From Bacillus multifaciens (GTDB lineage Bacteria; Bacillota; Bacilli; Bacillales; Bacillaceae_G), in contig NZ_JAVBXD010000002.1 in the NCBI RefSeq assembly GCF_030756675.1, forward strand, positions 124,001 through 188,000: 64,000 nucleotides of DNA, given 5' to 3'. Positions 1 through 64,000 of the stretch are shown here, one piece after another. The position numbers were made by a program, and so were the translations under genes. Under the pieces are notes generated by a model that did not search any database, had not been told where the DNA came from, and worked only from the letters and a program-made list of their open reading frames with translations. Within the stretch, counting starts at the first letter, position 1; the number at the start of each line of letters is the position of its first letter.

Positions 1-1659
1 GGCGGCATTAACGGTGCTGTAAATACAAAAGGTGAAGGGGATTCTCCATGGATCCACTTTGACGATACAATTTATGGAGGGGACTTCTTAGCGAACCAAC
101 CTCCTGTAAAAGCGATGTGCGATGCAGCACCTGGTATTATTCACTTAATGGATCGCATGGGTGTTATGTTTAACCGTACGGAAGAGGGATTACTAGACTT
201 CCGCCGTTTCGGTGGAACCCAGCATCACCGCACAGCATTCGCTGGTGCAACAACAGGACAGCAATTATTATATGCGTTAGATGAGCAAGTACGCCGTCAT
301 GAAGTAGCAGGTCTTGTTACGAAATATGAGGGCTGGGATTTCTTGCGCGCTGTTGTAGATGACGAAGGCGTATGCCGCGGAATCGTAGCACAAGATTTAC
401 AATCTATGGAGATTAAAAGTTTTCCAGCTGATGCTGTAATTATGGCAACAGGGGGCCCTGGTATCATCTTTGGAAAATCTACTAACTCTATTATTAATAC
501 AGGTACGGCAGCATCTGCTGTATATCAACAAGGTGCATATTATGCAAACGGTGAGTTCATCCAAATTCACCCAACAGCAATTCCAGGCGATGATAAATTA
601 CGCCTTATGAGTGAATCTGCACGTGGTGAAGGCGGCCGTGTTTGGACGTATAAAGACGGAAAACCATGGTATTTCTTAGAAGAGAAATATCCTGCATACG
701 GAAACCTTGTACCTCGTGATATTGCAACGCGTGAAATTTTCGATGTTTGCGTAGAACAAAAGCTGGGTATTAACGGTGAAAATATGGTATATCTAGATCT
801 TTCTCATAAAGATCCGAAAGAGCTTGATATTAAGCTTGGTGGAATTATTGAAATCTATGAAAAGTTCACAGGTGATGATCCTCGTAAACTACCGATGAAA
901 ATCTTCCCAGCAGTTCACTACTCAATGGGTGGACTATGGGTTGACTATAAGCAAATGACAAGTATCCCAGGATTGTTTGCGGCAGGTGAGTGTGATTACT
1001 CTATGCACGGTGGTAACCGACTAGGTGCTAACTCATTATTATCAGCGATTTACGGTGGTATGGTAGCGGGACCAAATGCAATTGAATATATGAAAGGTCT
1101 TTCAAAATCATCAGATTCTGTTTCATCTTCTGTATATGAGCAAAATGAATTAATTGAAACAGAAAAATTCAACAACATTTTAACGCTAGATGGTAATGAA
1201 AATGCATATGTTCTTCATAAAGAGCTTGGAGAATGGATGACAGATAACGTAACAGTAGTTCGTGAAAATAAAAAATTATTAGAAACAGATGCGAAAATCG
1301 TAGAGTTAATGGAGCGTTATAAACGCATTAACATTAACGATACAGCGAAATGGAGCAACCAAGGTGCTTCGTTTACACGTCAACTGGCAAATATGCTTGA
1401 ATTGGCTCGTGTTATTACAATTGGTGCGTATAACCGTAATGAAAGTCGCGGTGCACATTATAAACCAGAATTCCCAGATCGTGATGATGAGAACTTCTTA
1501 AAAACAACAATGGCGAAGTTTGAAGGAGCAGGAAATGCACCAGCATTCCATTACGAAGACGTTGATATTTCATTAATCCAACCACGTAAGCGCGATTACT
1601 CTTCAAAACATGAAGTAGCTGCTAAGGGAGAAGAGAAGGGGGATAAGCAACATGTCTGA
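1..1659 (+). CDS. sdhA: Succinate dehydrogenase flavoprotein subunit, 5' end outside window
   Basis: FAD-bearing subunit of complex II at the inner face of the membrane, oxidising succinate to fumarate. The reading frame is open from base 1, so roughly the first 35 residues of a protein usually near 586 are missing. Visible motifs are QIHPTAIPGD and SESARGEGGR of the dicarboxylate site, YSMGGLWVD, and FAAGECDYSMHGGNRLGANS near the FAD. The last codons overlap sdhB by 8 bp, so translation is probably coupled. sdhC would lie upstream, outside the window. Confidence 0.97.
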   Translation, partial: GGINGAVNTKGEGDSPWIHFDDTIYGGDFLANQPPVKAMCDAAPGIIHLMDRMGVMFNRTEEGLLDFRRFGGTQHHRTAFAGATTGQQLLYALDEQVRRHEVAGLVTKYEGWDFLRAVVDDEGVCRGIVAQDLQSMEIKSFPADAVIMATGGPGIIFGKSTNSIINTGTAASAVYQQGAYYANGEFIQIHPTAIPGDDKLRLMSESARGEGGRVWTYKDGKPWYFLEEKYPAYGNLVPRDIATREIFDVCVEQKLGINGENMVYLDLSHKDPKELDIKLGGIIEIYEKFTGDDPRKLPMKIFPAVHYSMGGLWVDYKQMTSIPGLFAAGECDYSMHGGNRLGANSLLSAIYGGMVAGPNAIEYMKGLSKSSDSVSSSVYEQNELIETEKFNNILTLDGNENAYVLHKELGEWMTDNVTVVRENKKLLETDAKIVELMERYKRININDTAKWSNQGASFTRQLANMLELARVITIGAYNRNESRGAHYKPEFPDRDDENFLKTTMAKFEGAGNAPAFHYEDVDISLIQPRKRDYSSKHEVAAKGEEKGDKQHV

Positions 1660-2413
1660 GAAAACAATCCGCCTTATTATTACAAGACAGGACGGCCCAA
1701 ACTCACAGGAGTATGATCAAGAGTTTGAAATTCCATATCGCCCAAATATGAATATTATTTCGGCATTAATGGAAATTCGTCGTAATCCTGTTGATGTGAA
1801 AGGGAATAAGACAACACCTATTGCTTGGGATATGAACTGTTTAGAAGAAGTATGCGGTGCATGTTCGATGGTAATCAACGGAAAACCACGTCAATCATGT
1901 ACAGCTCTTATTGATAAACTAGAACAACCAATTCGCTTAAAACCGATGAAAACATTCCCGGTTATTCGTGACTTGCAAGTAGACCGTAGTCGTATGTTTA
2001 ACGCGTTAAAGCGTGTAAAAGCATGGATTCCAATTGATGGTACGTATGACTTAGGTCCAGGGCCTAGAATGCCAGAGAAGAAACGTCAGTGGGCATATGA
2101 ATTATCTAAATGTATGACTTGTGGTGTATGTTTAGAGTCATGTCCAAACGTAAACAGCAAATCTGACTTTATCGGTCCAGCACCGCTTTCACAAGCGCGT
2201 TTATTTAATGCGCATCCAACGGGTGAAATGCATAAAGCGGATCGTTTACGTGCGATCATGGGTGATGGAGGACTTGCAAACTGCGGTAACTCACAAAACT
2301 GTGTACAATCTTGTCCAAAAGGAATTCCATTAACGACATCGATTGCTGCATTAAACCGTGATACAACGATTCAATCCTTTAAAGATTTCTTTGGTAGTGA
2401 CAATAACTATTAA
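1652..2413 (+). CDS. sdhB: Succinate dehydrogenase iron-sulfur subunit
   Basis: Electron-transfer subunit of complex II, 253 residues, the normal length in Bacillus. The N-terminal ferredoxin domain has the [2Fe-2S] cysteines in CLEEVCGACSM and a later Cys in RQSC. The C-terminal half has CMTCGVCLESCP and NCVQSCPKG, the ligands of the [4Fe-4S] and [3Fe-4S] clusters. It overlaps the end of sdhA and is followed by a clear terminator, so it ends the sdhCAB operon. Confidence 0.97.
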   Translation: MSEKTIRLIITRQDGPNSQEYDQEFEIPYRPNMNIISALMEIRRNPVDVKGNKTTPIAWDMNCLEEVCGACSMVINGKPRQSCTALIDKLEQPIRLKPMKTFPVIRDLQVDRSRMFNALKRVKAWIPIDGTYDLGPGPRMPEKKRQWAYELSKCMTCGVCLESCPNVNSKSDFIGPAPLSQARLFNAHPTGEMHKADRLRAIMGDGGLANCGNSQNCVQSCPKGIPLTTSIAALNRDTTIQSFKDFFGSDNNY

Positions 2414-2419
2414 TTTAAA

Positions 2420-2450
2420 TTGCCTCTTCAGTTTTGAAGAGGCAATTTTT
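2420..2450 (+). terminator. Rho-independent terminator of sdh operon
   Basis: Arms TTGCCTCTTCA and TGAAGAGGCAA enclose a 4-nt loop and are followed by a short T run, directly after the sdhB stop. Confidence 0.9.
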
Positions 2451-2485
2451 GTAGGTGTATAAATGCAAATTGAACTACTTACATA

Positions 2486-2680
2486 AAAACCCTTTTCTTT
2501 TTAGATGGGCGAGAGCGACCGGCCATGCGTAGAAGCGGTCAGGGCCCTTTACTGCCACGTGCGAAGTTTAAACAAAAGGACAAAACGAGTGCATGTCACC
2601 TTTTTCTTTGCATAGCAGCAATTTATATGTTAGAAAATCAAAATGGAGTTATATATAAATCCATTTTGAAGTACAGCATA
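2486..2680 (+). repeat. ~190-bp interspersed repeat, copy A (first half of a tandem dimer)
   Basis: Fills the gap after sdhB. The core GCGTAGAAGCGGTCAGGGCC and the downstream part (GCATAGCAGCAATTTATATG, AAAATGGA) recur near 18.4, 40.7, 40.9, 49.1 and 56.7 kb. The hairpin is partly decayed in this copy. A short open frame across it has no ribosome binding site and is not taken as a gene. It looks like one of the B. cereus group intergenic repeat families; I do not assign a family number. Confidence 0.75.
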
Positions 2681-2840
2681 AAATCCCCTTTTTTTAGGGT
2701 TAGCGAGAGATCCTGACCATGCATAGAAGTAATCAGTTCCTTTTTTTCATGGGCGATGGTGAAACAGAGAGGTGAAATGAGTGAAGGTTATGGTTTGTTT
2801 TACACAGTGATACATTTCGGTTTTAAAATTCCGAAAAATT
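2681..2840 (+). repeat. ~190-bp interspersed repeat, copy B (second half of a tandem dimer)
   Basis: Begins CATAAAATCCCC and has the core GCATAGAAGTAATCAGTTCC, about 193 bp downstream of the equivalent point of copy A. It is the most diverged copy. The same head-to-tail arrangement is seen with copies D and E after hemL. Confidence 0.6.
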
Positions 2841-2877
2841 AAATAATATTAAAGGGGAGTATACGAGAAGGAGTTGG

Positions 2878-3330
2878 ATGTTTGTGAAGCGGATTCATTA
2901 TATTGAACACTTTGAAGAGTGGGAGAGTGCATTTTCATTCTACATTCCTGTAAAGGTTCGTTTTAGCGAAACGGATATGTTTGGGCATATGAATAACTGT
3001 GTTGCGTTTACTTATTTTGAATTAGCTCGTATTGAATTTTTTAAAGAACTTGGTTTTATGCAAGAATGGGTGCATGAATCATCAGAAACGATGATTGTAG
3101 TAGCGGATTTACAGTGTAATTTTTTGAAGCAGGTGTTCTTTGACGAGAACTTAAAAGTTTATGTAAAAGCGGAAAATATCGGAAACTCATCTTTAGATTT
3201 ACACTATATGGTGAAAAATGAGGCGGGAGAGATTTGTTTAGTGGGACGAGGTGCGATGGTACAGGCTTCTAAAAAAAACGGAAAAGGAGTACCTTGGTCA
3301 GTAGAATGGAAAAAAAGGTTATTAGATTAA
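2878..3330 (+). CDS. ysmA: YsmA-like acyl-CoA thioesterase, hotdog fold
   Basis: A 150-residue single-domain protein. The segment RFSETDMFGHMNN followed by YFELARIEFF is the signature of the 4-hydroxybenzoyl-CoA thioesterase type of hotdog enzymes, in which the Asp near residue 34 is catalytic. The substrate is unknown. Its place between sdhB and gerE matches ysmA of B. subtilis. AGAAGGAG lies 4 nt before the ATG used here and 10 nt before an in-frame GTG two codons later, so either could be the start. It converges on a carboxypeptidase gene through a shared terminator. Confidence 0.85.
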   Translation: MFVKRIHYIEHFEEWESAFSFYIPVKVRFSETDMFGHMNNCVAFTYFELARIEFFKELGFMQEWVHESSETMIVVADLQCNFLKQVFFDENLKVYVKAENIGNSSLDLHYMVKNEAGEICLVGRGAMVQASKKNGKGVPWSVEWKKRLLD

Positions 3331-3364
3331 AAAAATAAGAGAGTGTAGAACTCTCTTATTTTTT
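3331..3364. terminator. Bidirectional terminator between ysmA and the carboxypeptidase gene
   Basis: Arms AAATAAGAGAG and CTCTCTTATTT with a 7-nt loop, A run on one side and T run on the other. It overlaps the stop codon of the minus-strand gene. Confidence 0.9.
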
Positions 3365-4156
3365 GTCTTCCGTTGCTTCTTCTAATGTCAGGTGATGCGT
3401 ATATAAATACGTAGCATGCGGATTGCCGACAAAACGAAGATGCCATGGCTCATAAGCATATTCTGTAATGTTTGTTTTATCTTTCGGATAACGGATAATA
3501 AATCCAAATTCGTGAGCATGCTCTGCTACCCATTTTCCTTCAGCTGTTTCTCCGAATACAGGCTCCAATTGGAAATTTGCCGAATCAGAACTAATATCCA
3601 TAGCAAGTCCTGTTTGATGCTCGCTTGTCCCAGGAACGGCACTTAATGTATCAGCAACTTCTTTACCTTGACGGTTTACGTACGTGTTGTGTAAGGACTG
3701 TTGTCGTTTATAAGAGCGGAATCCAGATACTGCTGTAAGTTCAAAACCTTGTTTTTTTGCTGTTTCAAACATTGTTTCTAGAGCATCCGCTGCGGGCTTA
3801 CGAAGCAATGTTTTTTCTTTATCTTTGGGGTTTGAAAACGGAACATTTGGTTTTGTTAAATCACTTGGTGTATAAGAATCTGGTAGTTTTCTATGTTTGT
3901 TGACTACCACGAGTAACGAATCAGGATTATTAACAAGACTATATTGATCATCTGATTGTTTTGCTGTTGCACTGGCTTTTGGGAACGGAGGAATCTCTTC
4001 TTTTGGATGCTCAGTATGCTTTTTTGTTTCAACTGCTTCAACGGCTTCTGCTTGGTTATTTATTACGGGTTTGGACAGAAAATTTATTAAAGAAACAACA
4101 ATGAGAATAACAATTGAAATTAAAAGGGTTCTTTTTATAATTCTTTTTTTTATCAT
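3356..4156 (-). CDS. D-alanyl-D-alanine carboxypeptidase, VanY/LdcB family
   Basis: Zinc peptidase that trims peptidoglycan stem peptides outside the membrane. Residues about 9-28 form one hydrophobic segment, an uncleaved anchor or signal peptide. The C-terminal half carries SGFRSYKRQQ, GTSEHQTGLAMDIS (the SxHxxGxAxD zinc motif) and EPWHLRFVG (third zinc ligand). The roughly 60 residues after the anchor are low in complexity. It is a lone gene converging on ysmA. Whether it acts on D-Ala-D-Ala or L-Lys-D-Ala bonds cannot be read from the sequence. Confidence 0.9.
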   Translation of the reverse strand: MIKKRIIKRTLLISIVILIVVSLINFLSKPVINNQAEAVEAVETKKHTEHPKEEIPPFPKASATAKQSDDQYSLVNNPDSLLVVVNKHRKLPDSYTPSDLTKPNVPFSNPKDKEKTLLRKPAADALETMFETAKKQGFELTAVSGFRSYKRQQSLHNTYVNRQGKEVADTLSAVPGTSEHQTGLAMDISSDSANFQLEPVFGETAEGKWVAEHAHEFGFIIRYPKDKTNITEYAYEPWHLRFVGNPHATYLYTHHLTLEEATEDKK

Positions 4157-4430
4157 TTTTGACCGATGTATTCCTTTCTAATATGCTCGTACTTAAATAT
4201 CTTTTTACATTATAAATCTATCTTATATAAAAAGGAACAAAAGAGTGGTGACGTAATGAAAATGAAAAAAAATTGTAAAAAAAAGTCGATTTTTTATGCT
4301 GTTTTTTTAATTGATACAATAATAATCTTCCCCAATTGCTATTTTTTATGTAATATATATATAAAAGGATATAACAATTAAGTTTCGTTTAAATTTTTAA
4401 TTGTATCGAACGATTTAGGAGGGAACAAAG

Positions 4431-5222
4431 ATGGATTTAACAACGATTATTGGGATTATTCTTGGGATAATTGCTGTTGTAGTAGGGATGTTTTTAAAGG
4501 GGGCTGCTCTTAGCGCTTTATTAAATCCGGCAGCATTTACAATTATATTTATTGGGACAACTGCAGCAATTTGTATTGCTTTTCCGATAAATCAATTAAA
4601 AAGAATTCCTAAGTTACTCAAAGTTATTTTTGGTAGGAACAAAAAAGAAATGACGTATGAAGAAATGTTAGATTTATTTGTTCGTTGGACGTCAGAAAGT
4701 AGAAAGTATGGTATTTTATCTTTAGAACAGCAATTGGATAAAGTGGAAGATGAATTTCTGATGAGGGGTTTGAAATTTGTAATTGATGGTGTAGCATCAG
4801 AGGATCTTGAACAAATATTAGAGTCGGAAATTGAAGCAATAGAAGAGCGACATAGAAAAGGAGCTAGCATTTTCTCACAAGCTGGTACATATGCACCGAC
4901 ACTTGGTGTTTTAGGGGCTGTAATTGGTCTTGTAGCTGCACTTGGGAATTTATCAGATATTGATAAATTAGGTCATGCGATTTCTGGTGCATTTATTGCA
5001 ACAATTTTTGGTATTTTCTCTGGGTATGTTTTGTGGCATCCATTTGCAAACAAATTAAAACAAAAGTCTGCACAAGAAATTGAAAAGAAACGTTTAATGA
5101 TCGAATGTTTATTGATGCTTCAAACTGGCACTTATCCGTTTGTTATGAAGAACCGTATTTTAGGTGCACTCTCTGAAACTGAGCGTAAAAAGCTAGAACA
5201 GGGAGCGGAAAAAGATGAGTAG
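4431..5222 (+). CDS. motP: Flagellar stator protein MotP (MotA family)
   Basis: Ion-channel subunit of the flagellar stator in the cytoplasmic membrane, 263 residues. Hydrophobic segments lie at about 4-20, 31-50, 150-170 and 180-200, the MotA pattern of four helices with a charged cytoplasmic loop between the second and third. AGGAGGG precedes the ATG. It overlaps the partner gene by 8 bp. The name MotP rather than MotA rests on position outside a flagellar cluster and on my recollection of this locus in the B. cereus group; the coupling ion (Na+ in MotPS of B. subtilis) is not proved here. Confidence 0.8.
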   Translation: MDLTTIIGIILGIIAVVVGMFLKGAALSALLNPAAFTIIFIGTTAAICIAFPINQLKRIPKLLKVIFGRNKKEMTYEEMLDLFVRWTSESRKYGILSLEQQLDKVEDEFLMRGLKFVIDGVASEDLEQILESEIEAIEERHRKGASIFSQAGTYAPTLGVLGAVIGLVAALGNLSDIDKLGHAISGAFIATIFGIFSGYVLWHPFANKLKQKSAQEIEKKRLMIECLLMLQTGTYPFVMKNRILGALSETERKKLEQGAEKDE

Positions 5223-5991
5223 AAGAAAGAAAAAGGAGAAAAAGCATGAAGAGCATATCGATGAAACTTGGTTAATTCCATATGCAGATATGTTGACTTT
5301 GTTATTTGCACTATTTATTGTTTTATTTGCAATGAGCAGCATTGATGCAGCAAAGTTTAAACAAATGGCTGTTGCCTTTAAAGATGAACTTTCAGGCGGA
5401 ACGGGTAAGAAAGAGTTTCTAAGTGATCAAAAACCAAAAGCTGAAAAAGATTTATCTGAAAAACGTCCTGAGTCTGAAAAAATCAAACAACAAGCAGAAG
5501 CGGAAGTAAAGCAGCAGGAAATGAATGAATTAAAAGAAGTACAAAAAAATATTGATAAATACATTGAAGAAAAGGGACTTCAATCTTCATTTAATACAGA
5601 GCTCACAGAACGTGGATTAATGGTAACAATTCGAGATAACGCACTTTTTGACTCTGGACAAGCTACTGTGAAGTTAGAGTCGCTGAATATGGCGCAAGAG
5701 ATGTCCTCATTATTAGTTGCAGCATCTCCTCGAGAAATTACTGTATCAGGACATACGGATAATGTTCCAATCTCGAATGCGAATTTTGCTTCTAACTGGG
5801 AGTTAAGTACGCAGCGTGCCGTTAATTTTATGCAAGCACTGCTCAAAAACAACCAATTACTTCCGCAAAAATTTAGTGCAATTGGTTATGGAGAGTATCG
5901 TCCTATTGCATCGAATGACACTCCGGAAGGAAAAGCGAAAAATAGACGGGTAGAAGTGTTTATTTTACCGCTTATAAAAGATAAAAAATAA
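5215..5991 (+). CDS. motS: Flagellar stator protein MotS (MotB family)
   Basis: Partner of MotP, 258 residues. A single membrane helix near residues 20-42 carries PYADMLTLLFALFIVLFA, where the Asp is the ion-binding residue essential in all MotB proteins. A charged Lys/Glu-rich linker, about residues 60-125, follows. The C-terminal OmpA-like domain has TVSGHTDNVPI and NWELSTQRAVN, which bind peptidoglycan. The start overlaps the end of motP, giving a two-gene operon closed by the following terminator. Confidence 0.85.
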   Translation: MSRRKKKEKKHEEHIDETWLIPYADMLTLLFALFIVLFAMSSIDAAKFKQMAVAFKDELSGGTGKKEFLSDQKPKAEKDLSEKRPESEKIKQQAEAEVKQQEMNELKEVQKNIDKYIEEKGLQSSFNTELTERGLMVTIRDNALFDSGQATVKLESLNMAQEMSSLLVAASPREITVSGHTDNVPISNANFASNWELSTQRAVNFMQALLKNNQLLPQKFSAIGYGEYRPIASNDTPEGKAKNRRVEVFILPLIKDKK

Positions 5992-6020
5992 AGGGTGGCA
6001 TTGTGCCACCCTTTATTTTT
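5984..6020. terminator. Bidirectional terminator after motS
   Basis: Arms AAAAATAAAGGGTGGCA and TGCCACCCTTTATTTTT with a 3-nt loop; it serves motS and the convergent phosphatase gene and overlaps both stop codons. Confidence 0.92.
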
Positions 6021-6846
6021 TATCTTCAAATGATTTTAAGTTGTCTTTGCGAATTTTATCTTTTTCTGCATCAGATTTTTTAAAATTATAGTTATATAAA
6101 GAACCTTCCCAGTCACCATACATAGGATTTGGGAAAACGATAAATTTCTCGCCAAATTGTGCTTTTAACTCTTCTACTTTCTTATTACGATCTTGCGTCG
6201 ATAATCCATCAAAACCAATGAAGTCTGATAAATTATCACCAAATAATAAGACGATATCATGCGTTTGTGAAACGAGTTCACGACGTTTTTCTTTTCCTTT
6301 TTCTTTCGGTTCTTGTAGTAAAATGTGTTCTTTCGTTGCTTGCGGAGCACCGATGCGTTCTAAATTTTTAATCGTTGCATCTAATTGATTCGTTTTACGG
6401 TTTGAAATGTAGTAAATATCTACACCTTTTGATTCTGCATGTTTTAAGAAGTCAATTGCACCAGGAAGAGCTTCTGCTTCTGCTTTATTAATCCAGTCAT
6501 CCCACTTATAAGGATAGCCTTTTCCTGTTTTCACAGACATTGCTTGGTGTGGGCTGTTATCAACAACAGTTTCGTCTAAGTCTAGAACGATAGCTGGTTT
6601 CTTGCTTGTCCCCTTAGCAAGAGCTGCATCCAGCTTTTGTGTACCGATGTTGTAGCCTTGGTAGTATAATGCCTTTGCTTCACCAGATGTCTGATACCAT
6701 AAGTCAGCCATCAATTGTTGATCTGTTAGTTGGACTTTTTCTTCTTTTGCTTTTGCTGATGTCTGTTCTGCTGTCGTGTTGCATGCTGTTAAAGTTGTAG
6801 ATAACAATGCAACAGATAACAGTGTTGTAAATGTTCTCTTTTTCAT
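6013..6846 (-). CDS. HAD-family acid phosphatase lipoprotein, e(P4) type
   Basis: Membrane-anchored outer-surface phosphatase of the class B/C acid phosphatase group (HAD superfamily III), 277 residues. The signal peptide ends in a lipobox LTAC with Cys22. The HAD motif I is VLDLDETVVDNS, with Asp89 and Asp91 as nucleophile and acid; GDNLSDF near residue 200 is the late metal-binding motif. The family includes the 5'-nucleotidase lipoprotein e(P4). GGAGGA precedes the start. The exact substrate is not known. Confidence 0.9.
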   Translation of the reverse strand: MKKRTFTTLLSVALLSTTLTACNTTAEQTSAKAKEEKVQLTDQQLMADLWYQTSGEAKALYYQGYNIGTQKLDAALAKGTSKKPAIVLDLDETVVDNSPHQAMSVKTGKGYPYKWDDWINKAEAEALPGAIDFLKHAESKGVDIYYISNRKTNQLDATIKNLERIGAPQATKEHILLQEPKEKGKEKRRELVSQTHDIVLLFGDNLSDFIGFDGLSTQDRNKKVEELKAQFGEKFIVFPNPMYGDWEGSLYNYNFKKSDAEKDKIRKDNLKSFEDKK

Positions 6847-7001
6847 AGTGTCCTCCTAAAAAATATATATTTTTACTTATTAATTATATCACGATAATGT
6901 AATAACAGAATAAATAAATGTAATTTTACATATTGATATACGTATATAAATTAGTGTGCGCAATGTTATAATAAAATATGGTAAAAATATACGTATTTTG
7001 C

Positions 7002-7219
7002 ATATTATTAGTTCATAACCGTAACACGGGATTGATTTTTTGAAAATGAATCATTTTTAATATACTTCACTGTGAGTGGCGACTCCTGTGGGAATAGCGA
7101 GGAAAGTGAGACCCGCAGGCTTGGCGAGGAGGCTCGCTCACGCCCGCGGAAAGCGTTCACTCGGAGTGAAGTGTACATCTATATGTCACCCACGTCTTTT
7201 GGTGATGAACCATGTTATT
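7002..7219. mobile_element. MITE family 1, copy 1, with 8-bp target duplication
   Basis: Non-coding element of 202 bp (7010-7211) with imperfect terminal inverted repeats AGTTCATAACC and GGTGATGAACC. It is flanked by ATATTATT (7002-7009) and ATGTTATT (7212-7219), an 8-bp duplication with one change. The inside is GC-rich and self-complementary (CTTCACTGTGAGTG against CACTCGGAGTGAAG). A second copy with a perfect duplication lies between hemX and hemC. It occupies most of the space upstream of the ABC transporter operon. Ends starting with GG and an 8-bp duplication resemble the ISL3 family, an inference. Confidence 0.8.
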
Positions 7220-7248
7220 AAATTTATAAAACTTAAGGAGAGAAAAGT

Positions 7249-8133
7249 ATGACATTGCAGATTCAACAATTAACCAAGCAGTTTGGTGAAAACGTTGCAG
7301 TGAATCATCTAAATCTTACTCTGCCGAAAGGTGAAGTATTAGGACTGCTAGGACGAAACGGTGCAGGAAAAACAACGACCATTAAAATGCTGTTAAGCTT
7401 ATTAACGCCAAATGGAGGCAGTATTACGTGGGATAAGAAGGAGATTTCAGAGAGTGGTGTAACAATTGGTTATCTTCCTGAAGAGAGAGGTTTGTATACG
7501 AAAAGTCGAGTAATTGATCAACTTCGCTATTTTGGAAGATTAGAAGGAATGACAAAAAAAGAAGTAGATGCAGCCATTGATTTTTGGTTAGGAAGATTAG
7601 CGATCCCTGAATATAAGTATAAAGTTGCAGGGGAATTATCGAAAGGGAATCAACAAAAAATCCAATTGATTGCAGCGCTTCTACATGACCCAAAGTTACT
7701 TATTTTAGATGAACCGTTCAGCGGGTTGGATCCCGTAAATGCTGAAATGTTAGCAAATATTATTGAAGAACAAATTCAAAGAGGGAAAACCATTGTTTTA
7801 TCAAGTCATCGTATGGAACAAGTTGAATCGTTTTGTCAGCATGTGTGTATTTTGAAACAAGGCGAAGCGGTTGTAGAGGGTCATTTAAGTGATATAAAAA
7901 AAGAATACGGATTTCGAAACTTAACAATTGAAGATAACGAAGAAAATGAAAGAGCATTGCAAACATTACAGATTGGGTATGAAAAACGTCTTGGTTATCT
8001 TTATATGAAAGTTCAGGAAGATACAGAGGCCCTATCAATCTTACAAAAATTACAAGAGCAAGGTGTGCATTTACGTCAGTTTAAAATGCTAGAACCGACC
8101 TTAAATGAAATCTTTGTAGAAAGGGCGAAATAA
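7249..8133 (+). CDS. ABC transporter ATP-binding protein (NatA/YhaQ-like)
   Basis: Cytoplasmic ATPase of an ABC-2 type exporter, 294 residues. Walker A is GRNGAGKTT (35-43), the signature is LSKGNQQKIQ and Walker B is LLILDEPFSGLDP; the His of the H-loop is in SSHRMEQV. The C-terminal ~80 residues form the accessory domain typical of this subgroup. GGAGAG precedes the ATG. The permease gene starts 2 bp after its stop, so both are one transcription unit. Relatives include NatA (sodium export) and YhaQ; the substrate cannot be assigned. Confidence 0.9.
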   Translation: MTLQIQQLTKQFGENVAVNHLNLTLPKGEVLGLLGRNGAGKTTTIKMLLSLLTPNGGSITWDKKEISESGVTIGYLPEERGLYTKSRVIDQLRYFGRLEGMTKKEVDAAIDFWLGRLAIPEYKYKVAGELSKGNQQKIQLIAALLHDPKLLILDEPFSGLDPVNAEMLANIIEEQIQRGKTIVLSSHRMEQVESFCQHVCILKQGEAVVEGHLSDIKKEYGFRNLTIEDNEENERALQTLQIGYEKRLGYLYMKVQEDTEALSILQKLQEQGVHLRQFKMLEPTLNEIFVERAK

Positions 8134-8135
8134 GA

Positions 8136-9362
8136 ATGCGTAAATTTTTTCATGTGTTTTCGTTTTATTTTAGAGAATCATTTCTTTCTAAAAAGTCACT
8201 AATTACAAGTGGTATTTTATTTTTAGTAGTATTTGGAGTTTTTGCTTTTAATCACTTTACTGATGATAAAGACAAAAACAAAGACAAAGATAAGTTGGCA
8301 ATCGTAATGGATAGTTCGGCATATATGGTGCAAGAAGAGATGTTAAATAAAATTCTTCCATCAGCCCAAATACAAGTAGAAAAGAAAGAACAGTTAGAAA
8401 AAGTTCATAAGCAAGTTGAAGCAGGGGAGTTAGATGGTCTCTTTTACGTTACAGAAAAAAATGGAGTACCCGAAGTAACCTATATGTACAATGGTTTTCC
8501 AAGTAAAGAAACATCTACTATTATAGCGAACTATTTAAAACAGCAATATACACAAGTGATTCTTTCGAATCATAAGGTGTCGTCTGATGTAGCACAGCAG
8601 TTACAAACAGATATTTCGGTGAAAGAAGAAGCGATAAAAGACCGTGCTTCCTCTTTCGGTATTGCATATGCGTTTATATTTGTACTATATATGTTTATCA
8701 TGGCGTTTGGAAATACAATTGCGATGAATATCGCATCAGAAAAATCTTCTCGTGTTATGGAGATTATGCTTTCGAAAGTGAAACCACTGTATATGATGTA
8801 CGCTAAAATTCTTGCTGTTGTTACAACAGCGTTACTGCAAATTGCTATCCTTGCATGTGGTTTTCTTGTTCCGGTTTTAATTGGATGGATAGATTTAGAT
8901 AATGCGTCTTTATTTGGTCTTCCGATTGATTTTGCGAAGTTAGATGCAAAAGTTATTGGTCTGTTTATTGTATTTTTCATTACGGGCTATTTATTATATG
9001 CGATGATGTATGCGGCAGCTGGAGCTGTTGTATCAAAAACAGAAGACTTACAATCAGTATCATTTCCAGTTGCAATTTTAATTATAGCAGCGTTTTTCAT
9101 AAGCATGAAATCATTATCAGACCCAAATAGTACAATTGTTGTGATTAGTTCATATATTCCTTTCTTTACACCGATGGTTACATTTTCACGGGTTGTAGCT
9201 GGAGAAGCTGGCACTTTAGAAATTACCGTTGCTTTATCGTTATTACTTGCGACAATCTTCCTTTTAAACTTTATTACAAGTCGCATTTACGTAAACGGTG
9301 TTATGAGCTATTCCGATAAAGTGAAGTTTAAAGATCTTGCTAAATTTATAAAGCGTCATTAA
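8136..9362 (+). CDS. ABC-2 type permease (NatB/YhaP-like)
   Basis: Membrane partner of the preceding ATPase, 408 residues. One N-terminal helix (about 22-38) is followed by an extracellular domain of about 140 residues and then five or six helices from about residue 175 to 385, the layout of the ABC2_membrane_3 group. A stretch DDKDKNKDKDK after the first helix is highly charged. A weak terminator-like hairpin follows the gene. Confidence 0.88.
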   Translation: MRKFFHVFSFYFRESFLSKKSLITSGILFLVVFGVFAFNHFTDDKDKNKDKDKLAIVMDSSAYMVQEEMLNKILPSAQIQVEKKEQLEKVHKQVEAGELDGLFYVTEKNGVPEVTYMYNGFPSKETSTIIANYLKQQYTQVILSNHKVSSDVAQQLQTDISVKEEAIKDRASSFGIAYAFIFVLYMFIMAFGNTIAMNIASEKSSRVMEIMLSKVKPLYMMYAKILAVVTTALLQIAILACGFLVPVLIGWIDLDNASLFGLPIDFAKLDAKVIGLFIVFFITGYLLYAMMYAAAGAVVSKTEDLQSVSFPVAILIIAAFFISMKSLSDPNSTIVVISSYIPFFTPMVTFSRVVAGEAGTLEITVALSLLLATIFLLNFITSRIYVNGVMSYSDKVKFKDLAKFIKRH

Positions 9363-9369
9363 TTTGGAA

Positions 9370-9403
9370 AAATCCTGATTCTTTCATAAGTAAATCAGGA
9401 TTT
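9370..9403 (+). terminator. Terminator-like hairpin after the ABC exporter operon
   Basis: Arms AAATCCTGATT and AATCAGGATTT; only a short T-rich tail follows, so efficiency is uncertain. Confidence 0.6.
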
Positions 9404-9540
9404 ATTCTCTGTATTTAGAATGCTTTTATTTTATCTACTGATGGAAGTTTCACTTTATATAACGAAAGAAAGTGGTATATAATAAAAGGTATGTTATTTT
9501 TTATGAATGATAGAGAATGGTATAAAGGAGGGGAATACAA

Positions 9541-9972
9541 GTGGGGATTAGTAGTCGTTTTACGGTGGCTGTTCATATGTTAACATTGCTAGCAGTTGAT
9601 AAAACTTCGCGCTGTACGTCTGAATGGATTGCTGGTAGTGTCAATACAAACCCAGTCGTTATTCGCCGAATTACAGGAATGCTAAAAAAAGCAGGGCTTG
9701 TTGATGTACAAGCTGGAAAAGGCGGCACTTCTTTAGCTCGGGATTTAGATGAAGTGACGTTGCTTGATGTATACAAAGCGGTTGAGGTTGTGGAAGAAGG
9801 ACATTTATTTTCTTTTCACGATAATCCAAACGTACAATGTCCAGTTGGGGCAAACATTCAAAATGTGTTAGAAATTATATTATTGCAAGCGCAGGAAGCG
9901 ATGGAAAATGTACTTGCAAATGTAAAAGTAAAACAGTTGGTTACGAATTTAGAAGAAAAAATAAAACAATAA
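9541..9972 (+). CDS. Rrf2-family transcription regulator (YwnA-like)
   Basis: Winged-helix DNA-binding protein of 143 residues. The N-terminal helix-turn-helix region spans about residues 8-60 (FTVAVHMLTLLAVDK, VVIRRITGMLKKAGLV), followed by the wing AGKGGTSLARD. Only one Cys, in NVQCPVGA, lies where iron-sulfur Rrf2 members have three, so this is the cluster-less YwnA type. The start is GTG, 6 nt after AAAGGAGGGG. It converges on a YwnB-like gene, the neighbour pair known from B. subtilis, suggesting it may control that gene. Confidence 0.85.
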   Translation: MGISSRFTVAVHMLTLLAVDKTSRCTSEWIAGSVNTNPVVIRRITGMLKKAGLVDVQAGKGGTSLARDLDEVTLLDVYKAVEVVEEGHLFSFHDNPNVQCPVGANIQNVLEIILLQAQEAMENVLANVKVKQLVTNLEEKIKQ

Positions 9973-10010
9973 AAGAACCTAGCCTTCTATCATGTAAGGC
10001 TAGGTTCTTT
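9972..10010. terminator. Bidirectional terminator between ywnA-like and ywnB-like genes
   Basis: A perfect 15-bp stem, AAAGAACCTAGCCTT with AAGGCTAGGTTCTTT, 9-nt loop, T run on both strands. Confidence 0.92.
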
Positions 10011-10014
10011 TTCA

Positions 10015-10650
10015 TTAAGCGTTACGTACTGTGAAGCGTTGGCGTAGGAATTGAGGAGTTTCCACTTCGTCTAATAAAGCAACAGTGTAGTTTGGAATGG
10101 AAACGCGGCTTTCACCATTTTCATCTGTTAATAACTGATCTGTTCCTGTTACATATTTGCTTGTGCGTTCCCCTGGTTCGATCATTGCAGCAGGACTTAA
10201 ATTTGTCCAGTTAAAATCAGATTGTTTATATAATTCTAATGCATCGCGGTGCGCTAATGCAATTGGCTTCCACTCTGCAGGGAAGTCTGATGTATCTACA
10301 ACTTGTAAGCCAGGGGCTACTTCTAAACTACCTGCACCTCCAACTGATATAAGACGAGAGACGCCAGCTTGTCTTGTTGCTTGTAATAAAGAATGTGTTG
10401 CTTCTACAAGTTTCTCCTCTTCACCATGTTTAGGACCAAATGCACTAATTAATACGTCATGATTTGCTGCTTCTTTTGCAATGCTGTTTGCATGGAAGAT
10501 ATCACCTGTTACAACATGTAAATTTTCATGTGTTGTTTCTACGCGAGATGCATCACGCACAATTGCCGTTACTTCGTGCCCGCGTGTTAAAGCTTCCACA
10601 ATGATTTGTTTTCCGATATTACCAGTTGCGCCTACTACTGCAAGTTTCAT
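10015..10650 (-). CDS. NAD(P)-binding atypical SDR protein (YwnB-like)
   Basis: Single Rossmann-fold protein of 211 residues in the NmrA/atypical short-chain dehydrogenase group. The nucleotide site is VVGATGNIGKQI at the N-terminus; VVTGDI and VSRLISVGGAGSL follow in the usual order. The reductase substrate, often a quinone or flavin-type compound in relatives, is unknown. Two in-frame ATGs exist; AAGGAG lies 7 nt before the second and only 1 nt before the first, so the second is used. Two strong palindromes upstream mark tight repression. Confidence 0.85.
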   Translation of the reverse strand: MKLAVVGATGNIGKQIIVEALTRGHEVTAIVRDASRVETTHENLHVVTGDIFHANSIAKEAANHDVLISAFGPKHGEEEKLVEATHSLLQATRQAGVSRLISVGGAGSLEVAPGLQVVDTSDFPAEWKPIALAHRDALELYKQSDFNWTNLSPAAMIEPGERTSKYVTGTDQLLTDENGESRVSIPNYTVALLDEVETPQFLRQRFTVRNA

Positions 10651-10706
10651 GCTCATTCTCCTTTGTACTTTGTTTTATATAAAAGTGTATTTATCAGTGA
10701 ATGTAT

Positions 10707-10750
10707 TGTAATTAGTTTAATTACAACTATATGTAACTATTGTAGTTACA
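10707..10750 (-). promoter_or_regulatory. Two palindromic operators upstream of the ywnB-like gene
   Basis: TGTAATTAGTTTAATTACA (10707-10725) and TGTAACTATTGTAGTTACA (10732-10750) are each perfect 8-3-8 inverted repeats and share the frame TGTAAYTA-N3-TARTTACA. They start 25 bp apart, about 2.4 helical turns. They lie 57-100 bp before the start codon, so they cover the expected promoter. A dimeric winged-helix repressor (HxlR, MarR or the adjacent Rrf2 protein) is the likely binder; which one is not shown. Confidence 0.7.
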
Positions 10751-10807
10751 CTTCTTTTTCTTTGTCAATACAAAAAACAATTTGGAGAAAGGAAATTAAA
10801 ATATAGA

Positions 10808-10834
10808 AAAGGCACCGCGGAAAACGGTGCCTTT
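10808..10834. terminator. Terminator downstream of the PspC-domain gene
   Basis: Arms AAAGGCACCG and CGGTGCCTTT with a 7-nt loop just past the stop of the minus-strand gene; only a weak T tract follows on that strand. Confidence 0.75.
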
Positions 10835-11024
10835 ATTCATAAAAACTTGGCATGAGCAACATAAGAATGAAATAAGCTAAAAAACCTGTTCCGAAACATA
10901 AGATAGCAATTAGCCAAAGAATGCGAATCATACTTGTGCTCACACCGAAATATTCTCCTAAACCACCGCATACGCCGAGAAATACTTTATCTGTTGAAGA
11001 TTTACACAATCTTTTTTCTGTCAT
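10833..11024 (-). CDS. PspC-domain small membrane protein
   Basis: A 63-residue protein that is essentially one PspC domain: KVFLGVCGGLGEYFGVS leads into one or two hydrophobic stretches (about 28-58). PspC proteins sense or relay envelope stress; the full Psp system is not near. AAAGGAGAGG precedes the ATG. It is divergent from gerE. The B. subtilis relative is YvlC-like. Confidence 0.88.
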   Translation of the reverse strand: MTEKRLCKSSTDKVFLGVCGGLGEYFGVSTSMIRILWLIAILCFGTGFLAYFILMLLMPSFYE

Positions 11025-11199
11025 GAACGCCTCTCCTTTTCATGGTTCATCATTTTTCATGTAGCGATGAACAGGAACTATCGAATTATAATGCGCTTTT
11101 AGGGAGAAAATGACTGCATTATCATGCATGAGCGGACGATGCTTCTGGAAGTGAAAATAATTTTTTATAAATACATGCAATTTCTGCTTATTTGTATTC

Positions 11200-11227
11200 A
11201 CCACGCCTTGCTTCTATTCATACAATA
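11200..11227 (+). promoter_or_regulatory. Candidate sigma-K promoter of gerE
   Basis: CATACAATA (11219-11227) fits the sigma-K -10 pattern CATANNNTA and an AC dinucleotide lies 17 bp upstream (11200-11201). gerE is a known sigma-K target in B. subtilis. The match is short, so this rests partly on that knowledge. Confidence 0.5.
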
Positions 11228-11294
11228 TCTTGACTAAATAAACACCCAACTTACACACATACAGCTCTGGCTTAAGCAAGGAGGGTTATACCAA

Positions 11295-11519
11295 TTGAAG
11301 GAAAAAGAATATCAATCTAAACCGTTGCTCACAAAAAGAGAAAGAGAAGTGTTTGAGTTACTCGTTCAAGATAAAACAACAAAAGAAATTGCAAGTGAAC
11401 TTTTCATTAGTGAAAAGACCGTACGTAACCATATTTCAAATGCAATGCAAAAGCTAGGAGTTAAGGGACGCTCACAAGCAGTTGTCGAGCTCCTTCGTAT
11501 GGGAGAGCTTGAACTATAA
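11295..11519 (+). CDS. gerE: Spore germination/coat transcription regulator GerE
   Basis: A 74-residue LuxR-type helix-turn-helix protein without a receiver domain. The DNA-binding segment is [20 protein letters not shown] with [20 protein letters not shown]. In B. subtilis GerE acts in the mother cell late in sporulation, activating and repressing coat genes of the sigma-K regulon. The start codon is TTG, 9 nt after AAGGAGGG. It stands alone with its own terminator. Confidence 0.96.
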
Positions 11520-11528
11520 AGGATGAAG

Positions 11529-11561
11529 CCGGCTTTCGTGTGAAGAAAAGCCGGTTATTTT
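11529..11561 (+). terminator. Terminator of gerE
   Basis: Arms CCGGCTTT and AAAGCCGG followed by TTATTTTTG. Confidence 0.85.
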
Positions 11562-11594
11562 TGTATCTTGCAAATTACTAGGAAAAGGAGGAAA

Positions 11595-11648
11595 ATGAAA
11601 AGGTCTATTCATGTACATAAGGTGAACCTTCTATTATTCTATGAATGA
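11595..11648 (+). CDS. 17-codon leader reading frame coupled to racE
   Basis: ATG preceded by AAGGAGG at good spacing, 17 codons ([17 protein letters not shown]), then a TGA that overlaps the next ATG in an ATGA arrangement. It has the best ribosome binding site in this region; the following gene has none of its own at that ATG. It may be a coupling leader, or the start of an ancestral gene (B. subtilis has ysmB here). No known peptide is recognised. Confidence 0.45.
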
Positions 11649-12499
11649 GTACACTGTTTGGAAATGTACAGTTAGATTATGAAAGAGAAAACGGGGCGAT
11701 TGTTTTGAATAGAGCGATTGGTGTAATTGATTCAGGTGTTGGTGGTTTAACAGTAGCGAAAGAATTAATTCGGCAATTACCGAAAGAGCGAATTATATAT
11801 TTAGGAGATACAGCACGTTGCCCGTATGGTCCGCGATCTCGTGAAGAAGTAATACAATTTACATGGGAAATGACAGAGCATTTACTAGCGCAGGATATTA
11901 AGATGCTTGTAATTGCTTGTAATACAGCGACGGCAGTTGTACTTGAAGAAATGCAAAAGAAATTACCAATTCCAGTTGTGGGTGTTATTCATCCAGGTGC
12001 GCGTACTGCACTAAAAGTGACAAATACGTACCATGTGGGTGTAATTGGAACGATTGGAACAGTGAAAAGCGGTGCATACGAATACGCGTTAAAATCGATT
12101 AACAACCGCGTATTAGTAGAGAGTTTAGCTTGCCCGCCGTTTGTTGAGCTTGTAGAGAGTGGGAACTTTGAGAGTGAAATGGCATACGAAGTGGTAAGAG
12201 AAACATTACAACCGTTGAAGAAAACGGAAATTGATACATTAATTTTAGGATGTACGCATTATCCGATTTTAGGACCAGTTATTGGGCGGGTTATGGGTGA
12301 TTCTGTACAGTTGATTAGTTCAGGTGATGAAACAGCTCGTGAAGTAAGTACGATTTTGTATCATAGTAAGATGTTATATGATATAGAGGAGCAAAGTGAT
12401 CATCTTTTCTTAACGACAGGGGAAATTGATGTGTTTAAAGAAATTGCTTCAAAATGGTTCGGACAACCAATTGAGAATGTGAAGCATATCGTTTTATAA
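11645..12499 (+). CDS. racE: Glutamate racemase
   Basis: Converts L- to D-glutamate for peptidoglycan and, in some of this group, the poly-gamma-D-glutamate capsule. The two catalytic cysteines are in VIACNTATA and ILGCTHYP, and [16 protein letters not shown] begins the conserved domain. The frame used here is 284 residues with about 20 extra N-terminal residues; a TTG (11705) just before [10 protein letters not shown] would give 264 residues, closer to the usual length but with a poor ribosome binding site. The first ATG overlaps a short leader frame. Confidence 0.92.
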
Positions 12500-12526
12500 G
12501 TAGTTATTAGTGAGGAAAAAGCATTT

Positions 12527-12571
12527 AAAGGCCATCTTTATTCAGAGACATACTGAATAAAGATGGCCTTT
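12527..12571. terminator. Terminator after racE, probably shared with the nir operon
   Basis: A perfect 19-bp stem (AAAGGCCATCTTTATTCAG and its complement) with a 7-nt loop lies between the convergent racE and sirC genes. Confidence 0.85.
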
Positions 12572-12660
12572 AGTTTGACCGAAAATCATAGTTTAAAGAT
12601 GAATGAAATCAGAATCGGTGTTTTATTGTCTATAAGGGCTTGTAACCTCTGATGGATGTC

Positions 12661-13116
12661 TCACTCTATAAGTTGCGCAAGAACAGTTGTTAGTTCTTGT
12701 TTCAATTGTTTTGCAAATGCTGGATGTTTACCTGAGGTAGATATACTTACAATATACTCATTATTTCGAATAACGGCAGGTGTGTGAAAAGATGATTGTG
12801 TGCCGTCACTTACGATATTAACCCACTGAAAATCATGCGCTGCTTGTTTGACCCTCATATTTACATCGTGATGATTTGTTGCGGCATAAATGAGATGCGC
12901 ATCTTTTATGTCTTCATCTGTAAATGTTTTTTGTTTCCATGTAATATAGGAGAGTTTCTTCATTTCCTCGCAAATGTCCGGACTCACAACGGTGACAAGG
13001 GCTCCTGTATCCTGTAATCCGCACGCTTTTCGGTATGCAATTTTGCCGCCTCCGATAATGACAACACGCTTGCCTTGTAGATTACATATAAGGGGATATA
13101 AGTTACACATGTACAT
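12661..13116 (-). CDS. sirC: Precorrin-2 dehydrogenase (SirC/YlnF type)
   Basis: NAD-dependent oxidation of precorrin-2 to sirohydrochlorin, the second step from uroporphyrinogen III to siroheme. The Rossmann site is VVIIGGGKIAYRKACGL; ISTSGKHPAFAKQLKQEL near the C-terminus is typical of the family. At 151 residues it lacks most of the C-terminal helical domain of CysG, like YlnF of B. subtilis. It overlaps sirB by 14 bp and is the last gene of the nirBD-cobA-sirBC unit. Confidence 0.88.
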   Translation of the reverse strand: MYMCNLYPLICNLQGKRVVIIGGGKIAYRKACGLQDTGALVTVVSPDICEEMKKLSYITWKQKTFTDEDIKDAHLIYAATNHHDVNMRVKQAAHDFQWVNIVSDGTQSSFHTPAVIRNNEYIVSISTSGKHPAFAKQLKQELTTVLAQLIE

Positions 13117-13816
13117 ATTCCTCCATTCGTTCTAGTAATGCGAACTTCATATAGGGATCAAATTGAAGGCAGTTACATGTTGTCACGTTCGTGTATGTGT
13201 GTGCATGGCGCTCAATTTTCCGAAGCAATAATCCGGTAAAGAGAAGGTATGGCGTAACATATACGTGTTGGGTCGCTGCTGCTATACGATTAAGTTCTTC
13301 GGTAAAAGAAGGTGATCCTTTTGTTAAAAAAGAGCAGGAAACTGGTATGCCGATTTTCCGCTCAACTGCTGCTCCGATTTGCTGCAATTCATGTATAGGC
13401 TGAGGATCACTACTACCTCGGCCGACGAGTAGAATTTCACTGCCTTGTATAGGTGTGGCTTCACGTATTCTTTTGATTACAAGTTCGATCATGAGCGGGT
13501 GTGTACTAAAAGGTGGTACAACTGAAAATGTAATATGCGGATAGCGTTTTTTCATTTGCTCAATTTCGAAAGGAACGTCACGTTTATAATGAGCCGCTGC
13601 AAATAATAAAACAGGGACAAGTAAAACTTCAGTTGCTCCATCTAAAATCGCTTCTGTAATTGCATCTTGGACAGTTGGTGTTGTGAGTTCAAGAAAGCCG
13701 ATTTTTTGAATGCATTCACTTCGCTCTTTTATAACGGACTGGACAAAGTGGATGAATTGCTCATTGCCTTCTTGTAGTCGACTGCCGTGCCCGATATAAA
13801 CAATTCCTTTCACCAT
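13103..13816 (-). CDS. sirB: Sirohydrochlorin ferrochelatase (SirB/CbiX family)
   Basis: Inserts Fe2+ into sirohydrochlorin to make siroheme, the nitrite reductase cofactor. The metal-binding His residues are in VYIGHGSRLQEGN near the N-terminus and in VLLFAAAHYKRDVP around residue 76. Two CbiX half-domains fit the 237-residue length. It overlaps both neighbours by a few bases, indicating coupled translation in the operon. Confidence 0.9.
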   Translation of the reverse strand: MVKGIVYIGHGSRLQEGNEQFIHFVQSVIKERSECIQKIGFLELTTPTVQDAITEAILDGATEVLLVPVLLFAAAHYKRDVPFEIEQMKKRYPHITFSVVPPFSTHPLMIELVIKRIREATPIQGSEILLVGRGSSDPQPIHELQQIGAAVERKIGIPVSCSFLTKGSPSFTEELNRIAAATQHVYVTPYLLFTGLLLRKIERHAHTYTNVTTCNCLQFDPYMKFALLERMEEYVHV

Positions 13817-15234
13817 GCCGTCACTTCTTTCTCGTTAAAAATTGCTTGTAATTCATAATCGATGTTTTGGAATCCGACTTTATTTGCGTACTGTAAAGTT
13901 AGTTCATCTGTATACGAGAATGGTAAATTGACAATATGCATGAAACCAAGGCGTTTAACTTCTGCTATAAATGCATCAATTGCGGCGCGTCCTTCAAATA
14001 CAATGCTATCCCATGTGAATTCAGAGAGCATACGGGTATGAATTTCATCAAAACGATGATCGATTTGATATTCATGTGTCATTATATAAGAACCAGGGCC
14101 GATTTTTTCTTGAATAATAGCAATTCGATTTATATTTCGTCCTAGATATACAGTTGGTTTTGTAGAAAACCTTGCTTGTTCACTGAAGAGTCCGTATTTC
14201 ATAAGTGCTTCCTCGGCAGCATGATTCATATGCTGAAGAACTCCTTGTAAGGAACGGATATCTTTTCGATGCTGTGCGCATGATTGTAACAAGATTGCTA
14301 CGCTTTCGGCTGAACAGAAAACGAGACGCTTTGCATCAAATATTTCGCGGAGTTGTTCCTGTGTTAATGTGTAATCTCGTTTTTTGAAAGTTGGAATTTG
14401 ATAAGTTTCTGCTCCGGCTTCTTGTAATTTTTGCTCTGCTTTACTTGGTTTATTTGATGAAGAGGCGAGCAAAACTTTTTTTCCGTGTAATGGCTTATGT
14501 TCTTTCCAAGCAATTTGTTCACGTAAGGATACGACATCCCCAACAATTGTCATGGAAGGATTTGAAATGTGTTCCTTTTTGACGCTATCAACAATTGTGG
14601 AGAGCGTACCTGTAACAACTCGCTGTCTTCCGGTTGTGCCCCATTCGATGACTGCTACTGGTGTATCTTTTTTCTTTCCAGTTTGCAGTAAATTTTCGCA
14701 AATGGTCGGTAAGTTTTTAATACCCATGTAAAAAGCGACAGTATCGCTATTTAAAAGTGAGTTGTAGTTGACATGATCCTGAATCGGCCCTTTTGTATGA
14801 CCAGTTAGTAATGTCACGCTATTACTGTAATCGCGATGAGTGAGAGGGATGCCGGCATACGCGCTTGCGGCGATGCTAGATGTAATACCTGGTACAATCT
14901 CATAGGGAATGTTTTCTGCCGCTAAAGCGGCTGCTTCTTCACCAACTCGGCCAAATATAGAGGGATCTCCTCCTTTTAAGCGGACAACAGTCTTACCTTC
15001 TTTGGCAAATTGAAGTAAATGCGTGTTAATCATTTCTTGGCGCATCACATGATTTGTTGGCATTTTTCCGCAATAGACAAGTTCGCATGTTGACTTTGTA
15101 TAGCGAAGTAAATTTTGATTCAATAAGCGGTCATATAAAACGATATCTGCCTTTTGTAAGCACTCGATTGCTTTTTTTGTAATAAGCCCTTCATCACCAG
15201 GTCCTGCACCAACTAAATATACGTATCCGTTCAT
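13810..15234 (-). CDS. cobA: Uroporphyrinogen-III C-methyltransferase fused to a uroporphyrinogen-III synthase-like domain
   Basis: Bifunctional-looking protein of 474 residues. Residues 1-245 are a SUMT methyltransferase: YLVGAGPGDEGLITKKAIEC, VVRLKGGDPSIFGRVGEE, and GITSSIAASAYAGIPLTHRD. It methylates uroporphyrinogen III at C2 and C7 to precorrin-2. From about residue 252 a HemD-like domain begins (GKKVLLASSSNK, VFCSAESVAILLQ). A separate hemD lies in the heme operon at 37.6 kb, so this domain would be a dedicated or redundant supply. Third gene of the nitrite reductase unit. Confidence 0.92.
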   Translation of the reverse strand: MNGYVYLVGAGPGDEGLITKKAIECLQKADIVLYDRLLNQNLLRYTKSTCELVYCGKMPTNHVMRQEMINTHLLQFAKEGKTVVRLKGGDPSIFGRVGEEAAALAAENIPYEIVPGITSSIAASAYAGIPLTHRDYSNSVTLLTGHTKGPIQDHVNYNSLLNSDTVAFYMGIKNLPTICENLLQTGKKKDTPVAVIEWGTTGRQRVVTGTLSTIVDSVKKEHISNPSMTIVGDVVSLREQIAWKEHKPLHGKKVLLASSSNKPSKAEQKLQEAGAETYQIPTFKKRDYTLTQEQLREIFDAKRLVFCSAESVAILLQSCAQHRKDIRSLQGVLQHMNHAAEEALMKYGLFSEQARFSTKPTVYLGRNINRIAIIQEKIGPGSYIMTHEYQIDHRFDEIHTRMLSEFTWDSIVFEGRAAIDAFIAEVKRLGFMHIVNLPFSYTDELTLQYANKVGFQNIDYELQAIFNEKEVTAW

Positions 15235-15293
15235 CTCTACACCTCATCTGTTTTTACTGGAAAGGAAGCCGAGAAGGGGCTTCCTTGTGTAAG

Positions 15294-15611
15294 TTACATG
15301 TATATATAAATATCGCCATCAATAATTTGTACTTCATACGTTTGAATACAACCATCATCAGGTTTTTGTACTTCACCGGTCCGTAATGAAATTTTCCAAT
15401 CGTGCAGCGGACAAAAGACAAATTCGCCAGAAACAATTCCTTCTGCTAATGGGCCGTTTTTATGAGGACACCGATTTTCTACAGCGCGAATGTCGCCGTT
15501 TGCCAGGCGGAATAAGGCAATAGACGTGTCCTTGATGCGAACTTCCTTACCGATTTGTACAGGAAGATCCGCGGCAGGCATAATTTTTATTTTTTCTTTC
15601 GTTTGTAACAT
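15294..15611 (-). CDS. nirD: Assimilatory nitrite reductase small subunit (Rieske)
   Basis: A 105-residue Rieske-type protein. Cys48, His50, Cys67 and His70 in CPHKNGPLAEG and CPLHDWKISL are the [2Fe-2S] ligands. It pairs with NirB to reduce nitrite to ammonia with NAD(P)H. It lies 12 bp after nirB. A 59-bp gap separates it from cobA. Confidence 0.94.
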   Translation of the reverse strand: MLQTKEKIKIMPAADLPVQIGKEVRIKDTSIALFRLANGDIRAVENRCPHKNGPLAEGIVSGEFVFCPLHDWKISLRTGEVQKPDDGCIQTYEVQIIDGDIYIYM

Positions 15612-15623
15612 ATGAATCGCTCC

Positions 15624-18029
15624 TTATTTTACACTCTCTACTTCATACATCGTTTTTAGTGATTGTGTTTCTAGTGCTTGTCCCCAAGCTTCTTCGTAGG
15701 TATTTCGTGCTGTTTGGAAGCGTTCGTTTAATATAGCGACCATACTTTCATCATGCAGCACTTCTTTTACTTGATCTAAGCCTATTCGTTCTATCCAAGG
15801 AGCTGTACGCTCGCCGTAAATGCCAGTTTCACGGTAGTGTTGCACGTAAGCTGTGGCGATGCGAAGTACATCTTCTTCTGAAGGGACAATCATTACAAAG
15901 TCAGCTTCACGTACTTCTGTACCGCCGTTACCTCCGATATAAAGCTGGTAGCCATTTTCAACACAAACGACGCCGAAGTCTTTCGTTAATGCTTCTGCGC
16001 AGTTACGCGGACAACCTGTTACACCCATTTTCATTTTGTGCGGTGTATCTACCATTTCTAATGACTGCTCAAGCAACATGCCAAGTCCTAATGAATCTTT
16101 TGTACCGAAGCGGCAGAAGCGGGATCCGACGCATGATTTTACATTGCGAAGAGACTTCGAATAGGCGTAGCCAGAATTCATATCAAGATCAGCCCACACT
16201 TTTGGTAAATCTTCTTTTTTAACACCATATAAACCGATGCGGCTTGCACCTGTTATTTTCACGAGCGGGACGTCGTATTTCTTCGCAACTTCTGCAATTT
16301 TCATTAAATCATCTGCTGTTGTAACGCCGCCGTACATACGTGGAATCACAGAAAATGTTCCGTCATGTTGAATATTTCCATTCATTCTTTCGTTAACGAA
16401 GCGGGATGCTTTATCATCGGCATACTCTTCTGGGCAAATCATACGTAAATAATAATTTAGTGCAGGGCGGCATTTTGAACAGCCTTCTTCGTGCGAGAAG
16501 TTAAGGACGTTTCGTACTTCTTTCGGTGACTTTAAGCCTTTTTCATGAATTGCGGCTACAACTTCATCGCGAGATAAGGTTGTACACCCGCACATGCCTG
16601 CAACTTGGACAGAAGCATCAAAGTTATCTCCAAGTGTATGAGATAAAATTTGTTCCACAACTGGGCGACATTTACCACAGGATCCTGCAGCTTTTGTACA
16701 CCCTTTTACTTCTTCAAATGTCGTTAAGTCTTGTTCTAAAATAGCGTGAACAATCGCTCCTTTTGTGACGCCATTACATCCGCAAACCGTTTCATCAGCA
16801 CTCATACTTGCAATGTCAAGTCCGTTGTCTTCACCAGCTTTATGAAGAAGAGAAGCTGATGTATATTCTTGTATATCTTCTTCTTTTTTTAACATGCTGA
16901 AGAGACGTGTGCCATCAGTTGTATCACCGTATAAAACAACACCAACAACTTTATTGTCCCGAATGAGTACCTTTTTATAGGAACGTGTAAACTCGTCAAA
17001 AATGGAGATTGCCTTTGCACTATCATCTTCATAAATTTGACCAGCAGAGAATAAATCGCATCCTGCAACTTTCAGCTGTGTACCGACGATGCTGCCAGTG
17101 TAGCCATCTGTTTGTGTATTTGTAATGTGTTTTGCTAATACAGCACCTTGCTCATAGAGCGGTGCAACAAGACCATAAGCAATCCCTTTATGCTCTGCGC
17201 ATTCACCAACCGCATAGATGGATGTATCATTTGTCTGCATATAGTCATTGATGACAATACCGCGGTTCACAAGTAAACCAGCATCTTTTGCTAACTGTGT
17301 ATTTGGGCGTATCCCAACAGCCATGACGATTAAATCGCATTTTACAATATCACCATCTGCAAATTGAATGCCCTCAACGTGGTTTGTACCAAGAATTTTT
17401 ACTGTTTTCTTTTCCATGAGGAACTTCATGCCTTGTGATTCTAAATCTTCGCGCAGTAGTGAAGCTGCCTTAGCATCGAGTTGTTGCTCCATTAAGTGTG
17501 ATGTTAAATGAACAACATGCACGTCCATTCCTAAGTCAATAAGTCCTCGTGCGGCTTCTAAACCAAGTAATCCACCACCAATGACAACTGCTTTTTTATA
17601 TTGTTTAGCGGTATCCATCATGAATTGTGTATCTTCAATTGTACGAAAACCTGTTACACCGGGAAGATTTGCACCTTCCACAGGTAAAATAAAAGCACTG
17701 GATCCTGTTGCGATTATGAGTTTGTCGTACATAACAAGACGATTCTTTTCTGTAACGATCACTTGTTCTTCCCGATCAATTTGCAGCACTTTTTCATTTG
17801 TATACAACGTAATATCATTCTCTTCGTACCAATTGTATTCGTTCATAATGATATCTTGCATGTTTGTCTTTCCTTGTAGAACGTGGGAGAGCATAATGCG
17901 ATTGTAATTTGGATGCGGTTCATCACCAAAAATAGTAATGTCATATAAAGTATCGTTTTGTTTTAAAATCTCTTCGATGCAGCGTATTCCGGCCATCCCA
18001 TTCCCGATCATGACTAAACGTGTTTTCAT
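15624..18029 (-). CDS. nirB: NAD(P)H nitrite reductase large subunit
   Basis: Six-electron reduction of nitrite to ammonium in the cytoplasm. In order: FAD site VMIGNGMAGIRC, NAD site VVIGGGLLGLEAARGL, two BFD-type [2Fe-2S] regions (CGCNGVTKG with GSCGKCRP, and MCGCTTLSRDEV), then the ferredoxin-like and siroheme/[4Fe-4S] domains with CVGSRFCRFG and TGCPRNCAEA. The length of 801 residues matches NasD of B. subtilis (about 805). An earlier in-frame ATG 12 codons upstream is rejected because AGAAGGG lies 9 nt before the chosen ATG. First gene of the operon, behind an FNR-type promoter. Confidence 0.95.
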   Translation of the reverse strand: MKTRLVMIGNGMAGIRCIEEILKQNDTLYDITIFGDEPHPNYNRIMLSHVLQGKTNMQDIIMNEYNWYEENDITLYTNEKVLQIDREEQVIVTEKNRLVMYDKLIIATGSSAFILPVEGANLPGVTGFRTIEDTQFMMDTAKQYKKAVVIGGGLLGLEAARGLIDLGMDVHVVHLTSHLMEQQLDAKAASLLREDLESQGMKFLMEKKTVKILGTNHVEGIQFADGDIVKCDLIVMAVGIRPNTQLAKDAGLLVNRGIVINDYMQTNDTSIYAVGECAEHKGIAYGLVAPLYEQGAVLAKHITNTQTDGYTGSIVGTQLKVAGCDLFSAGQIYEDDSAKAISIFDEFTRSYKKVLIRDNKVVGVVLYGDTTDGTRLFSMLKKEEDIQEYTSASLLHKAGEDNGLDIASMSADETVCGCNGVTKGAIVHAILEQDLTTFEEVKGCTKAAGSCGKCRPVVEQILSHTLGDNFDASVQVAGMCGCTTLSRDEVVAAIHEKGLKSPKEVRNVLNFSHEEGCSKCRPALNYYLRMICPEEYADDKASRFVNERMNGNIQHDGTFSVIPRMYGGVTTADDLMKIAEVAKKYDVPLVKITGASRIGLYGVKKEDLPKVWADLDMNSGYAYSKSLRNVKSCVGSRFCRFGTKDSLGLGMLLEQSLEMVDTPHKMKMGVTGCPRNCAEALTKDFGVVCVENGYQLYIGGNGGTEVREADFVMIVPSEEDVLRIATAYVQHYRETGIYGERTAPWIERIGLDQVKEVLHDESMVAILNERFQTARNTYEEAWGQALETQSLKTMYEVESVK

Positions 18030-18063
18030 ATTCATTTCCCTTCTTTTATGTGAAATGTTTAAC

Positions 18064-18126
18064 AAACTTTTATACTTGTATTATAAAAGTTTTGGAAAAT
18101 AAGGAGATGTGATATTTATCACATCT
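18064..18126 (-). promoter_or_regulatory. FNR-type promoter of the nirB operon with an overlapping second dyad
   Basis: Positions 18105-18126 form a perfect inverted repeat with 10-bp arms AGATGTGATA, containing TGTGATAAATATCACA on the minus strand, an exact match to the CRP/FNR pattern TGTGA-N6-TCACA. The -10 is TATAAT (18085 to 18080). A start near 18073 puts the FNR centre at about -42, the class II activation distance. A second dyad (18064-18092, arms AAACTTTTATA, 7-nt centre) covers the -10 and start point and could bind a repressor. Confidence 0.75.
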
Positions 18127-18237
18127 GTGGAGGATTCATAAATTGTTCAAAATTGTATGCAATCTCTTTTTGTATTTGGTGGTTTCATCCTACCGGTTGT
18201 AGGTATATAAATCAGTTTTAATGTTTCGACATCTTTG

Positions 18238-18345
18238 TCTAGCTCCTGCGGCTAGAATCTCCGGTCGTTTCGCTCCCTCGGACGAGGCAAAAAGCACCTC
18301 TCTGTCGGGGGCGTGGGCGTCCTGCGATTCTGATCGAGCCGCTTC
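18238..18345. repeat. GC-rich palindromic intergenic element
   Basis: About 105 bp with far higher GC content than the flanks. The ends pair: GCGGCTAGAATC on the left with GATTCTGATCGAGCCGC on the right, so it can fold into a long hairpin. No reading frame with a ribosome binding site is seen. It resembles GC-rich intergenic repeats I know from Bacillus genomes, but only one copy is in this window. It abuts copy C of the 190-bp repeat. Confidence 0.45.
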
Positions 18346-18520
18346 CGCTTTTCTTTATAAGTCGCTGCTATGCAGGATACATCATGACCGCTACTGGCAT
18401 GCTCTCTTTGTTTGAATACCACGCATGTGGCAGGAAAAGGCCCTGACCGCTTCTATGCATAGCCAGATACTCTCGCTCATCCTAAAAAAGAAAGGGGTTT
18501 TTATGGTATGTAGTATAAGA
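18346..18520 (-). repeat. ~190-bp interspersed repeat, copy C, inverted
   Basis: On the minus strand it reads AAAAACCCCTTTC, then GCATAGAAGCGGTCAGGGCC, CCTGCCACATGCG and CATAGCAGCGACTTATA in the same order as the other copies. It lies between nirB and gerM, and its distal part joins the GC-rich palindrome. Confidence 0.7.
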
Positions 18521-18627
18521 TTTTGTATGGGTCTTTTTTGAAGATAAGTTGTCATTGCTTGTTCTAAAGTGAAACTCGGGCTCGTATACATATAGTACAA
18601 ACTTAGATTTTTTTAGGGGGAAAGCAT

Positions 18628-19668
18628 ATGCCTAGATCGACTTTCAAATGGATTGTTTGTGCTACATTAAGTACAGTTTTATTAGCAGGATGCGGTTTGT
18701 TTAGTAAGGAAAAAGCAACAGAGCAAATTGATCCGCCTAAGAAAGTAACGTATACGGATGGTGAGAAGAAAGAAACTGCAAAACAAGGGGAAACGAAAAA
18801 ATTAGATTTATATCTTGTAGATAAAAATGGTTATGTTGTGCCGCAAACGGTGCAGTTACCTGCTCCAAAAGATAACGCGGTGATTAAGCAATCATTACAA
18901 TATTTAGTGAAAGACGGACCAGTAACAAACTTATTGCCAAATGGATTTCAAGCTGTGCTCCCAGCGGACACAGAAATGACAGTTGATGTGAAAAAAGATG
19001 GAACTGCAGTTGTTGATTTTTCAAAAGAACTGAAAAACTATAAAAAAGAAGAGGAACGACGTATTGTAGAAGCAGTTACTTGGACGTTAACGCAGTTTAA
19101 AGAAGTAAAAAATGTGAAGTTCAGCATGAATGGGAAAGATTTAGCGAAAATGCCTGTTGCTGGTACGCCGATTGGTAATGGATTAAGCCGAGCAAATGGT
19201 ATTAACTTTGATGACGAGCAAGTTGCTGATCTTGCAAATACAAAACCAATTACGCTGTATTTCATAGCGCAAAATAATAAACAAAGTTATTATGTACCAG
19301 TAACGCGCCGCGTTGCCGAAGGGAAAGAAAACGAAGTAGCGACAATTGTAAAAGAACTTGTGAAAGGACCGTCGCAGAAATCGGCGTTAACATATGATTT
19401 TAATCCAGATGTGAGGTTAATCAATGAACCAAAACTTGAAAAGGGAACAGTGACATTGAACTTTAATGAAAATATTTATGCGAATAAAGATAAAAGTGCG
19501 ATTTCTAACTATGTACTGCAATCGCTTGTATTATCTTTAACTGAAAAACAAGGCGTGGAAAATGTGTCCATTCAAGTGAATGGAAAGGCAAATCTTGTTA
19601 CAGAAAAAGGTGATAAATTAATAAAACCGGTCGATCGGCCACAAAACGTGAATACAGGTGGTTTTTAA
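18628..19668 (+). CDS. gerM: Spore germination/sporulation lipoprotein GerM
   Basis: Lipoprotein of 346 residues with lipobox LLAGC (Cys22). Two GerMN domains follow, about residues 60-170 (LYLVDKNGYVVP ... AVVDFSKEL) and 200-315 (ITLYFIAQNNKQSYYVP ... TVTLNFNENIY). In B. subtilis it is needed for cortex-related steps of sporulation and germination and is made in the mother cell. GGGGG precedes the ATG. Position before rph matches B. subtilis. Confidence 0.94.
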   Translation: MPRSTFKWIVCATLSTVLLAGCGLFSKEKATEQIDPPKKVTYTDGEKKETAKQGETKKLDLYLVDKNGYVVPQTVQLPAPKDNAVIKQSLQYLVKDGPVTNLLPNGFQAVLPADTEMTVDVKKDGTAVVDFSKELKNYKKEEERRIVEAVTWTLTQFKEVKNVKFSMNGKDLAKMPVAGTPIGNGLSRANGINFDDEQVADLANTKPITLYFIAQNNKQSYYVPVTRRVAEGKENEVATIVKELVKGPSQKSALTYDFNPDVRLINEPKLEKGTVTLNFNENIYANKDKSAISNYVLQSLVLSLTEKQGVENVSIQVNGKANLVTEKGDKLIKPVDRPQNVNTGGF

Positions 19669-19702
19669 ACAGAAATAATTTGATATACTGAATGTAGGAA
19701 GA

Positions 19703-19734
19703 GAAGGGGAATGAATCTAATTCCCCTTCTTTTA
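19703..19734 (+). terminator. Terminator of gerM
   Basis: Arms GAAGGGGAAT and ATTCCCCTTC followed by TTTTATT. Confidence 0.88.
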
Positions 19735-19797
19735 TTGCGATACATAAATTTTTAATAGGCTATACTAACAAGTAGTAGTTACAAGGGGGTTATTTTT

Positions 19798-20535
19798 ATG
19801 CGAGTAGATGGTAGACAAGCATCGGAGCTGCGCCGTATACATATTCATACGAATTATTTAAAACATCCAGAAGGATCAGTACTAATTGAAGTCGGTGATA
19901 CAAAGGTGATTTGTACAGCGACGATTGAGGACCGAGTTCCTCCATTTATGAGAGGTGAAGGGAAAGGATGGGTTACAGCAGAGTATTCGATGCTCCCTCG
20001 TGCAACAGAACAGCGTACGATTCGTGAATCAAGTAAAGGGAAAGTAACGGGCCGTACAATGGAAATTCAACGTTTAATTGGACGAGCATTGCGTGCTGTT
20101 GTTGATTTAGAAGCACTTGGTGAAAAAACAATTTGGATTGACTGTGATGTCATTCAAGCTGACGGCGGAACGCGAACAGCTTCTATTACTGGTGCGTATG
20201 TAGCGATGGTATTGGCGTTTGAGAAGCTTGTGGAAGCAGGGAAAGTATCAAAACTTCCAGTGAAAGATTTCTTGGCGGCGACGTCTGTTGGAATCGTTGA
20301 TGAGCATGGCGTTGTATTAGATTTAAATTATGCAGAAGATTCTAAGGCAAATGTTGATATGAATGTCATTATGACAGGAAAAGGACATTTTGTTGAAGTG
20401 CAAGGTACAGGAGAAGAAGCAACATTTAGCCGCGGTGAATTGAACGAGCTGCTTGATGTAGCAGAACAAGGGATTTTACAGCTTGTTGAAATGCAAAAAG
20501 AAGCATTAGGTAATATTGTTACTCATATGGAATAG
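19798..20535 (+). CDS. rph: Ribonuclease PH
   Basis: Phosphorolytic 3' exoribonuclease that trims tRNA 3' ends, 245 residues, normal length. Typical segments are [42 protein letters not shown] and [26 protein letters not shown] precedes the ATG. It is followed closely by ysnA and ysnB, forming one unit. Confidence 0.96.
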
Positions 20536-20545
20536 AGGTGGAAAT

Positions 20546-21157
20546 ATGAAACAAGTTGTCGTAGCAACAAAGAACGCTGGGAAAGTACGCGAATTTGCGG
20601 AGCTATTTGAAAAGTTTGATTTAGAAGTAAAATCACTTTATGATTTTCCTCATATTGAAGAAGTAGAGGAAACTGGTGAAACGTTTGAAGAAAACGCAAT
20701 TCTAAAGGCGGAACATCTGTGTAAACAGCTAAATGAAATTGTCATTGCCGATGATTCAGGTTTAATTGTAGATGCGTTGCAAGGGAAACCGGGAGTGCAT
20801 TCTGCTCGTTATGCAGGTGAGGAAAAGGACGACCAAGCTAACATTCAAAAAGTGTTAGACGGATTAAAGAATATTTCAATGGAGAAGCGTACGGCACGTT
20901 TTTACTGTGCGTTAGCTGTTGCATTCCCGCAAGAAGATAAACAACCATTGATTGTAAATGGAACGTGTGAAGGAAAGATTTTAGAGCAGCAGCGCGGAGA
21001 AAATGGTTTTGGGTATGATCCTATTTTTTATGTAGAAGAGTACAAAAGTGCAATGGCGGAATTGTCGTCAGATGAGAAAAATAAAATTAGTCATCGCGGA
21101 CGTGCGCTTCGTAAATTAGAAGAAAAAATTCCAGTCTGGTTTTTAGGGGAAGAATAA
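20546..21157 (+). CDS. ysnA: XTP/dITP pyrophosphatase (RdgB/HAM1 family)
   Basis: Removes non-canonical purine nucleotides (XTP, dITP) from the pool. The substrate loop [14 protein letters not shown] is at the N-terminus and [14 protein letters not shown] contains the metal-binding Asp residues; [13 protein letters not shown] is the third signature. The start is set by AGAGGTGG 7 nt before this ATG; a longer frame overlapping rph has no ribosome binding site. 203 residues. Confidence 0.95.
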
Positions 21158-21173
21158 TAAGGGAGCGAAACCG

Positions 21174-21680
21174 ATGAAGGCGTTAATTGTGAGCGACAGT
21201 CACGGTTCTGTGAAAGAGTTAAAGCAATTAAAAGAACAGTACGAGGGAAACGTGGATGTGATGATTCATTGCGGTGATTCAGAATTAACATCGCAGCACA
21301 CTGAACTAGAAGGGTTTCATGTAGTGAAAGGAAACTGTGATTATGCTGGAGACTTTCCAAATGATATTATCACAGAAGTACAAAATACATGGTTCCTTAT
21401 CACGCATGGACATTTATACAATATTAAAATGACGCTCCAAACCCTTTTATATCGTGCGAAAGAAGCAGAGGCAAATGTCGTTTGCTTCGGTCATTCACAT
21501 ATATTAGGAGCAGAGATCATAAACGATATTTTGTTTATCAATCCAGGAAGCATTCTCTTGCCTCGTTCGCGTAGAGAAAAAACATTTGCTTTACTTGAAA
21601 TAAAAGAGGATATAATGGACATTCGCTTTCTTACTTTAGAAGGCACAATCGTAGCACAAAAAACATTAAAAATAGGGTGA
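21174..21680 (+). CDS. ysnB: MJ0936/YfcE-type metallophosphoesterase
   Basis: Small calcineurin-like phosphodiesterase of 168 residues. Metal ligands are in LIVSDSHGS, IHCGDSE, VKGNCD, THGHLY and CFGHSH, the complete set for this family. The physiological substrate is not known. It ends the rph-ysnA-ysnB unit at a strong terminator that overlaps its stop. Confidence 0.92.
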   Translation: MKALIVSDSHGSVKELKQLKEQYEGNVDVMIHCGDSELTSQHTELEGFHVVKGNCDYAGDFPNDIITEVQNTWFLITHGHLYNIKMTLQTLLYRAKEAEANVVCFGHSHILGAEIINDILFINPGSILLPRSRREKTFALLEIKEDIMDIRFLTLEGTIVAQKTLKIG

Positions 21681-21701
21681 AAAATTCTTCACCCTATTTT
21701 T
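21669..21701 (+). terminator. Terminator after ysnB
   Basis: Perfect 13-bp stem, AAAATAGGGTGAA with TTCACCCTATTTT, 6-nt loop, then T and A tract; it overlaps the end of ysnB. Confidence 0.88.
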
Positions 21702-21712
21702 AAAAAATGATG

Positions 21713-21741
21713 TTGACTTTCATTGTTATCGATAATATAAT
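21713..21741 (+). promoter_or_regulatory. Sigma-A promoter of the tRNA pair
   Basis: TTGACT, 17-bp spacer, TATAAT, about 40 bp before tRNA-Gly. Confidence 0.85.
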
Positions 21742-21781
21742 GAATATTGTCGATGAGGCGCTAGAAAAAATTTCATATTAT

Positions 21782-21855
21782 GCGGGTGTAGTTTAGTGGT
21801 AAAACAAGAGCCTTCCAAGCTCTGGTCGAGAGTTCGATTCTCTTCACCCGCTCCA
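21782..21855 (+). tRNA. tRNA-Gly (anticodon TCC)
   Basis: Acceptor arms GCGGGTG and CACCCGC pair, with D-arm GTTTAGTGGTAAAAC, anticodon arm AGAGC-CTTCCAA-GCTCT and T-arm GAGAGTTCGATTCTCTT. CCA is encoded (21853-21855). It reads GGA codons. One base separates it from the split tRNA-Arg. Confidence 0.96.
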
Positions 21856-21856
21856 T

Positions 21857-22217
21857 GTCCCAGTAGCTCAGCAGGATAGAGCAACGGCCTTCAAGAATAG
21901 GAGCCTTTATAGGGAAACAAGAACCTATAAAGTGGACGACACTATATCGGTGAAGCCTTAACAGTACGGCTGATGGTAATACCGAGGAAACTTACGATCT
22001 TCTAAGAAGATTGAGGAGTTTTGAATGATTAAGGAAACACCTTAATGGTAAAAACTCTAAAGTATGATGAAAATCATCGTGAGGTTCCGTAGAGACTACA
22101 CGTGTCGCACCTGAAATGGTGAAGATATAGTCCAGACTACAAACAGTATTTGCTGGTAGCGAAAGCTATGGTGGTAAGCTAAGCCGTCGGTCGGGAGTTC
22201 GAATCTCTCCTGGGACG
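21857..22217 (+). tRNA. tRNA-Arg (anticodon TCT), interrupted by a group I intron
   Basis: Exon 1 is 21857-21891 and exon 2 is 22179-22217. Joined, they give a 74-nt tRNA: acceptor GTCCCAG with CTGGGAC, D-stem GCTC/GAGC, anticodon stem ACGGC/GCCGT, loop CTTCTAA, T-stem GGGAG/CTCTC with one G-U pair, discriminator G. The anticodon is UCU (AGA codons) and the intron lies between positions 34 and 35. CTA follows the discriminator, so CCA must be added after transcription, unlike the neighbouring tRNA-Gly. Confidence 0.9.
21892..22178 (+). ncRNA. Group I self-splicing intron in tRNA-Arg
   Basis: 287 nt. It obeys the group I rules: the 5' exon ends in U and the intron ends in G. The 5' exon end GGCCTT can pair with GGAGCC at 21900-21905, with one mismatch and a U-G pair at the splice site (P1). 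The R segment GTAGAGACTA holds GACTA (22094-22098), which pairs with TAGTC (22128-22132) of the S segment GAAGATATAGTCC to form P7; CACC/GGTG (22108-22121) is P8. No reading frame for a homing endonuclease is inside. Structural subgroup not decided. Confidence 0.88.
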
Positions 22218-22221
22218 CTAC

Positions 22222-22255
22222 AAAGAAGTGCATGAGTGTACTTCTTTTTTTTACC
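22222..22255 (+). terminator. Terminator after the tRNA pair
   Basis: Arms AAAGAAGT and ACTTCTTT followed by a T run. Confidence 0.8.
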
Positions 22256-22293
22256 CCTTACATCGTTTGGTTGAATGGTGTAAGGGGTTTTTT
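22253..22293 (+). terminator. Second terminator after the tRNA pair
   Basis: Arms ACCCCTTACA and TGTAAGGGGT around a 16-nt loop, followed by TTTTTTG. Tandem terminators suggest strong transcription of the tRNAs. Confidence 0.8.
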
Positions 22294-22454
22294 GTTTTGG
22301 TTAAAAGAAAAGGTAGTAAAGGAATCTGTAATCTGCTTTAACTTTTGATTATGTTAAAAATTAAAGCAGGTTATTTGAATAATGAACAGAATATTTATTT
22401 TAAGTAGTAGAAATAGCGAATGGGAAGATTTGTAGTTCAAGAGGGGATAAATAA

Positions 22455-22865
22455 GTGAAAAAATTTTTAGTTGCAATAACGGTTATGGTCATAGGGATTG
22501 TAGGACTTGTGGGCTATGTTCTTGTACAAGATGGATTTGATATTAAGGTGAAAAACCAAACAAATAAAGAAGTGTCGGGTTTATATTTGACTTATGATAA
22601 TATTAAATCGGATATTAAGATACCCTTAATTGCATCAGGTGAAATTTATAAACTCAATGTAAATCCAACCGAGAATTCGAATAAGGATTTTGATGAGGGT
22701 GCAATGAAACTTCAATATAAAGATAACGAAGGAATTTTACACACAGAATATGTGATTGGATATTTTGAAAAAGGTTATTCTGGAAATGCTGTAATAACTA
22801 TAAAATCTATTGATGACAATGGAAAACTTGATATAGAAATTAAAGAAAATACATCTTTGTATTAA
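22455..22865 (+). CDS. Unknown secreted or membrane-anchored protein
   Basis: 136 residues, not recognised. The N-terminus MKKFLVAITVMVIGIVGLVGYVLV is positively charged then hydrophobic to about residue 25, a signal peptide without a lipobox or an anchor. The rest is a polar, probably beta-rich extracellular domain (GLYLTYDNIKSDIKI, GNAVITIKSIDDNG). GAGGGG precedes a GTG start. It is AT-rich and sits in a stretch not matched in the B. subtilis order between ysnB and ysoA. Confidence 0.65.
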   Translation: MKKFLVAITVMVIGIVGLVGYVLVQDGFDIKVKNQTNKEVSGLYLTYDNIKSDIKIPLIASGEIYKLNVNPTENSNKDFDEGAMKLQYKDNEGILHTEYVIGYFEKGYSGNAVITIKSIDDNGKLDIEIKENTSLY

Positions 22866-22881
22866 AATGTGCAATTCTTCA

Positions 22882-23121
22882 TTAAAAGTTATTTTTTGGT
22901 ACTAAGATTTTTGTTTGTTTCTTGAACGTATTCTTTTTTTGCATCAGCCAATAGAATGGCAATGCTAGAAAGAACGGCAGGGTAGATTGCGTTGTTTGTT
23001 TCAAAGAACCGTCAGAGAAGTAAAGTGTATTTTGGTACATAAGCCAACTAATTTGAAACATATACCAAAATGTATAAAGAATGATTATAGCTAGTAAATA
23101 AATAGAGGGATTATCGATATG
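22882..23121 (-). pseudogene. Remnant of a small membrane protein gene
   Basis: On the minus strand an open stretch of about 80 codons reads HIDNPSIYLLAIIILYTFWY and ends in ALPFYWLMQKKNTFKKQTK before a stop. It starts just after a stop codon (23122-23124), beyond which the same frame continues with LYLFEGKSHET. An ATG inside would give 59 residues but has no ribosome binding site. Two hydrophobic segments are visible. It looks like the 3' part of a broken gene; the family is not recognised. Confidence 0.4.
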
Positions 23122-23160
23122 TTAAGTTTCATGTGATTTTCCTTCAAAAAGATATAGAGC

Positions 23161-23198
23161 AAAAAAGGAAAGTGTCCTAAAGGATACTTTCCTTTTTT
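23161..23198. terminator. Terminator of the YvbH-like gene
   Basis: Arms AAAAAAGGAAAGT and ACTTTCCTTTTTT; on the minus strand it lies about 10 bp past the stop of the next gene. Confidence 0.85.
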
Positions 23199-23209
23199 GT
23201 GATGTCATA

Positions 23210-23824
23210 TTAATTGTTTATAAACTTCTCAAACACAAACCCAAAATCTTTTACATTATATTGTTTTTTCGTATCCACAAGCCAGTTGAATGCAATTTGA
23301 TTCATTTCTTTAAACTGTGCTGCAAGATCTACTTCGGCATTTCTTACATTACCTAATGTAGAAGATGCCATCTCTAGACTTTTATGTGCGTATTGCGTTG
23401 CGATGTCATTTTCGTAAGTAATTTCAGCGATTTTTAGAAGTGCTTTATATAAATCTTTCACTTCTTCAATATGTTTCTTATGTATATCAATGGAGTAATG
23501 TTCCCCGCCCATAGTAAATTTAATTTCGATATCTAAATCGACGGTTCCAGCTGTTTCAAGAAGGACGTTCGAAATTTTATGTGTGTTGTAATTGTAACGG
23601 CGAAGTGTGCGTTTCTTGCTTACCGCACTCGTGCCGTCAACGTGAATAAGAGCGGTATTTGTAAAGCAATACTCGTCTGTTTTTGATTTGATTAAAAAAT
23701 AAATTTTTTCATTTTCTTCATGCATGACATAATCGTCGGCATCTACTTTATCGTAATCAGCAGGAGTAATAACGGATCCAATATCACTTAGGCCAAGCAT
23801 ATCAGCTGCAACTTTTTTGAACAT
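23210..23824 (-). CDS. PH-like domain protein, YvbH type
   Basis: 204 residues starting MFKKVAADMLGLSDIGSVIT. Residues about 10-120 fit the bacterial pleckstrin-homology-like domain of YvbH-type proteins, and the C-terminal ~80 residues form a helical tail (VKDLYKALLKIAEITYEND). Its function is unknown. The start is set by GAGGG upstream of this ATG; the frame runs 83 codons further upstream but without a ribosome binding site and across the divergent promoter region. Confidence 0.8.
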   Translation of the reverse strand: MFKKVAADMLGLSDIGSVITPADYDKVDADDYVMHEENEKIYFLIKSKTDEYCFTNTALIHVDGTSAVSKKRTLRRYNYNTHKISNVLLETAGTVDLDIEIKFTMGGEHYSIDIHKKHIEEVKDLYKALLKIAEITYENDIATQYAHKSLEMASSTLGNVRNAEVDLAAQFKEMNQIAFNWLVDTKKQYNVKDFGFVFEKFINN

Positions 23825-24002
23825 AGTATCATCCCTCTTTCGTTTAAAATTTCTAAATTTTCTCAAATATATTATAACATAAAAGAAATGATTTTTGAGA
23901 AATCTTACAATTATGTAAGGTATATGTAAGGTAGTTCGATGGTAACTATTTCTAAACATTTTATAATAAAGGTAACAAAGACGAATCGAGGAGGAAAAAA
24001 TG

Positions 24003-24104
24003 ATGAAAGGAATAGCTGTAGCAGCATTAACGGTTGCTTTTGGAGTTGTTGCGTATGACAAACTGACTGACATGATCGAGGTTGTAAAACAGTTAATAGC
24101 ATAA
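24003..24104 (+). CDS. Small hydrophobic peptide, 33 residues
   Basis: ATG 8 nt after GAGGAGG (a second ATG just upstream is 5 nt away); the peptide begins MKGIAVAALTVAFGVVAYDK and ends TDMIEVVKQLIA. It has one membrane-spanning segment and an amphipathic tail. TATAAT-like bases lie about 35 bp upstream. It is divergent from the YvbH-like gene and followed closely by another small membrane protein. No family recognised; it could be a small membrane regulator or toxin-like peptide. Confidence 0.6.
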   Translation: MKGIAVAALTVAFGVVAYDKLTDMIEVVKQLIA

Positions 24105-24127
24105 ATAAAGACTTAAGGGGACAGAGA

Positions 24128-24376
24128 ATGGAATGGCTATTAGGAATGATTGGCGTTTGTAGTGTAATCTTATTATTCATGCTTCCAAGTGGATTATTAA
24201 GTTCAAGTATAAGTATACTTTTCGTCTGTTCAATCACCTGTACAATCATTATTATTATGTTGTTGATAAAGCGTAGTAAGCTAATCTTCTTTTTTGGCAT
24301 CATTGTGATGACGTTTATTGTTCTTCAAATGATAACCCTCTTCATATATCCTACTATTATAAAAGCTTTCCAGTAG
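24128..24376 (+). CDS. Small integral membrane protein of unknown function
   Basis: 82 residues, almost wholly hydrophobic, with three helices at about 3-22, 25-47 and 52-78 separated by the charged turn KRSK. AGGGGA lies 7 nt before the ATG. It follows the 33-residue peptide by 23 bp with no terminator between, so both are probably one transcript. Not recognised. Confidence 0.6.
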   Translation: MEWLLGMIGVCSVILLFMLPSGLLSSSISILFVCSITCTIIIIMLLIKRSKLIFFFGIIVMTFIVLQMITLFIYPTIIKAFQ

Positions 24377-24377
24377 A

Positions 24378-24407
24378 CTCTCCGCATCGGCAGCAGAGAG
24401 TTTTTTA
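24378..24407 (+). terminator. Terminator after the small membrane protein genes
   Basis: Arms ACTCTC and GAGAGT with a 13-nt partly paired loop and a T run. Confidence 0.75.
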
Positions 24408-24408
24408 T

Positions 24409-24539
24409 TTTATCCCGCATTAACGGGCAGTAAAAGCTATGAAACGCAGGAAGAAAACTGCCCGTAAAAGCCCGATTGGTGAGGGCTAATAATCAGTGAG
24501 GGGTGGAGAAAACCCCCACTGATTAAAGTTTCACTTTAT
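24409..24539 (+). repeat. bcr1-type repeat, flanked by TTTAT
   Basis: 121-bp element (24414-24534) beginning CCCGC and ending GTTTCAC, with TTTAT directly at each end (24409-24413, 24535-24539). The terminal TTTAT motif and hairpin-rich content match the published bcr1 element of the B. cereus group. Stems: GGGCAGT/ACTGCCC, AGCCC/GGGCT and AATCAGTG.../...CACTGATT. An inverted second copy lies before hemA. Confidence 0.8.
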
Positions 24540-24711
24540 TTCTTCATGAAACTTCTGTTTTCGTATTTCCCGCTAATATATTCGATTTTTATATAACAGA
24601 AATCGAGATTTTCTCAATAAAAACGAACAGATTGCAATTATTGTGTTCCGAACGGTCATTTGTTATATTAACTTTAAAGTGTATTGAAAATCTAAAAAAA
24701 GAGGCGAGCGT

Positions 24712-25719
24712 ATGGATAAAAAAGAAAGTACGGTCGTATTGTTTCCGCAATTGTCAGTGCGATATACCGATGAAGGATTTATTGCATTGCGTGAGCGTCG
24801 GTTTGAAGATGCGTTAAAAAACTTCGAAATGTTGCGCCAATACGGAGCACAGACAGAACAATCAGAATTAGCTTCAGTTATTTGTTTGCTAGAATTAAAG
24901 GAAATAAAAGAAGCGAAAGAACGATGTGAGGAATTGCTTGAAACAGGGGAGTTTTTATTTCAAGATATTCTTGAAACGTATATTACGATTTTAGTACAAA
25001 CAAATGATTATGAAGGTATTATTGAAACGGTTCAGTCTGTTTTACAAACGAAAGAAATAACAGTAGAACAAAAGGAAAAATTAGCACAACTTGCCTTGTT
25101 TGCAAAGGGTATGCTAGAGAGTGAAGAAGCAGTAGTAGAGATAGATGACAGTTTATCTTTTGATGAACCTGCGTTTGCGGATGCTTTGCTGACTGGTGAC
25201 TACGGGGAGCAGCTGCGCGCGGTGAATCGTCTTGCGACTAAACATGTCGAGAAGGCGTTGCCGACGTTGCGTACATTTTTATTAGATGAAACGAAACACC
25301 CGTATATTAAAACTTCTATCTTATACATATTAATGGACTTTGGAATACAAGAGAAGGTAGATATAGAAAAGTTTGGTGAGACAATAACAATAATACCGGC
25401 TAATTTGGCTTATAATCAATATGATACAGAAAAAGTGTTACATATATTGTCTGAGCGATTAGAGCATGATAATCCATCGATGTATGGGGCAATTATTACA
25501 TATTGGAAAGAAATGCAGACAAGTCTCTTCCCGTTTCCTCTATTAACAGACAAAGCTGAATTATGGGCAGCTGTTTTAGAGAGAGTTGGAAGGAAACGCT
25601 TTGGAATGCCAATTCATGAAGAAGAACTTCTTCGTGAGTATGGTATTACACTGGAAGAATACCATATTGCATATCAGTGGTTTTTACGTATTGAGAAAGA
25701 AGGGTTTATGCCAGTATAA
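24712..25719 (+). CDS. ysoA: TPR-like protein YsoA
   Basis: 335-residue soluble, mainly helical protein. About residues 20-140 show helix pairs of TPR type (FEDALKNFEMLRQYGAQ, KEIKEAKERCEELLETG), and residues 155-230 resemble HEAT-like pairs (YGEQLRAVNRLATKHVEKAL). No enzymatic motif is seen. Its position just before tig is that of ysoA in B. subtilis. Function unknown. Confidence 0.82.
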   Translation: MDKKESTVVLFPQLSVRYTDEGFIALRERRFEDALKNFEMLRQYGAQTEQSELASVICLLELKEIKEAKERCEELLETGEFLFQDILETYITILVQTNDYEGIIETVQSVLQTKEITVEQKEKLAQLALFAKGMLESEEAVVEIDDSLSFDEPAFADALLTGDYGEQLRAVNRLATKHVEKALPTLRTFLLDETKHPYIKTSILYILMDFGIQEKVDIEKFGETITIIPANLAYNQYDTEKVLHILSERLEHDNPSMYGAIITYWKEMQTSLFPFPLLTDKAELWAAVLERVGRKRFGMPIHEEELLREYGITLEEYHIAYQWFLRIEKEGFMPV

Positions 25720-25740
25720 TGAAAAAGAATGTTTCAGTTA

Positions 25741-25768
25741 TTGAAACGAGAGTATTCTATGTTATAAT
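25741..25768 (+). promoter_or_regulatory. Sigma-A promoter of tig
   Basis: TTGAAA, 16-bp spacer, TATAAT; places the start of transcription about 265 bp before the tig ATG. Confidence 0.75.
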
Positions 25769-25803
25769 GTAAGGGTTGCAAAAGGCTTAAATCTGCCTTT
25801 TTA

Positions 25804-25983
25804 TAAGAGAATAGAAACAAATATTCTCTTACTTATATGTTTCATATTATTCTCGAACAAAATATACCGTATTTGTCTTTTCGGCAAATAGTAGATTGAG
25901 AAGTATGTCCAAAGCTTTTCATAGCGGATAGAAGGCTGAATTAATCAGTTTGCGTTTATTGTTTCTTTCTAAGAAACAATAAA
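25804..25983 (+). promoter_or_regulatory. Structured leader of tig with two perfect hairpins
   Basis: Hairpin 1 (25804-25831) has 10-bp arms TAAGAGAATA/TATTCTCTTA and an 8-nt loop. Hairpin 2 (25955-25983) has 13-bp arms TTTATTGTTTCTT/AAGAAACAATAAA and a 3-nt loop. Neither is followed by a T run, so they are not simple terminators. No leader peptide or known riboswitch is recognised. Confidence 0.55.
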
Positions 25984-26039
25984 GGCCTCGATATCTAAAG
26001 GTATGTGCATACATTATTACAGTTGGAGGGAAAGAATAA

Positions 26040-27323
26040 ATGGCTGCAAAATGGGAAAAATTAGAAGGTAACGTTGGCGTTTTAACAATCGAAGTTGATG
26101 CGAAAGAGGTAAACAACTCTTTAGACGCTGCGTTCAAAAAAGTAGTACAAACAATTAATGTACCAGGCTTCCGTAAAGGGAAAATGCCTCGTCCTCTATT
26201 CGAACAACGTTTCGGTGTAGAGTCTTTATACCAAGATGCTTTAGATATCATCTTACCAAAAGCATACGGAGAAGCAATCGATGAAACTGGTATCTTCCCA
26301 GTTGCTCACCCTGAAATCGACATCGAGAAGTTCGAAAAAGGCCAAAACTTAATTTTCACTGCAAAAGTTACTGTAAAACCTGAAGTGAAATTAGGCGAAT
26401 ACAAAGGCTTAACAGTAGAGAAAGTTGATGCTACTGTAACTGACGAAGATGTAGAGAATGAATTAACATCTTTACAAGAGCGTCAAGCTGAGCTTGTAGT
26501 GAAAGAAGATGGCACTGTAGAAAACGGTGATACAGCTGTAATCGACTTCGAAGGTTTCGTTGATGGCGAAGCATTCGAAGGTGGAAAAGGCGAAAACTAC
26601 TCTTTAGCAATCGGTTCTAACACATTCATTCCAGGATTTGAAGAGCAATTAGTTGGTCTAAAAGCTGGCGAACAAAAAGACGTAGAAGTATCATTCCCAG
26701 AAGAATACCATGCAGCTGAACTAGCTGGTAAACCAGCAACATTTAAAGTAACAGTTCATGAAATTAAAGTGAAAGAACTTCCTGCTTTAAATGATGAGTT
26801 CGCGAAAGATGCAAACGAAGAAGTTGCAACTCTTGATGAGTTAAAAGCAAAAATTCGTGAAAACTTAGAAGTAAGCAAAAAGCAAGAAGCTGAGCACAAA
26901 GTTCGTGACGAAGTAGTAGAAAAAGCTTCTGCAAATGCAGAAATCGAAATTCCAGAAGCTATGATCGAAACTGAGTTAGATCGTATGGTTCGTGAATTCG
27001 AGCAACGCCTAAGCTACCAAGGTATGAACTTAGAACTTTACTACCAATTCACAGGTACTGACGATGAGAAATTAAAAGGACAAATGAAAGAGGACGCTGC
27101 AAAACGCGTAGCAACTAACCTTGTTCTTGAAGCAATTATCAAAGCTGAAAACATTGAAGCAACAGAAGAAGAAGTAAATGCAGAAGTTGAAAAAATGGCT
27201 GAAATGTACAACATGCCAGTAGACGCTGTGAAACAAGCTCTTGGTAACGTTGAAGGTGTAAAAGAAGAACTTCAAGTTCGTAAAGCAGTAGATTTCTTAG
27301 TAGATAACAGCAAGACTGCATAA
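26040..27323 (+). CDS. tig: Trigger factor
   Basis: Ribosome-bound chaperone and peptidyl-prolyl isomerase, 427 residues. The N-terminal ribosome-binding domain carries the signature [18 protein letters not shown], the FKBP-type domain spans about 150-245 ([20 protein letters not shown]), and the rest is the helical chaperone domain. GGAGGG precedes the ATG. Codon use is strongly biased, consistent with high expression. Confidence 0.97.
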
Positions 27324-27329
27324 TAAAAT

Positions 27330-27361
27330 AACAAGGCACGACATTGCTCGTGCCTTGTTTT
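27330..27361 (+). terminator. Terminator of tig
   Basis: 12-bp arms AACAAGGCACGA/TCGTGCCTTGTT, 6-nt loop, T-rich tail. Confidence 0.92.
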
Positions 27362-27587
27362 ATAAATATAAATATATTTGTAAAACATTTTGTTATGAAG
27401 AAGGAAATGTTTCTTCAAAAGTCGAATATACATATTTCAAAAGTTTTAAAATTTTTTTATTTGTACATAACTAACCATATTATTTGTATTTCTCGCCACG
27501 TAGTGACATAATATGTATTTACATACGATACATTTATCGTGTACATACGAAGGCAAGGTTTTAGCACTTTGTAAGGGGTGTGAAAAT

Positions 27588-28853
27588 ATGTTTAAATTTA
27601 ATGATGAAAAAGGACAATTAAAATGTTCTTTCTGTGGTAAAACACAAACGCAAGTTCGAAAACTTGTGGCAGGTCCTGGGGTTTACATTTGTGATGAATG
27701 TATAGAACTTTGCACAGAAATCGTGCAAGAGGAGCTTGCAAAAGATGAAGAAGTAGAATTCAAAGATGTACCAAAACCGGTAGAAATTCGTGAGATTTTA
27801 GATGAATATGTAATCGGACAAGATCAAGCGAAGAAAGCATTAGCGGTAGCGGTATATAATCATTACAAGCGCATTAATTCTAGCAGCAAAATTGATGATG
27901 TAGAATTGGCGAAAAGTAATATTTCTTTAATTGGGCCAACAGGTAGCGGTAAAACGTTATTAGCTCAAACGTTAGCGCGTATTTTAAATGTTCCATTTGC
28001 AATTGCTGATGCAACATCTTTAACGGAAGCTGGATATGTAGGAGAAGATGTAGAAAACATCTTATTAAAACTTATTCAAGCAGCTGATTATGATGTAGAG
28101 AAAGCAGAAAAAGGGATCATTTATATTGACGAGATTGATAAAGTGGCTCGTAAGTCAGAAAATCCGTCAATTACGCGTGACGTATCTGGTGAGGGTGTGC
28201 AACAGGCACTTCTTAAAATTTTAGAAGGAACTGTAGCGAGCGTTCCGCCTCAAGGTGGTCGTAAGCATCCACATCAAGAGTTTATTCAAATTGATACAAC
28301 AAACATTTTATTCATTTGTGGCGGTGCATTTGATGGTATTGAACCAATCATTAAACGCCGTCTTGGTGAAAAAGTGATTGGTTTCGGTTCTGAGAAGAAA
28401 AATGCTGATGTAACAGAAAAGCATGTTTTATCGCATGTATTGCCAGAAGATTTATTAAAATTCGGATTAATTCCAGAATTTATTGGTCGTCTTCCAGTTA
28501 TTGCGAACTTAGAGCCACTTGATGAAGGTGCTCTTGTTGACATCTTAACAAAGCCGAAAAATGCGCTTGTGAAGCAGTTCCAAAAGTTATTGGAGCTTGA
28601 TGATGTTGAATTAGAGTTTGAAGACGAAGCTCTTGTTGAAATTGCTAAAAAAGCAATTGAACGTAAAACAGGTGCACGTGGACTTCGTTCTATCATTGAA
28701 GGTTTAATGCTAGATGTGATGTTCGAACTTCCATCCCGTAAAGACATTGAAAAATGTGTGATTTCAAAAGAAACAGTAACAGAAAATGCTGCGCCAAAAT
28801 TAGTGCTGCAAGATGGTACTGTACTTGAGCAAGATACAAAAACATCTGCATAA
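27588..28853 (+). CDS. clpX: ATP-dependent Clp protease ATP-binding subunit ClpX
   Basis: AAA+ unfoldase of ClpXP, 421 residues. The zinc-binding domain has CSFCGK and CDECIELC; Walker A is GPTGSGKT, Walker [10 protein letters not shown], sensor region [11 protein letters not shown] near the C-terminus. The start [13 protein letters not shown] is set by AAGGGGTG 7 nt upstream; an in-frame ATG 25 codons earlier lacks support. It has its own terminator. No CtsR-type tandem repeat was seen upstream. Confidence 0.96.
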
Positions 28854-28862
28854 GGTGTTTTG

Positions 28863-28890
28863 AATAATGGGGGCTTTGGCCCCCATTATT
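28863..28890 (+). terminator. Terminator of clpX
   Basis: Arms AATAATGGGGG/CCCCCATTATT with a 6-nt loop. Confidence 0.88.
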
Positions 28891-29008
28891 TATGAAGTGG
28901 AATATAAACGAGAGAAACAGCAATTATATAATTGCTGTTTCTTCTTATGTTTAGCGTGTTTCCTCCCAGGGGATACTGAAGAGTAAAACATAGCGGGAGG
29001 AAATGAAT

Positions 29009-30679
29009 ATGAGCTGGACAAATATTTTTTTAATCGTTCAACTAGTCTTTGGTGTAATTGTCGGATTATATTTTTGGCATTTACTCCGAAACCAGCGAAC
29101 GCAAAAAGTTTCAATCGATAGAGAATCAAAGAAAGAGCTAGAGCAACTTCGAAAAATGCGGGAAATTTCTTTAACAGAACCGCTGGCTGAAAAGGTTCGT
29201 CCGGCGTCATTTGCTGATATTGTCGGACAAGAAGATGGTATTAAATCATTAAAGGCAGCTTTATGCGGACCAAATCCACAGCATGTCATTATATATGGAC
29301 CACCAGGAGTTGGGAAAACAGCAGCGGCTCGGCTCGTATTAGAAGAAGCGAAGAAAAATATGAAGTCTCCGTTTCGCACGAATGCAACATTTATTGAACT
29401 CGATGCCACAACAGCTCGGTTTGATGAACGAGGCATTGCTGATCCGTTAATTGGTTCTGTTCATGACCCGATTTATCAAGGGGCCGGTGCGATGGGACAA
29501 GCGGGTATTCCGCAACCGAAAAAAGGAGCGGTTACAGATGCACATGGAGGTATTTTATTTATTGATGAGATTGGAGAGCTTCATCCAATTCAAATGAATA
29601 AAATGTTAAAAGTGCTGGAGGATCGCAAAGTGTTTTTGGAAAGTGCATATTATAGTGAGGAAAATTCCTTTATTCCAACGTATATACACGATATTTTCCA
29701 AAAGGGATTACCAGCTGATTTTCGTCTTGTTGGCGCAACGACACGTTCACCGGAGGAAATTCCTCCAGCGATTCGCTCACGTTGCTTAGAAGTCTTTTTT
29801 CGTGAATTAGATACAGAAGAGATTGAAGCGGTAGCTAAAAACGCTGCTGAAAAGGTAGGTATGGAGATAGGAAAACAAGGCGTAGAAATGATTGGGATGT
29901 ACGCGCGAAATGGAAGGGAAGCCATAAACCTTGTACAAATCTCTGCTGGAATGGCGATTAACGAAGGACGCTCTTCCGTAAAGGATGAAGATATTGAATG
30001 GGTAATTCATTCAAGTCAACTGACGCCCAAGTATGAAAAACGTATATATCCAATTCCGAGAATCGGTCTTGTAAATGGCTTGGCTGTATATGGGCCAAAT
30101 ACAGGAGCACTACTCGAAATTGAAGTAACTGCAATTCCGGCAAAAGAAAAAGGTTCTGTTGTGGTAACAGGAATTGTTGAGGAGGAGAGTATTGGCAATC
30201 AATCAAAATCGATTCGTCGTAAAAGTATGGCGAAAGGTTCTGTTGATAATGTTGTAACTGTCCTTCGTTCCCTAGATTTATTACCAGAGGGATATGATAT
30301 ACATATTAACTTTCCAGGTGGTATTCCAGTTGATGGTCCATCTGCCGGTATTGCAATTGCAACAGGTGTATATTCTGCCGTTCATCGTATGTATGTCAAT
30401 AATGAAGTAGCGATGACCGGTGAAATTAGTATTCACGGGGAAATAAAACCAGTCGGCGGCGTTTATGCGAAAGTAAAAGCAGCGAAAAAGGCTGGGGCAA
30501 AGAAAGTGCTCATCCCAGCAGAAAATATGCAGCCTCTTCTTTACACAATTAAAGGTATTGAAATTGTTCCTGTCCGAAAATTAAAAGAAGTATTTGCATT
30601 AGCGTGTATACAAGAGAAAATTGAGCGAACAGACGATACGTTGCTCTCTTTCGAGGAAGATGATGCACAATCGATTTGA
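29009..30679 (+). CDS. lonB: ATP-dependent protease LonB
   Basis: Membrane-anchored Lon-like protease, 556 residues. One helix lies at about residues 5-23, Walker A GPPGVGKT at 97-104, Walker B ILFIDEIGEL, and the C-terminal peptidase domain has DGPSAGIAIATG with the catalytic Ser plus a downstream Lys in VGGVYAKVKAAKKAG. In B. subtilis lonB is a forespore (sigma-F) gene. GGGAGG is 8 nt before this ATG and only 2 before an earlier ATG, so the later one is chosen. It is followed by a terminator and then lonA. Confidence 0.94.
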   Translation: MSWTNIFLIVQLVFGVIVGLYFWHLLRNQRTQKVSIDRESKKELEQLRKMREISLTEPLAEKVRPASFADIVGQEDGIKSLKAALCGPNPQHVIIYGPPGVGKTAAARLVLEEAKKNMKSPFRTNATFIELDATTARFDERGIADPLIGSVHDPIYQGAGAMGQAGIPQPKKGAVTDAHGGILFIDEIGELHPIQMNKMLKVLEDRKVFLESAYYSEENSFIPTYIHDIFQKGLPADFRLVGATTRSPEEIPPAIRSRCLEVFFRELDTEEIEAVAKNAAEKVGMEIGKQGVEMIGMYARNGREAINLVQISAGMAINEGRSSVKDEDIEWVIHSSQLTPKYEKRIYPIPRIGLVNGLAVYGPNTGALLEIEVTAIPAKEKGSVVVTGIVEEESIGNQSKSIRRKSMAKGSVDNVVTVLRSLDLLPEGYDIHINFPGGIPVDGPSAGIAIATGVYSAVHRMYVNNEVAMTGEISIHGEIKPVGGVYAKVKAAKKAGAKKVLIPAENMQPLLYTIKGIEIVPVRKLKEVFALACIQEKIERTDDTLLSFEEDDAQSI

Positions 30680-30747
30680 AGAAAAGTGTTAGTAGATCAA
30701 ATGGGCAGTTTTCGTTAAGAAGAAAGTTAAATCACTCGAATATTCTA

Positions 30748-30789
30748 GACTTCGCTAAAGTCGTTATATGCTTAAGCGAAGTCCTTTTT
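30748..30789 (+). terminator. Terminator of lonB
   Basis: Arms GACTTCGCT/AGCGAAGTC followed by CTTTTTC. Confidence 0.8.
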
Positions 30790-30881
30790 CTTGAACGGGA
30801 AACAAAGTATCAAGTCTCTGCGATTGCATAAGGCTTTATTGTAATATAAAATAGGGAAACAAAGATATTTATGGAGGTGCT

Positions 30882-33212
30882 ATGTCTAATATGAATGTGA
30901 ATGAAAGAATCGTGCCCCTCCTACCATTAAGAGGCGTTCTCGTATATCCGACGATGGTTCTGCATCTTGATGTAGGACGTGATAAATCGATTAAAGCGCT
31001 TGAGCAGGCGGCTATGGATGAAAATATAATTTTTTTAGCAATGCAAAAAGACGTGAATATCGATGATCCGCAAGAAGATGATGTTTATAAAGTAGGTACG
31101 TTAGCAAAAGTGAAGCAAATGCTTAAATTGCCAAATGGGACGATGCGTATCCTTGTTGAAGGTTTACATAGAGTAGAAATGACAGAGTTCATTGAAGAAG
31201 ATGATGTAATTACAGCTCATGTCCGCATGTTAAGTGAAGAAGAAGAAGGCGATTTAGAGGAAAAGGCGCTTATGCGCACGTTAATTGAGTATTTTGAGCA
31301 ATATATTAAGCTGTCTAAGAAAGTTTCAGGTGAAACGTTTGCGACGGTTGTTGATGTTGAGGAACCAGGTCGATTAGCTGACCTCGTATCTTCTCATTTG
31401 CCGCTCAAAATGAAGCAAAAGCAACAAATTTTAGAAATCACTGCAGCGAAAGAACGATTACATACACTTATTTCTTTTATTCAAGATGAAAAAGAGTTAT
31501 TAAATTTAGAAAAGAAAATTGGGCAACAAGTAAAACGTTCTATGGAGCGTACACAAAAAGAGTACTTCTTACGTGAACAAATGAAAGCTATTCAAAAAGA
31601 GCTTGGTGATAAAGAAGGAAAAGGCGGCGAAGTAGAAGAGCTTCGCGAAAAGATTGAAGAATCAGGAATGCCAGAAGACACGATGAAGGCGGCATTAAAA
31701 GAGCTAGATCGTTATGAGAAATTACCGGCAAGTTCAGCGGAGAGCGGAGTCATTCGCAATTATATTGATTGGTTGTTATCTCTTCCTTGGACGGAGGCAA
31801 CGGAAGATCGTATCGATCTTGCCCGCGCTGAAAATATTTTAAATGAAGAGCATTATGGGCTTGAAAAAGTAAAAGAACGTGTGCTTGAATATTTAGCAGT
31901 ACAAAAGCTTACTAATTCGTTAAAAGGGCCTATTCTTTGTTTAGTTGGTCCTCCTGGGGTTGGGAAAACATCGTTAGCTCGTTCAATTGCGACATCAGTG
32001 AATCGTAATTTTGTTCGTGTATCACTTGGCGGGGTACGTGATGAATCGGAAATTCGTGGTCATCGTCGTACGTATGTCGGTGCGATGCCAGGCCGCATTA
32101 TTCAAGGAATGAAAAAAGCAAAAACAGTCAATCCCGTCTTTTTATTAGATGAGATTGATAAAATGTCCAATGATTTTCGCGGTGATCCTTCAGCAGCATT
32201 ATTAGAAGTATTAGATCCAGAACAAAATCATAATTTTAGTGATCATTACATTGAAGAGCCGTATGATTTATCGAAAGTGATGTTTGTTGCAACTGCTAAT
32301 ACGCTTGCAAGCATTCCAGGTCCGCTTCTTGACCGCATGGAGATTATCTCTATTGCTGGTTATACAGAACTTGAAAAAGTACATATTGCCCGTGAACATT
32401 TATTGACGAAACAATTGAAGGAACATGGGTTGAAAAAAGGGAATTTACAAGTGCGCGATGAAGCGCTTCTTGAAATTATTCGTTACTATACGCGTGAAGC
32501 GGGTGTTCGTACGTTAGAACGTCAGCTTGCGAAGCTTTGCCGGAAAGCAGCGAAGATTATTGTAACGGAAGAACGTAAACGCATCGTTGTCACGGAGAAG
32601 AATATTACCGAATTGCTTGGAAAACGCATATTCCGTTACGGCCAAGCAGAAACGAAAGATCAGGTCGGTATGGCAACAGGTTTAGCGTATACTTCAGCTG
32701 GCGGAGATACGCTTGCGATTGAGGTATCTGTATCTCCGGGGAAAGGGAAATTGATTTTAACAGGAAAACTTGGTGATGTGATGAAAGAATCTGCACAAGC
32801 GGCATTTAGTTATATTCGTTCTCGTGCAGAAGAACTACATATTGACCCTGACTTCCATGAAAAACATGATATTCATATTCACGTTCCTGAAGGTGCGGTG
32901 CCAAAAGATGGCCCATCAGCGGGGATTACGATGGCAACGGCTCTTATTTCAGCATTAACAGGTATTCCTGTTAGTAAAGAAGTCGGAATGACAGGTGAAA
33001 TTACACTTCGTGGTCGCGTGTTACCGATTGGTGGATTGAAAGAAAAAACATTGAGCGCGCATCGTGCAGGTTTAAAGAAAATTATTTTACCGATAGAAAA
33101 TGAAAGAGATTTGGAAGATATTCCAGAAAGCGTAAAGGAAAACCTTACGTTTGTGCCAGTCTCTCATTTAGATGAGGTACTAGAGCATGCATTAGTAGGA
33201 GTGAAAAAATGA
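30882..33212 (+). CDS. lonA: ATP-dependent protease Lon
   Basis: Cytosolic Lon protease, 776 residues, the usual length. The substrate-binding LON domain covers about 1-200 ([13 protein letters not shown]), Walker [10 protein letters not shown] lies near 355, Walker [11 protein letters not shown] follows, and the peptidase site [13 protein letters not shown] with the Lys in [14 protein letters not shown] is at the C-terminus. Its last bases overlap ysxC as ATGA, so the two are co-translated. Confidence 0.97.
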
Positions 33213-33805
33213 AAGTAACAAAAGCTGAGATTGTCATTAGTGCAGTCAAACCAGAACAATATCCTGAGGGAGATTTACCAGAAATCGCATTAGCGGGTCG
33301 TTCGAATGTAGGGAAATCATCATTTATTAATAAAATTTTAAATCGAAAAAAATTAGTGCGTATTTCTTCTAAACCAGGAAAAACGCAAACACTAAACTTT
33401 TTTATCATTAATGATATGATGCATTTTGTGGATGTACCAGGCTATGGTTACGCAAAAGTATCTAAATCAGAACGAGCAGCATGGGGCAAGATGATTGAAA
33501 CGTATTTCACAACAAGACAGCAGTTAGATGCAGCTGTTCTTGTGATTGATTTACGTCATAAGCCAACGAACGACGATGTGATGATGTATGATTTCTTAAA
33601 ACATTATGAAATTCCAACAATCATTATTGCAACAAAAGCTGATAAAATTCCAAAAGGAAAATGGCAAAAGCATTTAAAAGTTGTGAAAGAAACGCTCGAT
33701 GTAGAACCAGGAGATGAAGTCGTATTATTTTCTTCAGAAACAGGTCTTGGGAAAGAAGAAGCGTGGAAAGCCATTCATAAGTTTACAAAAACAAAAAACG
33801 TGTGA
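33209..33805 (+). CDS. ysxC: Ribosome biogenesis GTPase YsxC/EngB
   Basis: 198-residue GTPase needed for 50S assembly. G motifs: [24 protein letters not shown]. The start overlaps the lonA stop (ATGA). The stop lies within the following terminator stem. The lonA-ysxC pair is conserved in Bacillus. Confidence 0.96.
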
Positions 33806-33824
33806 CGATTGTCACACGTTTTTT
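33793..33824 (+). terminator. Terminator of lonA-ysxC
   Basis: 14-bp arms AAAAAACGTGTGAC/GTCACACGTTTTTT with a 4-nt loop, overlapping the ysxC stop codon. Confidence 0.93.
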
Positions 33825-33977
33825 GTATGGTCATTTGGTATAATCATACATATTTTCATTCAATTGAAAGAAGCTAAGGAAAGTTAGTCTTTCTGTAGGT
33901 ATGGAATAGTTTTCATTACTTGATTCCGACAATTTTTTTTGATAACGTACAGATAGAGTTATTATTTTATAATTATT

Positions 33978-34102
33978 ATAAAGTGAAACTTCCCTTTTAG
34001 GAGTGTCTTTCTCCTAAAAGGGTTAGCCCGCCCAATCGGGCTCTTAGGGACAGTATCTTCGTTGGATAAGCAGATTTTTACTGTCCCTTTGAGCGGGATA
34101 AA
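33978..34102 (-). repeat. bcr1-type repeat, inverted copy
   Basis: 115-bp element (33983-34097) flanked by ATAAA on both sides, i.e. TTTAT in the element's orientation. Read on the minus strand it begins CCCGC and ends GTTTCAC like the copy at 24.4 kb. The stems keep pairing while the bases differ (GGGACAGT/ACTGTCCC against GGGCAGT/ACTGCCC). It lies in the 514-bp gap before hemA; the rest of that gap shows only AT-rich sequence. Confidence 0.8.
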
Positions 34103-34319
34103 GTGAGTTTCTTTTTCAAAAGAGGCGAACTAAAATCATTCTTCTTTATGAAAAGTTTTCCTCACCTGTCGCTCTTTACTTATCGCGGGAGATGGCTTAT
34201 TGTCAGATAAGTAAGGAAGAAAAAAGAGAAGGTGTTCACACGATTGTCAGATTTATAAGAGAAAAGTTGTATTATGATAGTAGATAAGATGAAAAATCGG
34301 TTGAAGGGGGACATGCTGC

Positions 34320-35657
34320 GTGCATATTCTTGTTGTTGGTGTTAACTATCGAACAGCCCCTGTAGAAATTCGTGAGAAACTAACGTTCCAGGAAGCAGAA
34401 TTAGAGAAAGCAATGACAACGCTGCAAAAACAAAAAAGTGTATTAGAAAATGTCATTGTATCAACGTGCAATCGAACGGAGATCTATGCTGTAGTAGACC
34501 AGTTACACACAGGACGCTATTATATTAAGAAATTTATGGCTGATTGGTTTCAGCTTGAAATAGAAGAAATTGCACCGTATCTATCTCTATATGAACAAGA
34601 CGGTGCTACAGATCATTTATTCCGCGTAACATGTGGATTAGATTCAATGGTAGTTGGAGAGACGCAAATTTTAGGACAAATTCGTGATAGCTTTTTACTA
34701 GCGCAAGAACTAAAAACGACAGGAACGATATTTAATGAATTGTTTAAACAAGTCGTTACATTAGCGAAACGTGCACATTCTGAAACGACAATTGGTGGCA
34801 ATGCAATGTCAGTCAGTTATGCAGCTGTTGAACTTGGAAAGAAAATTTTTGGTGATTTGAAAGATTGCCATGTTCTTATTCTTGGTGCGGGAAAAATGGG
34901 CGAATTAGCACTGCAGAACTTGTACGGGAGCGGTGCTCATAAAGTAACTGTTATGAATCGTACGTTTGCTAAAGCAGAAACGATGGCAGAAAAATATATG
35001 GGACGTGCAAAGCCGTTGGATCAGTTGCAATGCGCACTGTTAGAAGCTGATATTGTAATTAGCTCAACAGGGGCTACTGAATATGTGATTACGAAAGAAA
35101 TGATGTCCAAAGTAGAAAGTATGCGTTGTGGTCGTCCACTCTTTATGGTTGATATTGCAGTGCCGCGTGATATTGATCCAGCAATTGATACGTTAGAAAG
35201 TGTTTTCTTATATGATATTGATGATTTACAAGGTGTTGTGGAAGCGAATCGTGCTGACCGCTTAAAAGAGGCTGAGAAAATTCAAATTATGATTGAAGAA
35301 GAAATGATTCTATTTAAGTCATGGTTGAATACGCTTGGTGTTGTACCGTTAATTTCGGAACTGCGCGATAAGGCGTTAGCGATTCAAAGTGAAACAATGC
35401 AAAGTCTTGAACGGAAAATTCCAACGTTAACAGAGCGGGAACGAAAAGTGATTAGTAAACACACGAAAAGTATTATTAATCAATTGTTAAAAGATCCGAT
35501 TTTAATTGCGAAAGAGTTAGCGGCTGAAGAAGATGCGAAAGAAAAACTGGCTCTATTTGCGAAAATTTTCGATTTAAATGCGAAAGAAGTAGTGGAAGAG
35601 AGCGAAGCAGAATGGAAGCAAGCTGAGAAGTGGACAGTATCCGCTCCATCTTTGTAA
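34320..35657 (+). CDS. hemA: Glutamyl-tRNA reductase
   Basis: First committed step of C5-type tetrapyrrole synthesis, reducing Glu-tRNA to glutamate-1-semialdehyde. 445 residues. The nucleophile is Cys50 in [30 protein letters not shown] and the NADPH site [13 protein letters not shown] follow, and the C-terminal dimer domain is helical. The start is GTG, 9 nt after GGGGG. First gene of hemAXCDBL; its level is set post-translationally by HemX in B. subtilis. Confidence 0.96.
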
Positions 35658-35673
35658 TGGAGAGGATAAACGG

Positions 35674-36507
35674 ATGGGTGTTTTAAACAATAGCATTATT
35701 TATCATATTGCCATTATTTTATATGCCTGCAGCGTTAGTTTATATTTCATAGATTATTTTCAAAGTAACCGAAGGGCAAATCGAATTGCCTTTTGGTTAC
35801 TTTCTGTTGTATGGGTACTCTATTCCATATTTATGTTACTTCGAGCAACAGAAGCGGAAATTAATCCAATTTTAACGTTATTATCAGGTATTTATTTTTA
35901 TGTATGGCTATTAATTACATTATCATTAATGATTAACCGATTTATGCGCATTGACTTTTTAGTCTTTTTCACAAATATGATTGCGTTTGGCGTAAGCGCT
36001 TTTTCTATTTTTACGCCACTTGGAAAAATGTCGCCGGTGTTAGCCGATCAATTAGTTTCGGGCCTTGTTTATGTGCACGTAGGTATGGCGATTGTTTCTT
36101 ATGCGACATTTACAGTTTCTTTTATTTTTTCCATTATGTATTTAATTCAATATCGTTTATTAAAACAAAAAAAATGGAATGCAAGATTAAGACGGTTAGG
36201 AAATTTACCGAAGCTGGATTCTATGTCATACGGTTTAAATTTATTTTCTGTACCGTTTTTTTTATTGGCCATTTTACTTGGATGTATGTGGGGATATACG
36301 AAGTTAGATAATTTTCACTGGTATGACGCAAAGGTAATCGGATCTTTCATCGTCTTGTTTGTATACTGTGCAGGTATTTATTTACGCGGATCAGATACAT
36401 TACAAGGAAAGAAAATTGCGAGCTGGAATATTGGAGCATTTCTTATTATGCTAATTAATATTTTCTTATTTAGTAGTTTATCGAACTTCCATTTTTGGTA
36501 CTTATAA
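35674..36507 (+). CDS. hemX: HemX, membrane regulator of glutamyl-tRNA reductase
   Basis: 277-residue polytopic protein of the CcsA/CycK cytochrome-assembly superfamily, with about eight hydrophobic segments (for example YHIAIILYACSVSLYFIDYF and IVSYATFTVSFIFSIMYLI). In B. subtilis HemX lowers HemA abundance. It lies 16 bp after hemA. Its stop codon TAA is part of the ACTTATAA target duplication of a MITE, so the gene is intact but its spacing to hemC is changed. Confidence 0.92.
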   Translation: MGVLNNSIIYHIAIILYACSVSLYFIDYFQSNRRANRIAFWLLSVVWVLYSIFMLLRATEAEINPILTLLSGIYFYVWLLITLSLMINRFMRIDFLVFFTNMIAFGVSAFSIFTPLGKMSPVLADQLVSGLVYVHVGMAIVSYATFTVSFIFSIMYLIQYRLLKQKKWNARLRRLGNLPKLDSMSYGLNLFSVPFFLLAILLGCMWGYTKLDNFHWYDAKVIGSFIVLFVYCAGIYLRGSDTLQGKKIASWNIGAFLIMLINIFLFSSLSNFHFWYL

Positions 36508-36698
36508 GGTTTATCACCGTAACATAGGATAGCTTTTTGGATAAACTTCACTGTGAGTGGCGATGCGGGAATAGCGGGGAAAGTGAAGACCCCACAGGCT
36601 TGCCGAGGAGGCTCGCTCTCGCCCGCGGAAAGCGTCTACTCGGAGTGAAGTGTACATCTATATGTCACTTCCGTTTTTGGGTGATGAACCACTTATAA
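36500..36698. mobile_element. MITE family 1, copy 2, inserted at the hemX stop codon
   Basis: 183-bp element (36508-36690) with 11-bp terminal inverted repeats GGTTTATCACC and GGTGATGAACC (10 of 11 match), flanked by a perfect 8-bp duplication ACTTATAA (36500-36507 and 36691-36698). It shares interior sequence with the copy at 7.0 kb, such as GCCCGCGGAAAGCG and GGAGTGAAGTGTACATC. It separates hemX from the hemC ribosome binding site inside an operon. Confidence 0.9.
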
Positions 36699-36713
36699 TG
36701 AGGAGAGAAAAAT

Positions 36714-37643
36714 ATGCGCAAAATTATTGTAGGATCAAGAAAAAGTAAATTGGCATTAACGCAAACAAATTGGTTTATCGATCAATTAAAGGCGCTAGGA
36801 TTGCCGTATGAATTTGAAGTAAAAGAGATTGTAACGAAAGGTGACGTTATTTTAGATGTGACACTTTCGAAAGTAGGCGGCAAAGGCTTATTCGTAAAAG
36901 AGATTGAACATGCGCTCTTAACAAAGGAAATTGATATGGCTGTTCATAGCATGAAGGATATGCCAGCGGTACTTCCTGAGGGATTAACAATTGGATGTAT
37001 TCCAAAACGTGTGGATCCGCGTGATGCGTTTATTTCTAAAAATGGGGAATTGTTTGATGAGTTACCAGAAGGAGCAGTAATCGGTACAAGCAGTTTACGC
37101 CGCAGTGCACAGTTGTTAGCTGTTCGTCCGGATTTACAAGTGAAATGGATTCGTGGAAATATTGATACGAGATTACGAAAGCTAAAAGAAGAAGATTACG
37201 ATGCAATCATTTTAGCTGCTGCGGGACTAAAGCGAATGGGCTGGGCAGATGATGTGATTACAGGGTATTTAGAAGAAACAGTATGTGTACCAGCTGTTGG
37301 TCAAGGTGCGCTATCTATTGAGTGTCGCGAGGATGATGCGGATTTATTACAATTATTAAGTCATTTAAATGATCATATAACAGCGAGAACAGTAGAAGCA
37401 GAACGTGTATTTCTACATAAGTTAGAAGGAGGTTGCCAAGTTCCGATTGCTGGATATGCAACACTCAAAGAAGATGGCCAAATTGAATTAACAGCTCTTG
37501 TTGGATCGACAGATGGCACTGTCTTATTAAAAGAAGTTGTTGTTGGTGAACATGCAGGGGAAGTTGGAGAGCGAGCAGCAGACTTGTTAATCGGGCAAGG
37601 AGCAAAGGAACTGATTGCCGCAGCAAATCAGGGGGCAAATTAG
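36714..37643 (+). CDS. hemC: Porphobilinogen deaminase
   Basis: Builds hydroxymethylbilane from four porphobilinogens. 309 residues; Cys241 in [13 protein letters not shown] carries the dipyrromethane cofactor, and [18 protein letters not shown] with HSMKDMP bind the substrate. GAGGAGAG precedes the ATG. An upstream 183-bp MITE separates it from hemX. hemD begins 4 bp after its stop. Confidence 0.97.
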
Positions 37644-37647
37644 CAAT

Positions 37648-38403
37648 ATGACCTTCCTTTGTGGAAAAACAGTGCTAATTACAAGAGCCCAGCAACAAGC
37701 GAAGCAAATGAGTACAGCAGTGCAAAAACAGGGCGGAATTCCAGTGGAAATTCCGCTTTTACATATAACAGCGGCTGCCCATGAGCAATTTCAACAAGTG
37801 TGTGAGGAATTAAGCACATATGATTGGATTGTTTTCACAAGTAAAAATGGTGTAAATTTTTTTCTAGATGGTGCAGGGCAACCGTTGCCGCATACGATGA
37901 AAATTGCCGCAGTCGGTGTGAAGACAAAGCAAGAATTAGAGCGCCGCGGCTACGATGTTCATTTTGTACCAACTACATTTGTAGCTGAAGTTTTTGCGAA
38001 GGAATTTGTGAATCATATACGAAGTGGGACTCGTATATTACTGCCAAAAGGAAATTTAGCGAGAGATGTAATACGAGAGGCACTGCGGAATCACGGTGCA
38101 ACTGTCCGTGACCTTGTTGTATATGAAACAACAGTCCATCTGCAAATACGCGAACAACTTATCGACGCCTTGCAATCAAGAGAAATTGATGTGATTACTT
38201 TTACGAGCCCGTCAACTGTACAGAGTTTTCTTGCATTGCTTGAAGGTGAAAACTGGAGAGAATGGGTAAAAGGATGTACAATTGCTTGTATAGGTCCTGT
38301 TACAGAACGAGAAGCCCGAAAGTATTTTCAAAATCTTCTCGTTCCGACAGAATATACAGTTGAAGCTATGTTACAATGCATTTCAGAAAATACAATAAAG
38401 TGA
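37648..38403 (+). CDS. hemD: Uroporphyrinogen-III synthase
   Basis: Closes hydroxymethylbilane with ring D inversion. 251 residues, two alternating domains with weak conservation: [28 protein letters not shown], and [17 protein letters not shown] are family hallmarks. Start MTFLCGK is the ATG 4 bp after the hemC stop; a longer frame into hemC is less likely. A second HemD-like domain is fused to CobA at 14 kb. Confidence 0.93.
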
Positions 38404-38431
38404 AACTTTAAGAATTGGAGATGGAAAAGTT

Positions 38432-39421
38432 ATGAATCCTTTACAATTTAACCGTCATCGTCGTTTAAGACAAAGTGCAAATATGCGTGCTCTTGTGCGT
38501 GAAACACATTTACATACAGAAGATTTCATTTATCCGATTTTTGTTCTAGAAGGAGAAAATAAGCGTAATGAAGTTCCTTCTATGCCAGGTGTATATCAAA
38601 TATCATTAGATCATCTGCAAGCAGAAATGCAAGAAGTTGTTGATTTAGGCATTCGCTCTGTTATTGTGTTCGGTTTACCTGCTGAAAAAGATGAAGTCGG
38701 TTCTTCCGCTTATTGTGAGCATGGAATTGTACAACGTGCCATTTCACAAATTAAAGAGCAGTTTCCAGAGCTAGTTGTTGTTGCAGATACATGTTTATGC
38801 CAATATACAAGTCACGGACATTGCGGTGTAATTGAAGACGGGACGATTGTAAACGATGCATCACTTGAATTACTTGCGAAAACAGCGGTAAGTCAAGCGA
38901 AAGCAGGAGCGGATATTATTGCGCCGTCTAATATGATGGATGGGTTTGTAACCGCTATTCGTCATGCGTTAGATGAAAATGGCTTTACGCATGTTCCGGT
39001 TATGTCATACGCAGTGAAATATGCGTCTGCTTTTTACGGACCGTTTCGCGATGCTGCACATGGTGCACCGCAATTTGGGGATCGTAAAACATATCAAATG
39101 GACTCGGCAAATCGCTTAGAAGCTATTCGTGAAGCTGAATCTGATGTGATGGAAGGAGCAGATTTCTTAATAGTAAAGCCAGCGCTTTCTTATTTAGATA
39201 TTATTCGTGATGTAAAAAATAACTTTAACCTTCCAGTTGTTGCATATAACGTGAGCGGTGAATACTCAATGATTAAAGCAGCAGCGCAAAATGGTTGGAT
39301 TAATGAAAAAGACATTGTTCTTGAAAAATTATTAAGCATGAAGCGTGCGGGAGCAGATTTAATTATCACCTATCATGCAAAAGACGCAGCGAGATGGTTA
39401 CAAGAAGGAGGCGCACAATAA
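38432..39421 (+). CDS. hemB: Delta-aminolevulinic acid dehydratase
   Basis: Condenses two aminolevulinates to porphobilinogen. 329 residues. The zinc cysteines are in [14 protein letters not shown]; the Schiff-base lysines are in [17 protein letters not shown] and [11 protein letters not shown]. Its TAA shares a base with the ATG of hemL. Confidence 0.97.
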
Positions 39422-40710
39422 TGAAAAGTTTTGAGAAATCGATTGAAGCATTTGAAACAGCAAAAGATTTAATGCCGGGCGGTGTAAATAGCCCAGTGCG
39501 TGCTTTTAAATCTGTCGGTATGAATCCGTTATTTATGGAGCGCGGAAAAGGCTCTAAAGTTTATGATATTGATGGAAATGAATATATTGATTACGTACTA
39601 TCATGGGGGCCGCTTATTCATGGTCACTCCAACGACCAAGTTGTGGAAGCGTTAAAAGCAGTAGTAGAAAAAGGAACAAGCTTCGGAGCGCCGACGGAAA
39701 TTGAAAATAAACTAGCGCAGCTTGTAATCGACCGCGTTCCGTCTATTGAAATTGTACGCATGGTTAACTCTGGAACAGAGGCGACGATGAGTGCGCTTCG
39801 CTTAGCGCGCGGTTATACAGGACGCAATAAAATTTTAAAATTTGAAGGCTGCTACCATGGACATGGTGATTCCCTTTTAATTAAAGCTGGTTCTGGTGTT
39901 GCTACGCTTGGCTTACCTGATAGCCCTGGCGTACCAGAAGGCGTTGCGAAAAATACGATTACGGTTGCGTATAACGACTTAGAAAGCGTGAAATATGCAT
40001 TTGAACAGTTCGGTGATGATATTGCGTGTATCATTGTAGAGCCAGTAGCTGGAAATATGGGTGTTGTACCACCACTTCCAGGGTTTTTACAAGGTCTGCG
40101 TGATGTGACAACAGAATACGGGGCACTTCTCATTTTTGATGAAGTGATGACGGGCTTCCGCGTAGCTTATAATTGCGGACAAGGATATTTTGGGGTAACA
40201 CCTGATTTAACATGTTTAGGGAAAGTAATTGGCGGCGGACTTCCGGTCGGAGCATATGGTGGTAAAGCTGAAATTATGAAGCAAGTAGCACCGAGTGGAC
40301 CAATTTATCAAGCTGGTACATTATCTGGTAATCCATTAGCAATGACAGCAGGATATGAAACGCTTGTCCAGTTAACACCAGAAAGCTATAAAGAATTTGA
40401 ACGTAAGGCGGAAATGCTTGAAAAAGGTTTACATGAAGTAGCGGTAAAATATGGTATTCCGCATTGTATCAATCGTGCTGGTTCTATGGTCGGTATTTTC
40501 TTTACAGATGAAAAAGTTATCAATTACGAAACAGCAAAGACGTCTAATTTAGAATATTTTGCAGCATATTATCGTGAAATGGTAGAACAAGGTGTGTTCT
40601 TACCACCTTCTCAATTTGAAGGCTTGTTCTTATCAACAGCACATAGCGATGCTGATATTGAAGCAACGATTGCTGCTGCAGAAATTGCTATGTCGAAATT
40701 AAAAGGGTAA
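39421..40710 (+). CDS. hemL: Glutamate-1-semialdehyde 2,1-aminomutase
   Basis: PLP enzyme making 5-aminolevulinate, 429 residues. [20 protein letters not shown] and [11 protein letters not shown] are PLP-binding segments and the Schiff-base Lys is in [17 protein letters not shown]. The start overlaps the hemB stop as TAATG, behind GGAGGCG. Last gene of the operon; the only terminator after it is supplied by a repeat element. Confidence 0.97.
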
Positions 40711-40900
40711 AAAACCTTTTTCTTTAGGGGAGGCGAGAGGACCTGGCCGCGCGTAGAAGCGGTCAGGTCCTTTTTTAGCCATGTCCGTTGTGAAAACAAA
40801 GAGAGGAAGCAAGTGGTGATTCCCTTTTATTTTGGATGGCAGTGGTTTGTATGTTGAAAAAATAAAATGGATTTGTATATAAATACTAGTTGAAATCATA
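40709..40900 (+). repeat. ~190-bp interspersed repeat, copy D (first half of a tandem dimer)
   Basis: Begins at the hemL stop codon. It carries the best preserved hairpin of the family and ends with AAAATGGATTTGTATATAAA, equivalent to the end of copy A. Copy E follows head to tail. Confidence 0.78.
40739..40776 (+). terminator. Terminator of hemAXCDBL inside repeat copy D
   Basis: 12-bp stem GGACCTGGCCGC/GCGGTCAGGTCC with one G-U pair, 8-nt loop, then six T. No other terminator lies between hemL and spoVID. Confidence 0.88.
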
Positions 40901-41050
40901 GCATTCCCCTTTTCTTTAGAAGAGGTGAGAGGTCCTGGCCGTGCATAGAAGCGGTCAGGTCCTTTTTTGTTTCTAGTGTGAAAATAAAGAGAGAAGACGA
41001 GTGCAAGTCACTTCTAGTTTTTGGGCACAGTAATTTTTTTATTCATAAAG
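40901..41050 (+). repeat. ~190-bp interspersed repeat, copy E (second half of a tandem dimer)
   Basis: Core GCATAGAAGCGGTCAGGTCC followed by a T run; its hairpin (40931-40978) has one mismatch and may be a second terminator. It lies about 190 bp after copy D. Confidence 0.72.
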
Positions 41051-41105
41051 TCTCTATTCCCCACATAAACCTGTAATGACATATAGTTTGAGAGGGGGAT
41101 ACGAA

Positions 41106-42080
41106 GTGGCAGCAGATCAACAAACTTCATTGCGGTTTTCGTTGAAAGAATCTGTATGGTTCCAAAAAGGACAGGAAGTCAGTGAATTACTTTCGATTTC
41201 ATTAGATCCTGATGTTGCTATAGAAGAGCGTGAATATGAAATTGTTGTATTTGGACAGCTAGATTTGACAGGAGAATATATCCCGAAAGAAGAAACAGAG
41301 GCGTTTTCATTACGAGAATTATCACCAGCACGTACGATAGATTATGTGGAAATGCGCGATGATGGGGTAAATGAATTAGTACATTCGTTTCCATTGGAGA
41401 TTTCCATTCCACGCGGTCGTGTGAAGCAGGCTGAAGATTTGTATGTGGATATTGAAGAATTTGATTATGAACTGTTAGAAAATGGTTGTTTGCAGCTTTT
41501 AGCGGATATTTCAATTCATGGATTGTGTGACGAAGAGCGTGAAGTGGAAGAAACAGTAGAAGAAGAGAAACTAGAAGAAGAAGTGGTAGAGACTGATGAA
41601 TGGGAAGATTATGCTTTTGAGCCATTTCAGCTAGAAGCTCGTCAAGAACCGGAGCTTGAATTAGATGAGGAGGAAGAAAGCGAAGAAGTGGAACAAAGGC
41701 AACAAGAAGAACAAAGACAACAGGAAGAACAAAGACAACAGGAAGAACAAAGACATGAAGAAATTGCCGCGCCGCAATTGGTCTTTGGACACAAAGGAGC
41801 GAAAATACAAAATATTGATGAGGAAGAGCAAGAAGAAGTTTTATATTCACAGCGGGATGAAAATGCGCTATATTTAACAAAATTATTTTCAAAGCAACCA
41901 GAAGATGAATTTACAAAGCTGCGACTATATTTTGTGCAAGAAGGTGATACGATCGAATCTGTTGCAGAGCGATATGATACTTCCGTGCAACATTTACATC
42001 GTATCAATCAAACCGAGGATTTGTATTTAACAGCAGGACAAATTTTATATATACCAGTCCCAAGGGCAAAAGCAAAGTGA
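41106..42080 (+). CDS. spoVID: Spore coat assembly protein SpoVID
   Basis: Morphogenetic protein that lets the coat encase the forespore. 324 residues. An N-terminal beta-rich domain (about 1-150) is followed by a very acidic region rich in Glu, a short tandem repeat EQRQQE and a C-terminal LysM domain (YFVQEGDTIESVAERYDT). B. subtilis SpoVID is much longer (about 575) because of its acidic middle. The start is GTG, 8 nt after GAGAGGGGG; an upstream ATG overlaps that site and is rejected. Position after hemL is conserved. Confidence 0.9.
   Translation: MAADQQTSLRFSLKESVWFQKGQEVSELLSISLDPDVAIEEREYEIVVFGQLDLTGEYIPKEETEAFSLRELSPARTIDYVEMRDDGVNELVHSFPLEISIPRGRVKQAEDLYVDIEEFDYELLENGCLQLLADISIHGLCDEEREVEETVEEEKLEEEVVETDEWEDYAFEPFQLEARQEPELELDEEEESEEVEQRQQEEQRQQEEQRQQEEQRHEEIAAPQLVFGHKGAKIQNIDEEEQEEVLYSQRDENALYLTKLFSKQPEDEFTKLRLYFVQEGDTIESVAERYDTSVQHLHRINQTEDLYLTAGQILYIPVPRAKAK
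41694..41759 (+). repeat. 18-bp tandem repeat inside spoVID
   Basis: Three full units of CAAAGACAACAGGAAGAA (the first with two changes) and a partial fourth, encoding QRQQEE units in the acidic linker. In-frame copy changes would only alter linker length. Confidence 0.85.
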
Positions 42081-42144
42081 GTGAAGAGAAATCTTCCTCA
42101 CCTCTTTTCTGTTTCACGCTCCTGTAGAAAGGGTCGTTGTTCGT

Positions 42145-43170
42145 ATGGGCATGGAATTACGAGAGCGTTATGCGTCTATTTTGCAGCTATATCAATTAGA
42201 TCCTGAGCATATTGAGGAATATGGGAATGTAATCAAAATTTATACGAACCAAGGTCCATATGCGTTAAAAAAATTGCCTCCTCAAAAATTAGAACGAAGC
42301 AATCTTATGTATTATGTTCAATTTTTACGAGAAAAAGGATTTACGAATTTTGCCCCAATTTATCATACGAAAGATGGAAGGCACGTTTTAAGTGACGGTG
42401 AGCATAGTTATTATTTAATGCCTTGGCTTGGAAGTGCAGAGAGTCAAGGAGAAGAAAATGATCAGTATCATAAAATGTTTCAAACACTTGCTATGATGCA
42501 TAAAAAAACAGTGCGAGAAGAAGATGTGACAGAAGAAGCGATTCAAGGACATTTTGATACGATTTCAAATCGCTGGGAACAAGACAGCGTGTTACTAGAG
42601 GAATTTTTAGTTGACTCAGAAGCAAAGTGGTATATGTCTCCGTTTGAATTACAATATTGCACGTACTTTCATCAAGTAATGCGTGCTCATGAATTTGCGA
42701 AGAAACAACTTACAGAATGGCATGAAGCGATGAAAGAAAAAGAAAAAACACGTATTTCATTTACTCATGGCAATGTTTCCATGAATCATTTTTTATTCGA
42801 TTATCAGCGGAACGGTTATTTTATTAGTTTAGAAGATGCGCAGTTTGCTACCCCGGTTCAAGATATTGTTCAATTTTACTCGCGCTCCTTTAACACGTAT
42901 CCAATTGCAAGAAATGATCGATATGAGTGGTACCAAATATATCAAAAGAATTTTGCGTTTACGAAAGAAGAAAAGCTACTTATGCTTGCATATTTAGCAT
43001 ATCCTAAACCATTTATTAAACAAGTGAATACCTATGCAAATGCTCGAAATACTCGTAATAAAACAAAGGAGTTACATGATGTGAAAATGCTTCAGCAATC
43101 ACATTGGCTTATAAGCAATATTGAATATTTCGTGGCACAGCTTCAAACTGCTGAGCATCAAGCGAAGTAA
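42145..43170 (+). CDS. ysxE: YsxE, CotS-family spore protein
   Basis: 341-residue protein of the CotS/YutH aminoglycoside-phosphotransferase-like fold. SFTHGNVSMNHFLFD corresponds to the catalytic loop and ISLEDAQFATPVQDIVQFY to the metal-binding motif of that fold, though the classical HGD is HGN here, so kinase activity is doubtful. It follows spoVID as in B. subtilis, where ysxE is made in the mother cell and the protein localises to the spore coat. Confidence 0.88.
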   Translation: MGMELRERYASILQLYQLDPEHIEEYGNVIKIYTNQGPYALKKLPPQKLERSNLMYYVQFLREKGFTNFAPIYHTKDGRHVLSDGEHSYYLMPWLGSAESQGEENDQYHKMFQTLAMMHKKTVREEDVTEEAIQGHFDTISNRWEQDSVLLEEFLVDSEAKWYMSPFELQYCTYFHQVMRAHEFAKKQLTEWHEAMKEKEKTRISFTHGNVSMNHFLFDYQRNGYFISLEDAQFATPVQDIVQFYSRSFNTYPIARNDRYEWYQIYQKNFAFTKEEKLLMLAYLAYPKPFIKQVNTYANARNTRNKTKELHDVKMLQQSHWLISNIEYFVAQLQTAEHQAK

Positions 43171-43197
43171 AAAAATAGCCGTAGCCTCAAGAAGAGG

Positions 43198-43392
43198 TTA
43201 CGGCTGATAATGTAAACGAATCGTTGCCGCGATAAAAATAGCAAGAATAACAAAATCTAAAAACGTAGGGAGCAGCAAAGTACGAATGCCTTGGAAAATC
43301 GTAAGTGGAATTGCAAAATCAGAAAACATCGTTTGTAAATTTCTTATCCAAGAAGGGGATGAAAAGTTGTACGTGCGTCGAAAGCGTCGCAT
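43198..43392 (-). CDS. Small single-span membrane protein
   Basis: 64 residues starting MRRFRRTYNF, set by CGGAGGA upstream of that ATG; a frame 28 codons longer lacks one. A positively charged N-terminus is followed by a hydrophobic C-terminal segment FLDFVILAIFIAAT. It converges on ysxE. Family not recognised. Confidence 0.6.
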   Translation of the reverse strand: MRRFRRTYNFSSPSWIRNLQTMFSDFAIPLTIFQGIRTLLLPTFLDFVILAIFIAATIRLHYQP

Positions 43393-43679
43393 AATTGTCC
43401 TCCGTATTATAACCTTCTCTAGAATAGAATCATAAGAGAAGTGGAAATGTGATATTACAATATGCAGGATGGGCATCTAATGTGCTTGTGCTGCACTTTT
43501 TTCATTTTCTTTGCATATGTTATAAAAAACTTGGTTAAGCTTATTGGAAATAGAATGTAATAATTGTAGATATAAGTCGAAAAATATTTTTATCTTGACG
43601 AATGTAGTTTCGTTTTTTACACTATTGTATATAATAAATAACAATTATATAAATGCATTGAAGGGGAAGAGTATAACAT

Positions 43680-43900
43680 TAAACGTCTGCAGAGAGGAGA
43701 ATTATTAGCTGTGAGATTCTCTAGATAGTCATGTTAGAAGGTAGCCCTGGAGCATCTTTTCTGAACGGAGTCATTCTCATTAGGAAAAGACGGGTCTGTC
43801 CGTTATCAAATCAAGAGTATAAGCAAATTTTGAATTTGTTTGTAAATAAAGGTGGTACCACGATGTCCCTCGTCCTTTTTGGATGAGGGGCATTTTTTAT
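43680..43900 (+). promoter_or_regulatory. T-box riboswitch for tRNA-Val upstream of valS
   Basis: The T-box core AAGGTGGTACCACG is at 43849-43862; its UGGU bulge fits a tRNA with discriminator A, as in tRNA-Val. The stem I base pairs GAGAAT (43697-43702) with ATTCTC (43773-43778), and the specifier GTC (valine) lies just before it at 43770-43772. The terminator stem (43863-43892: ATGTCCCTCGTCC and GGATGAGGGGCAT, T run) follows. Uncharged tRNA-Val would stabilise the antiterminator. TTGACG with TACACT at 17 bp (43595-43623) is a possible promoter. Confidence 0.92.
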
Positions 43901-43918
43901 TTTTAAGGAGGGAAAAAT

Positions 43919-46564
43919 ATGTCAAACACGGAAAAAAATTTACCAACAAAATACGATCATATATCCGTAGAAGAAGGCCGTTATAAATGGTGGCTTGAAG
44001 GCAAATATTTTGAAGCAAAAGGAGAAGCTGATAAGCAGCCGTATACAATTGTAATTCCACCTCCGAACGTAACTGGTAAGTTGCACTTAGGTCATGCATG
44101 GGATACAACGCTTCAAGATATTTTAACTCGTACAAAGCGCATGCAAGGCTATGATGTATTATGGCTTCCTGGTATGGACCATGCGGGTATTGCAACACAA
44201 GCGAAAGTAGAAGGGAAACTTCGTGAAGAAGGTATTTCACGTTACGATCTTGGCCGTGAGAAATTCCTTGAAAAAGCATGGGAATGGAAAGAAGAATATG
44301 CTTCTCACATTCGTGAGCAATGGGGAAAAGTTGGTCTAGGATTAGATTACACTCGTGAGCGTTTCACATTAGATAAAGGCTTATCTGATGCGGTTAATAA
44401 AGTATTCGTTCAATTGTACGAAAAAGGTTTAATTTACCGCGGTGAATATATCATTAACTGGGACCCTGCAACACGCACTGCCCTTTCTGATATTGAAGTA
44501 ATTCATAAAGATATTCAAGGTGCATTCTACCATATGAACTACCCATTAACAGACGGTTCTGGTCACATTCGTCTTGCGACAACTCGTCCAGAAACAATGC
44601 TTGGTGATACAGCAGTAGCAGTTCATCCAGAAGATGATCGTTACAAGCATTTAATCGGAAAAACGGTTACACTTCCAATCGTAGAGCGTGAAATTCCGAT
44701 TATTGCTGATGAGTATGTAGAGAAAGATTTCGGAACAGGTGTTGTAAAAATTACACCAGCTCATGATCCGAATGACTTTGAAGTAGGTAACCGTCACGAC
44801 TTACCACGCATTTTAGTAATGAATGAAGATGGAACAATGAACGAAAAAGCTGGTAAGTATAACGGTATGGATCGTTTCGAATGCCGTAAGCAATTAGTAA
44901 AAGACTTGCAAGAAGCTGGCGTATTAGTAGAAATTGAGCCTCATATGCATGCGGTAGGTCATAGTGAGCGTAGCGGAGCAGTTGTTGAACCTTATTTATC
45001 AACACAATGGTTCGTAAAAATGGCACCACTTGCAGAAAAGGCTGTTGCCCTGCAACAAAAAGAAGAAGAAAAAGTAACGTTCGTACCAGATCGTTTTGAG
45101 AACACATACTTACGCTGGATGGAAAACATTCATGACTGGTGTATTTCTCGTCAATTATGGTGGGGACACCGCATCCCAGCTTGGTATCATAAAGAAACTG
45201 GTGAAGTATACGTAGGTACAGAAGCTCCAGCAGATCTCGAAAAATGGGATCAAGATAACGACGTACTTGATACATGGTTTAGTTCAGCGTTATGGCCATT
45301 CTCAACACTGGGTTGGCCAAACGAAGATGCAGCAGACTTCAAACGTTACTATTCAACAGATGCACTTGTAACAGGATATGATATCATCTTCTTCTGGGTA
45401 TCTCGTATGATTTTCCAAGGTCTAGAGTTTACAGGAGAGCGTCCATTTAAAGACGTATTAATTCATGGTCTTGTTCGTGACGAGCAAGGACGTAAAATGA
45501 GTAAGTCTTTAGGTAATGGTATTGATCCAATGGAAGTTATCGAGAAGTATGGTGCAGACGCAATGCGCTTCTTCTTATCAACAGGAAGTGCACCAGGTCA
45601 AGATTTACGCTTTAGCATGGAGAAAGTAGAATCTACTTGGAACTTCATCAATAAAATTTGGAATGCATCTCGTTTCGTATTAATGAACATGGAAGACATG
45701 CAATACGAAGATATTGATTTAACTGGTGAAAAATCAGTTGCAGATAAGTGGATTTTAACTCGTTTAAATGAAACGATTGAAAGTGTAACGCGTAACATGG
45801 ATAAATATGAATTCGGTGAAGCTGGTCGTGCATTATACAACTTTATTTGGGATGATTTCTGTGACTGGTACATTGAAATGGCGAAGCTCCCATTATACGG
45901 CGAAGATGAAGCAGCAAAGAAAACAACTCGTTCTGTTTTAGCGTACGTACTAGATCAAACAATGCGCCTGTTACACCCATTCATGCCATTCGTAACAGAG
46001 AAAATTTGGCAACACTTACCTCATGAAGGTGAATCTATTACAGTAGCAGCATGGCCAACAGTTCGCGAAGATTTACAAGATAAAGAAGCAGCGGCAGAAA
46101 TGCACCTTCTTGTTGATATCATTCGCTCTGTTCGTAATATCCGTGCGGAAGTAAATACACCAATGAGCAAAAAAGTTCAAATGCAAATCAAAGCAAAAGA
46201 CGAAACAGTACTAGCGCAGCTTACGAAAAATAGCTCTTACATTGAGCGCTTCTGTAATCCAAGTGAATTAACAATTCAAACGGATTTACAAGCACCGGAA
46301 AAAGCGATGACAGCAATTGTATCAGGTGCAGAGTTATTCTTACCGTTAGCTGATCTAATCAACCTTGATGAAGAAAAAGCACGTCTTGAAAAAGAACTTG
46401 AGAAGTTCGACAAAGAAGTAGAACGTGTACAGAAGAAACTTTCCAATCAAGGTTTCGTAGCAAAAGCTCCAGCTGCAGTTATTGAAGGAGAGCGCGCGAA
46501 AGAGCAAGATTATCTAGAAAAACGCGAAGCAGTTCGCCAACGTCTAGCAGATCTGCAAAAATAA
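43919..46564 (+). CDS. valS: Valyl-tRNA synthetase
   Basis: Class I synthetase charging tRNA-Val, 881 residues. The HIGH-type motif is [15 protein letters not shown] (47-61), the CP1 editing domain includes [20 protein letters not shown], the KMSKS motif is [10 protein letters not shown], and the C-terminal coiled coil ([20 protein letters not shown]) binds tRNA. GGAGGG precedes the ATG. Controlled by the T-box leader. Strong codon bias. Confidence 0.97.
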
Positions 46565-46576
46565 GTTATTTTAAAT

Positions 46577-46650
46577 AACGAACCAAGGAAAAGATTGTCC
46601 TGTTTGAGTATAATAGGGCTAAAGCAATCTTTTGCTTTGGTTCGTTTTTT
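46577..46650 (+). terminator. Long-stem terminator between valS and folC
   Basis: About 21 bp of pairing (AACGAACCAA...AAAAGATTG with CAATCTTTT...TTGGTTCGTT) around a 27-nt loop, then a T run. Confidence 0.8.
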
Positions 46651-46672
46651 GATGGAAAGGGGAATGGTATAC

Positions 46673-47983
46673 GTGATACATACATATGAAGAAGCAATCG
46701 GCTGGATTCATAGCCGTTTAAAATTTGGTATAAAACCAGGGTTAGAGCGCATGGAGTGGATGTTAGAGGAACTCGGAAATCCAGAACGTCATATAAAATG
46801 TGTTCATCTTGCGGGAACAAACGGAAAAGGTTCAACTCTCACATATATGCGCTATATGTTACAGGCGGCAGAGTACAAAGTAGGGACATTTACTTCTCCG
46901 TATATTGAAACATTTAATGAACGGATTAGTGTGAATGGTGTACCAATGGCAGATCAAGAAATTGCAGATCTTGTAAATGTGGTCAAACCTGTTGTGGAAA
47001 AGTTAGATGAAACAAATTTAGGTGAAGCGACAGAATTTGAAATTATTACTGTTATGGCGCTGTATTATTTTGCAAAGATGAATATGTGTGACATCGTTTT
47101 ATTTGAGACAGGACTTGGAGGACGCTTCGATTCAACGAATGTCATTCACCCTGTACTTTCAATTATTACAAATATCGGTCATGATCATATGCACATTTTA
47201 GGAGATACGTTAGAAGCGATTGCATTTGAAAAGGCGGGAATAATAAAATCAGGTGTTCCTATAATAACTGGCGTGCAGCAAAACGAAGCATTAGAAGTTA
47301 TCCGTACAGCTGCTAATAGAAAACGTTCTAACTTATATGAACTAGGAGATCAAATGCAAGTAGAACATCTTTCTTCAGAAAAAGAAGGAGAACGTTTTAC
47401 ATTCTCGTCTCCATTCCATACGTATGAAGATCTTTTCATTTCCATGAAAGGCCAGCATCAAGTACAAAATGCGGCGCTAGCACTTATGGCGATGTCGTAT
47501 CTAAAAGTATATCAAGCATTTTTAATTGATGAAGAGCACATTCGAAAAGGATTAGCTGAAGCATATTGGATTGGGCGGTTTGAACAACTTTCAACTCACC
47601 CGCATGTCATTATTGATGGCGCGCACAATCCAGAAGGCATACATAGCCTTGTAGAAACTGTTCGTGCACACTACAGTGAAAAACGAATTATTATTTTATT
47701 TACAGCACTTGGGGACAAGCAGCTGGATGAAATGGTTGGACAATTAGAAACAATTGCAGATGAAATGATTTTTACAACGTTCACGTTTGATCGTGCTATC
47801 TCTGCCGAGGCTCTTGCTGCTCATTCAAAGCGAGAATCAAAACATATTTTTGAAAATTGGCAGGAAGCGATTAGTAGGGCAATGGATTGTTTACAAGAAG
47901 AGGATGTTTTCTTGCTAACAGGTTCTCTTTATTTCATATCTGAAGCTCGTAAATATGTAGTTCAAAAAACTAGACAGAAATAA
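46673..47983 (+). CDS. folC: Folylpolyglutamate synthase/dihydrofolate synthase
   Basis: Adds glutamate to folates, 436 residues. The P-loop is HLAGTNGKGST near residue 50, followed by FETGLGGRFDSTN, TNIGHDHMHILGDT and IIDGAHNPEG, all FolC signatures. The start is GTG (MIHTYEEAIGWIHSRLKFG), 9 nt after AAGGGG; longer frames start inside the terminator stem. In B. subtilis comC follows; here it is missing and spoIIB comes next. Confidence 0.93.
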   Translation: MIHTYEEAIGWIHSRLKFGIKPGLERMEWMLEELGNPERHIKCVHLAGTNGKGSTLTYMRYMLQAAEYKVGTFTSPYIETFNERISVNGVPMADQEIADLVNVVKPVVEKLDETNLGEATEFEIITVMALYYFAKMNMCDIVLFETGLGGRFDSTNVIHPVLSIITNIGHDHMHILGDTLEAIAFEKAGIIKSGVPIITGVQQNEALEVIRTAANRKRSNLYELGDQMQVEHLSSEKEGERFTFSSPFHTYEDLFISMKGQHQVQNAALALMAMSYLKVYQAFLIDEEHIRKGLAEAYWIGRFEQLSTHPHVIIDGAHNPEGIHSLVETVRAHYSEKRIIILFTALGDKQLDEMVGQLETIADEMIFTTFTFDRAISAEALAAHSKRESKHIFENWQEAISRAMDCLQEEDVFLLTGSLYFISEARKYVVQKTRQK

Positions 47984-48000
47984 GCTGTCTAGTTTTTTTG
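47968..48000 (+). terminator. Terminator of folC
   Basis: Arms AAACTAGACAG/CTGTCTAGTTT with T run; overlaps the folC stop codon. Confidence 0.9.
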
Positions 48001-48139
48001 TTCTACAAATAAAGACGCAAGCATACATATAAGATAACAATATAGGATAATTTGGCGAATCTCTTTGACAAGTATCTCGTTTTTTTTTGAAACGAGTATG
48101 ATACGATGCTGGCAATGATAAGAAGTAAGGAGTGGGGGT

Positions 48140-49084
48140 ATGGACAAACAATCGCGACCAATTTCAATTAAGGTGAATGGAACGGAATCAAATTATATAG
48201 AGAAGAAAGAAGAGGAAACAAAAAAAGAAGAGTTTGATTGGATGATCCCGGAGAATACGGTGACAAGTAATGTTGTGCCGTTTCAAAAACATGCAGCATC
48301 TATACGTAAAGGGAAAAAGGGATGGAGTAATAGGTTTATTTTCACGGTATCTACAGCGATTGTAATTGGGACAGGGTTTGGAATGGGAATGCTGCACTTA
48401 CTAACGGGACAAGAAACAGTTCGCGAAACGACAGCCCCGGCAGCAAATGTTACAGAGAAAAATGAAACAAAAAAACCGACAAATGAGAAAACAGCACCAC
48501 AGGCTTTAGCACCGCTGACGATTTATTTTGTGCAGGGCGGAGTCTTTTCTTCGAAAGAAAAGGGACAGGCATCATTAAAGGAGTTACAAGAAAATGGAGT
48601 CACTGGAGCAATTATGCAGTCAGGGGATAAATATTTACTCGTTCTTGGGATGGCACATGATGAGCAATCTGTTATGCAGCTAATTACGCAATATAAACAA
48701 AAAGATATATCAGTTGTGAAAAAGAAATGGGAGATTACAGATCAAGCGCTTTTAAAACAGGATCAAGAATATGGAGCGCTTTTAGAAAAGCTGCAATCGT
48801 TGTTTGGGAAACTATTGCAACAAACCGCTGCATTGCAGTCCGGAAACAAAATAAGTAAAGCACATATGGAACAGATTGAAACTGAATGGAAAGCAATAAA
48901 AAAAGAAGAGGCGGCATTAAAGCGGGATGATTTAAAAAAGTTGTTTACGTATGCATCAGTGGCGGTGCAAACAATAGAACAAGAGAAACAAGATATGGAA
49001 ACAATGACGAAATTACAGCAAGTGTTAGTAGATAGTTTTCTTTCTTATGAAAAAATAGTTTCACAAAAAAACAAAAACGTATAA
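48140..49084 (+). CDS. spoIIB: SpoIIB-like sporulation protein with SPOR domain
   Basis: 314 residues: an N-terminal cytoplasmic region of about 70 residues, one membrane helix near 76-96 (FIFTVSTAIVIGTGFGMGML), a linker and a SPOR-type domain at about 125-200 (IYFVQGGVFSSKEKGQASLKEL) that binds septal peptidoglycan, then a helical tail. In B. subtilis SpoIIB helps target engulfment proteins to the septum. Assignment rests on architecture and position between folC and maf. Confidence 0.82.
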   Translation: MDKQSRPISIKVNGTESNYIEKKEEETKKEEFDWMIPENTVTSNVVPFQKHAASIRKGKKGWSNRFIFTVSTAIVIGTGFGMGMLHLLTGQETVRETTAPAANVTEKNETKKPTNEKTAPQALAPLTIYFVQGGVFSSKEKGQASLKELQENGVTGAIMQSGDKYLLVLGMAHDEQSVMQLITQYKQKDISVVKKKWEITDQALLKQDQEYGALLEKLQSLFGKLLQQTAALQSGNKISKAHMEQIETEWKAIKKEEAALKRDDLKKLFTYASVAVQTIEQEKQDMETMTKLQQVLVDSFLSYEKIVSQKNKNV

Positions 49085-49109
49085 TAATGATATAAATACA
49101 AATTAAAGA

Positions 49110-49275
49110 ATCGACATAAAACCCTCTTTCTTTTTAGGCGAACGAGAGCATCTGGCCGTGCATAGAAGCGGTCAGGGCCTTTTTTGCCACATACAAGGTT
49201 TAAAACAAAAGGAAAAAGTAAGTAGTTTACATAGCAGTGATTTATATGTCGAAAAATTAAAATGGATATATAGAT
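49110..49275 (+). repeat. ~190-bp interspersed repeat, copy F
   Basis: Core GCATAGAAGCGGTCAGGGCC followed by TTTTTTGCCACA and CATAGCAGTGATTTATATG, ending AAAATGGATATATAGATG. It lies just after spoIIB, and its shortened hairpin CTGGCCG/CGGTCAG may act as a weak terminator. Confidence 0.75.
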
Positions 49276-49332
49276 GAGATTTCAATTACACATCAGCATG
49301 TGGGTGCTTTTTTCTATTACTTATTTGTACTG

Positions 49333-49376
49333 AAGAAAGGGAAAGCAAGGTTGTGCTTTTTCCTTTCTTTTGTATT
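49333..49376 (+). terminator. Terminator-like hairpin upstream of maf
   Basis: GAAAGGGAAAGCA pairs with TGCTTTTTCCTTTC, followed by a T-rich tract. Confidence 0.65.
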
Positions 49377-49479
49377 TTTTAAAAAGAAAAATGATATTTT
49401 TAAAATTTGAGGAGAATCTATACATTTAGTATGGTTATGCTATATCTTCCCGCTAATTTTAAAAATGAAAGGAGAACGT

Positions 49480-50040
49480 ATGAAAAAACTTATTTTAGCG
49501 TCTGGTTCACCAAGACGTAAAGAATTACTTGAGCTTGTGGATATGCCATTTGAGGTTGTAGTTAGTGATGTAGAAGAAACGATTGGGGCGTATTCATCAC
49601 CGCATGATATCGTGATGTCACTTGCGCTGCAAAAAGCATCTGCTGTAGCAAAGGATTACGAAGACTATATTGTGCTTGGAGCTGATACAATCGTTACTTT
49701 CGAGTCGCGTATTCTAGGAAAACCAGAGGATGAGAGTGAAGCGAAAGAAATGTTACGGTTCTTATCAGGAAAAACTCATGAGGTGTATACAGGAGTTGCT
49801 CTTATTTCAAAAGAAAAAACAGTGACATTTTATGAGCGTGCAGAAGTAACGTTTTGGGAATTAACTGAAGAAGAAATTCATGCATATGTGCAAACGAAAG
49901 AACCGCTTGATAAAGCAGGTAGCTATGGGATACAGGGAAAAGGTGCAATTTTTGTTCAGCATATACAAGGTGATTATTATGCGATTGTTGGCTTGCCGAT
50001 TGCACGTGTTGTGCGCGAGTTGAAACAATTTAATATGTAA
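49480..50040 (+). CDS. maf: Maf-family nucleotide pyrophosphatase
   Basis: 186-residue dTTP/UTP pyrophosphatase of the YhdE type, a non-canonical nucleotide house-cleaner. Motifs are [14 protein letters not shown] at the N-terminus, [11 protein letters not shown] and [21 protein letters not shown] is 7 nt before this ATG; a frame five codons longer contains that site and is rejected. It begins the maf-radC-mreBCD-minCD series. Confidence 0.95.
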
Positions 50041-50053
50041 AGGAGGCTGGAAT

Positions 50054-50731
50054 ATGAGCTGCATTCGTGATGTTGTGAAAGAAGATCAACCACGGGAGCG
50101 TTTATTGCTAGAAGGAGCAAGCAGCTTATCAAACACAGAACTTCTCGCTATATTACTTCGAACAGGTTCAAAAGAGGAGTCGGTCTTAACATTAGCAAAC
50201 CGAATTTTGCATTACTTTGACGGATTACGAATGTTAAAAGATGCAACAATTGAAGAGATGACAAGCATTCATGGCGTTGGGGTGGCAAAAGCATCCCAAC
50301 TTATTGCTGCTTTTGAACTTGGACGAAGAATGGTACGCTTAGAGTATCAAAATAGATATAGCATTCGTAATCCAGAAGATTGCGCACGTTATATGATGGA
50401 GGAGATGCGCTTTTTACAACAGGAACATTTTGTATGTTTATATTTAAATACGAAAAATCAAGTGATGCATCGACAAACAGTATTTATTGGAAGTTTGAAT
50501 GCCTCGATTGTGCATCCGCGTGAGGTGTTCAAGGAAGCTTTTCGCCGCGCTGCTGCCTCTATTATCTGTCTTCATAATCATCCTTCGGGCGACCCCACGC
50601 CAAGCCGAGAAGATATTGAAGTCACGAAAAGGCTTGTAGAATGCGGGAGAATTATTGGGATTGAAATTCTCGATCATATTATTATTGGTGACCATAAATT
50701 CGTTAGTTTAAAAGATAAAGGTCATATTTAA
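50054..50731 (+). CDS. radC: RadC-family JAMM-domain protein
   Basis: 225 residues: a helix-hairpin-helix region (about 60-95, GVGVAKASQLIAAFELGRR) and a JAMM metalloprotease-like domain with HNHPSGDPTPSREDI. Despite the name, a DNA repair role is unsupported in most species. AAGGAGGC precedes the ATG. Confidence 0.94.
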   Translation: MSCIRDVVKEDQPRERLLLEGASSLSNTELLAILLRTGSKEESVLTLANRILHYFDGLRMLKDATIEEMTSIHGVGVAKASQLIAAFELGRRMVRLEYQNRYSIRNPEDCARYMMEEMRFLQQEHFVCLYLNTKNQVMHRQTVFIGSLNASIVHPREVFKEAFRRAAASIICLHNHPSGDPTPSREDIEVTKRLVECGRIIGIEILDHIIIGDHKFVSLKDKGHI

Positions 50732-50899
50732 GACTATTTTTTTTCTTTATTTTGTTTTATAATGTGAGTTATGAGTTTTTTGTAGGCTTTCGTCTACACT
50801 ATAACAGAGAACATGTAAAAACGTTATGTTTTATATAAATATAATAATATTGAAAGAAAAATGAGCAATTTGTCAAAATTAGAAAGGAAGATATAGAAT

Positions 50900-51916
50900 A
50901 TGTTTGGATTTGGTGGTTTTACTCGTGACCTTGGGATAGACTTAGGAACAGCGAATACGCTTGTATACGTAAAAGGGAAAGGTGTCGTTGTACGCGAGCC
51001 ATCTGTTGTGGCATTGCAAACAGACACAAAGCAAATTGTTGCAGTTGGTAACGATGCAAAACAAATGATTGGTCGTACACCAGGAAATGTTGTAGCACTT
51101 CGTCCGATGAAAGACGGTGTTATCGCTGATTATGAAACAACAGCAACAATGATGAAATATTATATTCAACAAGCACAGAAATCAAATGGCTTCTTCTCTC
51201 GTAAGCCATATGTAATGGTATGTGTACCATCTGGTATTACAGCGGTTGAAAAACGTGCAGTAATCGATGCAACTCGTCAAGCAGGTGCACGCGATGCATA
51301 TCCAATTGAAGAACCATTTGCAGCTGCAATTGGTGCGAATTTACCTGTTTGGGAACCAACTGGTAGTATGGTTGTAGATATCGGCGGTGGTACAACAGAA
51401 GTAGCGATTATCTCTCTTGGCGGTATTGTAACAAGCCAATCTGTTCGTGTTGCCGGTGATGAAATGGACGATGCAATTATTCAGTACATTAAGAAAAACT
51501 ACAATTTAATGATCGGGGAACGAACTTCAGAAGCATTAAAATTAGAAATCGGTTCTGCTGGCGAGCCAGAAGGTGTTGAGCCAATGGATATTCGTGGTCG
51601 TGATTTAGTGACTGGATTACCAAAAACAGTATCGATTCGCCCAGAAGAAATTGCATCAGCGTTAAAAGATACTGTAGATGCAATTGTTGAATCTGTAAAA
51701 AATACATTAGAAAAAACTCCGCCAGAATTAGCAGCGGATATTATGGATCGCGGTATTGTTTTAACAGGTGGCGGTGCATTGCTTCGTAATTTAGATAAAG
51801 TAATTAGCGAAGAAACAAATATGCCAGTTCTTGTTGCAGAAAATCCATTAGATTGCGTAGCAATTGGAACAGGTAAAGCGTTAGACAACATCGACCTTTT
51901 CAAAAATGCTCGATAA
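50900..51916 (+). CDS. mreB: Rod-shape-determining actin homologue MreB
   Basis: 338-residue bacterial actin guiding lateral wall synthesis. Phosphate-binding motifs are [40 protein letters not shown] and the adenosine motif [13 protein letters not shown]. The first residues [10 protein letters not shown] fit the membrane-binding N-terminus. AGGAAG precedes the ATG. mreC and mreD follow. Confidence 0.97.
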
Positions 51917-51965
51917 AATCCATTATTTCAACACAAAAAATTAGTGAATTTAAGAGGGTGTGAAC

Positions 51966-52820
51966 GTGCCACAGTTTTTCTTAAACAAAAGATTAATTGT
52001 TTTATTAGTTAGTATTATTCTTCTCGTGGCATTGATCGGAATCTCATTGAAAGAACGGAAAAATCTAACGTGGCCAGAGCAGTTTGTAAAGGATACCGTA
52101 GGAGTTGTAGAACGTGTATTTCAAAAGCCAGCGAATTATGTTGCCGGATTCTTTGAGAACGTAGAAGATGTAAAGCGCACGTATGAAGAAAATAAAGAAT
52201 TAAAAGCAAAATTGGACAAGTATGCAGAGCTGTCCGTAAAAGTAAAAGAATTAGAAAAAACAAATGAAGAACTTCGTGATATTCTTGGAAAAAAAGATAC
52301 ACTTAGTGATTTTAAACCGATTCAAGCAACTGTTATTGCTCGTAATCCAGATAAATGGAATGACTTAATCGGGATTGATAAAGGTGCACAACAAGGCATT
52401 CAAAAAGATGCGGCTGTTATTACATCAAAAGGTTTAATTGGAAAAGTAAAAAGTGTTTCACAGTTTACTTCAACAGTTGAGCTAATCAGCTCATTAAACC
52501 GAACAAATCGTATTTCAGCTGTTGTCCGAGGAGATAGTAATGTTTTCGGATTAATTGAAGGGTACGATAAAGAGAAGCAGCAGCTTGTTTTCACAAAAAT
52601 CCCATCTGGTGTGAAAGTAGAGAAGGATCAAACAGTTGTAACTTCTGGTCTTGGCGGTGTGTTCCCAGATGGATTGGTTATCGGACAAATCGTTGAGGTA
52701 ACAGCGGATGAGTACGGATTGACACAAACAGCTTATATCAAGCCTGCAGCAGACTTAAGTGATGTTAGTAATGTTATGGTTGCCAAACGGACTATGTCGA
52801 CAGTAGATTTAGGGAAATAG
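51966..52820 (+). CDS. mreC: Rod-shape-determining protein MreC
   Basis: 284 residues with one membrane helix (about 8-27), a coiled coil at 65-105 (YEENKELKAKLDKYAELSVK) and an extracellular beta domain (GLIGKVKSVSQFTSTVELIS). It links MreB to cell-wall enzymes. The GTG chosen lies 8 nt after AGAGGG; a GTG two codons earlier abuts that site. Confidence 0.95.
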   Translation: MPQFFLNKRLIVLLVSIILLVALIGISLKERKNLTWPEQFVKDTVGVVERVFQKPANYVAGFFENVEDVKRTYEENKELKAKLDKYAELSVKVKELEKTNEELRDILGKKDTLSDFKPIQATVIARNPDKWNDLIGIDKGAQQGIQKDAAVITSKGLIGKVKSVSQFTSTVELISSLNRTNRISAVVRGDSNVFGLIEGYDKEKQQLVFTKIPSGVKVEKDQTVVTSGLGGVFPDGLVIGQIVEVTADEYGLTQTAYIKPAADLSDVSNVMVAKRTMSTVDLGK

Positions 52821-52832
52821 GAGGGGGAAGAG

Positions 52833-53375
52833 ATGGAGATTTTAAAAAAAGCGATTCTTCCTCTTCTACTTCTTTTCGTATTTGTATTGGAGAATATGTT
52901 TTCTACTATTGTTCCAACGAGTCTTTTTTGGAAGGATACAATTGTAGCACCGCATTTTTTAATGATTGTTTTATGCTTTATTGCAATTTACTTTAATTCT
53001 GTACATGGCATTTACTATGGGCTATTATTTGGATTTTTGTTTGATATCGTACATACAGAATTAGTTGGTGTGTATATATTTGCTTATCCAATTTTAGTGT
53101 ATCTTGTCTACCAGGCAATGCGAATTTTGCAAGTGAACCTTTTTATTGTGTTCTTTATTGTATTAGCAAGTATTGCTGCGCTAGAGTATTATGTGTATGG
53201 ATTTTTGACGTTAATTGGTCGTGTTCATATGCCAGCGCATATCTTTTTCACAGATCGTCTTCTTCCGACGCTGTTGTTGAACGGAATTTTTTTACTGCTA
53301 TTTTGCTTCCCACTGCAACGATATCTTTTACGTCTTTCAGACGCTATGGAAGAAAAAGAAAAAAGGATTTTCTGA
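52833..53375 (+). CDS. mreD: Rod-shape-determining protein MreD
   Basis: 180 residues with five to six membrane helices (for example ILPLLLLFVFVLENMFSTIV, NGIFLLLFCFPLQRYLL). It is a small membrane partner of MreC. It lies 12 bp after mreC behind GGAGGGGG. Confidence 0.93.
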   Translation: MEILKKAILPLLLLFVFVLENMFSTIVPTSLFWKDTIVAPHFLMIVLCFIAIYFNSVHGIYYGLLFGFLFDIVHTELVGVYIFAYPILVYLVYQAMRILQVNLFIVFFIVLASIAALEYYVYGFLTLIGRVHMPAHIFFTDRLLPTLLLNGIFLLLFCFPLQRYLLRLSDAMEEKEKRIF

Positions 53376-53410
53376 TTTTATGTCGAATTAAATCGGTGGG
53401 GTGAGCATTG

Positions 53411-54097
53411 GTGACAGAAAAAAAGCAACATAATGTGACTATAAAAGGAACGAAAGATGGTTTAGCATTACATCTGGATGATTCCTGTTCATTTCGTGAA
53501 TTGCTGCAAGAACTTGACGAAAAGCTTTCCACTCATTACTACGAGGGTGATGGACGCTCTCTTATTGAAGTGCAGGTTAAAGTTGGAAATCGTTATGTAA
53601 CAGAGGTTCAACAAGAAGAGTTGCGCACGTTAATTCGTAACAAAAAGAATTTAGTCGTAGATTCTATTGAGAGTGATGTTGTAACGAAAGAACAAGCGGT
53701 GGCATGGAAAGAAGAAACAGAAATTGTTTCTGTTTCAAAAATTGTTCGCTCAGGTCAAATATTGCATGTAAAAGGCGATTTATTATTGATTGGAGATGTG
53801 AATCCAGGCGGTACGGTTATCGCTGGAGGAAATATTTTTATTATTGGAGCATTACGAGGAATTGCACATGCTGGATATTATGGGGATGCAGAAGCTGTTA
53901 TAGCAGCTTCTGTTATGAATCCAATGCAGCTTCGGATTAGCGATGTGACAACGCGCGCTCCTGAGGAGAAAGAAGACGGGGCGGAAGGGGCAGAATGTGC
54001 CTACATTAATGAGAACAATCACATTGTTGTCGATCGCATTCAACTTCTCACTCATCTTAGACCTAATTTAACAAGGTTAGAAAGGGGAATTGTATAG
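53411..54097 (+). CDS. minC: Septum site-determining protein MinC
   Basis: 228-residue FtsZ inhibitor. The N-terminal domain covers about 1-100 and the C-terminal beta-helix has [40 protein letters not shown] and HAGYYGD. The start is GTG behind GGTGGGG; the TTG one codon earlier is less likely. minD follows after 2 bp. Confidence 0.95.
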
Positions 54098-54099
54098 CT

Positions 54100-54897
54100 G
54101 TGGGAGAGGCAATAGTTATTACATCTGGAAAAGGCGGAGTAGGTAAAACTACAACGTCTGCAAATATTGGTACAGCCTTGGCGTTATCCGGGAAAAAAAT
54201 ATGTTTAATTGATACAGATATCGGCTTGCGAAATTTAGACGTAGTAATGGGATTGGAAAACCGTATTGTATATGATCTTGTTGATGTTGTTGAAGGACGT
54301 TGTCGTTTACCTCAAGCTCTTATTAGAGATAAGCGCTTTGATGAACTTTATTTATTACCTGCAGCACAAACGAGTGACAAGTCGGCAGTAACACCCGAAC
54401 AAATGGAAGAATTAATACAACAATTACGTCAAGATTATGATTACATATTAATTGATTGCCCAGCCGGTATTGAACAAGGTTTTAAAAACGCTGTGGCAGG
54501 TGCTGATAAAGCGATTGTTGTCACAACACCAGAAGTATCTTCAATGCGTGATGCTGATCGGATTATCGGACTATTGGAAAAAGAAGATATCGAGCCGCCT
54601 AAGTTAATTATCAATCGTGTCCGCAGTCATATGTTACATGAACAGGATATGTTGGATGTAGATGAAATTGTACGTACCTTGTCTATTGAATTACTTGGGA
54701 TCGTTGAAGATGATGATGCGGTGATTCGAGCAACAAATACAGGAGAGCCTGTAGCATTGCAGCCGAGTGGAAAGGCATCCATTGCTTATCGAAATATCGC
54801 AAGACGTTTGCTTGGAGAAAATGTACCATTGCAACCGCTTGAAAATGAAAAAAAATCAGTATTTACGAAAATGAAAAAATTCTTCGGAATACGTTAA
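54100..54897 (+). CDS. minD: Septum site-determining ATPase MinD
   Basis: 265-residue ParA-type ATPase. The deviant Walker A is SGKGGVGKTTT (residues 9-19), with LIDTDIGLRNLD and YILIDCPAGIEQG; the C-terminal amphipathic helix KSVFTKMKKFFGIR anchors it to the membrane. It recruits MinC. The start is GTG, rather far from the nearest AAAGGGG, probably translated by coupling to minC. Confidence 0.97.
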   Translation: MGEAIVITSGKGGVGKTTTSANIGTALALSGKKICLIDTDIGLRNLDVVMGLENRIVYDLVDVVEGRCRLPQALIRDKRFDELYLLPAAQTSDKSAVTPEQMEELIQQLRQDYDYILIDCPAGIEQGFKNAVAGADKAIVVTTPEVSSMRDADRIIGLLEKEDIEPPKLIINRVRSHMLHEQDMLDVDEIVRTLSIELLGIVEDDDAVIRATNTGEPVALQPSGKASIAYRNIARRLLGENVPLQPLENEKKSVFTKMKKFFGIR

Positions 54898-54898
54898 G

Positions 54899-54931
54899 AG
54901 CGCTTCGCATATATGTGGAGTGCTTTTTTTT
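54899..54931 (+). terminator. Terminator of minCD
   Basis: AGCGCTTCGCA pairs with TGTGGAGTGCT using several G-U pairs, then eight T. Confidence 0.75.
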
Positions 54932-55050
54932 GTTTTAAGGATAGCTGCTCGTATACGCTCTGACCTTCTAGGAGAAAAGCATTCCCATGAATATCTTTCC
55001 CGGACAACTCATACATATGTACAAACTGATGGAAAGAGGAAGGGGTCAGG

Positions 55051-55767
55051 ATGAGAAATAAACGAGTAGAAGAAATTAAAAAGCGTATTGAGAAGAGAAA
55101 AGCGCAGCAGGAAAGAGAGGATGAAATATTTTTATATGAAGAACAAGACTATACACCGCTTCTTGTTGAGGAAGGAGAAAAGACAAAGCCTATCTTTCGA
55201 AAGGAAATATTTCTCTTTAGGCTGCTGCTATCTGCTATTCTTGTTCTTGTCGTAGCCATCTTATTTAAAAACACAACAAATTCTTTTGAAGGCCCACGTA
55301 CAGTTGTTAAACAAGTAATGAAAGAAGAATTTCAATTTGCATCTGTATCGAAGTGGTATGAATCAAAGTTTGGAAAACCGCTATCTTTTTTACCTTCTAG
55401 TGAAAAGAAAACAACGCAGAAAGAAAAGAATTACGCTGTTCCTGCTTCAGGAAAAGTAACGCAAAGTTTTCAGGCAAACGGACAAGGTGTGTTTGTACAA
55501 ACAGACGCGAATGCCGTTGTGGAATCAGTTAATGAGGGCGTTGTTGTCTCGATTGGTCAAAAAGAGGAGTTTGGAAATACAGTTGAAATCCAACATGCAG
55601 ATGGTACGGAATCTTGGTACGGAAATTTAGGAGAAACATCAGTTAAGCTATATGATTATGTAGCGAAAAAGCAAAAAGTTGGAACAGTTGCAAATGGAAA
55701 ATTTTATTTTGCGTTCAAAAAGAATGAAAAATTTATTGATCCAATTCAGGTGATTTCATTTGAATAA
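55051..55767 (+). CDS. spoIVFA: Stage IV sporulation protein FA
   Basis: 238 residues. A charged N-terminus (about 1-65), one helix at 60-76 (LLLSAILVLVVAILF) and a degenerate M23/LytM domain (about 125-238, AVPASGKVTQSFQ, TVEIQHADGTESWYGNLG) lacking the usual zinc ligands. In B. subtilis it holds SpoIVFB inactive in the outer forespore membrane with BofA. GGAAGGGG precedes the ATG. It overlaps spoIVFB by 8 bp. Confidence 0.94.
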   Translation: MRNKRVEEIKKRIEKRKAQQEREDEIFLYEEQDYTPLLVEEGEKTKPIFRKEIFLFRLLLSAILVLVVAILFKNTTNSFEGPRTVVKQVMKEEFQFASVSKWYESKFGKPLSFLPSSEKKTTQKEKNYAVPASGKVTQSFQANGQGVFVQTDANAVVESVNEGVVVSIGQKEEFGNTVEIQHADGTESWYGNLGETSVKLYDYVAKKQKVGTVANGKFYFAFKKNEKFIDPIQVISFE

Positions 55768-56620
55768 ATATAGTGAGATTTTTTCAAAGATTACCATTCA
55801 TCCGTTGTTTTGGGGAGTTATAGCAATTGCGGTTTTTACAGCTCGTTTTAAAGAGGTGCTTATTTTATTTTTCATTGTCTTTATTCATGAATTAGGTCAT
55901 GCGATAGCAGCCGCTCATTTTAAATGGCGCATTAAACAAATTCAGCTCTTGCCATTTGGCGGGGTAGCTGAGCTTGATGAGCATGGGAATAAGCCGTTAA
56001 ATGAAGAAATGCTTGTTATTATAGCAGGGCCTGTTCAACATGTATGGATGGTAGCGGCTGCCTATTTATTGTACACGGTAGGCTGGATGGGAGAAAACTT
56101 TTACAATTTTTTTCTGTGGAACAATATGACCATTTTATTTTTTAATTTATTACCGATTTGGCCTCTTGATGGAGGGAAAATTGTACTAAACATATTATCG
56201 CATCGCTTTCCATTTTTACAAGCACATAATATTATGATGAGAATATCAATTGTATGTCTTAGTGTTATATTAGGGCTACAGCTCTTTTGGAATGGAAAGA
56301 ATGCAATGATGTGGGCGTTACTTCTATTTTTAGCATTTTCTTTATTTCAAGAGTGGAAACAACGTCGTTATGCATTTATGCGTTTTTTATTGGAGCGGTA
56401 TTACGGAAAGAAACGAGAAATTGCTAAGGTTACAGCCATTACAGTTCAAAGGGAAACGAGTTTGTATCATATTTTCACACAGTTTCGAAGAGGATATAAG
56501 CATTCAATTATAATAAATGGAGATCATAAAAATCAATACACGCTAGATGAAAATGAATTGCTTTACGCATATTTTACAGAAAAAAGAACAGCATCATCTG
56601 TAGAAGAGTTAATTGGTTAG
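55760..56620 (+). CDS. spoIVFB: Site-2 protease SpoIVFB, pro-sigma-K processing enzyme
   Basis: 286-residue intramembrane zinc protease that cleaves pro-sigma-K in the mother cell. Zinc ligands are His43 and His47 in FIHELGHAIAAAHF and Asp137 in NLLPIWPLDGGKI, the same positions as in B. subtilis. A cytoplasmic CBS-like domain follows from about residue 215. The start is TTG inside the end of spoIVFA, behind AGGTGA. Confidence 0.95.
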   Translation: MNKYSEIFSKITIHPLFWGVIAIAVFTARFKEVLILFFIVFIHELGHAIAAAHFKWRIKQIQLLPFGGVAELDEHGNKPLNEEMLVIIAGPVQHVWMVAAAYLLYTVGWMGENFYNFFLWNNMTILFFNLLPIWPLDGGKIVLNILSHRFPFLQAHNIMMRISIVCLSVILGLQLFWNGKNAMMWALLLFLAFSLFQEWKQRRYAFMRFLLERYYGKKREIAKVTAITVQRETSLYHIFTQFRRGYKHSIIINGDHKNQYTLDENELLYAYFTEKRTASSVEELIG

Positions 56621-56644
56621 TGTTGACGGTAGCACTAACCTTTT
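56615..56644 (+). terminator. Terminator of spoIVFAB
   Basis: Arms GGTTAGTG/CACTAACC followed by TTTTATT; the first arm includes the spoIVFB stop. Confidence 0.82.
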
Positions 56645-56655
56645 ATTATTGTATA

Positions 56656-56944
56656 AAAAAAGGGTAACTACTCAGTCACTCTGTGAAAAAAAGGCGGAAA
56701 AACATTTTTTTAAATGGTCGAGAGGAACTGGCAATGCACAAGGAGCGGTCAGGGCCTTTTCCTGCCACTTTTAAAACAAAGAAAGGCAGCAAGGGGTGGG
56801 TCCATTCTTATCTTCGTGGCAGCAATCTATATGCTGAAAAATGAAAATAACTTTCTATAGGTAATAAGGAGCGTATTTTCACTGGAATCATACCTCTTAC
56901 CAAATTTCTAAATGAAATGTACGGCTGAGTAGTTACAAAAAAGG
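56656..56944. mobile_element. MITE family 2, with GTAA ends and 8-bp target duplication
   Basis: 273-bp non-coding element (56664-56936) with perfect 12-bp terminal inverted repeats GTAACTACTCAG/CTGAGTAGTTAC and an exact 8-bp flanking duplication AAAAAAGG (56656-56663, 56937-56944). Ends in GTAA with 8-bp duplications are hallmarks of the IS66 family, so a non-autonomous IS66 derivative is inferred. Copy G of the 190-bp repeat is inside it. Confidence 0.8.
56690..56850 (+). repeat. ~190-bp interspersed repeat, copy G, inside MITE family 2
   Basis: Recognisable blocks are GGAGCGGTCAGGGCC, TTTTCCTGCCACTTTTAAAAC and GTGGCAGCAATCTATATG, then AAAAATGAAAATAAC. The 5' arm of the hairpin is decayed. 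Confidence 0.7.
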
Positions 56945-56964
56945 ATAAAAGAGAGGAATAGACT

Positions 56965-58347
56965 TTGAAGACGTTATACATAAATTACACCGGTTCGGAA
57001 AAGCGAGTTGCTGTTGAAGAAGAGAACGAGGTTGTAGAACTCTTATGGCAACGAAATGAACAAGAACAAATTGTTGGAAATATATACATTGGTCGCGTCA
57101 TGCGAACAATCGCAGGGATGAACGCTGCTTTTGTCAATATTGGCCTAGAGAAGCATGCTTATTTGTCATATGAAAACGTGCCATCATCTATGCGAGTACA
57201 TGAAGGGCAATCGCTTCTCGTACAAGTTGTGAAAGAAGCAATTGATACGAAAGGGCCAAAAGTAACAGCAAACATAGAATTCACCGGGAAATATGTTGTA
57301 TATATGCCCTATGACACGGTTTTTGCCGTTTCCCGGAAAATAAAAGATGAGAAAAAGAGAGAACAACTTCTTACGCTAGAAAAAACAGGAGGATTTATTT
57401 TCCGTTCTGCGTGTGAAAAAGTAGAAATACAAGAAGTACAAGCGGAGATGCAACGCCTTCAATCTCAATTTGAACTTGTGAAAAAACAAGAGCAACGAGG
57501 AAAGGCACCGCTTCTCGTGTATTCTCCATCTAGTTTTTTAGATCGAATCTTTCAAGAAATACCAGTAGATACGATTTCGCAAGTGATTGTAGATCAGCGC
57601 AGTATGATACAAGAATTAGAAGAAAAAATAGGTGCAGAAAAAGTTGCTTTTTTTCATGAAAAGACGCCGTTATTTGCTCGCTATGGAATTGATCGTGAAA
57701 TTGAAAAGGCATTGAAAAAAGTAGTGTGGCTTCCAAATGGAGCAAATTTACTCATTGAACAAATGGAAACAATGACGGTAATCGATGTAAACACTGGTAA
57801 ATTTACCGGGAAACAAAATTTACAAGATACAGTACTGCGCACAAATGAAATAGCGGCAAAAGAAATTGCACGGCAGTTGCGACTTCGTGACATTGGCGGG
57901 ATGATTTTAATTGATTTTATTAATATGAAGCGCCGTGAGGAAAAAGAAAAAATAAGAGAAATTGTAAAGTCGCATTTAGAAAAAGACCATGCTTATACGA
58001 GAGTATTAGGGTTTACAGAACTCGGTATTTTAGAAATAACAAGAAAACGTAAAAAACAATCGCTTCGTGATATGCTGTTGACAGATTGCAGAATGTGTCA
58101 AGGTAGCGGTTATGTGTTATCGCATGAAACGGTAGCATATGAGTTAGAGAGAGAGCTCATTGCTTATAATGGAACAGATGACGAAGCTGTTCTAATCGCT
58201 GCTCATCCGAATGTGCAGCAAATCTTTTTTGAGAAAGAACTGCAGCGCAATATATCTTTTCAAATTTATTTTATTGATGATGAAGCAGCGCGTTACACGA
58301 TTCAACGCTTTGGAACGAAGGAAGAGATACGCGCGCGGAAAAAATAG
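56965..58347 (+). CDS. rng: Ribonuclease E/G family endoribonuclease
   Basis: 460-residue RNase G-type enzyme that cuts single-stranded AU-rich RNA from the 5' end and matures rRNA in other bacteria. An S1 domain spans about 35-110 (GNIYIGRVMRTIAGMNAAFV); catalytic Asp274 is in TVIDVNTGKFTG and Asp317 in GGMILIDFINM; the zinc-link cysteines 375 and 378 are in CRMCQGSG. It lacks the long C-terminal scaffold of RNase E. The start is TTG behind GAGAGGA. B. subtilis has no such gene between spoIVFB and rplU. Confidence 0.93.
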   Translation: MKTLYINYTGSEKRVAVEEENEVVELLWQRNEQEQIVGNIYIGRVMRTIAGMNAAFVNIGLEKHAYLSYENVPSSMRVHEGQSLLVQVVKEAIDTKGPKVTANIEFTGKYVVYMPYDTVFAVSRKIKDEKKREQLLTLEKTGGFIFRSACEKVEIQEVQAEMQRLQSQFELVKKQEQRGKAPLLVYSPSSFLDRIFQEIPVDTISQVIVDQRSMIQELEEKIGAEKVAFFHEKTPLFARYGIDREIEKALKKVVWLPNGANLLIEQMETMTVIDVNTGKFTGKQNLQDTVLRTNEIAAKEIARQLRLRDIGGMILIDFINMKRREEKEKIREIVKSHLEKDHAYTRVLGFTELGILEITRKRKKQSLRDMLLTDCRMCQGSGYVLSHETVAYELERELIAYNGTDDEAVLIAAHPNVQQIFFEKELQRNISFQIYFIDDEAARYTIQRFGTKEEIRARKK

Positions 58348-58362
58348 TTAGTATAAGATTCA

Positions 58363-58390
58363 TTGACAATAGGCTGTGTTTCGTGATAAC
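58363..58390 (+). promoter_or_regulatory. Promoter of the rplU operon
   Basis: TTGACA, 16-bp spacer and GATAAC preceded by TG in the right place, giving a start near 58397, upstream of the L21 leader. Confidence 0.7.
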
Positions 58391-58430
58391 ATCTCTATGT
58401 TATAGTTTATAGCACCTAAACTGCTATATA

Positions 58431-58511
58431 CTACAACCGCGCAGGACAGGTTCCGAAAAGACATTGTATGTCTACCTCGTTTTGGCGAGTCTTAGTAATT
58501 ATGAGGAGGTG
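58431..58511 (+). promoter_or_regulatory. Ribosomal protein L21 leader
   Basis: ACAACCGCGCAGGACAGGTT and the following hairpin region up to GAGGAGGT match the conserved L21 leader RNA found before rplU in Bacilli. It is thought to bind L21 for autoregulation. AGACAT/ATGTCT and CTCG/CGAG form its hairpins. Confidence 0.85.
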
Positions 58512-58516
58512 CAATT

Positions 58517-58825
58517 ATGTACGCAATTATCGAAACAGGTGGAAAACAAATTAAAGTTGAAGCTGGTCAAGCAATCTACGTAGAGAAATTAGACGTAGAA
58601 GCTGGTGAAACTGTTACTTTTGACAAAGTTCTTTTCGTTGGTGGCGAAACTGTTAAAGTTGGTAGCCCAGTTGTAGAAGGTGCAACGGTTACTGCGAAAG
58701 TTGAAAAACAAGGTCGCGCTAAGAAAATCATCGTTTTCAAATACAAAGCGAAAAAGAACAATCGTAAAAAACAAGGTCACCGTCAACCATACACGAAATT
58801 AGTGATTGAAGCAATCAACGCTTAA
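58517..58825 (+). CDS. rplU: 50S ribosomal protein L21
   Basis: 102 residues, full length: [20 protein letters not shown] at the start and [20 protein letters not shown] near the end are the L21 signature. GAGGAGGTG precedes the ATG. First gene of rplU-prp-rpmA. Strongly biased codons. Confidence 0.99.
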
Positions 58826-58836
58826 TTCGGGTTGTC

Positions 58837-59181
58837 ATGATTAAAATTACGATTAACCGCACGAAATTAGGAAGTATCCAATCATTTAAAATGACCGGAC
58901 ATGCGAACTTCGCTCCGCATGGACAAGATCTTGTCTGTGCTGCAACGACAGCGGTTGTGTTTGGATCTATAAATGCTGTGGAATCACTTTGTAATGTGCA
59001 AGCAACCATTGAACTTGGAAAAGATGGTGGATTCTTGACGTATGAATTGCCTAGTAATCTAGATGATCCTACAAAAGAAAAAGCATGTTTTCTGTTAGAG
59101 GGCATGGTTGTTTCGCTAAAAACGATCGAACTTGATTACGGAAAATATATCCGATTAATAGAAAAAGTGCAGGAGGTGTAA
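58837..59181 (+). CDS. prp: Ribosomal-processing cysteine protease Prp
   Basis: 114-residue protease (YsxB in B. subtilis) that removes the N-terminal extension of L27. Catalytic His22 and Cys34 lie in GHANFAPHGQDLVCAATTA, the same positions as in Staphylococcus aureus Prp. It sits between rplU and rpmA, 11 bp after one and 3 bp before the other. Confidence 0.95.
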   Translation: MIKITINRTKLGSIQSFKMTGHANFAPHGQDLVCAATTAVVFGSINAVESLCNVQATIELGKDGGFLTYELPSNLDDPTKEKACFLLEGMVVSLKTIELDYGKYIRLIEKVQEV

Positions 59182-59184
59182 CGT

Positions 59185-59475
59185 ATGTTAAGATTAGATC
59201 TTCAGTTTTTCGCATCTAAGAAAGGTGTAGGTAGTACAAAGAACGGTCGTGACTCTCAGTCAAAACGTCTTGGTGCTAAACGCGCAGATGGTCAAATGGT
59301 TTCAGGTGGTTCAATTCTTTACCGTCAACGCGGTACAAAAATTTATCCAGGTGTTAACGTTGGTCGTGGTGGCGATGACACATTATACGCGAAAGTTGAC
59401 GGCGTAGTACGCTTTGAGCGTCTTGGCCGTGACCGCAAACAAGTGAGCGTATATCCTGTTGCTCAAGAAGCATAA
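59185..59475 (+). CDS. rpmA: 50S ribosomal protein L27 with cleavable extension
   Basis: 96 residues. The N-terminus [18 protein letters not shown] carries the Firmicute-type extension; Prp cuts after FF to leave ASKKG, whose new end reaches the peptidyl-transferase centre. The adjacent prp gene fits. GGAGGTG precedes the ATG. Confidence 0.98.
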
Positions 59476-59486
59476 GAAACTCACGG

Positions 59487-59519
59487 AAAACTCTAACCTG
59501 AGTGCAGGTTAGAGTTTTT
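59487..59519 (+). terminator. Terminator of rplU-prp-rpmA
   Basis: 14-bp arms AAAACTCTAACCTG/CAGGTTAGAGTTTT with a 4-nt loop and T run. Confidence 0.93.
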
Positions 59520-59540
59520 CTATATTAAAGGGGTATATGA

Positions 59541-60089
59541 ATGAAAGAAAAATGGACAATTATAGATGCGTTGCGTCACTCAAGACATGATTGGCTTAAT
59601 CGTATGCAGATGATTAAAGGAAATCTTTCGCTCGGAAGAGTGGAAGAGATTCATGGACTCATCGACCGTTTTGTCCAAGAAGCGAGACAAGAATCGAATC
59701 TGATGGGGCTGTCTATGCCCAAGTTTTCAGAATGGATTTTAACATATAATTGGAAACAGCACCCGTGCTTGTTGGAGTACGAAGTATTAGGAGAAATACA
59801 TAACTTATCGCATCTAGATGAAAGAGTATCTATATGGACGGCTCAATTTTTCCAAATACTTGAGCATAGTTTAGACGTTTATGTTGAAAATTATGTTTGT
59901 ATCACAGTTGAATGTGACGGTGGGGATGCTCGTTTCTTTTTTGATTTTCGTGGCAAGCTAACAAATGTACAAGAAATACAAGATTGGCTTGCTCATCAAC
60001 ATAATAAATGGTTCTCCATTTCTTATACAGTGCGAGATGAAGAAATCTCGGTTATATTACAACTACTAGAAAAAAGTGTGGTGAGATAA
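59541..60089 (+). CDS. spo0B: Sporulation phosphotransferase Spo0B
   Basis: 182-residue phosphorelay protein passing phosphate from Spo0F to Spo0A. The phosphorylated His is in [19 protein letters not shown], most likely His16; the rest is a degenerate ATPase-like domain ([18 protein letters not shown]). Its TAA shares a base with the obg ATG. Confidence 0.95.
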
Positions 60090-61375
60090 TGTTTGTAGAT
60101 CAGGTCAAGATATATGTAAAAGGCGGCGATGGTGGTAACGGAATGGTTGCGTATCGTCGTGAGAAATATGTTCCAAAAGGTGGCCCAGCAGGCGGTGACG
60201 GTGGTAAAGGTGCCGATGTTGTTTTCGTAGTAGACGAAGGATTACGTACATTAATGGATTTCCGCTATCAGCGTCATTTTAAAGCGGATCGCGGTCAACA
60301 TGGAATGAGTAAAAACCAGCACGGCCGTAAAGCGGATGATTTAATTGTAAAGGTTCCGCCGGGAACAGTTGTAAAAGATATAGCTACTGGTCAAATTCTT
60401 GCGGATTTAGTAACGCATGAGCAATCAGCAGTTATCGCAAAAGGCGGCCGTGGTGGCCGTGGTAACTCGCGTTTTGCGACGCCAACGAATCCAGCTCCAG
60501 AAATTGCTGAGAACGGCGAACCAGGTCAAGAACGTGACGTAGTACTAGAATTGAAAGTGTTAGCTGATGTAGGTCTTGTTGGATTCCCAAGTGTCGGTAA
60601 ATCAACATTATTATCTGTTGTATCATCAGCACGTCCAAAAATTGCTGAATATCACTTCACAACAATTGTTCCAAACCTTGGAGTAGTTGAGACAGGTGAT
60701 GGACGCAGCTTTGTTATGGCAGACCTTCCAGGATTGATTGAAGGGGCGCACGCAGGTGTTGGGCTTGGACATCAATTCTTACGCCATATTGAGCGTACAC
60801 GTGTTATCATTCATGTGATTGATATGTCTGGTTTAGAAGGACGCGATCCATATGAGGATTACGTAACAATTAATAATGAATTAAAAGAATACAATCTGCG
60901 TCTAACAGAGCGTCCACAAGTTGTGGTTGCAAACAAAATGGATATGCCAGATGCAGAAGAAAACTTACAAGCGTTCAAAGAAAAAGTGGGCGATGAAGTG
61001 AAAATCTTCCCAATTTCTGCAGTAACGCGTCAAGGTGTTCGCGATTTACTATTTGAAGTAGCAAATCTTATTGAAACAACACCAGAATTCCCAATACACG
61101 AAGTTGTAGATGAATCTGATGCAAGTGTAATGTACAAATTTGAGGGTGAAGGCTCTAAATTTGAAATTACACGTGAAAGCGACGGTACATTTGTGATTTC
61201 TGGTTATGATATTGAGAAAACATTCAAGATGACAGACTTCTCTCGTGATGAGTCTGTACGCAGATTTGCTCGTCAAATGCGCGGTATGGGCATTGATGAA
61301 GAACTGCGTCAACGCGGTGCAAAAGACGGCGATATTGTAAAAATTCTTGAATATGAATTTGAATTTATCGATTAA
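60089..61375 (+). CDS. obg: GTPase Obg
   Basis: 428 residues. The Gly-rich Obg fold ([20 protein letters not shown]) covers 1-158, the G domain has [20 protein letters not shown] and NKMD, and the C-terminal OCT domain follows from about 345. It acts in 50S maturation, stress response and, in B. subtilis, sporulation initiation. Start coupled to spo0B (TAATG). Confidence 0.98.
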
Positions 61376-61376
61376 G

Positions 61377-61402
61377 GACTGCCGAAATTCGGCAGTCTTT
61401 TT
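61377..61402 (+). terminator. Terminator of spo0B-obg
   Basis: Arms GACTGCCGAA/TTCGGCAGTC followed by a T run. Confidence 0.9.
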
Positions 61403-61508
61403 TATATGCATATAAAAAAATCTCCTCAAATGGAAAATTCCCCTTATAATGGAAAAAGGGGAGGTGTGAGGTACTTGGATGTACTTTTGAAAAGGGAGTG
61501 GAAATGAT

Positions 61509-62216
61509 ATGTATAAAATATTAATTATAGAAGACGATTTGAAAATTGGTGATATTTTAGAAGGGCACCTCGATAAATATGGTTATCAGTCATTTCGTGT
61601 GCAAGATTTTCGGTATATAAAAGATGAATTTGCAAAAGTGAACCCGCATTTAGTTTTACTTGATATTAATTTACCGTATTTTGATGGATTCTATTGGTGC
61701 CGTCAAATTCGTACCGTTTCCAACGCGCCGATTATTTTTGTATCTGCACGTACGGGAGAGATGGATCAAGTAATGGCGATTGAAAATGGCGGTGACGATT
61801 ATATTACAAAGCCGTTTCATTTAGATATTGTTATGGCAAAAGTAAAAAGTGCACTGCGCCGTGTGTATGGTGAATATGCATCATCAGCAGAAAATGATTA
61901 TTTTGGCGTGAATGGATTGCTTTTATATCAAGCGCAGCACATAGTAGAGTGGCAAGGAAAGCAAGTAGAACTTACCAAAAATGAGTATTATTTATTAGAA
62001 TGCTTAATGAAGCAAGCGGATCAATATGTAACGAGAGAAGAGTTACTAGAAGCATTATGGGATGAAGTTGCTTTTGTTGATGATAATACATTAACTGTAA
62101 ATGTAAAGCGTGTCCGTAAAAAGTTAGAGGAGATAGGAATTACGGATGCCATTGTTACGAAGCGGAGCTATGGATATGCGCTCTTAACGAATTGGGTGAA
62201 CAAACATGAATCTTAA
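61509..62216 (+). CDS. OmpR-family response regulator, Bce type
   Basis: 235 residues. Receiver domain with acidic pocket in IIEDD, phosphorylated Asp52 in LVLLDINLPYFDG, and the Lys in DDYITKPFH; winged-helix domain from about 135 with NTLTVNVKRVRKKLEE. It overlaps the kinase gene by 11 bp. Resembles BceR/YxdJ regulators that respond to antimicrobial peptides and switch on the adjacent transporter. In B. subtilis the pheBA genes follow obg instead. Confidence 0.92.
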   Translation: MYKILIIEDDLKIGDILEGHLDKYGYQSFRVQDFRYIKDEFAKVNPHLVLLDINLPYFDGFYWCRQIRTVSNAPIIFVSARTGEMDQVMAIENGGDDYITKPFHLDIVMAKVKSALRRVYGEYASSAENDYFGVNGLLLYQAQHIVEWQGKQVELTKNEYYLLECLMKQADQYVTREELLEALWDEVAFVDDNTLTVNVKRVRKKLEEIGITDAIVTKRSYGYALLTNWVNKHES

Positions 62217-63288
62217 AAAATATGTGATGGACCGCAGCGCATTACTTATTTCTTACGTGATGAGTATCCTTCTATTTGGTCTCGTCTTGCAACTGCAATC
62301 TTTTTTACAGAAGCAATCTATAAATTGGAGTACATGGCTATATGGATTTTTATTATCAATCGTCGTTTTTGCTTTCTTTCTGATACATGATTATCGGAAA
62401 AGACGAGCCTTTTTACAAAAGGTAGAACATTATATTGCAGAGGGACAGGAGTTGCATCATTCTTTATCTGTCAGTTCATCTTATACATACGAACAAGAAG
62501 CAATTGTAGAAGCTTTTTCGCTCTTAAGACAACAATATATGAATGAAATTCATGAAGGGCAGGCAAAAGGAGAACAGCAAACGATCTTTATGAATCAGTG
62601 GATTCACCAAATGAAAACACCTGTATCTGTCATTGAACTATTGCTGCAAAAGCTTGGACAAACGCACCGCGAAGCAAGAGATACGATTGAAAGTATTCGG
62701 GAAGAAAATAATCGTATTTTACATGGATTAGATTTAGCGCTTCATATGGCACGCCTAGAACAGTTTGGGAAAGATTATAAAATAGAAGAAGTCAATGTCG
62801 TGAATATTGTGCGTGACAGTATTAATCAACATAAAAAAACGTTCATCCAATATGCTGTATATCCGAAAGTTTTGTTTGAGAAAGAACAGTACGTGGTAGC
62901 TTCGGATCAAAAATGGCTCAGTATTGCCATTAATCAAATTGTGATGAATGCCTTGAAGTATACAAGAATTACAGAGAAAGAGAAAAAAGAGATTACATTT
63001 CAAATCGAAGAAACAGAAAGTGTGCTTACATTACATATCCGTGACAACGGAATAGGCATTCTAAAGCAAGATATAAAACGAATTTTTGAACCGTTTTTTA
63101 CGGGGATCAATGGACGGAAAACGAGAGAAGCGACAGGGATGGGTTTATATATTACAAAGCAAATTTGTGATCATCTTAGTCATGGTATTTCTGTACAATC
63201 AATAGAGAAAGAAGGAACAACGTTTACGTTCCAATTCTCAAAAGATAAAGGATATCATCAAATGATGAGGAAAATGACAAAATTGTAA
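62206..63288 (+). CDS. Intramembrane-sensing histidine kinase, BceS type
   Basis: 360 residues. Two helices (about 12-31 and 44-62) are separated by only about a dozen residues, so there is no external sensor domain. The phospho-acceptor is His134 in NQWIHQMKTPVSVIE; the ATPase domain has NQIVMNALKYTR, LHIRDNGIGI and GMGLYITKQI. Such kinases sense through their ABC transporter. A regulator site overlaps its last codons. Confidence 0.92.
   Translation: MNLKKYVMDRSALLISYVMSILLFGLVLQLQSFLQKQSINWSTWLYGFLLSIVVFAFFLIHDYRKRRAFLQKVEHYIAEGQELHHSLSVSSSYTYEQEAIVEAFSLLRQQYMNEIHEGQAKGEQQTIFMNQWIHQMKTPVSVIELLLQKLGQTHREARDTIESIREENNRILHGLDLALHMARLEQFGKDYKIEEVNVVNIVRDSINQHKKTFIQYAVYPKVLFEKEQYVVASDQKWLSIAINQIVMNALKYTRITEKEKKEITFQIEETESVLTLHIRDNGIGILKQDIKRIFEPFFTGINGRKTREATGMGLYITKQICDHLSHGISVQSIEKEGTTFTFQFSKDKGYHQMMRKMTKL
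63275..63288 (+). promoter_or_regulatory. Bce-type response regulator binding site
   Basis: TGACA-AAAT-TGTAA matches the consensus TNACA-N4-TGTAA known for BceR-like regulators. It overlaps the kinase stop codon, about 94 bp before the transporter ATG. A half-matching TAACA...TGTAA with 8-bp spacing follows at 63291-63308. TATAGT at 63342-63347 is a possible -10. Confidence 0.75.
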
Positions 63289-63307
63289 GATAACAGACCG
63301 TTTTGTA

Positions 63308-63340
63308 AGGGAAATCACTCGTTACTTTCCCTCGTTTTTT
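63308..63340 (+). terminator. Terminator between the two-component genes and the transporter
   Basis: Arms AGGGAAA/TTTCCCT followed by a T run; it separates the two transcription units. Confidence 0.78.
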
Positions 63341-63381
63341 CTATAGTAAGAGTAAGAAGAAAACATATAGGGGGATTCGAA

Positions 63382-64000
63382 ATGAGTGTTCTTGAAGTAA
63401 AAGGTTTGACAAAGGTGTATCAATCAAAAGGATCGGTAACAACGACAGCGCTAAATAATATTAACTTTAAAATTGAAGAAGGTGAATTTGTCGGCATTAT
63501 GGGACCATCAGGAAGCGGAAAAACAACGCTTTTAAATTTATTAGCAACCATTGATAAGCCGACATCAGGTCACGTTTATATGAACGGTGAAGAAATTAGT
63601 CAAATGCGTGCTGCTAAACTTGCAGCGTTTCGCCGTACACATTTAGGATTTATTTTCCAAGATTTCAACTTGCTTGATACGTTATCCATTAAGGAAAATA
63701 TCATATTGCCACTAGTAATGGCAAATCGTCCTGTGAAAGAAATTGATGCGAAAGTATTAGAAATTGCAAAGTTTTTAAACATAGAAGAAATTTTACATAA
63801 AAAAGTGTACGAAGTATCGGGTGGTCAGCAGCAGCGTGCGGCAGCAGCACGTGCTATCATTCATCAGCCAACTTTAATTTTAGCTGACGAACCGACGGGA
63901 AACTTAGACTCTAAATCAGCAAAATCATTGATGGGTGCTCTGCAGGAACTTCATGAAGAGAAGAAAGTGACGATTGCGATGGTAACGCATGATCCTGTTG
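63382..64000 (+). CDS. ABC transporter ATP-binding protein, BceA type, 3' end outside window
   Basis: First 206 codons of a MacB/BceA-type ATPase; no stop is reached before the window ends. Walker A GPSGSGKTTLL, Q-loop GFIFQDFNLL, signature VSGGQQQRAAAARAI and Walker B LILADEPTGNLDS are all present. AGGGGGA precedes the ATG. A large BceB-type permease should follow outside the window. The module would confer resistance to a cell-wall-active peptide, an inference from the family. Confidence 0.92.
   Translation, partial: MSVLEVKGLTKVYQSKGSVTTTALNNINFKIEEGEFVGIMGPSGSGKTTLLNLLATIDKPTSGHVYMNGEEISQMRAAKLAAFRRTHLGFIFQDFNLLDTLSIKENIILPLVMANRPVKEIDAKVLEIAKFLNIEEILHKKVYEVSGGQQQRAAAARAIIHQPTLILADEPTGNLDSKSAKSLMGALQELHEEKKVTIAMVTHDPV

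What the first reader, a model, noticed from the sequence alone, without database searches (positions are those of the whole stretch)
21857..22217. tRNA-Arg(UCU) split in its anticodon by a small group I intron
Seen: two halves that join into a complete tRNA cloverleaf, separated by 287 nt with P1, P7 and P8 pairings and the U/G splice rules of group I introns. The intron lies between positions 34 and 35, the same place as in cyanobacterial tRNA-Leu(UAA). Known: group I introns in this bacterial group are familiar from recA and ribonucleotide reductase genes; tRNA introns are known in cyanobacteria and some proteobacteria. I do not recall one in a Bacillus tRNA-Arg but cannot exclude a report. 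It carries no endonuclease gene, so it must self-splice or have spread with help. Tools that look for intact tRNAs would miss or misplace it.
Basis: partly seen in the sequence, partly recalled or inferred. Interest (0 to 1): 0.82.

Follow-up and report, generated by a model that had tools for sequence, protein, structure and literature searches.

The report
Self-splicing intron inside a Bacillus tRNA
The gene for the transfer RNA that reads AGA codons is interrupted in the middle of its anticodon by a small, probably self-splicing RNA intron, a once-mobile element that has lost its DNA-cutting gene but seems to keep the ends of that gene as part of its RNA fold.

Summary
ARAGORN finds it only with introns allowed; 30 randomised windows give no tRNA call. 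All group I helices can be written, including P1, P10 and the P3/P7 pseudoknot. A 15-sequence alignment supports the fold through compensatory changes in P2, P6a-d, P9a, P9b and, across the intron, the anticodon stem. The catalytic helices barely vary there; P3 and P7 vary compensatorily only in phage tRNA introns.

Beyond the finding: the intron sits at the same site in 18 of 397 species drawn from the order, and a close neighbour of one carrier has the empty allele. Two relatives carry an intact PD-(D/E)XK endonuclease gene inside it, a profile relative of PDB 2ost. Others carry decaying pieces, and the window's P6 extension matches both ends of that gene. Phages carry related introns in tRNA genes; two carry the endonuclease as a free gene beside tRNA-Arg(UCU).

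Splicing was not shown. This is a new member of a known kind that standard annotation misses. Eight searches of an open library listed no report of it; the key 2008 survey was not readable.

The parts
21713..21741 (+). likely promoter of the tRNA-Gly/tRNA-Arg unit (TTGACT-17-TATAAT)
   Evidence: 11 of 12 consensus matches; 1 promoter-like site found against 1.2 expected in shuffles of the region, so weak on its own
21782..21855 (+). intact tRNA-Gly(UCC), apparently the same transcription unit
   Evidence: ARAGORN, Rfam tRNA 70.8 bits
21857..21891 (+). exon 1 of tRNA-Arg(UCU), G1 to U34
   Evidence: ARAGORN with introns; corresponding bases contiguous with exon 2 in intron-free relatives
21892..22178 (+). 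group I intron, 287 nt, ends in the terminal G
21898..21903 (+). internal guide sequence UAG-GAG: GAG pairs with exon 1 CUU (21889-21891, U34-G pair) as P1; UAG pairs with exon 2 CUA (22179-22181) as P10
   Evidence: kept in all 15 aligned sequences; invariant, so no covariation
21905..21932 (+). P2 hairpin
   Evidence: 4 of 9 pairs with compensatory changes
21937..21942 (+). P3 5' strand; partner 22102-22107
   Evidence: almost invariant in Bacillales; other, still pairing letters in phage tRNA introns
21947..21985 (+). P4, P5 and P5a
   Evidence: the first P5 pair is G-U in 8 and unpaired by standard rules in 7 of 15
21986..22088 (+). P6 domain: P6 (21986-21989/22085-22088), P6a (21991-21998/22076-22083), P6b (21999-22009), P6c (22016-22021/22052-22057), P6d (22029-22034/22040-22045)
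   Evidence: P6b-P6d: 14 of 16 pairs have a change on both sides
22004..22033 (+). likely fossil of the start of the endonuclease gene (codons for KGDLGVLKDQ in L097)
   Evidence: local match to the L097 gene reached by 1 of 500 shuffles
22041..22071 (+). likely fossil of the end of the endonuclease gene (codons for LRVETPKNNQ in L029)
   Evidence: local match to the L029 gene reached by 5 of 500 shuffles; spans the P6c/P6d 3' strands
22094..22098 (+). P7 5' strand GACUA; partner 22128-22132
   Evidence: invariant in 15 of 15; GGCCA/UGGCC and GACUG/CAGUC in two phage introns
22108..22121 (+). P8 hairpin
22136..22175 (+). P9, P9a, P9b (GAAA loop)
22179..22217 (+). exon 2 of tRNA-Arg(UCU), C35 to the discriminator G; CCA not encoded
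22222..22288 (+). two intrinsic-terminator-like hairpins after the tRNA (22222-22247, 22253-22288)
   Evidence: 4 such sites in the region, 0.4 expected

Best explanation
The one tRNA-Arg(UCU) gene found in this window, downstream of tRNA-Gly(UCC) and a calcineurin-like phosphoesterase gene (ysnB type, name recalled), is split between U34 and C35 by a group I ribozyme. After transcription the exon CUU docks on the internal guide GAG (P1, with the U-G pair at the splice site). An external guanosine bound in P7 attacks after U34. The freed exon 1 then attacks after the terminal G, with exon 2 held by P10, giving a 74-nt tRNA with anticodon UCU that reads AGA. The intron descends from a homing intron whose PD-(D/E)XK endonuclease cut intron-free tRNA-Arg(UCU) genes. 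In this lineage an internal deletion removed the gene, and its first and last codons survive as the paired P6c/P6d arm. Shown by sequence: intron, fold, site, empty alleles, the gene in relatives, similarity of the arm to the gene's ends. Inferred: splicing, cofactor use, cutting specificity, direction of change (deletion rather than insertion).
For: Structure: 97.1% of 1464 cells pair over 102 pairs in 15 sequences; 24 pairs show a change on both sides against 12.1 in shuffles, and slid controls pair at 36-41%. Exon selection: the anticodon stem changes compensatorily across the intron in two relatives. Empty site: L027 and L041 have flanks 93.5-100% identical in 200-column blocks, and within the tRNA gene differ only by a 278-nt insertion between U34 and C35; 73 of 77 orthologous loci that reach the tRNA have an intron-free UCU gene. 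No intact UCU backup among the inspected tRNA-like hits of 19 intron-bearing genomes; those read were CCU, ACG or not Arg. Gene: 137-aa ORF in L029, PDDEXK_5 E 2.9e-36; profile hits 2ost at E 2.5e-10 (that 2ost is I-Ssp6803I is recalled). Decay series: intact in L029 and L097, frameshifted in L171, shortened in L095 and L096, ends only in L091, L084 and others. Horizontal spread: L041 and L029 intron cores are 97.4% identical while their YsnB proteins are 47.5% identical.
Against: No RNA data. The Rfam score is half the family's cut-off. P1, P4, P7, P8 and P10 never vary among the 15, so covariation does not test them there; P1 has only three continuous pairs, and a second register (guide GGAGCC, with one C-A mismatch) is possible. 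One of the five measures, further pair types, is not above shuffles (47 against 44.0; 79 of 500 as high). The fossil matches to the intact genes are modest (1 and 5 of 500 shuffles); of four gene-less relatives compared, three beat all shuffles and L088 did not (3 of 500). The tree of intron cores is poorly resolved (2 of 18 branches starred), and intron and YsnB identities correlate (Spearman 0.50, 153 pairs), so part of the history is vertical. Direction (deletion of the gene) rests on free-standing phage genes having similar ends.
Confidence: 0.9

Rival explanations
1. A decayed tRNA-Arg gene disrupted by a dead or never-splicing insertion, with another intact tRNA-Arg(UCU) elsewhere in the genome.
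For: The window's genome is not held, so a second copy cannot be excluded there; L058 and L080 show that two UCU copies can occur in intron-free relatives.
Against: The exons are perfect and their stem changes compensatorily in relatives; no other UCU tRNA among the inspected hits of 19 intron-bearing genomes; intron ends and core are nearly invariant over 15 sequences.
Confidence: 0.05
2. The intron without a gene is the ancestral state here, and the endonuclease gene entered the P6 loop of some relatives, happening to resemble the arm already there.
For: Copies without the gene are the majority (16 of 21 rows); the core tree cannot root the change.
Against: The arm of gene-less copies matches codons for protein ends (GDLGVLK, LRVE-PKNNQ) whose counterparts also stand in free-standing phage genes, so these letters probably began as coding sequence; intermediates with different deletion ends exist.
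Confidence: 0.1
3. Chance arrangement of two tRNA-like halves around unrelated DNA.
For: None beyond the low Rfam score.
Against: 0 tRNA calls in 30 randomised windows; same site in 18 of 397 species of the order and the same fold in 15 aligned sequences.
Confidence: 0.005

Closest known systems
[quoted passage not shown]
   Same: Small group I intron, as a rule without a gene, same position between U34 and base 35 (recalled). The intron that ARAGORN places in a tRNA-Leu(UAA) of Agrobacterium phage Atu_ph07 aligns with the same core
   Different: Other tRNA and other phylum. The Bacillales intron has relatives with an endonuclease gene and is patchy. No cyanobacterial genome sequence was compared here.
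Cyanobacterial tRNA-fMet intron with I-Ssp6803I (recalled)
   Same: tRNA anticodon-loop intron bearing a PD-(D/E)XK endonuclease; the L029 gene is Pfam PDDEXK_5 and its profile matches PDB 2ost
   Different: Other tRNA; in the window the gene is lost and only its likely ends remain.
Alphaproteobacterial tRNA-Arg(CCU) intron (Agrobacterium; Bartonella BbgpI)
   Same: Group I intron in a tRNA-Arg gene that was not annotated and that tRNAscan-SE saw only with the intron taken out; [quoted passage not shown]
   Different: CCU isoacceptor and a different phylum; sequences not compared here.
Putative group I introns in tRNA-Arg(TCT) of Beggiatoa BOGUAY and Thiomargarita Bud S10
   Same: Same isoacceptor interrupted by a putative group I intron (PMC4853749, passages read)
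   Different: Gammaproteobacteria; exact position and relationship not tested.
B. cereus group introns in recA, nrdE and prophage genes; BcISt1 IStron
   Same: Group I introns in the same presumed bacterial group (IStron survey PMC4227781, passages read; recA and nrdE recalled)
   Different: Those sit mostly in protein genes. Other Rfam group I hits in the relatives searched score up to 99 bits (their genes not looked at), the tRNA-Arg ones listed at most 38.

Membership tests
Group I intron | Helices P3 to P8 with the P3/P7 pseudoknot, P1 and P9 | tested here: met
   All helices pair in the window and, with few misfits, in 15 sequences; P3 and P7 take other pairing letters only in phage introns
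Group I intron | U at the end of exon 1 paired with G of the guide; G at the intron end | tested here: met
   U34-G pair and exon CUU/GAG in 15 of 15; the terminal G is an invariant column of the same alignment
Group I intron | Match to the family covariance model above its curated cut-off | tested here: not met
   25.1 bits against 50; E 1.8e-4. The tRNA-Arg introns listed for 8 of 19 relatives are also below the cut-off (which scored at most 62 candidates per genome)
Group I intron | Guanosine-dependent splicing | not testable with these tools
   needs RNA
Functional tRNA-Arg(UCU) | Complete cloverleaf after splicing, anticodon UCU | tested here: met
   ARAGORN; contiguous native alleles in relatives; aminoacylation and use not testable
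Subgroup IC3 | Subgroup-specific peripheral structure and core signature | not tested
   assignment is by resemblance and recall only
Mobile (homing) intron | Intron-encoded homing endonuclease | tested here: not met
   absent from the window's copy; present intact in L029 and L097; likely fossil ends in the window
I-Ssp6803I-type endonuclease (for the gene in L029) | PDDEXK_5 domain and profile match to the solved structure 2ost | tested here: met
   E 2.9e-36; E 2.5e-10; the single sequence alone found nothing at E 0.001
I-Ssp6803I-type endonuclease (for the gene in L029) | Cuts the intron-free tRNA gene near the insertion site | not testable with these tools
   needs a cutting assay

The most novel reading that the evidence does not exclude
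The two ends of the endonuclease gene serve at once as protein code and as the two strands of a P6 arm of the ribozyme. Loss of the gene by internal deletion therefore leaves a working helix, which is then kept by selection on the RNA. This would be a built-in way for a homing intron to shed its gene repeatedly without losing splicing, and would explain the many gene-less copies, with different break points, in an essential tRNA.
Probability: 0.45. Interest if true: 0.65.

Novelty: new member of a known kind. Interest (0 to 1): 0.5.

Why it matters
It extends group I introns in tRNA genes to Bacillaceae; a 2014 review lists them in cyanobacteria, alpha- and beta-proteobacteria and plastids (PMC4033280, passages). 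If the UCU gene is single, decoding of AGA in such strains depends on a ribozyme. A default tRNA search and Rfam at its cut-off both miss it here, so such genomes can look as if they lacked this tRNA. Intact, frameshifted, shortened and lost endonuclease genes at one site, with natural empty alleles, make the gain-decay-loss cycle of a homing intron directly testable. The free-standing relatives of the endonuclease beside phage tRNA-Arg(UCU) genes suggest where it may have come from.

Tried and rejected
Chance and dead-gene readings were tested and set aside. A tblastn of the plasmid collection found no endonuclease relative. A degenerate peptide scan of viral contigs found none, but a core DNA pattern found one contig, L171. 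The phylum draw gave 2 of 398 genomes with a blastn match, both already seen in the order draw. The 19 genomes of the family of Ectobacillus funiculus gave 0 (the tool warns that an empty answer without a known positive shows nothing), so no close relative of the window's species was seen with or without the intron. Two weak blastn hits, G092 and G331 (38 and 53 nt), were dropped from the 20 because ARAGORN saw no tRNA there. ARAGORN named the intron copies of L029, L097 and L096 tRNA-SeC, tRNA-SeC and tRNA-Ser; I read them as tRNA-Arg(UCU) from their exon letters. L082, L029, L095, L096 and L097 were left out of the 15-sequence alignment (L082 a near-copy of L081, the rest for long inserts). 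The first tRNA query missed even the split copies of G002 and G391; a second query found them and no other UCU gene. In one search some P3, P4 and P8 positions came from a first- or last-occurrence search and point at another copy of the same letters; those helices were read from the sequence. An AlphaFold job for the L029 endonuclease had not finished at the last look, so no fold comparison was made. Tourasse and Kolsto 2008, the most likely place for an earlier report, is not held.

Full report
What is there. The window holds what looks like one transcription unit: a promoter-like site at 21713-21741, tRNA-Gly(UCC) at 21782-21855, a split tRNA-Arg(UCU) and two terminator-like hairpins. ARAGORN with C-loop introns allowed reads tRNA-Arg(tct) with a 287-nt intron after the U at position 34. 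Read from the sequence, exon 1 is 21857-21891, the intron 21892-22178 and exon 2 22179-22217. Default ARAGORN misses it, and 30 randomised windows gave no tRNA call of any kind. Rfam's group I model covers 21881-22155 at 25.1 bits, half its cut-off.

Structure. I wrote the group I fold by hand and every intron pair holds in the window. On an alignment of 15 sequences (A2; I left out L082 and four copies with long inserts) 97.1% of cells pair, 24 of 102 pairs have a change on both sides (12.1 in shuffles), and sliding the partners drops pairing to 36-41%. One measure, further pair types, does not exceed shuffles (47 against 44.0). The support by covariation lies in P2 (4 pairs), P6a (1), P6b-d (14 of 16), P9a (1), P9b (1), the T stem (1) and the anticodon stem (2). 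P1, P4, P7, P8 and P10 are invariant, and the first pair of P5 fails standard rules in 7 of 15. Phage tRNA introns have other, still pairing letters in P3 and, in two of five, P7 (alignment A4). The anticodon stem is made of the two exons; its compensatory changes in L067 and L098 suggest that selection sees the joined tRNA.

Distribution. In 80 Bacillaceae, Listeria and related loci fetched by the neighbouring ysnB-type gene, 77 reach the tRNA; 73 have an intron-free tRNA-Arg(UCU) and 4 have an intron at the same place (L029 read by eye). In 397 genomes drawn from the order, 20 match the intron by blastn and 18 of these are introns in tRNA-Arg(UCU). In 398 drawn from the phylum, 2 match, both already seen. 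In 19 of the Ectobacillus family, none match. On a YsnB tree of 94 rows the intron label needs at least 10 changes, 5 forced by starred branches; shuffled labels need 16.7 on average, none of 500 as few. So the label is clustered but patchy. The closest empty/filled pair, L027 and L041, differs within the tRNA gene only by a clean 278-nt insertion; the flanks are 93.5-100% identical in 200-column blocks, with scattered substitutions and small gaps. The B. subtilis locus with rph, XTP/dITP diphosphatase, metallophosphoesterase and tRNA-Arg, here in a plasmid record, is intron-free.

Dependence on splicing. A tRNA query against 19 intron-bearing relatives found, besides the split genes, tRNAs with anticodons CCU and ACG, a tRNA-Ile and partial pieces, but no intact UCU gene. 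It missed even the split copies of G002 and G391. A second query found these and otherwise, in those two genomes, matches of at most 79% identity, except stretches of under 30 bases; the nine hits inspected there lie on tRNA-Met genes. The window's own genome is not held, so this is not known for it. AGA is used 78 times in 14,829 codons of 41 long mechanical ORFs of the window.

The endonuclease. The 616-nt intron of L029 holds a 137-aa ORF of Pfam PDDEXK_5 (E 2.9e-36). Its counterpart in L097 is read as 155 aa, with an upstream extension. A profile of five relatives matches PDB 2ost at E 2.5e-10; that 2ost is I-Ssp6803I, from a tRNA-fMet intron, is recalled. A single-sequence search of the PDB had found nothing. 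Phage genes are 56% (Synechococcus phage Sf-FR1) and 42% (Acinetobacter phage Herod) identical in the alignment (tblastn 57.9 and 42.4%, the best two of 18 phage records), and both lie just downstream of an intact tRNA-Arg(UCU).

Fossil in the window. The stop codon of the L029 gene lies just before P7, and its last codons are the P6a and P6 3' strands (read). The P6b-P6d region of the window's copy matches the start of the gene (30 nt; 1 of 500 shuffles as good, against L097) and its end (31 nt; 5 of 500, against L029). Against four gene-less or nearly gene-less copies it beat all 500 shuffles for L084, L085 and L091, and 3 of 500 matched it for L088. Other copies keep longer pieces with different break points (L095, L096), and L171 keeps the gene with frameshifts, on a viral contig beside a phage integrase gene. 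Since similar protein ends stand in free-standing phage genes, I read the gene-less state as derived by deletion. Intron cores are more alike than hosts in places: L041 and L029 97.4% against 47.5% for YsnB, window and L096 94.6% against 38.5%. Over 153 pairs the two do correlate (0.50), and the core tree has only 2 of 18 starred branches.

Annotation gap. In 19 relatives Rfam's model lists other group I hits up to 99 bits, but the tRNA-Arg intron in only 8, at 19 to 38 bits. At most 62 first-look candidates per genome were scored there, so some of the 11 absences may come from that limit. The tRNAscan-SE 2.0 paper says that it was not designed to detect tRNA genes with self-splicing group I introns (PMC8450103, passages).

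Literature. Read as passages: PMC3984707, PMC4033280, PMC4227781, PMC4853749, PMC5733544, PMC7717549, PMC8450103, PMC12513839. Eight searches listed no title or abstract start that reports a tRNA-Arg(UCU) intron in Bacillus or Bacillales; some searches listed 20 of 85, 30 of 216, 20 of 24 and 13 of 14 papers. Tourasse and Kolsto 2008 could not be read, so an earlier mention is possible. Putative tRNA-Arg(TCT) introns are on record for Beggiatoa and Thiomargarita (PMC4853749) and tRNA-Arg(CCU) introns for alphaproteobacteria (PMC7717549).

Verdict. A real, very probably functional group I intron in an anticodon loop, of a known kind, in an unexpected host, with an unusually readable record of how its endonuclease gene decayed.

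Noticed in passing
L136 1367-1635 and 1766-2017; L137 1313-1598; L138 1347-1633; L139 1251-1612: Four phages, three of them over 480 kb, carry group I-like introns in tRNA-Lys(UUU), tRNA-Arg(UCU), tRNA-Arg(CCU), tRNA-Ile(UAU) and tRNA-Leu(UAA) by ARAGORN; the phage tRNA-Arg(UCU) intron is placed at the same site as the window's.
   Followed up: partly
L172 1052-1626; L173 1109-1644: Free-standing PD-(D/E)XK endonuclease genes directly beside intact phage tRNA-Arg(UCU) genes, as expected of a tRNA-targeting endonuclease before or without intron capture.
   Followed up: partly
L183 (G061, about 11.4 kb after the split tRNA): Second copy of the last 27 or so bases of the intron plus exon 2: looks like the duplicated attachment site of an integrated element whose site runs into the intron.
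   Followed up: no
L182 (G086) 180-660: Three tandem units of about 150-170 nt before the split tRNA, each opening with the first 27 bases of tRNA-Arg followed by the same unrelated stretch; nature unknown.
   Followed up: no
L171 9694-12420: Phage integrase (Pfam E 1.1e-21) and Peptidase_S24/HTH repressor-like (E 3.1e-30) genes next to the split tRNA-Arg on a viral contig: the tRNA may serve as a prophage attachment site.
   Followed up: partly
L105 (G100), near the split tRNA: Partial second copy of intron positions 179-273, about 0.7-0.9 kb from the split tRNA, with no tRNA called there.
   Followed up: no
A2, P5 first pair (window 21955/21977): This pair is G-U in 8 sequences, A-C in 4 and C-C in 3 of 15; G-U to A-C would be an isosteric exchange (isostery recalled).
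   Followed up: no
window 43649-43880 and 58425-58502: T-box leader (143.7 bits) and ribosomal protein L21 leader (63.2 bits).
   Followed up: no
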